From Ectothiorhodospiraceae bacterium (GTDB lineage Bacteria > Pseudomonadota > Gammaproteobacteria > Nitrococcales > Aquisalimonadaceae), in NCBI GenBank assembly GCA_003565775.1, contig PXAT01000147.1:1-34464 (forward strand): a DNA stretch of 34,464 nucleotides, written 5' to 3'. The notes under the pieces are model-generated. The model did no database searches. It had not been told where the DNA came from and saw only the letters and a list, made by a program, of their open reading frames with translations. The translations under genes were made by a program, and so were the position numbers. This document shows, one piece after another, positions 1 through 34,464 of the stretch (position 1 is the stretch's first letter; every line of letters starts with the position of its first letter).

Positions 1-24
1 TGACAAGAGGCAGGCGGTAGAACC

Positions 25-2148
25 ATGGAAGCAGCAAGCGGCAGAGAGACCCCGGGCGAGCAGAACGCGGCGGCGGACGGAATCGATCTCAGGCAACCTG
101 AACTCTATGTCAACCGGCAACTGAGTTTGCTCGAGTTCAACGCCCGGGTGCTGGAGCAGGCGCGCGACCCGGCGATGCCCTTGCTGGAACGCCTGCGCTT
201 CCTCTGTATTTCGAGCACCAATCTCGACGAGTTCTTCGAAATCCGGGTCGCCGGTTTGAAGCAGGTCTACGAACTCGGGTCGACCCAGACCGATGCCGAC
301 AATCGCACGCCGCAGGAGGTTCTGCGCGCGATAAGCGCCCGTGCACACGAGCTGGTCGATCTGCAGTATCGGGTCCTGAACGAGGAACTGACACCGGCCC
401 TGGCGGAACAGGGGATTCGCTTTATCCGTCGCGGCGACTGGACCGAGGCACAGCGCGAGTGGGTGCGCAGTTTCTTCGAGGATTCACTGCTGCCGGTGCT
501 GAGCCCGCTGGGCCTGGATCCGGCACATCCGTTCCCGCGAATCCTCAACAAGAGTCTCAACTTCATCGTCAGCCTCGACGGCAAGGACGCCTTCGGTCGC
601 AACAGCGGCATGGCCGTGGTCCAGGCGCCGCGCGCCCTGCCCCGTCTGATCCGGCTGCCTGCCGAAGTTTCGGAAAGCGAGCATGAATTCGTGTTCCTGT
701 CCTCGATCATTCACGCCTGCGTGGACGATCTGTTCACCGGCATGCAGGTCAACGGTTGCTATCAGTTCCGAGTGACGCGCAACAGTGATCTCTATGTCGA
801 CGAGGAGGAAGTCGACGATCTGCTGGTGGCGATGGAAGGCGAACTGCAGTCACGCCGTTACGGCGATGCGGTTCGCTTGGAGGTCGCGGCGAACTGCCCG
901 ACCAAACTGGCTCGCTTCCTGCTCGACGAGTTCGAGCTGGAGGAAGAAGATCTCTACCAGGTGGATGGTCCGGTCAACCTGAACCGCCTGATGGCGGTGG
1001 TCGACGGCACCGATCGGCCGAGTCTCGGCTTTCCGGGATTCACTCCCGGCATTCCGGCGGACATCGCCCGCAGCAGCAGCATCTTCAAATTACTTCGGGC
1101 TCAGGATGTGCTGCTGCACCATCCGTTCCAGTCCTTCGCGCCGGTAATCGATTTTCTGCGCCAGGCGGCGAAAGATTCGAAGGTGCTGGCCATCAAGCAG
1201 ACCCTGTATCGCACGGGGCCGGACTCGGCCATCGTCGACGCCCTGGTGGTGGCAGCGCGGGCCGGGAAGGAAGTCACGGTGGTCATCGAGTTGCGGGCGC
1301 GCTTCGACGAAGAAGACAACATCAAGCTGGCCAACCGGCTGCAGGATGCCGGCGCCCACGTGGTGTATGGCGTGGTCGGCCACAAGACCCATGCGAAAAT
1401 GGTGCTGGTCGTGCGGCGCGAGGATCAGACACTGCGCAATTACGTCCATCTCGGTACCGGTAACTATCACGCGCGTACTGCACGCCTTTATACCGACTAC
1501 GGACTCATGACCAGTGACCCGGCCATCGGCGCCGACATGCACAAGATCTTTCAGCAGCTCACCAGCCTGGGCAAGGTCTCGCGTCTGAACAAACTGCTGG
1601 AATCGCCGTTCACCCTGTATGACGGCCTGATGCGCATGATCGAGGACGAGGCCGAGCATGCGGCGAACGGCCATCCGGCTCGCATCATCATCAAGGTCAA
1701 CTCCCTGGTGGAACCCCGTTTCATTCGTGCCCTGTATGCGGCCTCCCAGGCCGGCGTGCAGATCGACCTGATCGTGCGCGGCATGTGTTGTCTGCGTCCC
1801 GGGGTAGTCGGCGTCTCGGAAAACATCCGTGTGCGCTCGATCATCGGCCGGTTCCTGGAACACACGCGTGTCTATTACTTCGCCAACAAGGGCAAACCGC
1901 GCCTTTACCTGAGCAGCGCCGACTGCATGGAGCGCAATTTCTTCCGACGAGTGGAAACCGGCTTCCCGATCGATCAGCCCCCCCTGCAACAACAGGTACT
2001 CAACGACCTGGAAGCCTACTTGCGGGACACTGCGCTGGCCTGGCTCATGGCCGAGGATGGCAGCTACCGCCGCGCAGAACCGGATGACGACGCCGAAGCG
2101 TTCTCGTCGCAGGCAGCACTGCTGGAACGGCTTGCCGAACGCGCCTGA
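25..2148 (+). CDS. ppk1: Polyphosphate kinase PPK1
   Basis: This enzyme reversibly transfers the gamma-phosphate of ATP onto a growing inorganic polyphosphate chain. The 707-residue product has the full PPK1 layout: an N-terminal helical domain (about residues 27-130, with RQLSLLEFN and STNLDEFFEIR), a middle domain, and two phospholipase D-like C-terminal domains. The predicted autophosphorylated histidine is H456 in GHKTHAK; the second conserved histidine is H613 in EHTRVYYF, followed by LYLSSADCMERN. Length matches the family. The ATG has only a modest purine-rich stretch upstream (AGGCGG near 11-16). The gene faces the ppx gene ending at 11083, with two metal-resistance cassettes in between. 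The family and complete active site are seen directly; a role in metal tolerance is inference only. Confidence 0.97.
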   Translation: MEAASGRETPGEQNAAADGIDLRQPELYVNRQLSLLEFNARVLEQARDPAMPLLERLRFLCISSTNLDEFFEIRVAGLKQVYELGSTQTDADNRTPQEVLRAISARAHELVDLQYRVLNEELTPALAEQGIRFIRRGDWTEAQREWVRSFFEDSLLPVLSPLGLDPAHPFPRILNKSLNFIVSLDGKDAFGRNSGMAVVQAPRALPRLIRLPAEVSESEHEFVFLSSIIHACVDDLFTGMQVNGCYQFRVTRNSDLYVDEEEVDDLLVAMEGELQSRRYGDAVRLEVAANCPTKLARFLLDEFELEEEDLYQVDGPVNLNRLMAVVDGTDRPSLGFPGFTPGIPADIARSSSIFKLLRAQDVLLHHPFQSFAPVIDFLRQAAKDSKVLAIKQTLYRTGPDSAIVDALVVAARAGKEVTVVIELRARFDEEDNIKLANRLQDAGAHVVYGVVGHKTHAKMVLVVRREDQTLRNYVHLGTGNYHARTARLYTDYGLMTSDPAIGADMHKIFQQLTSLGKVSRLNKLLESPFTLYDGLMRMIEDEAEHAANGHPARIIIKVNSLVEPRFIRALYAASQAGVQIDLIVRGMCCLRPGVVGVSENIRVRSIIGRFLEHTRVYYFANKGKPRLYLSSADCMERNFFRRVETGFPIDQPPLQQQVLNDLEAYLRDTALAWLMAEDGSYRRAEPDDDAEAFSSQAALLERLAERA

Positions 2149-2193
2149 GCACGGAGCCGCGAACGCACCGGCAGGAACCGGGAGCGAGCGGTA

Positions 2194-2221
2194 GCGTGGG
2201 TCAGGCGAGGCGGACCCACGC
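2194..2221. repeat. Perfect 9-bp-arm hairpin repeat (GTAG-GTG family)
   Basis: Arms GCGTGGGTC (2194-2202) and GACCCACGC (2213-2221) pair perfectly around a 10-nt loop. The 186-bp gap 2149-2334 between ppk and the next gene holds this element and no convincing gene. There is no T-run after it, so it is not a standard intrinsic terminator. A related hairpin with the same flanks (GTAG before it, CGCGG then GTT after it) lies at 34356-34380, which suggests a dispersed repeat family. Confidence 0.75.
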
Positions 2222-2334
2222 GGGGTTGGCTCTGAAACAATGCCAGCGGCTGGCCTCGAACAGCAGCGCAGCGTGCGTTCACAGCCGGCGAATAAGCCCT
2301 GCTCGCGACATGACGGTTTACGAGGAGTGCATCC

Positions 2335-3246
2335 ATGCGAACTCTTGCAACCTGTATCACCACCCTGCTCATCGGCCTGACCCTCACGGCCCAGGCAGAC
2401 GATCTCCCCCATCGCGACGACTTCACGATGAATGCCATCGGCGGCGGGGACTTCCGCGCCTATGTCATGGATCATGTCGCGGAAGACGACGGCTGGGCGC
2501 AGGCCATGCGCACTCTGGGCGTGCTGCACAATCACATGCACGAAATGATGACCCAGTTCGCCCACCACGCCATGGAGGAGACCGACCAGGGCGAACGGGT
2601 ACCCGGGTTCGAGCAGCGGATCTCCGGTGGCGAGTGGAGCGATTATCGCGCAGCGCTTGAGGAGAACGCTGATACCGGCTCCTGGCCGGACATGGTACAG
2701 ATCACCGAAATCATGCATGACCGCGTCCATCACATGATGGTCAGCGCCGTATTCTACGATCACGCCTCGCGCCGGCGTGACGCGGATCTTGAAGGCGACT
2801 ATCTGGACGGACGGGCACCGCACCCACAGCGGGACACGCTGCCCGAGGCGGCATCGCTGAAGGTGGAGTTCCCCGCGCCGGATGCGTTCCGTGAACGGGT
2901 CTGGCGTGACCCGATTGACGGTGAGCGCTGGCATGCGGCCTTGCAGAAAGTCACCGTCTTCGAGGTTCTGCTGCAGGACCTGATGACCCAGTTCGCCCAG
3001 TACGGCATGGCCAAACTGGACAGTGCCTGCCGTCCACCGGAGGGGGCTTCGCGGGTTTCCGGCGAGGACTGGTCGGCTTATGCCGACCGTGTTTCCGCCT
3101 GCGAGGAAACGGAATGGCAGCATCTGGTGAGGATCACCGGCCTCGCGCATGACCGGGTGCAGCACATGGCCCTGGCCTTGCTTCGCTACGATGCCGAACG
3201 CCATGACCGGGAGACGCCGGAGGCCATGGACCCGACAGGACAGTGA
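2335..3246 (+). CDS. Unknown periplasmic protein with duplicated His/Met-containing domain, coupled to chrA
   Basis: I do not recognise this 303-residue protein. It begins with a signal peptide (1-21, predicted cleavage after AQA), so it should be periplasmic. Residues 54-145 and 199-290 are two copies of one domain: both have W, then MTQFA, then R-x-SG-x-x-WS-x-Y, then W and IT-x(2-3)-HDRV-x-HM. Copy 1 is rich in His and Met (HNHMHEMM at 65-72, HHAM at 77-80, HDRVHHMM at 128-135), as in metal-binding proteins; copy 2 has lost several of these residues. The start has a strong GAGGAG ribosome-binding site 7 nt upstream. Its stop overlaps the GTG start of chrA by 4 bp, so the two are probably translated together. 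A role as metal- or oxyanion-handling partner of ChrA is inference. Confidence 0.9.
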   Translation: MRTLATCITTLLIGLTLTAQADDLPHRDDFTMNAIGGGDFRAYVMDHVAEDDGWAQAMRTLGVLHNHMHEMMTQFAHHAMEETDQGERVPGFEQRISGGEWSDYRAALEENADTGSWPDMVQITEIMHDRVHHMMVSAVFYDHASRRRDADLEGDYLDGRAPHPQRDTLPEAASLKVEFPAPDAFRERVWRDPIDGERWHAALQKVTVFEVLLQDLMTQFAQYGMAKLDSACRPPEGASRVSGEDWSAYADRVSACEETEWQHLVRITGLAHDRVQHMALALLRYDAERHDRETPEAMDPTGQ

Positions 3247-4427
3247 GCCGCGACAACGCCGCCGATGGCGGTTGGCGTGAGGTCTTCTCCGCCTTCCTGA
3301 AACTGGGCCTGACCTCGTTCGGTGGGCCGGTGGCTCACCTGGCCTTTTTCCAGACCGTGTTCGTCCGCGAACGCCAGTGGCTGGACAGCCGGGCCTATGC
3401 CGAACTGGTCGCCCTCTGTCAGTTCCTGCCCGGCCCGGCCAGCAGCCAGGTCGGTATCGCCATCGGCCTGCATCGGGCAGGGTTGAAAGGCGCACTGGCG
3501 GCCTGGGTCGCCTTCACTACGCCGTCGGCAATCATCATGATCATCGCCGGAATGACGCTCGCCGGCACCGACCTCAGTGATCAGACAGGCGTCATCCAGG
3601 GCCTGAAGGCAGCGGCTGTCGGGGTCGTTGCCTGGGCGCTCTGGGGCATGAGTCGCAGCCTGACGCCGGACGGCCCGCGCCTGTTAATCGCCGCCCTCGC
3701 CTGCGCCATGGCAATTCTGATCCCGACCATTGCCGGCCAACTCGGTGGTCTGCTTGCCGGCGCCGTTCTGGCCCGCTGGCTGGTGCCGGAGGCCGAAGCC
3801 GGCACCGGTGGCCGGCTGCAAATCGCCATCGGACGGCGGACAGGCCTGATCGCCGGTCTGCTGTTCGTATCGGGACTGATCGGCCTGCCGTTGCTGGCCA
3901 GCCTCGGCAACCACACGGCCCTGACCATCGTCGATTCGATGTACCGGGCCGGCGCGCTGGTCTTCGGTGGCGGCCATGTGGTGCTGCCTTTGCTGCACGC
4001 CGAGACGGTGCAGCCGGGTCTGATTCCGTCGGACACCTTTCTCGCCGGCTACGGCCTGGCACAGGCCATGCCCGGTCCGCTGTTCTCGTTCGCGGGGCTG
4101 ATCGGCAGCAGCGCAGGTGGTGTGGGACTCGGTCTGCTCGCCGTCGCCGCGATCTTTCTGCCGGGCAGTCTGCTGGTGCTGGCGATCCTGCCGGTCTGGG
4201 GGCGACTGCGTCAGAATCAACGCGTGCGACGCGTGCTGGGGGGCGTGAATGCCGCCGTGGTCGGCATTCTGGCCGCCGCGCTCTACGACCCGGTGATCAC
4301 CGCCGGCATAGAGCACTGGCTGCATGTGGTTGTTGCCCTGGCCGTGGTGGGCGCGCTGGCCTGGGGACGCGTGCCGGTCTGGCTGTTGATCGTGCTTGCT
4401 GCGCTGGCCGGTCTGGTACTCCTCTGA
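3243..4427 (+). CDS. chrA: Chromate transporter ChrA (two-domain CHR family)
   Basis: ChrA is an inner-membrane transporter that exports chromate. The 394-residue product has the two homologous halves of long CHR proteins. The N-terminal half carries LTSFGGPVAHLAFF (about 23-36) and FLPGPASSQVGIAIG (61-75); the C-terminal half carries the matching VFGGGHVVLPLL (240-251) and AQAMPGPLFSFAGLIG (273-288). Many hydrophobic segments span the rest. Translation starts at GTG, within GTGA that overlaps the stop of the upstream gene, so coupling to that unknown periplasmic protein is likely. The gene ends 40 bp from the convergent cusA end, with no clear terminator between them. Substrate specificity beyond the family (chromate, possibly sulfate-linked) cannot be read from sequence. 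Confidence 0.95.
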   Translation: MSRDNAADGGWREVFSAFLKLGLTSFGGPVAHLAFFQTVFVRERQWLDSRAYAELVALCQFLPGPASSQVGIAIGLHRAGLKGALAAWVAFTTPSAIIMIIAGMTLAGTDLSDQTGVIQGLKAAAVGVVAWALWGMSRSLTPDGPRLLIAALACAMAILIPTIAGQLGGLLAGAVLARWLVPEAEAGTGGRLQIAIGRRTGLIAGLLFVSGLIGLPLLASLGNHTALTIVDSMYRAGALVFGGGHVVLPLLHAETVQPGLIPSDTFLAGYGLAQAMPGPLFSFAGLIGSSAGGVGLGLLAVAAIFLPGSLLVLAILPVWGRLRQNQRVRRVLGGVNAAVVGILAAALYDPVITAGIEHWLHVVVALAVVGALAWGRVPVWLLIVLAALAGLVLL

Positions 4428-4467
4428 GACTTCGATGATCAACCCGGAAAGCGGGCGCGAATCCATG

Positions 4468-7400
4468 TCACGGCGACAACGCCCGGCGCTTCCATAACCA
4501 GTAAAGCACCGGGACCAGCAGCAGGGACACCAGCGGCGCCGTGATCATGCCGCCGACCATCGGTGCCGCGACCCGCTGCATGGCCTCGGCCCCGAGTCCG
4601 TCGGCAAACAGCAGCGGACTCAGGCCCAGCACCACGGTCATGGCGGTCATGGCCTTGGGTCGGATGCGCATCACTGCGCCGTCCATGATCGCCGCCCGCA
4701 ATTCCGCGCGGCTTGTCGGTTCCGCTTGCGCCACCGCATTGCGGATGTACATCAGCATGACCACGGCGAATTCGGCGGCGAGCCCCAGCAGCAGAATGAA
4801 CCCGGCAGCCACCGCCACCGAGACGTTCAGCCCCATCAGATAGAGGATCCAGACACCGCCGACTGCGGCAAACGGCAGGGAACCGATCAGCATCAGTGCC
4901 TCGGCAGCACTGCGGAAACACAGATAGAGCAGGATGAAAATCAGGATCAGGGTGACCGGAACCACCATGGATAACCGCTCCCGGGCCCGTTCCAGATGTT
5001 CGTACTGGCCGGACCAGGTCAGCGAGTAACCGGCCGGCAGATTCACCTGTTCGCGCACGGCCTCCCTTGCGGCAGCCACGTAGGACCCGAGATCCCGACC
5101 GCGGACGTCCAGCGTCACCAGGCCGTTCAGGCGCGCGTTCTCGGTCCGGATCATGGCCGGTCCGTCGGTGATCTCGACTCGCGCCAGGGCATCCAGCGGC
5201 AGATGGTTGCCATCGGCCGTAACCACGGGCAATTCCCGCAGGCGCTCGATGGAATCGCGCCAGTCCTGGGGATAACGCAGGCTGACCGGGTAGCGCTCCA
5301 GACCTTCCACAGTCTCGGTGATATCCATGCCGCCGACGGCGGTCTGGATCACTCTCTGGATGTCGTCGATGCCGAGACCATGACGGGCCGCAGCGCGCCG
5401 GTCTATATCGATCTCGATGTAGCGGCCGGTACCCGTGCGCTCGGCAAAGGCCGATGCGGTGCCGGGCAGGTCCGTCAGCACCCGCTCGATGTCGCGACCG
5501 ATACGCTCGATTTCAGCGAGATCCGGTCCCGCGATCTTCACGCCGACCGGTGAGCGGACCCCGGTGGAGAGCATGTCGATGCGGGTCTTGATCGGCGGCA
5601 CCCAGACATTCGACGCACCGGTAATCTGCACCGCCTCGTCCAGTTCGCGGATCAGATCATCTTTGGTCAGACCCTCGCGCCATTGATCGCGGGGCTTGAA
5701 CCGGATCACGGTCTCGAGCATGCCCAGCGGTGCGGGATCGGTGGCCGTCTCGGCGCGCCCCGCCTTGCCGAACACCTGCTTCACTTCGGGCACGGTCATG
5801 ATCATGCGGTCGGTCTGCTGCAGGAACTCGCGAACCTTGCCGATGGACGCGCCGGGATTCAGCGTCGGCATGTACATCAGGTCACCCTCGTCCATGTCCG
5901 GCATGAATTCGGTCCCCAGACGGCTTGCCGGATAGAGCATGCTGACGGCGAGCAACAGCGCCGCCAGCAAGGTCAGCCAGGGATGCCGCAGCAGGACATC
6001 CAGCGTCGGGCGGTACAGGACGATCAGGCCGCGGCTCAGCGGATGGGAGGCTTCGGGCAGAATACGGCCACGTACCAGATAGCCCATCAGCACCGGGACC
6101 AGAGTGATACCGAGCCCCGCCGCCACGGCCATGGCATAGGTACCGGTGAAGGCCAGCGGGTGAAACAGCCGACCCTCCTGCCCTTCCAGGGTGAACAGGG
6201 GCAGGAAGCTGACCACGATGATCAGCAGGGCAAAGAACAGCGGTCGCCCGGTTTCCTTGGCGGCGACGGCCACCGTGGTCCAGCGATCCTCGTCGGGTGG
6301 TGCGCGTTCCAGGCGCTTGTGCAGGTTTTCCACCATGACAATGGCGGCGTCCACCATGGCACCGATGGTGACCGCAATACCGCCCAGGGACATGATGTTG
6401 GCGTCGATACCCTGCTGCTGCATGATTAGCAGCGCCGCCATGATGCCGATGGGCAGACTGACAATGGCGACCAGTGCCGAACGCAGATGCAGCAGGAATA
6501 CGGCGCAGACCAGCGCGATGATCAGAAACTCCTGCACCAGCTTCCCGGACAGGTTGCGCACCGAGCCCTGAATCAGCTCGGAACGGTCGTAGGTCTCCAC
6601 GACCTCCACGCCCTCGGGCAGGCCGGGCTTGAGTTCCTCCAGTCGCTGTTTGACCCGCTCGATAGTGGCCAGCGCGTTTTCGCCATGGCGCATGACCACG
6701 AAGCCGCCCACCACCTCGCCTTCACCGTCCAGTTCGGCGATGCCGCGGCGCGCCCTCGGCCCGGTGCGGATGTCGGCAACGTTCTCCAGCAGAACCGGTG
6801 TGCCGTTGTTGCTGCGGCCCAAGGGGATGGCGCGCAGATCCTCGATACCGCTCAGGTAGCCGCGGGAGCGCACCATGTACTCGGCCTCGGCCATCTCCAC
6901 CACCGAGCCACCGGCTTCCTGGTTAGCGCCCTGAATCGCGCGACGGACCTGATCCAGCGTCAGGTCGTAGGCACGGGCCCGGTCCGGGTCGAGCTGCACC
7001 TGGTACTGCCGCACCATTCCGCCCAGCGGGGCGACCTCGGCCACACCTTCCACCGATTGCAGTTCGAAACGCAGGAACCAGTCCTGCAGCGAACGAAGTT
7101 GCCCCAGGTCGTGTCGGCCGCTGCGGTCCACCAGCGCGTACTGGTAGACCCAGCCAACCCCGGTCGCGTCGGGTCCCAGTGCCGGTCGGGCCTGGGCGGG
7201 CAGATTCGGCGCAACCTGATTCAGGTATTCCAGCACTCTGGCGCGCGCCCAGTACGGGTCGGTGCCGTCGTCGAACAGCACATAGACGAAGGAATCGCCG
7301 AACATGGAAAAGCCCCGCACGTCGCGGGCATTCGGCACCGACAGCAGGGCTGTCGTCAGCGGATAGGTGACCTGGTCTTCGACCACCTGGGGTGCCTGGC

Positions 7401-7563
7401 CGGCAAAGCTTGTGTGGACGATAACCTGCACGTCGGAGAGATCCGGGATGGCGTCCAGCGGTGTCTGCCGCAGGCTGAACACCCCCCAGACCACGAACAC
7501 CGCGGTCAGCAGCAGGACCAGTAGCCGGTTATCCAGCGACCACTGCACGATACGATCAATCAT
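4468..7563 (-). CDS. cusA: CusA-type heavy-metal RND efflux pump (HME4 class, Cu(I)/Ag(I))
   Basis: This is the inner-membrane proton-driven pump of a tripartite efflux system. The 1031-residue protein starts MIDRIVQWSL and has the full RND layout: TM1 (about 14-30), a large periplasmic loop, a TM cluster (about 345-540), a second loop and final TMs. The signature GAMVDAAIVMVEN (401-413) places it in the HME4 group, known for Cu(I)/Ag(I) export; D405 and E412 fall at the family's proton-relay positions. Met-rich stretches such as DLMYMPT resemble the CusA methionine relay. I chose the ATG at 7563 because it matches the family N-terminus; the open frame continues 42 codons upstream inside cusB. 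The start overlaps the cusB stop by 8 bp. It is the last gene of the cus operon. Confidence 0.96.
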   Translation of the reverse strand: MIDRIVQWSLDNRLLVLLLTAVFVVWGVFSLRQTPLDAIPDLSDVQVIVHTSFAGQAPQVVEDQVTYPLTTALLSVPNARDVRGFSMFGDSFVYVLFDDGTDPYWARARVLEYLNQVAPNLPAQARPALGPDATGVGWVYQYALVDRSGRHDLGQLRSLQDWFLRFELQSVEGVAEVAPLGGMVRQYQVQLDPDRARAYDLTLDQVRRAIQGANQEAGGSVVEMAEAEYMVRSRGYLSGIEDLRAIPLGRSNNGTPVLLENVADIRTGPRARRGIAELDGEGEVVGGFVVMRHGENALATIERVKQRLEELKPGLPEGVEVVETYDRSELIQGSVRNLSGKLVQEFLIIALVCAVFLLHLRSALVAIVSLPIGIMAALLIMQQQGIDANIMSLGGIAVTIGAMVDAAIVMVENLHKRLERAPPDEDRWTTVAVAAKETGRPLFFALLIIVVSFLPLFTLEGQEGRLFHPLAFTGTYAMAVAAGLGITLVPVLMGYLVRGRILPEASHPLSRGLIVLYRPTLDVLLRHPWLTLLAALLLAVSMLYPASRLGTEFMPDMDEGDLMYMPTLNPGASIGKVREFLQQTDRMIMTVPEVKQVFGKAGRAETATDPAPLGMLETVIRFKPRDQWREGLTKDDLIRELDEAVQITGASNVWVPPIKTRIDMLSTGVRSPVGVKIAGPDLAEIERIGRDIERVLTDLPGTASAFAERTGTGRYIEIDIDRRAAARHGLGIDDIQRVIQTAVGGMDITETVEGLERYPVSLRYPQDWRDSIERLRELPVVTADGNHLPLDALARVEITDGPAMIRTENARLNGLVTLDVRGRDLGSYVAAAREAVREQVNLPAGYSLTWSGQYEHLERARERLSMVVPVTLILIFILLYLCFRSAAEALMLIGSLPFAAVGGVWILYLMGLNVSVAVAAGFILLLGLAAEFAVVMLMYIRNAVAQAEPTSRAELRAAIMDGAVMRIRPKAMTAMTVVLGLSPLLFADGLGAEAMQRVAAPMVGGMITAPLVSLLLVPVLYWLWKRRALSP

Positions 7564-9292
7564 GCGCGTGGTCCCCGTGGTCATGGTCCGGCAGCACCTC
7601 GATGGCGGTGATTTCGTAGCCGAAGGGCTCCGCCTCGCCGGCGCGGAAGCGGATCCGCATGCCTTCCTCCACCTGCTCCAGGTCCACATCCTCGGCGACC
7701 AGGAAATTCATGGTCATCGCCGCCATGTCCAGATCGGGAATCGGGCCGTGCGAGATGTTCATCTCCCGGTTTTCCCAGTTCACCCGGTTGACCTTGGCCT
7801 CGGCCCAGGCGTCGTCAGCGGTTGGCCCGCCGTTGTCGTCAGGCACTTCGATGGCGACCACCCGGTAGACGCCCGCCTCGGGCCTGGTCATGCGAAAGCG
7901 GACCTCGGCCCCGGGCGTGATGCCCTCGAGTGACAGATCGTCGGCCAGCTCGAAGTCCATGGTCATTTCCGGCCAGTCCAGTTCGGGAATGGGCGCATGG
8001 CTGAGATTGATGGTCCCGGCATCGACATCGATCGCGTTGACGACGCCCTCGGCAGAAATCTCCCGCTCGTCCTCGTCGGCTGTCGGCTCGTCCAGGCGTC
8101 CGAGCTCGGCCGTGACGCTGGATTCGGAATCGATCAGGAACTGACCCGAGGTGACGACCCGCTCGCCATCCTCCAGACCCTTGAGGATTTCCAGTCTGTC
8201 GCCCGCCCGGCGCCCGACCCGGACCTCTCTCGCCTGGAAGTTGCCCTCGCCGCGGTCGACGATGACCCGGCTCTGTCGTCCGGTACGAATGACGGCCTCG
8301 GCCGGCACATGCACGGCATCGGTGATGGTTTCCGCATCGAGTCGCACGCGTGCATACATGCCCGGTTTCAGGGCGCGGTCAGGATTGTCGAGCAGCAGGC
8401 GGGCGCGCACCGTGCGAGTGGGCGTGGCCAGCGCCGGATAGATGAAATCGACGCGGGACTGAAGGCTCTCACCGGGTCGGGATGACAGGTGAACCTCTGC
8501 CCGCTGCCCGATGCTGATCCCGTCAGACTGCTTTTCGAAGAGATCGACCAGCATCCAGACCCGGGACAGGTCGGCGATGGTCATCAGCGAGTCGACCGGG
8601 GTGACAAACATGCCTTCGCGGATCTGCAGTTCCTGCACGATGCCATCGTGCGCGGCGTGGACCGGGACCCGGTGTCGGACGTTGCCGGTACGCTCCACCT
8701 CGCGGATATCTTGGCTCCGCATACCCAGCGCCCGCAGGCGTTCCCGTGCCGGCTCGAGACCTCCACCGCGGCGCACCGACTGCAGCAACTCTTCCTGAGC
8801 ATTGACCAGCGTCGGGGAATACAGCCTGAACAACAGTTGCCCCGCCTCGACCTGCTCTCCGATGGTGCGCACCTGCAATTCCTCGACCCAGCCCTCGGTG
8901 CGCATGTGCACATGGGAAAGGCCCGCCTCGTCGTAGTCGACAACGCCGAAGGCGTCCACCGGACGCACCAGCTCACCGCGTTCCGCGGTCGCCGAGCGGA
9001 GATTCATGTTCTGCAGCACGGCGCTGCGAATGCGGACCGTGCCAGGCTCCTTCTCGTCCCCGTTGTCATCCGCATAGACCGGGATGTAGTCCATGCCCAT
9101 GTGGTCCTGCCGGGGTTCCGGCGAGGTGATTGAGGAGTCCATGGGGTTGCGGTAATAGAGAATCTCCCGGTCCGCATCGACGGCTTCGGCCTGGTCGTGC
9201 TCCATGCCATGGAGCAGATACCAGTAGGTCGCGGCGGCGCCTGTCACACCGCCGAGAAGCAGCATAAGGAGGGCAAATAACAGCTTTTTCAT
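7556..9292 (-). CDS. cusB: CusB-type membrane fusion protein with two C-terminal CusF-like domains
   Basis: This periplasmic adaptor joins the pump to the outer-membrane channel. The 578-residue order is: N-terminal signal/anchor (1-26), a CusB-type metal-binding segment (YYRNPMD at 46-52 and HMGMDYIP at 64-71), barrel-sandwich and beta-barrel regions (about 110-400), then two CusF-like domains (about 415-484 and 499-566) and a His-rich tail (HDHGDHAHD). CusF-like domain 1 keeps all known CusF Cu(I)/Ag(I)-contacting residues: H432, W440, M443, M445. Domain 2 has H515, M526 and M528 but M523 in place of the tryptophan. The ATG at 9292 overlaps the cusC stop by 4 bp. A fused CusF implies a built-in periplasmic metallochaperone; the tandem arrangement is the unusual part. 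The family call is firm, the metal preference inferred. Confidence 0.95.
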   Translation of the reverse strand: MKKLLFALLMLLLGGVTGAAATYWYLLHGMEHDQAEAVDADREILYYRNPMDSSITSPEPRQDHMGMDYIPVYADDNGDEKEPGTVRIRSAVLQNMNLRSATAERGELVRPVDAFGVVDYDEAGLSHVHMRTEGWVEELQVRTIGEQVEAGQLLFRLYSPTLVNAQEELLQSVRRGGGLEPARERLRALGMRSQDIREVERTGNVRHRVPVHAAHDGIVQELQIREGMFVTPVDSLMTIADLSRVWMLVDLFEKQSDGISIGQRAEVHLSSRPGESLQSRVDFIYPALATPTRTVRARLLLDNPDRALKPGMYARVRLDAETITDAVHVPAEAVIRTGRQSRVIVDRGEGNFQAREVRVGRRAGDRLEILKGLEDGERVVTSGQFLIDSESSVTAELGRLDEPTADEDEREISAEGVVNAIDVDAGTINLSHAPIPELDWPEMTMDFELADDLSLEGITPGAEVRFRMTRPEAGVYRVVAIEVPDDNGGPTADDAWAEAKVNRVNWENREMNISHGPIPDLDMAAMTMNFLVAEDVDLEQVEEGMRIRFRAGEAEPFGYEITAIEVLPDHDHGDHAHD

Positions 9293-10542
9293 TGTGCATC
9301 CCCCCACAGGTAGAGCAGTTCCGCCTGCGTCTGAAGGCGCTCGGTGGCGACCCGCAGAGCATCCAGCCGTGTCTGCACGTCCGTGATCCGGGCACGAACC
9401 AGATCGGAGAATTCGATGGTGCCGGCCCGATAAGCCTGCTCTGCAGCCTCGGCGTTGGCGTGTGCGGACGGCAGCAGGCGCTCGCTGAAACGTGCGTCGC
9501 GCTCACCCAGACGTCGCCAGCGTTGCTCGACAGCAACGCGCCTTGCTTCCAGGTCGCGCGCCTTTTCGTTCAGGGCGAACAGGGCGGCATCGCGCCGGTG
9601 CCGACTGGCGGCAACTTCGCTGTCCTGGCGGCGGCTGTCGAACAGCGGCAGGTCCAGCATGACCATCGCCGAGAGCCGGTCCACGCCCCCCATGCCCCGG
9701 GCACCCGGGGCACGGCCATAGCCAAGCTGGACACTCCATTCAGGTCGATAGCCTTGATGTGCCAGGTCCACGCCGTATCTGGCGCTGTCAATCAGTGCTT
9801 CCTGCGCTCGCACCAGCGGATGGGATGTCACGTCGTCCTCCCCGGGCGATGGCAGCGATGGCGGCGTGGTATCCAGCTCCCGACCGGCCGCTTCCCGACC
9901 GACCCAGCGCGCCAGCTCTGCACGAGCGGCGGACTCCTCGGCGTAGGTCGCACTGATCCGGTCCTGCAGCCGATCGTGCTCCAGCTCCATTTCCAGCACA
10001 GACTGGGATGAGCCAAGACCACTCGCGAACTCCCGCTCGCTGACATCACGCAGATCGGCGAGCAGGTCCAGCTTGTCGTCGAGCAGGCCCAGCAACTGAC
10101 TTTGGTAACGCGCTTCCAGATAGGCTCGCCGCACGCCGAGCCGGGCCTGGCGCACGGCGTCATCGGCGCGCGCGCCTTCGGCGTCGGCCCGCGTCGTCTC
10201 ACGGGCGCTGGCAAGCTGGCGGGAATCACCGCGGGGAAACGTCTGACGCACGCCGACGGCCAACTGCGTCATCGGCGTTCGATCGAGCCGGAGGCCGTCA
10301 TCGACCGGCAGGTTCATCGCTTCGCCGACGATAACCGGGTTGGGCAACCTGGCTGCAGCCTCCGCATCGTCACGGCTGGCGGCGGCGGTCGCCTGATAAC
10401 GCGCCTGGGTCGGGTCACGCTCGACGGCGAGCGTTTCGGCTTCCTGCAGGGACAGCGCGTCAGCCGCAGCCAGCCAGGACGGAGTCATGACCAGGAACAA
10501 GAGGACCAGGCAAGGCCAGGCCCGCAACAGCTTGGAAGACAT
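9289..10542 (-). CDS. cusC: TolC-family outer-membrane efflux channel (CusC/CzcC-like)
   Basis: This is the outer-membrane channel of the tripartite metal pump. The 417-residue protein has a signal peptide (1-27, cleavage near LAAA) and the long heptad-rich helices of the outer-membrane efflux protein family in two repeats (about 30-215 and 230-410). Unlike E. coli CusC, there is no cysteine at the cleavage region, so it should not be a lipoprotein. An AGAGGA ribosome-binding site sits about 9 nt upstream of the ATG. The gene ends inside the cusB start (4-bp overlap) and begins 96 bp after the small Cys/Met protein gene. The CusC assignment rests on the CusA/CusB neighbours; by sequence alone only the TolC superfamily is certain. 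Confidence 0.92.
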   Translation of the reverse strand: MSSKLLRAWPCLVLLFLVMTPSWLAAADALSLQEAETLAVERDPTQARYQATAAASRDDAEAAARLPNPVIVGEAMNLPVDDGLRLDRTPMTQLAVGVRQTFPRGDSRQLASARETTRADAEGARADDAVRQARLGVRRAYLEARYQSQLLGLLDDKLDLLADLRDVSEREFASGLGSSQSVLEMELEHDRLQDRISATYAEESAARAELARWVGREAAGRELDTTPPSLPSPGEDDVTSHPLVRAQEALIDSARYGVDLAHQGYRPEWSVQLGYGRAPGARGMGGVDRLSAMVMLDLPLFDSRRQDSEVAASRHRRDAALFALNEKARDLEARRVAVEQRWRRLGERDARFSERLLPSAHANAEAAEQAYRAGTIEFSDLVRARITDVQTRLDALRVATERLQTQAELLYLWGDAQ

Positions 10543-10638
10543 TGAGTGTTTCCTCTCGGCGAAACCGGGCTTCCGGCTAGCGCCTCAATAGCATCAGCTC
10601 ATCAGGTGGCAACCGGACCACCCGGACACACTGAACCG

Positions 10639-10953
10639 TCAGAGGAAAACAGGTTTGGGGGGACGTAACTCGTGGCGCGGATATCCGGATTTATTCGGGA
10701 ATCCTGCCGAACTCGGGGAGTGATGCAGCGCGCTGGGGACGGCGCCGCTCGGACTGACGATACCGGCAATGCAATTGACACAATCCGGGCAGGCTCTGGT
10801 GTCCTGTCCCATGTCGCAATCCATGCCCATCCCGCTCATGGCCGCCGCCTCCGCGGCACCGGTATCGGGTGTCTCGGTCGCATGCAGGGGCGCCGCGAGT
10901 AAAGCCACGATGAGTGCGATGCAGACCAGGCCATGGGAGCGCAAGAGCTTCAT
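10639..10953 (-). CDS. Small secreted Cys/Met-rich protein heading the cus operon
   Basis: This 104-residue protein has a signal peptide (1-25, cleavage near LHA). Its mature part has a methionine cluster (M39, M42, M44, M48), a cysteine run (C46, then C55, C58 and C61 as CPDCVNC) and paired histidines (H77, H78), all potential Cu(I)/Ag(I) ligands. It ends in a proline-rich tail (RPPKPVFL). Small proteins of this style (DUF2946/CopL-like) are common beside copper-resistance genes; I cannot assign an exact family. The ribosome-binding site is weak (GAAAG next to the ATG). It is the first gene of the minus-strand cus operon and lies 129 bp downstream of ppx. A role as periplasmic metal buffer or regulator is inference. 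Confidence 0.8.
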   Translation of the reverse strand: MKLLRSHGLVCIALIVALLAAPLHATETPDTGAAEAAAMSGMGMDCDMGQDTRACPDCVNCIAGIVSPSGAVPSALHHSPSSAGFPNKSGYPRHELRPPKPVFL

Positions 10954-10959
10954 CTTTCG

Positions 10960-10988
10960 AGCCTAATCGGCGCTCCCGAGGGCGTCAA
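10960..10988 (-). promoter_or_regulatory. Candidate sigma70-like promoter of the cus operon
   Basis: On the minus strand, TTGACG (10988-10983) is followed after 17 bp by TAGGCT (10965-10960). The -35 box is good and the -10 box weak. The -10 ends only 6 nt before the ATG of the small protein, so a transcript from here would be almost leaderless. The spacer contains G/C-rich partial symmetry but no recognisable CueR site. No regulator gene is adjacent. Confidence 0.3.
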
Positions 10989-11082
10989 GCGGGCCGTTCC
11001 ATCGCCCGACGGGCATCCTGCCAGGGACGGACCCGCAGACTTGGCTGTCCCGAGCCGACTTCCGGGCTTACGAAAATGCCGA

Positions 11083-12618
11083 CTAGGTGTGATCTCCGTT
11101 CGGGGTTTCGAAATCGAACGCGATATCGAGCCCGGCCAGATAGCGGGCCTCTTCCTCCAGGTCAGCCCGCACCAGGGGATGTTTCCGGTACCAGTCGCGA
11201 CCGACCTCCAGCGACAAGCGATCCCCGGACGCGAGTTGCAGCGACATCGCAGGGACACCACCGCTCGGTCTTCCACGATGCAACACGACGGCCAGGCGCA
11301 ACAGCACGGCGAGGCGGGAGACCGTCTGCTGCAGGGAATCCGGCAACTCCTTGAACAGGCTGCGGTTGAGCTTGCGCCGGTGGGTCCGGATCAGGGTCGA
11401 CAGGATCAGCTGGTCGCGCTGGGAAAAACCGGCCATGTCGGCATGCCGCACGATGTATTCGCCGTGCTTGTGATACTGGCTATGCGCAATGTCGAGTCCG
11501 ATCTCGTGGAGTTGCGCCGCCCAGCTCAGCCATTGCTCGGCATCCTGATCCAGCGACCAGTCGTCACCGAGCTGTGCCAGGAAATCCAGGGCCGTGGCCC
11601 GGACGTTGGCTGCCTGCTCGGCGTCCACGTGATAGCGCGTCGCCAGCGCCGCGACGGTCCGGTCACGGACATCCTCGGCGGTGAAACGGCCCAGCAGGTC
11701 ATACAACAGGCCCTCGCGCAAGGCACCCTCCGAGACCTCCATCGCCTCGATCTGCAAGCTGCGAAAAACACCCTCGAGCACCAGCAGGCCGCCGATGAAA
11801 ACCGGAGCCCGGTCGCCGCCCAGCCCCTTGAGGTCCAGGCCCTTCAATGAACCCGCCTTGAGCACCGCCTTGACCGTGCGCTCCAGAGCCTCGGCGGTGA
11901 TCGGGCCTTCGCTCCAGCCCTGCGCCTGAATCACGGCCTGCACCGCCCGAATGGTGCCGGAGGTACCGACCGCCTGCTCCCAGCCGCCACCACGAAACGC
12001 CCGTTCGACCGGCTCGAGCTCCTGCTGGATAAGCTGACGGGCGCCGCCGACCGATGACTTGCCGTACTTGTCGTTGCCGAAAAACCGCTGACTGATCGAG
12101 ACACAGCCCATCTCCAGGCTGTCCATCAGTCGTGGCTCATGCCGTGCCCCCACGATCAGCTCGGTGCTGCCGCCGCCGATATCCACCACCAGCCGCCGCA
12201 GGCCGTCGTCGGCCATCCCGTCGGCAACACCCAGGTAGACCAGACGTGCTTCCTCGATCCCGGAGACCACCTCGATCGGGTGTCCAAGCGCGCCTTCCGC
12301 CCCGCGCATGAACTCCCGCGCATTGACGGCATTACGCAGGGTATTGGTGCCGACAGCACGCACGGCACCGCGCGGCAACTCACGGACCCGCTGACCGAAC
12401 CGTTCGAGACACCCCATGGCGCGTTCGATGGCGTCGGTCGACAACTCACCGTCCTGATCCAGACCGCCGCCCAGCCGGACCATTTCCTTTATCCGGTCGA
12501 GGACCTTGAGCGAGCCATGTTGCTGGCGCCCAACCACCATGTGGAAGCTGTTGGAACCCAGATCGATCGCCGCGACGATCTCCGGCGCCTGGCGACGCTT
12601 GCGTGGCCCTCGGGCCAT
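11083..12618 (-). CDS. ppx: Exopolyphosphatase, Ppx/GppA family
   Basis: This enzyme removes terminal phosphates from polyphosphate, and family members can also hydrolyse pppGpp. The 511-residue protein has an ASKHA-type fold: phosphate-binding loop AAIDLGSNSFHMVVG (16-30) and the second loop LVVDIGGGSTELIVG, followed by an HD-like C-terminal region (around AAQLHEIGLDIAHSQYHKHG). Length fits Ppx rather than short GppA-only forms. The chosen ATG overlaps the sixA stop by one base (TGATG); a TTG one codon earlier is the alternative. The gene forms an operon with sixA and faces ppk across the metal cassettes. Ppx versus GppA activity cannot be separated by eye, but the distant ppk gene favours Ppx. 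Confidence 0.94.
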   Translation of the reverse strand: MARGPRKRRQAPEIVAAIDLGSNSFHMVVGRQQHGSLKVLDRIKEMVRLGGGLDQDGELSTDAIERAMGCLERFGQRVRELPRGAVRAVGTNTLRNAVNAREFMRGAEGALGHPIEVVSGIEEARLVYLGVADGMADDGLRRLVVDIGGGSTELIVGARHEPRLMDSLEMGCVSISQRFFGNDKYGKSSVGGARQLIQQELEPVERAFRGGGWEQAVGTSGTIRAVQAVIQAQGWSEGPITAEALERTVKAVLKAGSLKGLDLKGLGGDRAPVFIGGLLVLEGVFRSLQIEAMEVSEGALREGLLYDLLGRFTAEDVRDRTVAALATRYHVDAEQAANVRATALDFLAQLGDDWSLDQDAEQWLSWAAQLHEIGLDIAHSQYHKHGEYIVRHADMAGFSQRDQLILSTLIRTHRRKLNRSLFKELPDSLQQTVSRLAVLLRLAVVLHRGRPSGGVPAMSLQLASGDRLSLEVGRDWYRKHPLVRADLEEEARYLAGLDIAFDFETPNGDHT

Positions 12619-13115
12619 CAATTGCCGGGCTTGCGGGTCAGGTGGGATGGCGAGAGCAGCCAGCGCAGTTCGGCGTTGCCGGGGCTGGCTCGCTGCGGGA
12701 ACTCGAGCATGGCTGCACCGGCCTTGCGGAAAACGAGAAAGCCACGTGGATCATTGCAGAGGGCGAGCCCGGACAGATGGTTGAGGAGCGGTTCATGCCC
12801 GACCAGAACGGCCAGTTCGGACTCGTCGTCAGCCAGCCACTCGAGCAGCGTTTTCGGGTCTGCAGCCGGCTCCAGCAACGCGGTTTCCTCGCGCCGCGGC
12901 ACATGCAGATACTCATCGAGAATGTCCGCGGTCTGCACCGCACGCAACAGCGGGCTGTTGGCCAGGAGATCCACGGAACCGAGTATGGTGCTCAGACCGC
13001 GGGCTGCCTTTTCGGTCTTCTTCCGCCCCTTCTCGGTGAGCGCGCGGGCCACATCGGCCCGGTCATCCGACGGTTCGTCGGCCGGTCCGTGGCGAAACAG
13101 CACGATCCGCTGCAT
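12618..13115 (-). CDS. sixA: Phosphohistidine phosphatase SixA
   Basis: SixA is a small cytoplasmic histidine phosphatase that removes phosphate from phosphohistidine in signalling or phosphotransferase proteins. The 165-residue protein starts MQRIVLFRHG, with the catalytic R8-H9-G10 motif, keeps the branch arginine in NSPLLRAVQTA, and has the second catalytic histidine in VLVGHEPLL. Length matches SixA (about 160 residues). A strong GGAGGAAGG ribosome-binding site precedes the ATG. It is translationally coupled to ppx (TGATG) and is divergent from typA. Confidence 0.92.
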   Translation of the reverse strand: MQRIVLFRHGPADEPSDDRADVARALTEKGRKKTEKAARGLSTILGSVDLLANSPLLRAVQTADILDEYLHVPRREETALLEPAADPKTLLEWLADDESELAVLVGHEPLLNHLSGLALCNDPRGFLVFRKAGAAMLEFPQRASPGNAELRWLLSPSHLTRKPGN

Positions 13116-13143
13116 GGCAGCCTTCCTCCAGTCTCTCCGTCAT

Positions 13144-13164
13144 GCGCCGGAGCACTCCGGGCGC
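13144..13164. other. Near-perfect inverted repeat in the sixA leader
   Basis: GCGC-CGGAG (13144-13152) pairs with CTCCG-GGCGC (13155-13164) across a 2-nt centre, with one unpaired base. It lies between the candidate sixA promoter and the sixA ribosome-binding site, so it would form a hairpin in the leader RNA or mark an operator. No T-run follows it on either strand. Confidence 0.45.
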
Positions 13165-13181
13165 CTGTTTTTGGTCACCGG

Positions 13182-13187
13182 ACTATA
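13182..13187 (-). promoter_or_regulatory. Candidate -10 box for sixA-ppx
   Basis: TATAGT on the minus strand differs from the consensus at one base and is the best -10 match in the 185-bp divergent region between sixA and typA. The -35 region is poor (TTTCCG at an unsuitable 19-bp spacing), so this is a weak prediction. Confidence 0.25.
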
Positions 13188-13238
13188 ACCTGATCGCCGC
13201 CCCCGGCGGAAACCCCGCAACGACGTGCATATCAGTAT

Positions 13239-13267
13239 TTGTATCTGCCTGTGGAACAAAGGATAAT
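13239..13267 (+). promoter_or_regulatory. Candidate sigma70-like promoter of typA
   Basis: TTGTAT (13239-13244) is followed by a 17-bp spacer and GATAAT (13262-13267). Predicted transcription starts near 13274, giving a leader of about 27 nt before the TTG start. This position rules out translation from the in-frame ATG at 13142. Confidence 0.45.
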
Positions 13268-13300
13268 GCGCGCCCGCTCTCGCTCTTTGGAAGTCATACC

Positions 13301-15118
13301 TTGATTCAGAATCTCCGGAACATCGCCATTATCGCCCATGTCGACCATGGCAAGACCACGCTCGTGGACCGCCTGCTGCAGCAGTCCGGGACGCTGGAAG
13401 GCAAGGCTGCCACCGGCGAACGGATCATGGACTCCAATGACATCGAGAAGGAACGGGGCATCACGATCCTGGCCAAGAACACGGCCATCCGCTGGAACGA
13501 GTATCGCATCAACATCGTCGACACGCCCGGACACGCCGATTTCGGTGGCGAGGTCGAGCGCGTCATGTCGATGGTGGACTCGGTGCTGCTTCTGGTGGAC
13601 GCGGTGGACGGTCCGATGCCGCAGACCCGCTTCGTCACGCAGAAAGCGCTGGAAGCCGGCCTTCGGCCGATCGTCTGCATCAACAAGGTCGACCGCCCGG
13701 GTGCGCGCCCCGACTGGGTTCTGGATCAGACCTTTGATCTGTTCGACCGCCTTGGCGCCTCCGACGAACAGCTCGACTTTCCGGTCATCTACGCCTCGGC
13801 GCTGAACGGTTATGCCTCCGAAAAACAGGATGTGCGCGAGGGCGACATGCAGCCTCTGTTCCGCGCCATCGTCGAGCATGTGCCGACGCCGAACGTTGAC
13901 CCGGAAGGCCCGCTGCAGTTGCAGGTCAGCTCGCTGGATTACAACAGCTACGTCGGTGTCATCGGCATTGGCCGGATCAAGCGCGGCCGGGTCCGGACCA
14001 ACATGCAGATCACGCTGATCGATCGTGAAGGCAGGAAGCGCAACGCGCGGATTCTCCAGGTCCTCGGCTTCCTCGGCCTGGACCGCACCGAGGTGCCGGA
14101 GGCCCAGGCCGGTGACATCATTGCCTTTACCGGCATCGATGGTCTGAACATCTCCGACACCCTCTGCGACCCGGCCACGGTCGAGGCGATGCCGCCGCTG
14201 ACCGTCGACCAGCCCACCGTGATCATGACCTTCCAGGTCAACACCTCGCCGTTCGCCGGCAAGGAAGGCAAGTACGTCACCTCGCGTCAGATTCGCGAGC
14301 GGCTGGAGCGTGAACTGGTACACAACGTCGCACTGCGTGTGGAAGAGACCGATGACCCCGACCGTTTCCGGGTCAGCGGGCGCGGCGAATTGCACCTGTC
14401 GGTACTGATCGAGAACATGCGCCGCGAAGGCTATGAGCTGGGTGTCTCCCGCCCGGAAGTCATCATCCGCGAGATCGACGGCGTCCGGCAGGAGCCCTTC
14501 GAGCAGCTCACGGTCGATGTCGAGGAGTCGACTCAGGGCGCCGTCATGGAGAAACTCGGCGAGCGCGGTGGCGAGATGCAGGGCATGCAGCCGGACGGCA
14601 AGGGCCGGGTGCGCATGGACTACAGCATTCCGTCACGCGGCCTGATCGGCTTCCGTACGGAATTCCTGACCGCAACCTCCGGCACCGGCCTGCTCTATCA
14701 CGTGTTCGACAAGTACGCCCCGATGAAGACCGGCAACTACGGCCGCCGCATCAACGGTGTGCTGGTCGCCAACGGACCGGGCAAGGCGCTGGCCTACGCG
14801 CTGTTCAATCTGCAGGAGCGCGGCAAGCTGCTGGTCGGGCACGGTGACGAGGTCTACGAGGGCATGATCGTCGGCATCCATGCGCGTGACAACGACCTGG
14901 TGGTCAATCCGCTCAAGGCCAAACAGCTCACCAATGTGCGGGCCGCAGGCAACGACGAAAACCTGCTGCTGACCCCGGCCATCCGCTTCACGCTGGAACA
15001 GGCCCTGGAGTTCATCGACGAAGACGAACTGGTCGAAGTCACGCCGGCCGCGATTCGCCTGCGCAAGAAATTCCTCAAGGAACACGAGCGCAAGCGGGCG
15101 GACAAGAAATCGGCCTGA
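13301..15118 (+). CDS. typA: Translational GTPase BipA/TypA
   Basis: BipA is a ribosome-associated GTPase of the EF-G family involved in ribosome assembly and stress or cold adaptation. The 605-residue product has G1 AHVDHGKT (12-19), switch ERGITI (51-56), G3 DTPGH (74-78) and G4 NKVD (128-131), then the EF-Tu-like, EF-G III/V and BipA-specific C-terminal domains. I place the start at TTG 13301, because the protein then begins [19 protein letters not shown] after the initiator, exactly like the family, and GGAAG lies 7 nt upstream. The frame is open back to an ATG at 13142, but those 53 residues do not resemble BipA and a candidate promoter lies inside them. The gene is single, with a palindromic repeat downstream. 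Confidence 0.96.
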
Positions 15119-15130
15119 CGGCCAGTCGGC

Positions 15131-15233
15131 AGTTCAAAGTGAAAGGCCAAAGTTCAAGGTCCCACGTTCAAAGCGGCGGAGAATACTGCCGACAGGCAGC
15201 CCGCTTTGAACTTTAAACTTTAGCCTTTGAACT
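15131..15233. repeat. Imperfect palindrome built from TTCAAAG units between typA and ygjP
   Basis: The gap between the convergent typA and ygjP genes is a long imperfect inverted repeat. Outer arms AGTTCAAAG (15131-15139) and CTTTGAACT (15225-15233) are perfect complements. Inner arms GTTCAAAGCGG (15166-15176) and CCGCTTTGAAC (15201-15211) are also perfect. At the centre is a small hairpin, CTGCC-GACA-GGCAG (15186-15199). Degenerate AAGTTCAA units recur within the arms. It ends 3 bp before the ygjP stop and may act as a two-way transcription barrier. The A/T-rich TTCAAAG composition differs from neighbouring coding DNA. Confidence 0.7.
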
Positions 15234-15236
15234 CTC

Positions 15237-15950
15237 TTAAGAGAGCGGAAACCGCCTTTCGTGTTCGCGAAGGCGGTTTTCTTTTGCGCGCCAGTCGGGC
15301 ATGACCCGGTCCATCAGGCGATAGAAGCCGGGGCCGTGGTGGAATTCGCGCAGGTGGCAGAGTTCGTGCGCGACGACAAAGTCGATGCACTCCCCGGGCG
15401 CGCCGAGCAGCCAGAGATTGAGGTTGATCCCGCCATGGCTGGCGCAACTGCCCCAGCGGCGTCGCATGGCGCGCAGCTTGAGCGGTGGGTAACGCGCCTC
15501 CGGCAAGTCCAGACGTGGCCACCAGTCGGCGATCACCTGCTCGAAGAGCGGCCGGGCCTGGCGTCGAAACCACTCGCGCACGAGCCCTTCGACGGCCTCA
15601 GGCGTCGCCGCACCGGAAACGGTCAGACGAAGACAATCGCCAACCCTCCGGATCGTTCCCCGCTCGCCCGACTCCACCGCCAGGCGCACCGGTTCGCCGA
15701 GGATCGGAAAGCTCGCGCCGTCGCGCCACTCGGGCGGTGCCGGCAGGGTTTCCAGACGACGCAGGCTGGCACTCAGCCAGGAGCGGCGACTATCCAGAAA
15801 GGAGCGAATCACCGGGCCCGGGCAACGCAGTGGTGCCCGCCCCTCGATCTCGCCCCGGCGACTCAGATACAGACCGATGGTCTTGCGCCGGGACCTCCGA
15901 ACGGCCACCGGGTGCCAGACGCCATCGATATCGATCTGTTCGCTCGTCAT
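15237..15950 (-). CDS. YgjP/DUF45-type M48-like metallopeptidase
   Basis: This is a predicted zinc metallopeptidase of the DUF45 (YgjP) family; its substrate is unknown. The 237-residue protein has the active-site motif HELCH (195-199) with E196 as catalytic base and H205 as likely third zinc ligand (HELCHLREFHHGPGF spacing), and the family motif RRRWGSCAS (163-171). The N-terminal strand region (VRRSRRKTIGLYLSRRGEI) is also typical. There is no signal peptide, so it should be cytoplasmic. It starts one base after the tamB stop and is the last gene of the long minus-strand block. Confidence 0.92.
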   Translation of the reverse strand: MTSEQIDIDGVWHPVAVRRSRRKTIGLYLSRRGEIEGRAPLRCPGPVIRSFLDSRRSWLSASLRRLETLPAPPEWRDGASFPILGEPVRLAVESGERGTIRRVGDCLRLTVSGAATPEAVEGLVREWFRRQARPLFEQVIADWWPRLDLPEARYPPLKLRAMRRRWGSCASHGGINLNLWLLGAPGECIDFVVAHELCHLREFHHGPGFYRLMDRVMPDWRAKENRLREHERRFPLS

Positions 15951-15951
15951 C

Positions 15952-18900
15952 TCAGAAGCGGAAGGTATAGAACAGGTCCAGCGCGTTCTCGATACTGCTG
16001 ACCGCCTCCAGATACAAATTGTTGGTCAGTTCGTAGCGCAAGGTCAGCGCATTCACCGGGACGAACACACCCACGCCGTAGCTGAGAAACAGGTTCGGTC
16101 CGATATAGCCGCCGACCGTCACCTGGGTGTCATCCCCATCACCGGCGGTATCGATCTGGAAATCCTGTACACCGAGACCTTCGGCAATAGCGGTTGCCGT
16201 ACCGGCGCCGCCAGCCATGCCCAGGGCAAGCGCGGCGCGGACCATGACATCGTCGCCCTCGCCGCCCTGCCCCGGCGGCCGTCCGAGCAAGAGGTAGGAC
16301 AGTATCTCTTCTTCCGGCAGGCCCGGTTCGGAGAAAAGACTGGCCTGAGGCGAATCCGGATCGCCCTCCACCCGCAGCCCGGCGATCACGTCGTATCGGG
16401 ACACGTCGCGCACCGCCTCGACCAGGATCCGCGGTCGATCGAGAGGCCCGGCGAACACGAACTGACCGCGACGGATCTGCAGTCGCTGCCCGTAGGCACG
16501 GTACTGACCGTCCAGGATATTGATCTCGCCGTTACCCTGCGGAGCCCCGATGCCGGACTGGCGAATGCCGAGATTGCCGGTCAGTCGCCCGGTCAATCCG
16601 AAACCCTCGAGATGGATCCTGTTGCCAAGCAGGATCTCGATGTCGGTGGTGACCGCCCAGCCCTCGGCCACCGGTATCGGGTCGCCTTCCTCGGGCAACG
16701 CCTCCGTTTCGAAATCCAGCTCGTCGTCGACGATCACCACGTCGCCGGACACGCGTACCGCCGAGGCCGGCAACTCGCGAATCGTGATATCGCCTTCGGG
16801 AATCTCGATGCTGCCGCTCAGACGCACCGCCTGCGGTCGCATCTGAAAACGCAGATCCGGGCTCGCCTTGAGCTGGGCGATGGTGTCGTAGGCAACGTCC
16901 AGACGCTCGCCACGCAGGCGGACATCGACCCGCCATTCCTCCCCGGACCAGTCGGCCCCGCCGCTGATCTCGGCCCGCCCCTCGCCACTGCGGAAGCCAC
17001 CGGAAATGTCGGCACGAGTCTCGCGCACGTCCACCTGCAAGGCGATGTCGCTGAGTGTCACCGGAACAGCGACGGTCTCGACGAGACCGTCGACGAGTTG
17101 CAACTCGCCGTTGAAACGCGGATCCCGGGTATGGCCGCTCAGCTGGCCGCTGGCTGTGATTTCCCCGCGCAAGGTACGCAGTTCAAGGAAAAACGGTTCG
17201 AGGACGGCCAGGTTCAGTTCCCGCAGACTGACTTCACCATCCAGCGCCCCCAGTTCGCCGGCGTTGTCGACATCGATAAGCGCTCTCACCCGCGCCTGAC
17301 CGAAATCCTCGGAATCCAGCACGAGTGCGCTGCGCAATTGATCGCGATCCAGCGTAAGCGCCATCGAGAATTCGCGATAACGCAGCTCCTGGCTTTCCGG
17401 ATCAAGGCCGTCATCGAGATCCGCCTCGAAGCGCACCCGGCCGTCGCTGATTTCGAAACGCGCATCCACCAGCGGCAAGGCGCCGTCATCGGTCCAGCTG
17501 ACATCGAGGGCCAGGCCCAGCGTGCCATCGGTGGCCACGCCTTCCGGCAGCCAGGGCTCCAGATCCGCCATGTCGTAACCGCTCAGGCGGATGTTCGCCT
17601 GACCGCGGACACCGAGCTCCAGTCGTTCCTCGGCACACAGGCGAGCGCTGGCGTGACGCCAGCAATGCGCCTCCACCAGCGCCTGCTCGCGCGAGGGATC
17701 CCAGCGGATACCAACCGCCTGCTCCAGCGTCAGAGCCAGATCCACGGCACTGATGGTCGCCGACTCCAGCGAACCGTTCCAGGCCATGTCCGAGCCCAGC
17801 GCACCACTGAGGGCAAGCGCCAGTTCGGCCGGCGAGTCGGTGACATCGAGTCGCAGGCGATGATTATCCTGCCGTCCGTCCAGCAGCAGTGCGACATTAC
17901 CGACGGTGATGTCCTGTTCCGGCAACTCGAGACCGGACAGATCCAGGCGGAGCTCGCTGTCCTGTTCGCCGAGGCTGCGAACGCGCGCCCTGAGATTCAG
18001 TCGTTCCAGCGTCGCCAGTTCGGCCCAGCCGACACCGCTCGCGCTCAGATCAAGATCGATATCCGGAGTCTCGAGCGGACCACGGGCGCGGAACGTGCCG
18101 GCCACCTGACCACGAAGATCCGCCAGCAGAACGTCAAGTGCCGGCAGATCCAGTTCGCCGGCGATATCGAGCTGCTCACCCACCCGACCGCTGAGTTCCA
18201 CGAACCCGTCTGCGGCATCGGCACGAAAGCGGTGTATCTCCCAGTCATCGCCCGACCGGTGGCTGACACGCCCCCGGGCCTGGAGCACCTGCCCCTCGAG
18301 TTCGGTGCGTAGCCGCACCAGTTCGGCATCGAGCCGCAGATCCTCGCCGACCAGACTGCCTTCGGTGCGGAGCAGACCGGACAGGGTCTCGGGTGCCCCG
18401 TCCACCAGCTGTGCCGGATTCAGATCGGCCCAGTCCAGCGCCAGATCCCAGTGATAGCCCTGATCCCAGCCCGCCGAGCCGGTCAGGGCCAGCGTGCCGC
18501 CCAGGACATCCGCCTGCAGGGACAGTCCGTCCACGCCCCGGTAATCGGCGTCGGCCCGCAACTGCCAGCGGCTTGCCGGAATGTCCGGTCCTTCCAGCGC
18601 GAGATCGGTGCCCAACTCCATGGCATTCAGATCGCCGCGCAAAGTCAGCTGGCCCCGCTCGGTGGCAACCATCGGCTCCCCATCCAGCGGCCACGCAAGC
18701 TCCTCCCAGCGCAGCTCGAGATCCACCGGATGAGCCGGATCCACCGCGTTGACCCGACCGCTCAGGTTCACCGCAAGCGCCCCGGTCAGAGACAGGTCGA
18801 TACCCAGATCGGCCAGGTCACCGTCCAGCGCAAGCGTCAGGGACACGGGATCAACCTCGGCCAGACCGGGGATTGCATCCAGATCCAGTGACAGATCGAG

Positions 18901-20673
18901 TGCCAGAGGATAATTGCCGCGCAGATCCGCCTCGCTGTCGAGTCGCAGGCGCAGCTCCGGCATATCCACCGCCAGATTCAGCCGCACCGCGGACTGGCTG
19001 CCATGCAATGACAGATCGAGGACATCGAGCTGATGCAGTTCATCGCCCATCTCCATGGCGATGTCGCGGATCGCGACGTCTTCCACCGAGACGTCCAGCG
19101 GCAGCACGATCTCGGGCAACTTGAGGGCTTCCCGCAACGACGGATCGAGCAAGGCAACCAGATCGAGTTCTCCGTCAGCCGTAATCACCGGTTCGTCATC
19201 AGCCACGGCGTCCGGCGTCGGCTCTGCCAGCACAAGCCGGCCGTCCTCCAGATGCAGGTGGTGCACCTGCATCGCGGATTCATCCAGATCCAGGCGTAGT
19301 CTGAATACCCCCAGCCGTTGCTCGTTGCCCTGCAGGAGTACCCTGGAGCGCAGCATTGTGAAGTCGTGCACGCTGACCGGGAACGGCAAGTCGATGGATT
19401 CCGGCAGTAACGGCTGCTGCTGCTCGTCGCTGTCTGCCCTCGCAAGAGGCTCCGGGTCCGCCGCGGTGTCCATCGTCTCGCCAGCCTCCAGCAGCCAGGC
19501 GGGCGGGTTCAACGTCAGGTCCTCGGTACGCAACTCGCGCACCACCAGTCCGTCATCGCCGAGCCCGGCCGACAGACGCAACAAACCCAGCGACTGACGC
19601 GTGCCATCCAGGAAGATCCGGGTGTCGTTCAGTTCGACATGCTCGAGCAACAGCGCGAACGGCAGAGCGAAGGGCTCGTCCGGGCTATCAGCGGGCCCGG
19701 CCGTCTCGGCGTCATCCGGCGCTTCCGCGAACGCGCCGAATTCGTCCTCGGCGGCATCCAGCAGACCATCCGGGATCCGCACGGTCAGCCCGTCGGTGAC
19801 CAGACGCTGCAGATGAATCTGCTCCCGGCTCAGTTCCAGTGCCAGATCCAGGCGCGCGAGCTCCTGAACATCCCCGGCCAGATCGACGCGGGTGTCGACC
19901 AGCCGGACGTCAAGCATCGAGATCGCGAACGGTAGCGGCAGACCCTCGGTGGCAGTCTGCTCTCCTTGCGCGGACTCGCCGGCGCCAGCGGTCTGTTGCG
20001 GCGCCGGCATGTCGGGAATCCGCACGTCGATGGCACGCGTGTGCAGACGATCGATGCGCAAACGCTCGCGCCCCAGCGCCCCCGCCAGTTCCACCGAATC
20101 CCAGCGTACCGTCTGGCCGTCAATCGCCAGTTCCACGTCGCTGAGTCGGATATCCGGGAACTTGGCGGTGACCGGCAGCGAGAACGGTTCCTCGTCCCCG
20201 GCATCGTCATCGGTGACCGCGGGCCCGGCTTCGGCCGGTTCCTCGCCGTCAGTGCGCAGCGACACGCTGACCCCGTCGACATGCAGACGGTTGAGACACA
20301 CCTGCAACTGCATCAGACAAAGCAGGTTCCACCGGGCATCGGCGGAATCAACGGCAACCACCACATCGCCGTCATGCCAACTCACCGCTTCCAGCTTGAG
20401 TCCGTTCAGCAGACTGCCGCTTTTCACGGTCAGGGAGAGCCGCGGTTCCTCGTCCATCGCCCTTTCCGCCAGCCATTGCGCGCCGCTGGTGGTCAAAAGG
20501 AACCAGCCGAGAATCACCACCAGCGTCAGCACCAGGATGTAAATCAGGCGACTGAACTTACCCAGCACCAGCAGAACACGGGCGAAAGCGCGCCGGAGCA
20601 GACCACGGGGTGGCGCTGCAGTCGCTGGTTCGGCCTGCTGCCGGGCAGGCTGTTCGTGACCCGGCTCAGTCAT
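15952..20673 (-). CDS. tamB: TamB, translocation and assembly module inner-membrane component (enlarged)
   Basis: TamB spans the periplasm as a long lipid-binding beta structure and works with TamA in outer-membrane protein or lipid transport. The 1573-residue protein has a cytoplasmic N-terminus (1-40), one TM anchor (about 42-62), a long repetitive beta region and the TamB_C (DUF490) domain in roughly the last 330 residues, ending in phenylalanine (FYTFRF). E. coli TamB has 1259 residues. Much of the excess seems to lie in five related units (about 166-222, 245-304, 334-394, 428-485, 522-580), each with an LP-hydrophobic, DTR/L-DG, then LxLxL pattern; Asp/Glu/Pro-rich linkers separate them. 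The start overlaps the tamA stop by 4 bp. Family and partner are clear. Confidence 0.95.
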   Translation of the reverse strand: MTEPGHEQPARQQAEPATAAPPRGLLRRAFARVLLVLGKFSRLIYILVLTLVVILGWFLLTTSGAQWLAERAMDEEPRLSLTVKSGSLLNGLKLEAVSWHDGDVVVAVDSADARWNLLCLMQLQVCLNRLHVDGVSVSLRTDGEEPAEAGPAVTDDDAGDEEPFSLPVTAKFPDIRLSDVELAIDGQTVRWDSVELAGALGRERLRIDRLHTRAIDVRIPDMPAPQQTAGAGESAQGEQTATEGLPLPFAISMLDVRLVDTRVDLAGDVQELARLDLALELSREQIHLQRLVTDGLTVRIPDGLLDAAEDEFGAFAEAPDDAETAGPADSPDEPFALPFALLLEHVELNDTRIFLDGTRQSLGLLRLSAGLGDDGLVVRELRTEDLTLNPPAWLLEAGETMDTAADPEPLARADSDEQQQPLLPESIDLPFPVSVHDFTMLRSRVLLQGNEQRLGVFRLRLDLDESAMQVHHLHLEDGRLVLAEPTPDAVADDEPVITADGELDLVALLDPSLREALKLPEIVLPLDVSVEDVAIRDIAMEMGDELHQLDVLDLSLHGSQSAVRLNLAVDMPELRLRLDSEADLRGNYPLALDLSLDLDAIPGLAEVDPVSLTLALDGDLADLGIDLSLTGALAVNLSGRVNAVDPAHPVDLELRWEELAWPLDGEPMVATERGQLTLRGDLNAMELGTDLALEGPDIPASRWQLRADADYRGVDGLSLQADVLGGTLALTGSAGWDQGYHWDLALDWADLNPAQLVDGAPETLSGLLRTEGSLVGEDLRLDAELVRLRTELEGQVLQARGRVSHRSGDDWEIHRFRADAADGFVELSGRVGEQLDIAGELDLPALDVLLADLRGQVAGTFRARGPLETPDIDLDLSASGVGWAELATLERLNLRARVRSLGEQDSELRLDLSGLELPEQDITVGNVALLLDGRQDNHRLRLDVTDSPAELALALSGALGSDMAWNGSLESATISAVDLALTLEQAVGIRWDPSREQALVEAHCWRHASARLCAEERLELGVRGQANIRLSGYDMADLEPWLPEGVATDGTLGLALDVSWTDDGALPLVDARFEISDGRVRFEADLDDGLDPESQELRYREFSMALTLDRDQLRSALVLDSEDFGQARVRALIDVDNAGELGALDGEVSLRELNLAVLEPFFLELRTLRGEITASGQLSGHTRDPRFNGELQLVDGLVETVAVPVTLSDIALQVDVRETRADISGGFRSGEGRAEISGGADWSGEEWRVDVRLRGERLDVAYDTIAQLKASPDLRFQMRPQAVRLSGSIEIPEGDITIRELPASAVRVSGDVVIVDDELDFETEALPEEGDPIPVAEGWAVTTDIEILLGNRIHLEGFGLTGRLTGNLGIRQSGIGAPQGNGEINILDGQYRAYGQRLQIRRGQFVFAGPLDRPRILVEAVRDVSRYDVIAGLRVEGDPDSPQASLFSEPGLPEEEILSYLLLGRPPGQGGEGDDVMVRAALALGMAGGAGTATAIAEGLGVQDFQIDTAGDGDDTQVTVGGYIGPNLFLSYGVGVFVPVNALTLRYELTNNLYLEAVSSIENALDLFYTFRF

Positions 20674-22415
20674 ATTTCCGGACCCATTGAGAAATGAATG
20701 CGCCAGGGCGTTCCCGGCGCGCTGATGCCGAATGCCAGGTCGAGCCGGATCGGGCCGACCGGCGACTGCCAGCGCACGCCGGTACCAACACCGCGCTCGA
20801 AGCCCTCGTTGAAACCGGCGCGGCGGAAGGCGTTACCCGCGTCGATGAAGGCCGCCGCACGCCAGCGGTCAATGAACTCGTAGTTGTATTCGACACTGCC
20901 AACGGCCAGATAACGCCCGCCGATCAGATTGCCGTCATCGTCCTTCGGTGCCAGCGACTGATAGGCGAAGCCGCGGACGCTCTGATCACCCCCGGTAAAG
21001 AATCGCAGGGACGGCGGCGTCCCCTCCAGATCCTCGGTGGCCAGGGCACCGTATTCGGCCCGCGCGATGCCGCGATGGCGGCCCCAGGTGCGCAACCACT
21101 TGCTGGAAATCCGGAAGCGGGCCAGACGGATGCTCGAGCCCAGCTCCCGATCGGTCGCTTCCAGTGCGATGAACTGACGATCGCCGCGGTCGAGATCGAT
21201 GCCGCCACGGGTTCGCGAGCGACTGAAACTGATGCCGGGCAGGGTCAGCGTGGTATTCCCCGTGACGTTACCCTGCTTGAACTGCTCCCGCTCCCAGCGC
21301 AGGAACACGTTCCGGGTCCAGCCGCTGCGCATGACCCGCTGGCGCTGCACGCCGGCCGTAAACCGCTCACTCCGGGTGTCTTCGAGGTCTTCACGCTGAT
21401 ACCCGCCGAGAAACTGCAGCTTTTCTTCCAGTGGCGGATCGAGCGGAATGCTGTAGGTGCCGCTGATGTTCTGGCGCACCGTGGACAGCTCGGTCTCGGC
21501 CCGCATCGAATGCCCTTCCGGATTGACGTAGGGGCGCTTCCAGTTGAGCCGGATGCGCGGACCCTCGTCGGTGGCAAAGCCGACCCCGGTGCCGACCCGG
21601 TTGCGGGCTTGTGTTTCCAGTTCGGCATCCACGGGAATACGCCCGTCCGCGTCCGCCTCTTCCAACTGCGGACGCACCCGGACGCTCTGGAAATAATCGC
21701 TGTTGAGCAGGTTCCGGTTGAGCACCGTCACCCGCTCGGACGTGAAGGATTCGCCGTCACGAAACGGCACAAAGCGCTGCAGCAGATCGTCCGATAACTC
21801 CGTCTCCGAGAAGCGGACCTGGCCAAGGCGATACCGCCGCCCCGAATCGTACTCGATGGCGACATCGGCCCAGCCTTCCGCCGGGTTCACCCGCACCTGA
21901 CTCTGACTGAAACGCCCGTCAAAATAGCCGCGCGCCAGCGCCAGGCTCTCGATCGCCCGCTTGAACGATTCATAGCGCCCGTGGTGCAGAACATTGCCTT
22001 CGGTGAACGGCGCACGGCCGCGCAAGTCCTCGAATGCGGAGTCGTCGGCGGCGTCGCCATCGAAACGGATCGACACCTCCCGCAAGCGCACCGGTTCGCC
22101 GGGTTCGATGCGAATCATGATCTCGCGATCATCGTCGACGCGGCGGCTCTCGACATCGATCACTGCACGGTAGTAACCGAGCGCCTCCAGCGCTTTGCGG
22201 GCATCGTCCGGGATATTGGCCATGAAACGGCGGACAATCCGCGGGTCTTCGCTGGATGGCTCACCGACGTAATTGATCACGTTCTCGCGCAAGGCGCCGT
22301 CCACGCCCTCGACCAGGATGCGGATTTCCGCCCGCAGCGGCAGCGACAGGAAGCTGAGCAACAAGAGGGCCAGCAAAGCGCCGCATGCTCTGTATGAACG
22401 CAGTCTATATGTCAT
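20670..22415 (-). CDS. tamA: TamA, Omp85-family outer-membrane protein
   Basis: TamA is the outer-membrane partner of TamB. The 581-residue protein has a signal peptide (1-29, cleavage near LRA), three POTRA domains (about 30-260) and a 16-strand-type Omp85 barrel (about 270-581). Barrel motifs include GxGFATDEGPRIRLNWKRP, a GGDQSVRGF segment matching the Omp85 VRGF motif, and a final strand ending SMGPEI. Length is close to E. coli TamA (577). It overlaps tamB by 4 bp and begins 11 bp after the srkA stop, so it probably shares its transcript with the upstream genes. The upstream Shine-Dalgarno (TGGA) is weak. Confidence 0.95.
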   Translation of the reverse strand: MTYRLRSYRACGALLALLLLSFLSLPLRAEIRILVEGVDGALRENVINYVGEPSSEDPRIVRRFMANIPDDARKALEALGYYRAVIDVESRRVDDDREIMIRIEPGEPVRLREVSIRFDGDAADDSAFEDLRGRAPFTEGNVLHHGRYESFKRAIESLALARGYFDGRFSQSQVRVNPAEGWADVAIEYDSGRRYRLGQVRFSETELSDDLLQRFVPFRDGESFTSERVTVLNRNLLNSDYFQSVRVRPQLEEADADGRIPVDAELETQARNRVGTGVGFATDEGPRIRLNWKRPYVNPEGHSMRAETELSTVRQNISGTYSIPLDPPLEEKLQFLGGYQREDLEDTRSERFTAGVQRQRVMRSGWTRNVFLRWEREQFKQGNVTGNTTLTLPGISFSRSRTRGGIDLDRGDRQFIALEATDRELGSSIRLARFRISSKWLRTWGRHRGIARAEYGALATEDLEGTPPSLRFFTGGDQSVRGFAYQSLAPKDDDGNLIGGRYLAVGSVEYNYEFIDRWRAAAFIDAGNAFRRAGFNEGFERGVGTGVRWQSPVGPIRLDLAFGISAPGTPWRIHFSMGPEI

Positions 22416-22426
22416 GAAAATCCAGG

Positions 22427-23422
22427 TCAGACCGTCAGCGGCGGCTCGTCCAGCAAAGCCATCTGCTCGCGCAGGGCGAGGATCTGCTCCTCCCAGTAAC
22501 GTGATTCGGCAAACCAGGGGAATGCCATCGGGAATGCCGGGTCATGCCAGCGGCGGGCGAGCCAGGCCGAGTGATACAGCATACGCAGGCTGCGCAAGGC
22601 CTCGAGGAGATGCAGTTGCGCCGGATCGAATTCGGCAAACTCCTCGTAGCCCTCAAGTATATCGAGTAACTGGCCCTGCATCTCGTGGCGGTCACCGGAC
22701 AGCAGCATCCACAGATCCTGCAGCGGCGGTCCACTGAGGGCATCGTCCAGATCGACAATGTGGGGGCCCTGCTCGGTCCAGAGGATATTCCCCACATGGC
22801 AGTCGCCGTGCAGACGAATGGCCTGATAATCGCCACCGCGCTGCCAGGCCTGCTCGACACGCAGCAGGACATCGCGGGCCACCGAGACATAGGTCTCGGT
22901 CAGACCGGACGGCAGGTAGCCACACTGCAAAATGGTCTCGAGCGCGCCATGCCCGCGCTGCGCCACATCGAACACCGGGCGGTGACGAAACATCGAAACC
23001 GCCCCGACCGCATGCATGCGCCCCAGATAGCGCCCCATCCACAGGCGGTTGTCCGCCTGGTCCAGTTCCGCCAGACGACCGCCGCGGCGCGGAAACACGG
23101 CGAGACGGAAGCCGTCGAAATGATGCAGCGTGGCGCCACCAAGCCGGGTTGGCGCAACAACCGGGATTTCGTGAGCCGCAAGTTCCTCACTGAAGGCATG
23201 CTCCTCGAGAATCGCGTCGTCGCTCCAGCGCTCCGGCCGGTAAAACTTCACCACTACCGGCACCTGATCCTCGATGCCGACCTGGTAGACGCGGTTCTCG
23301 TAGCTGTTCAGTGCCAGCAGTCGACCGTCACACCACAGGCCGGTGGATTCCACCGCCGCCAGAATGGTGTCCGGATTCAGACCGCCATATGGCAGCTTGT
23401 CGTCGACCGTTTCATCAGTCAT
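22427..23422 (-). CDS. srkA: Stress response kinase SrkA/YihE
   Basis: SrkA is a cytoplasmic Ser/Thr kinase of the aminoglycoside-phosphotransferase-like fold that protects cells during envelope and oxidative stress. The 331-residue protein has the ATP-contacting lysine K59 in VVVKFYRPERW, the catalytic loop HGDCHVGN (205-212; D207, N212) and the metal-binding segment VDLDDA (D224/D226). I chose the ATG at 23422 because the preceding 20 codons lie in nagZ and do not fit the family; it overlaps the nagZ stop by 8 bp. Neighbours NagZ and TamAB suggest a link to envelope homeostasis, which is inference. Confidence 0.94.
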   Translation of the reverse strand: MTDETVDDKLPYGGLNPDTILAAVESTGLWCDGRLLALNSYENRVYQVGIEDQVPVVVKFYRPERWSDDAILEEHAFSEELAAHEIPVVAPTRLGGATLHHFDGFRLAVFPRRGGRLAELDQADNRLWMGRYLGRMHAVGAVSMFRHRPVFDVAQRGHGALETILQCGYLPSGLTETYVSVARDVLLRVEQAWQRGGDYQAIRLHGDCHVGNILWTEQGPHIVDLDDALSGPPLQDLWMLLSGDRHEMQGQLLDILEGYEEFAEFDPAQLHLLEALRSLRMLYHSAWLARRWHDPAFPMAFPWFAESRYWEEQILALREQMALLDEPPLTV

Positions 23423-24452
23423 CGGCCAGCAGCCTTCGACAGGCATCCACGGCGCGGCGGCCGCGGGGGTCGGCACGGACATCAGCGAGCGTCAGGCTGC
23501 CGAACGGTCGACGCAAGCCGTCGATGCGGGCCGATGCCGCTGCATCAGGCTCGGCCGGCATCGCAGCCAGCACGTCCTCACGTGCATCGAGGGAGTTGCA
23601 AAGCAACAGCAGATCATTGCCCGCCTCCAGCGCGACGCGGGCCCGCGCCGGCCGATCCCCGAATGCGGCCACACCTTCCATGTCGAGATCGTCCGCCACC
23701 ACCACGCCCGGGAAGCCGAGGTCATCGCGCAGCACCGTGCCGATCCAGTGCGCGGAGAGACTGGCCGGCCGGATATCGGCCTCGGGATAGGCCACATGCG
23801 CGGTCATCACTGTATCGACATGTCCGGCCTGAATCAGCTGCTCGAAGGGCAGCAGATCGCTGTCGCGCAACTGCGGCTCGGGACGATGGTCCACCGGCAA
23901 TTCGAGATGCGAATCCGGCGTCACGCTCCCGTGACCCGGGAAATGCTTCGCCGTGGACGGCATGTCGGCGTCATGCATACCGCCAATCCAGCAATCGGCC
24001 AGCTCGGTCACCACATCCGGAAGCGCATGAAACCCGCGATCGCCGATCACCATGCTGACGCCGCGATCCAGGTCCAGCACCGGTGCAAAGCTCAGGTCGA
24101 CTCCGACCGCCCGTAACTCGGCGGCCATCAGCCAGCCGATATCCGCTGCCATGGTGCGCGCTGCCGCCGGGTCGGCATCGTACTGACGACCGAGCGCGGC
24201 CATCGGGGGCAGACGGGTAAATCCGTCGCGGAAACGCTGCACCCGTCCGCCCTCCTGATCCACGGCCACTAGCAGCGCTGGATCGCGAACCGCATGAATG
24301 GCGTCAGTCAGCGCAGCCAACTGATCCGGATCGGCGTAATTCCGCGCAAACAGAATCACGCCACCGATCTGCGGATGCTGCAGCAGACGTGTCTCGGCAT
24401 CGCCAAGTTGCAGCCCTTCTATACCGACCATCAATTGTCCGAGCTGGCTCAT
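23415..24452 (-). CDS. nagZ: Beta-N-acetylhexosaminidase NagZ
   Basis: NagZ is the cytoplasmic glycoside hydrolase family 3 enzyme that removes GlcNAc from GlcNAc-anhydroMurNAc peptides during peptidoglycan recycling; its products induce AmpC beta-lactamase in some bacteria. The 345-residue protein has DQEGGRVQR (65-73), the KHFPGHG motif (169-175; H174 is the general acid/base) and the nucleophile loop DDLDMEG (254-260). There is no signal peptide. The ATG at 24452 matches the family start (SQLGQLMVGIEG) and overlaps the stop of the upstream L,D-transpeptidase gene by one base (TGATG). An extra 31-codon upstream extension is open but not family-like. Confidence 0.96.
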   Translation of the reverse strand: MSQLGQLMVGIEGLQLGDAETRLLQHPQIGGVILFARNYADPDQLAALTDAIHAVRDPALLVAVDQEGGRVQRFRDGFTRLPPMAALGRQYDADPAAARTMAADIGWLMAAELRAVGVDLSFAPVLDLDRGVSMVIGDRGFHALPDVVTELADCWIGGMHDADMPSTAKHFPGHGSVTPDSHLELPVDHRPEPQLRDSDLLPFEQLIQAGHVDTVMTAHVAYPEADIRPASLSAHWIGTVLRDDLGFPGVVVADDLDMEGVAAFGDRPARARVALEAGNDLLLLCNSLDAREDVLAAMPAEPDAAASARIDGLRRPFGSLTLADVRADPRGRRAVDACRRLLADD

Positions 24453-24970
24453 CAGGCAGGTTCTCCCTCTCCGATCCAGACGCGCGTGCCGGTGGTCACG
24501 CGATCGAACAGCTCGATCACCGTGTCGTTCCGCAGGCGAATGCATCCGTGCGATAGCGGTGTTCCCATCGGCTCCGAATCCGGGCAGCCGTGGAAATAGA
24601 TGAAGCGGCGCATGGTGTCGACGTCCCCAAAGCGATTGAAACCGGGTTCAAGACCGCTCAGCCAGAGAATACGACTGAGGATCCAGTCCCGTTGCGGCTG
24701 CTCGGCCTGCAACGCCGGCGTCCAGATCTCTCCGGTCCAGCGCCGCGCCACGAAAACGGCGCGCGGCGGGCAACCGTCACCGATACGGGCACGGATGCGA
24801 TGCCATCCACGGGGCGTGGCACCACTGCCATTGCGCTCGCCAAGCCCCTGACGCGCCGTCGACACCGGCGCACGCATCAGGCACTCGCCACCACGGCGGA
24901 CTTCCATCTCCTGTCGCCGGGCACAGACCCGGATCCAGGTGCGAGCCGCTTCCGATTGCTCATGCCTCAT
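24452..24970 (-). CDS. L,D-transpeptidase-family (YkuD) protein without signal peptide
   Basis: YkuD enzymes normally make 3-3 peptidoglycan cross-links or attach proteins outside the cytoplasm. This 172-residue product has the catalytic motif SHGCIR (C143, H141) preceded by IYFHGCPDS (H127), the standard family spacing. Its N-terminus (MRHEQSEAARTWIRVCARR) has no signal peptide, TM segment or lipobox, so it should stay in the cytoplasm unless the start is wrong. The preceding gene ends immediately upstream (TAA-GTG-ATG), leaving only GTG 24973 or ATG 24970 near the junction and little room for an exported N-terminus. The nagZ neighbour suggests action on recycled muropeptides, which is inference. 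Confidence 0.9.
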   Translation of the reverse strand: MRHEQSEAARTWIRVCARRQEMEVRRGGECLMRAPVSTARQGLGERNGSGATPRGWHRIRARIGDGCPPRAVFVARRWTGEIWTPALQAEQPQRDWILSRILWLSGLEPGFNRFGDVDTMRRFIYFHGCPDSEPMGTPLSHGCIRLRNDTVIELFDRVTTGTRVWIGEGEPA

Positions 24971-24973
24971 CAC

Positions 24974-25441
24974 TTACCAGTCCCGCCAGGGGTGTTCGAC
25001 CAGGCAGACGTTGTAGTACCGCGGGTCGTCCGAGACCTCGTCCCCCAGCCAGTCCGGGCGTTCGAAGGGTTCATCGGCGGCAGACAGCTCGATCTCCGCC
25101 ACCACGAGACCGGCATTCGCGCCCTCGAACACGTCGACTTCCCAGACATGACCGGCGTACGGCACATCATGACGCACCTTTTCGATCAGATCCCCGGTGC
25201 ACAGTTCGTCCAGCATTTCCCGCGCGTCGGCCAGCGGGATCTCGTATTCGTATTCGCGCCGCTGAATACCCAGCGTCGCGCCCTTGATGTTGAGCCAGGC
25301 GGCATCATCGGCCTGGCGCACGCGCACCGACGCCTTCTCTAGGCGCCCGAGATAGCCCTGGCGCATGCGCCGACCGGGCTCCGCGGCGTCCCGCCAGCCG
25401 TCGCCGATCACCAGAAACTTGCGCTCGATCTCGATACCCAC
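24974..25441 (-). CDS. CYTH-domain triphosphate tunnel protein
   Basis: CYTH proteins bind triphosphate groups in a tunnel; bacterial members include inorganic triphosphatases, thiamine triphosphatases and class IV adenylate cyclases. The 155-residue single-domain protein opens with the signature E-x-E-R-K (E4, E6, R7, K8) and keeps the alternating charged strands: VRVRQAD, YEYEIP, WEVDVFEG, VVAEIEL and a late RYYNVCL. The length and the lack of a second domain fit a stand-alone tripolyphosphatase-like CYTH protein. Translation begins at GTG with GGGGAA 5 nt upstream. It is the first gene of the seven-gene minus-strand block. Substrate cannot be decided from sequence. Confidence 0.9.
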   Translation of the reverse strand: MGIEIERKFLVIGDGWRDAAEPGRRMRQGYLGRLEKASVRVRQADDAAWLNIKGATLGIQRREYEYEIPLADAREMLDELCTGDLIEKVRHDVPYAGHVWEVDVFEGANAGLVVAEIELSAADEPFERPDWLGDEVSDDPRYYNVCLVEHPWRDW

Positions 25442-25558
25442 AGCGATTCCCCGATACTTGGCTTCCCCATTGTGCCAGAGGAAGGAGGCTCATCGGCGGC
25501 CGATGATCCGCGCTCGGCATCGCGGTAAGAAGAAATATTCACCACGAAGATGGTTGGG

Positions 25559-25647
25559 CCGCATTTTCCCCGAATGCTGTGTTGCGCTGCTTGACCGCAG
25601 AATGACTGCGGCGCCGCGCCGCGCGCCTTGCCTCGGGAAAAATGCGG
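25559..25647. repeat. 89-bp palindromic element upstream of gpmA
   Basis: Outer arms CCGCATTTTCCCCGA (25559-25573) and TCGGGAAAAATGCGG (25633-25647) are complementary at 14 of 15 positions. Inside is a perfect 6-bp hairpin, CCGCAG-AATGA-CTGCGG (25595-25611). The element fills much of the 370-bp gap 25442-25811 between the divergent CYTH gene and gpmA, which holds no convincing gene. It looks like a non-coding, REP/MITE-like repeat. I see no target-site duplication. Confidence 0.65.
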
Positions 25648-25688
25648 ACTCCAACGCAGGCGTGTGAATAAATCAGCGCTTCCTTACA
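25625..25688 (+). repeat. Repeat tail, copy A (AATAAATCAG-GCTTC)
   Basis: This segment runs from GCCTTGCC through AATAAATCAGCGCTTCC to TTACA. A diverged copy is at 29117-29183, in the same orientation and again shortly before a plus-strand gene. It overlaps the right arm of the palindrome at 25559-25647 and may be the end of the same element. Confidence 0.5.
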
Positions 25689-25811
25689 ACGACGGAACGT
25701 GCGATTCAGAGCGGGTTTCCCTAAAATGCGCTGCGCGGCGGGGGTTTGCCGCGGATCACCAGACATCAGAGGCGGTGCCGTCGGTATCGCCGGGAACCTT
25801 CGGGACAAATA

Positions 25812-26516
25812 ATGAAACGTGTTGTACTGCTGCGCCACGGCCAGAGCACCTGGAACCTGGAAAACCGCTTCACCGGCTGGCACGACGTCGACCTGACCGA
25901 CAAAGGTCGGCAGGAGGCGCTGGATGCGGGGCGCCTGATGGCTGCTCACGGTCTGGCCTTCGACCTTGCCTTCACCTCGGTGCTGAAACGCGCCATCCGC
26001 ACCTTGTGGATCGCGCTGGATGAACTCGACCGGATGTGGCTGCCGACCACCAAGGCCTGGGAATTGAACGAGCGTCACTACGGCGCCCTGACCGGACTCA
26101 ACAAGGCGGAGACGGCGAAGGAGTACGGCGACGAACAGGTCCATATCTGGCGACGCAGCTTCGCGACCCCGCCACCGGCCGTCGACCGGGACGACCCGCG
26201 CCATCCGCGCTTCGATCCGCGCTACAGGCACCTGCCGCCCGAACAGTTGCCGGGCACTGAGTCGCTGGAAACCACGCTGGCAAGGGTCCTGCCCTACTGG
26301 GACGCGGCAATCGTCCCGGTACTCGAGCAGGTCGACACGGTGCTGATCGCCGCCCACGGCAACAGCCTGCGGGCCCTGGTCAAGCACCTGCGCGGCCTGG
26401 ACGATGACGAAGTCATGCAACTGGAGATCCCCACCGGGCAACCCCTGCTGTTCGAACTCGAGGACGATCTGAGTCTGCGGGACAGCTATTACCTGAAAGA
26501 CCGGTCAGCGGGCTGA
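25812..26516 (+). CDS. gpmA: 2,3-bisphosphoglycerate-dependent phosphoglycerate mutase
   Basis: This glycolytic enzyme interconverts 3- and 2-phosphoglycerate. The 234-residue protein has the phosphohistidine motif [10 protein letters not shown] (H9), [11 protein letters not shown], the conserved [14 protein letters not shown] (E87) and the second histidine in [15 protein letters not shown]. It is a little shorter than E. coli GpmA (250 residues), ending soon after SYYLKD; the difference is in the poorly conserved C-terminal tail. I chose the ATG at 25812 from the family N-terminus; upstream codons in frame lie in non-coding repeat-rich DNA. The ribosome-binding site is weak. The DUF1499 gene follows after 9 bp. 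Confidence 0.96.
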
Positions 26517-26525
26517 GACCTGGCC

Positions 26526-27014
26526 ATGACAGCCCTCGGTTGGCTGCTCAAGATCGTGGCGATTCCGGTTCTGCTGGCGTTGGCGCTGGTTGCGGCCACG
26601 CTGGTCGCCAATCAGGTGCCGCTGGCGGCAGAGCCCGGGATTACCGAGCGTCTGCGGACCTATCTCGGCAGCAACCGGGTGGAAACCCTTGCCGGCAGCC
26701 GTTTTCCGGAGCGCGAACCCATGGTGACCGTGCTGCCTCCGGCACAGGCCTATCAGGAAGCACGCGAAGCAGTGCGGGATCTGGGCTGGGAGCTTCTCGC
26801 GGAAAACCCGGATCGCTACCGGCTACACGCCGAAGTCCGCACCCCGATCCTCCGTTTTCAGGACGATTTCCGTCTTGAGATCGAGTCCGTGACCGGCGGC
26901 GGGAGCCGAATCCAGATCCGCTCATCGTCCCGTGTCGGGCAGGCCGACTTCGGCGCGAACACCCGTCATCTGCTGGATTTCCAGCAGGTCTTTCAGGGCC
27001 GAATCAGCGACTGA
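26526..27014 (+). CDS. DUF1499 membrane-anchored protein
   Basis: This 162-residue protein belongs to DUF1499, whose function is unknown to me. It has an N-terminal TM or signal anchor (about 6-29) and a C-terminal domain with the family pattern: DLGWELLAENP, A-E-V-R-T-P, QDDFRLEI, IQIRSSSRVGQADFGANTRHL. It is 9 bp downstream of gpmA and probably co-transcribed. Its last 93 bp overlap the end of the convergent COG3014-type lipoprotein gene; the overlapped codons encode the most conserved DUF1499 motif (RSSSRVGQADFG), so its reading frame is well supported there. Confidence 0.85.
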   Translation: MTALGWLLKIVAIPVLLALALVAATLVANQVPLAAEPGITERLRTYLGSNRVETLAGSRFPEREPMVTVLPPAQAYQEAREAVRDLGWELLAENPDRYRLHAEVRTPILRFQDDFRLEIESVTGGGSRIQIRSSSRVGQADFGANTRHLLDFQQVFQGRISD

Positions 27015-28346
27015 CGAACTGCTACCCGTGCTGGCCGCTGCGCGGGACTGATCCAGAAAGCGGCCAAGCCAGTGCGCACCGAGAACCCGGGTTTCGCCGG
27101 GGCGGAGGCTGACCACGCCCTGCAACTGGTCGGCAACACCGCCGCGTGCGGTGAGCACGTCCAGTTGCCAGGCGGTCGGCCCGGCCGGCACTTCGACACG
27201 CACCAGATACAGGCGGTGCGGCAAGGAACGCCAACTTCGAACGTCAGCATTGTCCACCACGGTGCCGGCCACATTGAAGAGCAGTGCCAGCAACTCGTTT
27301 TCCTGTTCCAGCTGGCGCGTCGCCACGTCCCGCGCCACGTTTCGTGCAACCACCCGAGCCGTGATCCCGGGCAACAGTGATGACAGCCAGCGGTCGGCGT
27401 TGTCCGCGATCTGGTCGGCAAGCTCTGCTTCCGTTTCCCGTCCGGCAACGACCAGCCGGGCGCTCGTCAACGAACTGGGACGCGCCTGCAACGCCGGCAG
27501 CGAGACACGTAACAGGCGATTCTCGCTGGGATGCGGCAGCACCACCCCCTCCTCGCGCAGGCGCGGCGCCTGACCGTCGTGCAGCACGATGACCAGCGTT
27601 GCCGTCTGCCGTCGCGGATCCACCGGTTCCCAGGCATCGATACCGAACTCGCGCAGATAACCGTCACGCTCGTCGGACAATCCCTGGAAATCGGTAAACC
27701 TGATCAGCGCCAGTTGCAGATCCCGCGGCACCGGGGCGTTCTGGCGTTGGTAGGCCTGGTAGGCCTTGCGATAGGCGATCAGCGCATCGCTCCAGTCGCC
27801 GGCCGCCTCGAAGATGACACCGCTGAGATAGCGTGGAAACGCGTCTCCGCCCCGTGGCGCCCGGCCATTGGCCGGATCGATACGCCGCAAACCGAGGTCG
27901 ATTTGCAGAGCCTCGACGCGCGCCGAATCCATGTCGCCGCGCTGCAGAAAATTAAGCGCCTGATAGACATGCAGCAGCAGGTGTTCATGGGTCGGAGGCA
28001 CGTAGGTGCCGCTGTCTTCGGCCACGGCCCAGGCCGCCAGCGTCTCGCTGACACTGATCGCCTGCAGTTCACCGATAATGTCCTTGGCCCGCTCGAAGGC
28101 GGCGATACTGCCATCGATGTCGCCACTCATGCGCAGCAGCATGCCCCGATTCAGCCAGTAGAGGCTCCGGTTCCGTCCGGAGTCGGAAAGACCTTCGAGA
28201 CTTTCCAGAGCCCGCTCCGGCTGGCCGCTGCCCAGGTCACTGTCCACCCGGTCCAGCAGCGCACCCTGGCTGGCGCAGCCAGTCAGCACAGTCAGAAGCG
28301 CGAGCGTCATCAGGATGCGCGCGCGACGCAGCCGGGAAACCACCAT
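26922..28346 (-). CDS. COG3014-type lipoprotein with TPR-like helices
   Basis: This 474-residue protein has a lipoprotein signal with lipobox LTGC (C24) and then helical TPR-like segments (about 30-230), matching COG3014 proteins that commonly sit beside LpoB/YcfL-type genes. The rest is a mixed domain without known catalytic residues. It follows the lpoB-like gene after about 11 bp and should be co-transcribed. I use the ATG at 28346; a GTG one codon earlier is also possible. Its C-terminal end overlaps the DUF1499 gene antisense by 93 bp. A role as outer-membrane partner in peptidoglycan synthase activation is inferred from the neighbour only. Confidence 0.82.
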   Translation of the reverse strand: MVVSRLRRARILMTLALLTVLTGCASQGALLDRVDSDLGSGQPERALESLEGLSDSGRNRSLYWLNRGMLLRMSGDIDGSIAAFERAKDIIGELQAISVSETLAAWAVAEDSGTYVPPTHEHLLLHVYQALNFLQRGDMDSARVEALQIDLGLRRIDPANGRAPRGGDAFPRYLSGVIFEAAGDWSDALIAYRKAYQAYQRQNAPVPRDLQLALIRFTDFQGLSDERDGYLREFGIDAWEPVDPRRQTATLVIVLHDGQAPRLREEGVVLPHPSENRLLRVSLPALQARPSSLTSARLVVAGRETEAELADQIADNADRWLSSLLPGITARVVARNVARDVATRQLEQENELLALLFNVAGTVVDNADVRSWRSLPHRLYLVRVEVPAGPTAWQLDVLTARGGVADQLQGVVSLRPGETRVLGAHWLGRFLDQSRAAASTGSSSSVADSALKDLLEIQQMTGVRAEVGLPDTGR

Positions 28347-28357
28347 CACGGAAGCCG

Positions 28358-28969
28358 TCAGGAGCGGAACAGACCGCGCCGGATGATCTTGCGGATTTCC
28401 TTCTGACCCACCCAGACGCGAGTGTTGTCGGCCATGCTGGTGAGCGCCAGATCGACCTGATAATAGGCCACCTCAGTTCGGCCTTCGGTATCCGTAATGG
28501 TGTTGATGGTGCCGGTCAGCACATAGTCGGCACCGATCTCCCGTCCGGGCAGACTCCGGGTTTCCTCGCGCACGTTGCCGCGTTGATCATCCCGCTCGCT
28601 GCGAATGGCATCGCGTTCCACGCCACTGGCAACGAAAGTCACCTCGCCGGAATTCAGCAACTCACGCTCGATATCACGGACGAAGGTGTTGACGTTGATA
28701 TGCTCATGGCTGAGATTTCGTACGTCGCCGATGATGACTGTCGGGCGACTGCCGGTTCGCCCCTGATGACGCTGGATCCAGCCGCGCGAGATCATGTCGT
28801 CGATCATTTCTTCGGACACCAGGCGCGAATCGGTGTCATTCCAGCGACCGCTGAGGTCAGCGGGAACGTCACGCTCGACCCGATCCACCTGGGTGGCACA
28901 GGCCGTCAGGCCGACAGTGACTGCGGCAACAAAAATCCAGCGTCCGACATGTTGCAATACAGGGTGCAT
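28358..28969 (-). CDS. lpoB: LpoB/YcfM-family penicillin-binding-protein activator lipoprotein
   Basis: LpoB is an outer-membrane lipoprotein that reaches through the periplasm to activate penicillin-binding protein PBP1B. The 203-residue protein has a lipoprotein signal (lipobox LTAC, C24), the family opening DLSGRWNDTDSRLV, and a globular domain with TVIIGDVRNLSHEHINV, the DYVLTGTINTITD strand and YQVDLALTSMADNTRVWVG. The spacer between lipobox and domain is short compared with E. coli LpoB, so reach or partner may differ. AGAGGA lies 7 nt before the ATG. Some LpoB-family members outside enterobacteria have other partners, so PBP activation is likely but not certain. Confidence 0.87.
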   Translation of the reverse strand: MHPVLQHVGRWIFVAAVTVGLTACATQVDRVERDVPADLSGRWNDTDSRLVSEEMIDDMISRGWIQRHQGRTGSRPTVIIGDVRNLSHEHINVNTFVRDIERELLNSGEVTFVASGVERDAIRSERDDQRGNVREETRSLPGREIGADYVLTGTINTITDTEGRTEVAYYQVDLALTSMADNTRVWVGQKEIRKIIRRGLFRS

Positions 28970-29116
28970 GCAGAAATCCTCTTACTGAAAACCGATGGTC
29001 GCACGCTGGCGGGAAAACCGGCGCAGAAAAACACGGCGGCGCCGATGATGACATAGACTTCGGCGAGCCACTGCCGGTTCCGGTTCCGCTTCCGAGCCTG
29101 AGCTCGACGGACTTAC

Positions 29117-29183
29117 GCCTTGCCAGATGACCAAAACCGGTCTCGGGCGCAGACACGAAAATAGATCAGAGCTTCTTAACACA
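29117..29183 (+). repeat. Repeat tail, copy B (diverged)
   Basis: GCCTTGCC, then AATAGATCAGAGCTTC and TTAACA, align in order with the copy at 25625-25688. It ends 22 bp before the sulfurtransferase start. The 236-bp gap 28970-29205 contains this and no gene. Confidence 0.45.
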
Positions 29184-29205
29184 GCCTGAACAGGAAACAC
29201 GCTCC

Positions 29206-30057
29206 ATGGCCTACACCACACTGATTTCCGCCGAGGACCTGCAAGCCCTGATGCGGTCGGACACGCCGCCCTGCGTGCTGGACTGCCGGATGCGCCTGGG
29301 TGATGCCGATGCCGGCTTGCGTCTGTTCCATCAGGGACACCTGCCGGGTGCCGCCCACGCCGACCTCGAGAACCGCCTGGTGGGCAAGCGCGGGCCCGGG
29401 CGCGGCCGTCACCCGCTACCGGAGCGCGACACGCTGGCTGCGGCCCTGGCCGCATTCGGCCTGAATGCCGGACAGCAACTGGTGGTCTACGACGATCAGG
29501 GCGGTGCCATGGCGGCGCGGCTGTGGTGGATGGCCCGCTGGGTCGGTCATCGACAGGTTGCCGTGCTGGATGGCGGCATCCAGGCCTGGCAGGAAATCGG
29601 CGGAGAACTGGAAGAGAGTGTGCGCGCCCGTCAGCCGGGCAATTTCGTGTTGGGCACAGCGCTGGTGCGCTGGCTGGAGAGCGACGAAATCCGGCAGGCG
29701 ATGGACAAGCAGGCTGCGACGCTGATCGATGCCCGCGCCGCGGCGCGTTTTCGGGGCGAGACAGAGCCGCATGATCCGGTCGCCGGACACGTTCCCGGCG
29801 CGGTCAACCTTCCCTTCGCCGACAACCTGGACGAGCGGGGCCGTTTCAAGACTGCGGAACAGCTCCGCGAGCTCTATCAGCCGCTGCTGGCCTCCGACAA
29901 ACCGACCATCGCCATGTGCGGCTCGGGCATCACCGCCTGCCACACCCTGCTGGCGCTGGAACTGGCCGGCCTGGCACCTGCCGCACTCTATGCCGGCTCA
30001 TGGAGCGAATGGATAACGGACGACACCCGGCCGGTTGCCACGGGCACTGACGACTGA
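29206..30057 (+). CDS. sseA: 3-mercaptopyruvate-type sulfurtransferase (tandem rhodanese)
   Basis: This cytoplasmic enzyme moves sulfur from a donor such as 3-mercaptopyruvate or thiosulfate to an acceptor. The 283-residue protein has two rhodanese domains (about 5-130 and 155-275). Only the second is catalytic: the active loop is CGSGIT (C238-T243), and CGSG[VI]T is characteristic of mercaptopyruvate rather than thiosulfate enzymes. Rhodanese landmarks LDCRMRLGD, HLPGAAHAD and HVPGAVNLP are present. CAGGAAA precedes the ATG at a rather long distance. It converges on zapG with a 12-bp gap. Substrate choice is inferred from the loop. Confidence 0.92.
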   Translation: MAYTTLISAEDLQALMRSDTPPCVLDCRMRLGDADAGLRLFHQGHLPGAAHADLENRLVGKRGPGRGRHPLPERDTLAAALAAFGLNAGQQLVVYDDQGGAMAARLWWMARWVGHRQVAVLDGGIQAWQEIGGELEESVRARQPGNFVLGTALVRWLESDEIRQAMDKQAATLIDARAAARFRGETEPHDPVAGHVPGAVNLPFADNLDERGRFKTAEQLRELYQPLLASDKPTIAMCGSGITACHTLLALELAGLAPAALYAGSWSEWITDDTRPVATGTDD

Positions 30058-30069
30058 CCGGATCCAGGC

Positions 30070-30633
30070 TCAGCGTTTTGTCGGGTCGGATTCCGCGTCT
30101 TTCTGATCGGATGTCGACTCGGCATCCGCAGCCGGCTTTTCCTGCATGTCGTGCAACGACATTCTCGGGCCGGTGGTCGTCTTGACCTCGTCATCCGACC
30201 CGGTCGATTCGGAGGAATCAGCCTCGGTGGCGCTGGTCGCCTCCGGGGGCTTTTCGTCTTCCGGCGTCCCGGTGTCGCCGGCCGGAGCACCTTTCCCGGC
30301 AGACTCATCCAGGCGCTCCTCCAGTTGACGCTGCTCGGGCGGTGTCGACAACAATGGCGAGTCGGGACCACCGCCGAGTCGTTCCGAGCCGTCAGCCAGA
30401 TGCTCGTAGAGATTCCGGTAGCTGGCGGTGACGTCATTGAACAGTTGCGCGGTGGTCTCGAAATGCCCGTTCACCTGCTCACGATAACGGCGCAACTCGC
30501 GACTGGAGTCGTCCCGCTGCTGTTCGAGCTCACGCACGCGGGTCGAGCCGGGAGCGGTGTAGCGGCCAGCGAAAAAAGCGATCGCCGCGGCAACGATAAC
30601 GGCGACGATGAACCACACCAGAGTTGTGGACAT
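30070..30633 (-). CDS. zapG: ZapG/YhcB-family (DUF1043) envelope protein
   Basis: YhcB/ZapG is an inner-membrane protein that helps coordinate envelope growth and division. The 187-residue protein has one N-terminal TM (about 5-25), a coiled coil (about 30-60) and the family region with ETTAQLFNDVTASYRNLYEHL (split here: ETTAQLFNDV then TASYRNLYEHL). The C-terminal half (about 95-187) is low-complexity and acidic, with many S, T, E, D, P and K, and is probably disordered. GGAGG lies about 9 nt upstream of the ATG. The gene is divergent from the conserved unknown gene at 30822. Confidence 0.9.
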   Translation of the reverse strand: MSTTLVWFIVAVIVAAAIAFFAGRYTAPGSTRVRELEQQRDDSSRELRRYREQVNGHFETTAQLFNDVTASYRNLYEHLADGSERLGGGPDSPLLSTPPEQRQLEERLDESAGKGAPAGDTGTPEDEKPPEATSATEADSSESTGSDDEVKTTTGPRMSLHDMQEKPAADAESTSDQKDAESDPTKR

Positions 30634-30742
30634 GGAAGGCAGCCTCCAGAGTCAGCGTGAGCATGTAGATCCAGCGTGGCGGTGTTGGCGTGGCATGATG
30701 AGCGTCGATACCGAACCACGGCCCGGGACGGTGCTCGATATC

Positions 30743-30775
30743 CGTCCGGAAACACACGCTGGGGATGTCCGGACG
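30743..30775. promoter_or_regulatory. Inverted repeat upstream of the conserved unknown gene
   Basis: CGTCCGGA (30743-30750) and TCCGGACG (30768-30775) are perfect 8-bp arms separated by 17 bp. They lie 47 bp before the ATG at 30822, in the divergent gap with zapG. The spacing could suit a dimeric regulator or an RNA hairpin. No consensus is recognised. Confidence 0.35.
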
Positions 30776-30821
30776 ATGAGTGAAGCCTTGCGTGAGGTCA
30801 AGCCGGAAAGGGGTTGCAAAC

Positions 30822-31337
30822 ATGGATGATGCCGTCGCTCGAGCCATGCGCCGCTGGCCGGACGTGCCGGGCATCGCCGGTTACCTGTCGCTCGACCAGC
30901 GCGGCAACTGGCGATTGCAGGACAGGATCATCGACCACCCGCGGACCATCGCCTTCATCAACCGGAATTATCACGCGGAAGCCGATGGACGGTGGTTCTT
31001 CCAGAATGGCCCGCAACGGGCCTATGTCCGGTTGGCCTACACGCCCTGGGTCTATCGCTGGAGCACGCAGGGTCTGCAGACCCATACCGGTTTACCTGTC
31101 ACAGGGCCGAGGTCCGCCTGGGTTGATGAACTGGGGCACCTGCTGATCGAAAGCGAGCACGGGATCGGCGTCGTCGATGACCGACATCTCGCGGCCCTGG
31201 CCGAACACATCGACAGCCATGAGGGATCGGGTAATGATGCGTCGGCCACCCTCCACGTCCACGACGTCCACCTGCCACTGAATCCGGTCAATTCCGCAGA
31301 CGTGGCCGGTCTTTTCGGCTTCAACCCCGATCCCTGA
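30822..31337 (+). CDS. Conserved proteobacterial protein of unknown function
   Basis: I do not know the function of this 171-residue protein. It has a recognisable conserved style (ARAMRRWPDVPGIAGYLSLD, then INRNY, RWFFQNGPQRAYVRLAYTPWVYR), which I recall from a DUF family in proteobacteria, possibly DUF2944, but the number is unverified. There is no signal peptide or TM, so it should be cytoplasmic. AAAGGGG lies about 8 nt before the ATG. No neighbour indicates a pathway. An inverted repeat is upstream at 30743-30775. Confidence 0.8.
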   Translation: MDDAVARAMRRWPDVPGIAGYLSLDQRGNWRLQDRIIDHPRTIAFINRNYHAEADGRWFFQNGPQRAYVRLAYTPWVYRWSTQGLQTHTGLPVTGPRSAWVDELGHLLIESEHGIGVVDDRHLAALAEHIDSHEGSGNDASATLHVHDVHLPLNPVNSADVAGLFGFNPDP

Positions 31338-31447
31338 GCAACGCTCTTCCCGCCCCGTCATTGATGCAAAAAAACAACACATACTCTCGCCTGGCGAAAA
31401 ACCCATACGCCGCAAAGCCTGCCAACCCGTAGAAATGTCCCTTTTTC

Positions 31448-31461
31448 ACAACGATTGTTGT
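31448..31461. promoter_or_regulatory. Candidate operator, palindrome ACAAC-GATT-GTTGT
   Basis: This perfect 5-bp-arm palindrome lies in an A/T-rich stretch 20 bp upstream of the candidate -35 box of the porin gene. An A/TTTTTT run follows it, so a weak terminator of the preceding gene (ending 31337) is the alternative. The stem is short and A/T-rich. Confidence 0.25.
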
Positions 31462-31480
31462 ATTTTTTCCTCAATACCGC

Positions 31481-31508
31481 TGGAACTCCGTAGATACATC
31501 GTTATACT
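31481..31508 (+). promoter_or_regulatory. Candidate sigma70-like promoter of the porin gene
   Basis: TGGAAC (31481-31486) is separated by 16 bp from TATACT (31503-31508), a good -10 box. Predicted transcription starts near 31515, giving a leader of about 85 nt. The region is more A/T-rich than its surroundings. Confidence 0.4.
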
Positions 31509-31599
31509 GGCTCCGACGTATCACGGTTTCGGGTTCCTGGAACCGGGCTCTCAATGCGGCTCCACCGCACCATCAAACGAACAACCGAGGACGCCATCC

Positions 31600-32844
31600 A
31601 TGACGAAGAAGACCTTGCGCTCTGCTGTCATCGCTTCGGCCCCTGCACTGCTGCTGGCCTCAGGCCTGGCCCAGGCAGTCGAGTTTCAGGCCGGCAACAC
31701 GACATTCAGCCTCGAGGGTTATGCGAAACTCGACTTGATCTATGACGTGGACGACCGCCTCGGGCGATTCACTTTCCATGATCAGATCGGTGCAGACTCC
31801 TCTGACGGGCACTTCCGCATGCAGGCCGGCCAGAGCCGGATCGGCTTTCGTACCGTGACCCCAACGGATCAGGGCGATCTGGTGTTGTTCGCCAACATGG
31901 ATTTCTTCGGTGGTGATGCAGCAGGCAACGAGAGCGGTGGCAACCTCCGCCTGCGCGAGTTCTACGGTCAGTGGAACGGCATTACTGCCGGTCGTACCTG
32001 GACCACCTTCAATACCTTCGTCGGCACCCCCGAAATCCTGGATTTCACCAATGCGGTCGGTCAGGCCGGTCTCGACCTGCAGACCCAGCTGCGTTACACC
32101 GTCGGCGGCTTCTCGATCGCGCTTGAAGCGCCGGACGATCTGGTCAGCTCGCTGAATGCGAGCGCTATTGCAAATGCCGGTGGCCAGAAATCAAGCACCT
32201 TTGGTGCCTCGAATCAGAGTCGGGTTCCTGATCTGACCGCCAATTACCACTGGACCCAGGAAAACGTTGACTTCGCCGTCGGCGGCATGCTTCGTCAGCT
32301 GCGCGTCGGGCGCGGCGATGCCGATGCAATCGAGAGCAGTGATACCGATGTCGGCTGGGGCCTGTTCGCTGCCGCCTCCACGCAGATCGCACCGGGAACC
32401 ACCCTCCGCGGCACCGTTGCCGGCGGTGACGGGATCGGCAACTACCTCTACTTCCAGCCTGCACCCGCTGCCTATGTCGATGCCGAAAGGCAGAAAATCG
32501 ACACTATCGAGGCCATCGGCGGTAGCGTCAGCCTGACGCAGGAAATCGGGCCGGGTCGGGCCACACTGGCCTATGCCTACGCCTATGCCGACACCGAGGA
32601 TTTCATGGAACGCGGTAACATCGACGGCACTGACGGAGACAACCTGTTCTTCCTCGGCAATAAATTCCAGAGCATCTTTGTCAACTATCTCTGGGAGCCG
32701 ATCGACCGGGTCACCTATGGTATCGAGTTGGGCTGGCATCGGGGGGATCGTCCGCGCAATTTCGACGCAGACGGCAATCTTGCCAACCGCTCGAGCGACG
32801 ATGACGCGTACCGCATCATGACGTCGCTGATCTACGACTTCTGA
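31600..32844 (+). CDS. DcaP-like outer-membrane porin
   Basis: This is a trimeric-type porin of the DcaP family, which takes up small solutes such as dicarboxylates. The 414-residue protein has a signal peptide (1-26, cleavage after AQA), then amphipathic beta-strands throughout and a terminal aromatic residue (SLIYDF), as expected for a barrel. Family-like segments are FSLEGYAKLDLIYD, RMQAGQSRIGFRT, FYGQWNGITAGRTWTTF and GTPEILDF. The ATG at 31600 has GAGGA 8 nt upstream; the frame is open further upstream, but that part crosses the promoter region and lacks a signal peptide. A strong terminator follows. The substrate is unknown. Confidence 0.88.
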   Translation: MTKKTLRSAVIASAPALLLASGLAQAVEFQAGNTTFSLEGYAKLDLIYDVDDRLGRFTFHDQIGADSSDGHFRMQAGQSRIGFRTVTPTDQGDLVLFANMDFFGGDAAGNESGGNLRLREFYGQWNGITAGRTWTTFNTFVGTPEILDFTNAVGQAGLDLQTQLRYTVGGFSIALEAPDDLVSSLNASAIANAGGQKSSTFGASNQSRVPDLTANYHWTQENVDFAVGGMLRQLRVGRGDADAIESSDTDVGWGLFAAASTQIAPGTTLRGTVAGGDGIGNYLYFQPAPAAYVDAERQKIDTIEAIGGSVSLTQEIGPGRATLAYAYAYADTEDFMERGNIDGTDGDNLFFLGNKFQSIFVNYLWEPIDRVTYGIELGWHRGDRPRNFDADGNLANRSSDDDAYRIMTSLIYDF

Positions 32845-32871
32845 AGCGGACGCTCTGGCAGTATCCTCAAG

Positions 32872-32896
32872 CGGCCGGCATTTGCCGGCCGTTTTT
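32872..32896 (+). terminator. Rho-independent terminator after the porin gene
   Basis: A perfect 8-bp G/C stem, CGGCCGGC (32872-32879) with GCCGGCCG (32884-32891), has a 4-nt ATTT loop and is followed by TTTTT (32892-32896). This is the clearest intrinsic terminator in the window and ends the porin transcript 28 bp after the stop codon. Confidence 0.92.
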
Positions 32897-32913
32897 CGTA
32901 AAGGGAGCCCCGA

Positions 32914-33294
32914 ATGACGCTGGCGTACTGGTGTGTATTGATTGCCGCGGTGATGCCGATCGTCTTTGCCGGCATTTCCAAGGCCGGCCGCAAGGATTAC
33001 GACAACCGCAATCCGCGGGTCTGGCTGTCGCGGCAGGCGGGCTGGCGCCAGCGTGCCAACTGGGCCCAGCAGAACAGCATCGAGGCTTTCCCCCCGTTTG
33101 CCGCGGCGGTCATCATTGCGCACCTGGCCGGTGACTCGCAGTCGGCTGTCGACGGCCTGGCGGCCGTCTTCGTTCTTGCGCGGATCGCCTACGGTTACTG
33201 CTACATCAACGATGCGGCCATGGCGCGCAGTCTGGTCTGGCTCCTGGGCTTTGGCTGTGTTCTGGCGCTGTTCGTTGTCGCGGCCGTTACCTGA
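32914..33294 (+). CDS. MAPEG-family membrane protein
   Basis: This 126-residue inner-membrane protein belongs to the MAPEG superfamily (membrane-associated eicosanoid/glutathione metabolism). It has about four hydrophobic segments (near 3-21, 58-72, 78-94, 104-124) and the family-like patterns DNRNPRVW, AQQNSIEAFPPFAAAV and LARIAYGYCYIND. Bacterial members often have unknown reactions. A purine-rich AAAGGGAG precedes the ATG. Its stop overlaps the arfB start by one base (TGATG), so the two are translated together, although no shared function is known. Confidence 0.88.
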   Translation: MTLAYWCVLIAAVMPIVFAGISKAGRKDYDNRNPRVWLSRQAGWRQRANWAQQNSIEAFPPFAAAVIIAHLAGDSQSAVDGLAAVFVLARIAYGYCYINDAAMARSLVWLLGFGCVLALFVVAAVT

Positions 33295-33701
33295 TGAACG
33301 ATGTGAAAATCGACTGGGAGGCGGTGGAGGAACACTTCGTCCGTGCATCCGGCCCCGGCGGCCAGCATGTCAACAAGACGGCCAGTGCCGTGCAGTTGCG
33401 CTATGACCTGAACCGCGCCCGTCCGCCCCTGCCCACGCAGGTCCGCGAGCGACTGCGTGCCCTCGCCGGCAGTCGCCTGACCCGGGACGAGATTCTGATT
33501 CTGGAATCGTCCAGCCATCGCAGCCAGGAACGCAATCGGCGCGAAGCACGCGAGCGCCTGGTGGATCTGCTGGCCCGTGCCGCCCGCAAACCCAAAACCC
33601 GCATCGCCACCCGCCCCGGCCTGGGTGCGAAACGGCGACGGCTGGATTCAAAGAAGAAACGGGCGAACAAGAAATCGCTGCGGAAACCACCGATCGATTA
33701 G
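33294..33701 (+). CDS. arfB: Alternative ribosome-rescue factor ArfB (YaeJ)
   Basis: ArfB frees ribosomes stalled on truncated mRNA by hydrolysing peptidyl-tRNA. The 135-residue protein has the release-factor domain with GGQ at 22-24 (SGPGGQHVNKTASAV) and a long basic tail (about 98-135, rich in K and R) that in this family enters the empty mRNA channel. Its length matches E. coli ArfB (about 140). The ATG overlaps the MAPEG stop by one base. The gene converges on the NlpC/P60 gene with a 14-bp gap and no terminator visible. Confidence 0.95.
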   Translation: MNDVKIDWEAVEEHFVRASGPGGQHVNKTASAVQLRYDLNRARPPLPTQVRERLRALAGSRLTRDEILILESSSHRSQERNRREARERLVDLLARAARKPKTRIATRPGLGAKRRRLDSKKKRANKKSLRKPPID

Positions 33702-33715
33702 GTTTTCCGGACCGC

Positions 33716-34240
33716 CTATTCCATCGCGACGAAACGGCCGGCGCCGCTGAAGCGCTGCCGCCAGTAGGGATTGCTCAGTTCCGCGTAGGAAACCTTGCCA
33801 CCAGTGGACGGTGCATGAAGGAAACGACCACCCCCGGCATAGATGCCGACATGGTCGACCTTGCGGCCGCTGACGCGGAAGAACACCAGATCGCCTTCGC
33901 GCAAATCACGCGCCGACACCTGCGACGCCCGTCGGGCCTGTTCCGCGGCAGTGCGGGGCACACGGACACCATTCTGTGCGTGACTGAATGCCACCAGACC
34001 GCTGCAATCGAACCCTCTCTCCGGCCGATCGCCACCGAAACGATACGGCACGCCGCGCTGCTGCTGGGCGGTCTTCAGGATCTGGTCGGCAATCGAAGGC
34101 TGCTTGGTATCACGAACCTGCGCCCCGGACTTCGGGTCGCGGTCACTGACCGGAGCCGGCGGACTGCTCGCGCAGCCCACCAGGAAGATGCAGACAAGCA
34201 ACAAGCCGAGGCGCGAGACATTGCGCTTGTTCAGTGACAT
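33716..34240 (-). CDS. NlpC/P60-family lipoprotein endopeptidase
   Basis: This is a predicted C40 cysteine peptidase that cuts peptidoglycan stem peptides. The 174-residue protein has a lipoprotein signal (lipobox LVGC, C23), a short linker and the NlpC/P60 domain (about 50-174). The catalytic set is complete: C79 in FDCSGL, H130 in VDHVGIY and H142 in FLHAPSTG. The short length and layout resemble E. coli NlpC/Spr (MepS). Residue +2 after the lipid cysteine is Ala, which does not indicate inner-membrane retention. AGGA lies about 9 nt before the ATG. Neighbouring arfB is convergent. Confidence 0.93.
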   Translation of the reverse strand: MSLNKRNVSRLGLLLVCIFLVGCASSPPAPVSDRDPKSGAQVRDTKQPSIADQILKTAQQQRGVPYRFGGDRPERGFDCSGLVAFSHAQNGVRVPRTAAEQARRASQVSARDLREGDLVFFRVSGRKVDHVGIYAGGGRFLHAPSTGGKVSYAELSNPYWRQRFSGAGRFVAME

Positions 34241-34355
34241 GCATCCGGTTCCTGATGTCGAATGAAGCTTTAGTTTCCATCGTTTTGATCATGCTGGCAA
34301 GAGAGAAATCGGCTCCCAGCGCCCAGGGAAAAGAACGTCGCTTGGCTCGCGTAGG

Positions 34356-34380
34356 GTGTGTTCGCCAGGGGCGAACGCAC
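34356..34380. repeat. Hairpin repeat, second copy of the GTAG-GTG family
   Basis: GTGTGTTCGCC (34356-34366) pairs with GGCGAACGCAC (34370-34380) at 10 of 11 positions around a 3-nt loop. It is flanked by GTAG and by GCGG then GTT, like the hairpin at 2194-2221. The stretch 34241-34464 upstream of the NlpC/P60 gene holds this element and no gene that I can support. Confidence 0.65.
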
Positions 34381-34464
34381 GCGGTGTTACGCGTCAGGGT
34401 ACTGCTCCTTCGTTCTGCTTCATCCCGCCTCCAGCTTTTGTTTGGCCTGGTCCGGGACCTGACA

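Follow-up and report, generated by a model that had tools for sequence, protein, structure and literature searches.

The window analysed here, a stretch of 34,464 nucleotides from an Ectothiorhodospiraceae bacterium (contig PXAT01000147.1), carries the gene for a duplicated His/Met protein (HM) that ends inside the start codon of a chromate transporter gene (chrA). Is HM a periplasmic partner of ChrA, as the original prediction proposed, or a protein with a role of its own? A start-stop overlap with chrA alone does not make a protein a ChrA partner. HM has a rigidly kept histidine cluster and occurs in four phyla, with many of its carriers coming from soda lakes, whose high pH and carbonate alter metal chemistry. 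Should HM bind metal, it would be a new metal-binding bundle of the periplasm; should it act with ChrA in this lineage, chromate efflux would gain a periplasmic component. The features of the gene are as follows.

2335..3246, + strand: HM, gene for the 303-residue duplicated His/Met protein (open reading frame; relatives in four phyla)
2335..2397, + strand: putative signal peptide, residues 1-21 (by inspection: MRTLATCITTLLIGLTLTAQA then DD)
2452..2769, + strand: HM copy 1, about residues 40-145, with H65, H67, M68, H69, M72, E125, H128, H132, H133, and M135
2887..3201, + strand: HM copy 2, about residues 185-289, with D/E210 and H272 at the places of H65 and H128, and with conserved C232 and C256

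Duplication, conservation and predicted fold of HM

Copies 1 and 2 are 33% identical over 103 columns in a two-sequence BLASTP search (E = 1e-18); their local score of 158 was equalled by none of 2,000 shuffles (mean 29.3, sd 5.2, maximum 63), and the two halves of the protein match each other in a profile-profile comparison with E = 3.1e-27. Identity, shuffle test and profile agree that the protein consists of two copies of one domain, as had been proposed, and the motifs MTQFA, SGxxWSxY, and HDRVxHM that had been named as shared are found in both. The bounds first drawn, 54-145 and 199-290, enclose a real repeat that is better placed at about 40-145 and 185-289. HM is apparently exported: a putative signal peptide is recognizable by inspection, the complete relatives have N-terminal starts resembling it, and the L005 relative carries a lipobox-like LAISSC at its N-terminus. 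Conservation of C232 (16 of 16 rows) and C256 (15 of 16) suggests a disulfide between them, in keeping with export.

Conservation was counted over 17 aligned rows, five of them partial, with rows lacking a column omitted and with L050 and L053 standing for two pieces of one genome. On the first long helix of copy 1, H65, M68, and H69 are each kept in 15 of 15 rows and M72 in 16 of 16 (i, i+3, i+4, i+7); on the second, E125 is kept in 14 of 15 (Asp in the other), H128 in 15 of 15, and both H132 and M135 in 14 of 15 (i, i+3, i+7, i+10). With this spacing, the conserved residues would lie on one face of each predicted helix, where H65/H69 and H128/H132 form two HxxxH pairs kept in 14-15 of 15 rows. 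H133 is kept in 13 of 15 rows; H67 is kept in 14 of 15, and its loss in one row fits H65/H69 as the working pair.

Copy 2 is far less constant at the corresponding places. The place of H65 is taken by D/E210 in 14 of 16 rows (Ala in 2/16) and that of H69 by a variable residue; H272 and H276, at the places of H128 and H132, are found in 11/15 and 8/15 rows, respectively, and Glu at 269 in only 2/15. The HNHMH cluster never occurs in copy 2, yet many copy 2 sequences nonetheless read HDRI(H)HMM. All three chrA-coupled rows lack H276 (Gln, Asp, and Ser instead) and two lack H272 (Arg in both), but H276 is also missing from the uncoupled rows L009, L011, L048, and L051, and H272 from L012 and L019; the asymmetry is therefore general for HNHMH and patchy otherwise. 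The description of copy 2 as poor in His and Met accordingly holds for the window protein (9 His and 9 Met in residues 54-145 vs. 5 His and 3 Met in 199-290) and for the HNHMH cluster among the relatives, and extends only in part to the rest.

Searches of sequence families place HM in an uncharacterised family for which no description was found, in agreement with the original prediction, and no paper on it was found in searches of an open-access library. The window protein reached no Pfam cut-off (best row Defensin propeptide, lying on the signal peptide, E = 0.021, 15.5 of 23.6 bits; Death row 12.9 of 22.6 bits) and matched no NCBIfam family. Death was also the best Pfam row for 12 HM members (E = 0.0042, 2/12) and for 23 single repeats (E = 0.011, 1/23); Defensin propeptide, Death and the remaining weak rows in Pfam were all set aside as chance. 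Against PDB sequences the whole-HM profile gave no rows, and the repeat profile a single ESAT-6-like row (E = 0.18) taken as noise.

AlphaFold predicts both the window protein (pLDDT 82.7, 12-row alignment) and the L008 relative (pLDDT 88.2, 11 rows) to be all-helical, each copy contributing two of the four long helices; in the window protein the predicted helices 53-82 and 116-145 hold the conserved His, Met, and Glu residues. Searched against the PDB, the two models gave best Foldseek E-values of 0.67 and 0.2, nothing above helical-bundle background, and best VIA-align Z-scores of 7.8 and 6.3, which by the tool's own reading may reflect only the common helical-bundle arrangement. Several of the weak structural rows are diiron or heme bundles, among them YtfE (7bhb_B, Z 6.2, rmsd 3.8, 117 aligned) and BfrB (5d8s_D, Z 5.5, rmsd 4.1, 130 aligned), both within that helical background, and we take them as a hint and no more. 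PhoU was rejected: it is the top Foldseek row of the first model, but with E = 0.67, TM 0.27/0.37, and rmsd 16; for the second model it is absent from the best 50 Foldseek matches, and a PhoU-like chain appears only at VIA row 44 (Z 4.4). The missing clear fold match is no proof that the HM fold is new.

The overlap with chrA and the distribution of HM

The surroundings of HM in the window are these.

25..2148, + strand: ppk, polyphosphate kinase, left boundary of the insertion (Pfam)
3243..3246, + strand: GTGA overlap of the chrA GTG start and the HM TGA stop (sequence)
3243..4427, + strand: chrA, two-domain chromate transporter (TIGR00937, 295 bits; PF02417 twice)
4468..10542, - strand: Cus-type efflux cluster (Pfam), with an RND pump (4468-7689), a CusB-like protein with two CusF domains (7556-9307), and an outer-membrane factor (9289-10542)
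11083..12621, - strand: ppx, right boundary of the insertion (Pfam)

The 394-residue chrA frame matches TIGR00937 well above the cut-off of 171.7 bits and along the whole model (1-368 of 368). Its start at 3243 is the first ATG, GTG, or TTG in the frame, only 12 further codons are open upstream (406 vs. 394 residues), and the TIGR00937 match begins at residue 18; the overlap, which is as originally described, therefore hardly depends on the choice of start. HM and chrA overlap in all three coupled genomes, those of the window, Methylonatrum kenyense (L002), and CSBr16_16 (L004). From such an overlap a fixed ratio of HM to ChrA may be inferred.

Since ppk and ppx directly adjoin, tail to tail, in six of the nine relatives searched (G001, G002, G003, G006, G008, and G012), the HM-chrA pair is an insertion between them; for G005 and G007 the 1.5-kb flank showed no ppx, and the G011 contig stops inside ppk. 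M. kenyense and CSBr16_16 also carry HM and chrA between ppk and ppx, with ppx directly after chrA, and among the three coupled genomes the Cus cluster separates chrA from ppx in the window only. The CusF domains of the CusB-like protein lie in its C-terminal part (PF11604, two stretches), and the ppk-ppx interval (25-13115) is a local site where metal genes gather. The gap between ppk and HM, by the chosen starts, is 186 bases in the window and under 40 in L002 and L004. It holds a palindrome, GTGGGTC...GACCCAC (2196-2219), that might be a repeat-type intergenic element and is below the length limit of a search for inverted repeats of at least 12 in 2140-2340, which found none. A search of 2100-4500 for a sigma-70-like site was uninformative (0 found, 0.1 expected). 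The coupling of HM to chrA is real but local, seen in three genomes of a single genus and in each of them inside the ppk-ppx interval.

HM itself is spread more widely. A search of an 84,980-species genome collection for close relatives by short peptide patterns yielded 11, and the HM profile matched 5 of the family's 14 genomes, 6 of the 54 in the order (one being the weak L018), 2 of 369 in a sample of the class, and 7 of 395 in a sample of Gemmatimonadota (one being the short G530 piece); the repeat profile matched 3 of 288 in a Verrucomicrobia-side sample. Leaving out the smaller pieces in G530 and G980 and counting once four genomes that appear under two handles, there are 17 carriers (6 gammaproteobacterial, 1 Myxococcota, 8 Gemmatimonadota, 2 Verrucomicrobia side), which include genes not intact as assembled (G428/L010 frameshifted, G429/L011 without its N-terminus, G637 in two contig-end pieces, and G801 chiefly the C-terminal half). 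Eight of 11 named records bear CSSed or CSBr codes, which the available part of one report uses for soda-lake genomes (PMC6704655). In a tree of 14 rows, with three partial rows omitted, the three coupled rows form one clade (support 100/99) and the gammaproteobacterial L019 pairs with the verrucomicrobial L012 (100/100; 65% identity), which suggests transfer of HM between phyla.

Three weak genome rows were dismissed after their frames were read: L018 (E = 3.8e-4), L072 (E = 0.0025), and L073 (E = 0.0076), the last of which reads as an arginine-decarboxylase-like protein. When the repeat profile was used to look for single-copy relatives in 321 genomes from the class and 288 from the Verrucomicrobia side, it returned only double-copy proteins, the truncated G980 piece, L072, and L073. 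Viral contigs gave five pattern stretches, none confirmed, and no relative was found in plasmids with the window protein as the only query.

The link to chrA is absent from most of these carriers. Ten of the 17 (G424, G425, G427, G428, G429, G430, G772, G637, G801, and G837) have no PF02417 match in genomes that may be incomplete; in a control, the same search found matches in 9 of 14 genomes, and it is unlikely that all ten misses are assembly gaps. HM overlaps chrA in only 3/17 (the window, M. kenyense as G009, and CSBr16_16 as G010), all of one genus. Elsewhere, the HM relative of G002 shares a contig with a second, more divergent chrA 9 kb away (27% identical to the window chrA and cut by the contig end), G007 and G339 have chrA on a contig other than that of HM, and G423 has two contig-end pieces of chrA. 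Within the family, TIGR00937 is found in 12 of 14 genomes vs. HM in 5; G011, of the same genus (86% complete), has chrA on a 3-kb contig without ppk or HM and no HM match in its genome.

One further case comes from the Verrucomicrobia side, where a truncated N-terminal HM relative in G980 (locus L093, 4171-4524, - strand) and a complete chrA (4717-5949, + strand) are divergent, with about 200 bp between them. This piece has Leu in place of both H65 and H67 and looks like a decaying copy. By a rough estimate, a neighbour of this kind would arise by chance in about one genome per thousand, so we leave room for a loose but real functional link between HM and chrA.

No neighbour common to the HM lineages was found when frames were read and 20 neighbours scanned (3 from the coupled L002); 5 matched no family and the others were diverse. 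The close relatives L009 and L010 both have an amino-acid permease as neighbour. The Gemmatimonadota relative at L007, and this locus only, has a rhodanese-containing regulator of the ArsR type together with an MFS transporter upstream and divergent (2700-4720, - strand); L095 (G339) has a pair of closely similar MerR-like regulator frames, along with a MerT-like frame (571-2552, translations read), some 6-8 kb upstream of its HM relative; and at L012 (4965-6303) a SelR-domain gene of the methionine sulfoxide reductase type and the verrucomicrobial relative are convergent.

Candidate functions

Because more than half of the carriers lack chrA, HM probably has a general role in metal handling, rather than serving the chromate pump as a dedicated partner. 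The reading that we favour, to which we give even weight for and against, is that HM is a stand-alone periplasmic metal-binding protein whose copy 1 carries the site and whose gene was later joined to chrA in one lineage. The two tandem copies, with two long helices each, would fold into one helical body, in which H65 and H69 on one helix would face H128 and H132 on the other, together with E125, M68, M72, and M135. Copy 2 would complete the fold, offering a degenerate partner face (in most relatives, D/E210 and H272) and, probably, a disulfide between C232 and C256. On its pattern of conservation, the histidine cluster probably binds metal; HM would then bind or buffer a soft or borderline transition metal in the envelope, possibly at a dinuclear centre. 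Copper is the metal guessed first, given that the site is surrounded by Met and that Cus genes lie nearby; iron or zinc are possible. The gathering of metal-efflux genes at the ppk-ppx site lends mild support to a metal role. The gene would have come to stand before chrA, inside the ppk-ppx interval, in a single genus of the window's family, and chrA is as a result probably translated from the message that also carries HM; HM and ChrA may serve one stress response without needing contact, and joint expression in one lineage is most likely what the coupling gives. Against the metal reading, lineages share no common neighbour and only the window's genome, of the three coupled, has the Cus cluster; nor does any family, PDB sequence or convincing PDB fold support a metal site (Pfam, NCBIfam, PDB, Foldseek, VIA). 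The conserved His, Met, Trp, and Tyr could also be packing residues.

The main rival is a dinuclear redox or scavenging protein, ferritin-like or hemerythrin-like, that arose from a duplicated helical hairpin and acts on peroxide, O2, NO, or an oxyanion. The ferritin motif is E, ExxH, E, ExxH, and in HM a pseudo-twofold set can be drawn from H65 and E125xxH128 in copy 1 and from D/E210 (14/16) and H272 (11/15) in copy 2. Toluene monooxygenase hydroxylase, methane monooxygenase, bacterioferritin, YtfE, NrdF, and CmlI are among the weak structural rows, and one of the 23 repeats has an EncFtn-like row (E = 0.28). Such an enzyme is nonetheless unlikely: a full diiron ligand set is not present in both halves, with copy 2 lacking E269 in 13 of 15 rows, H272 in 4 of 15, and an acidic residue at 210 in the two rows with Ala, and the structural rows stay within helical-bundle background (Foldseek E at least 0.2 and TM below 0.4 among the matches listed; VIA Z at most 7.8).

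A dedicated ChrA partner, taking up or sensing chromium species at the outer face of ChrA and held at a fixed ratio by translational coupling, is improbable, and as the main reading it is rejected on the distribution of HM. The overlap in 3/3 coupled genomes and the proximity in G980 and G002 speak for it, and exported ChrA accessory proteins have a precedent in ChrL and ChrK, as described in the accessible part of the source (PMC2751784). Against them stand the 10/17 carriers without a PF02417 match, the separate contigs of G007 and G339, the family counts (12/14 vs. 5/14), and the truncation of the G980 copy with its lost histidines. HM thus does not occur only with ChrA, and outside the genus its relatives are found in unrelated surroundings, which is largely what the original prediction had named as refuting it. 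Of the proposed partnership this leaves the overlap and the proximity, and not the dedication.

Quite improbable is a broader proposal, that HM defines a new duplicated periplasmic class with a dinuclear His/Glu(/Met) centre, acting on a metal or oxyanion in the envelope, spread over four phyla and joined to chromate efflux at least twice, in which external capture or reduction of chromium and export by ChrA would act together; the count of at least two joinings comes from the coupling in one genus and the divergent neighbour in the Verrucomicrobia-side genome. That HM is a non-metal envelope protein of alkaliphiles (chaperone or packing), with His and Met in structural roles, would suit the absence of a metal family match and the soda-lake codes on 8/11 named carriers, but the near-invariance of H65, H69, and H128, at places where copy 2 varies, makes this very doubtful. 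A periplasmic bis-His heme-binding four-helix bundle, suggested by His at i and i+4 on two long helices and by de novo heme maquettes among the weak structural rows, is the most remote reading, as those scores are equally weak and the Glu and Met around the site suit metal ions as well.

Comparison with known systems

In Arthrobacter sp. FB24, the exported or membrane-anchored proteins ChrL and ChrK are encoded near chrA, and deletion lowers chromate resistance; ChrL is an LppY/LpqO-type lipoprotein and ChrK a YVTN/WD40 beta-propeller (PMC2751784, in its available part). The original prediction knew of no described periplasmic ChrA partner like HM, and as far as that part of the report goes this stands, the accessories it describes belonging to other families. 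HM resembles ChrL and ChrK in its apparent export and in the position of its gene near chrA, but is predicted to be all-helical, is duplicated and His/Met-rich, and is carried by 10/17 genomes without a ChrA match. HM gave no LppY/LpqO row in Pfam or NCBIfam, libraries that may hold no such model.

With YtfE, bacterioferritin, and the bacterial multicomponent monooxygenases, HM would share a helical bundle with paired His and Glu on long helices; it differs from these diiron bundles in having no sequence match, no significant fold match, and incomplete ligands in copy 2. CusF and the CnrX/ZraP/CpxP proteins are periplasmic His/Met metal proteins, of which CusF is a beta-barrel. Neither type appeared for HM among Pfam rows at E up to 10; the likeness lies in apparent export, in potential His and Met ligands, and, in the window, in metal efflux genes near HM.
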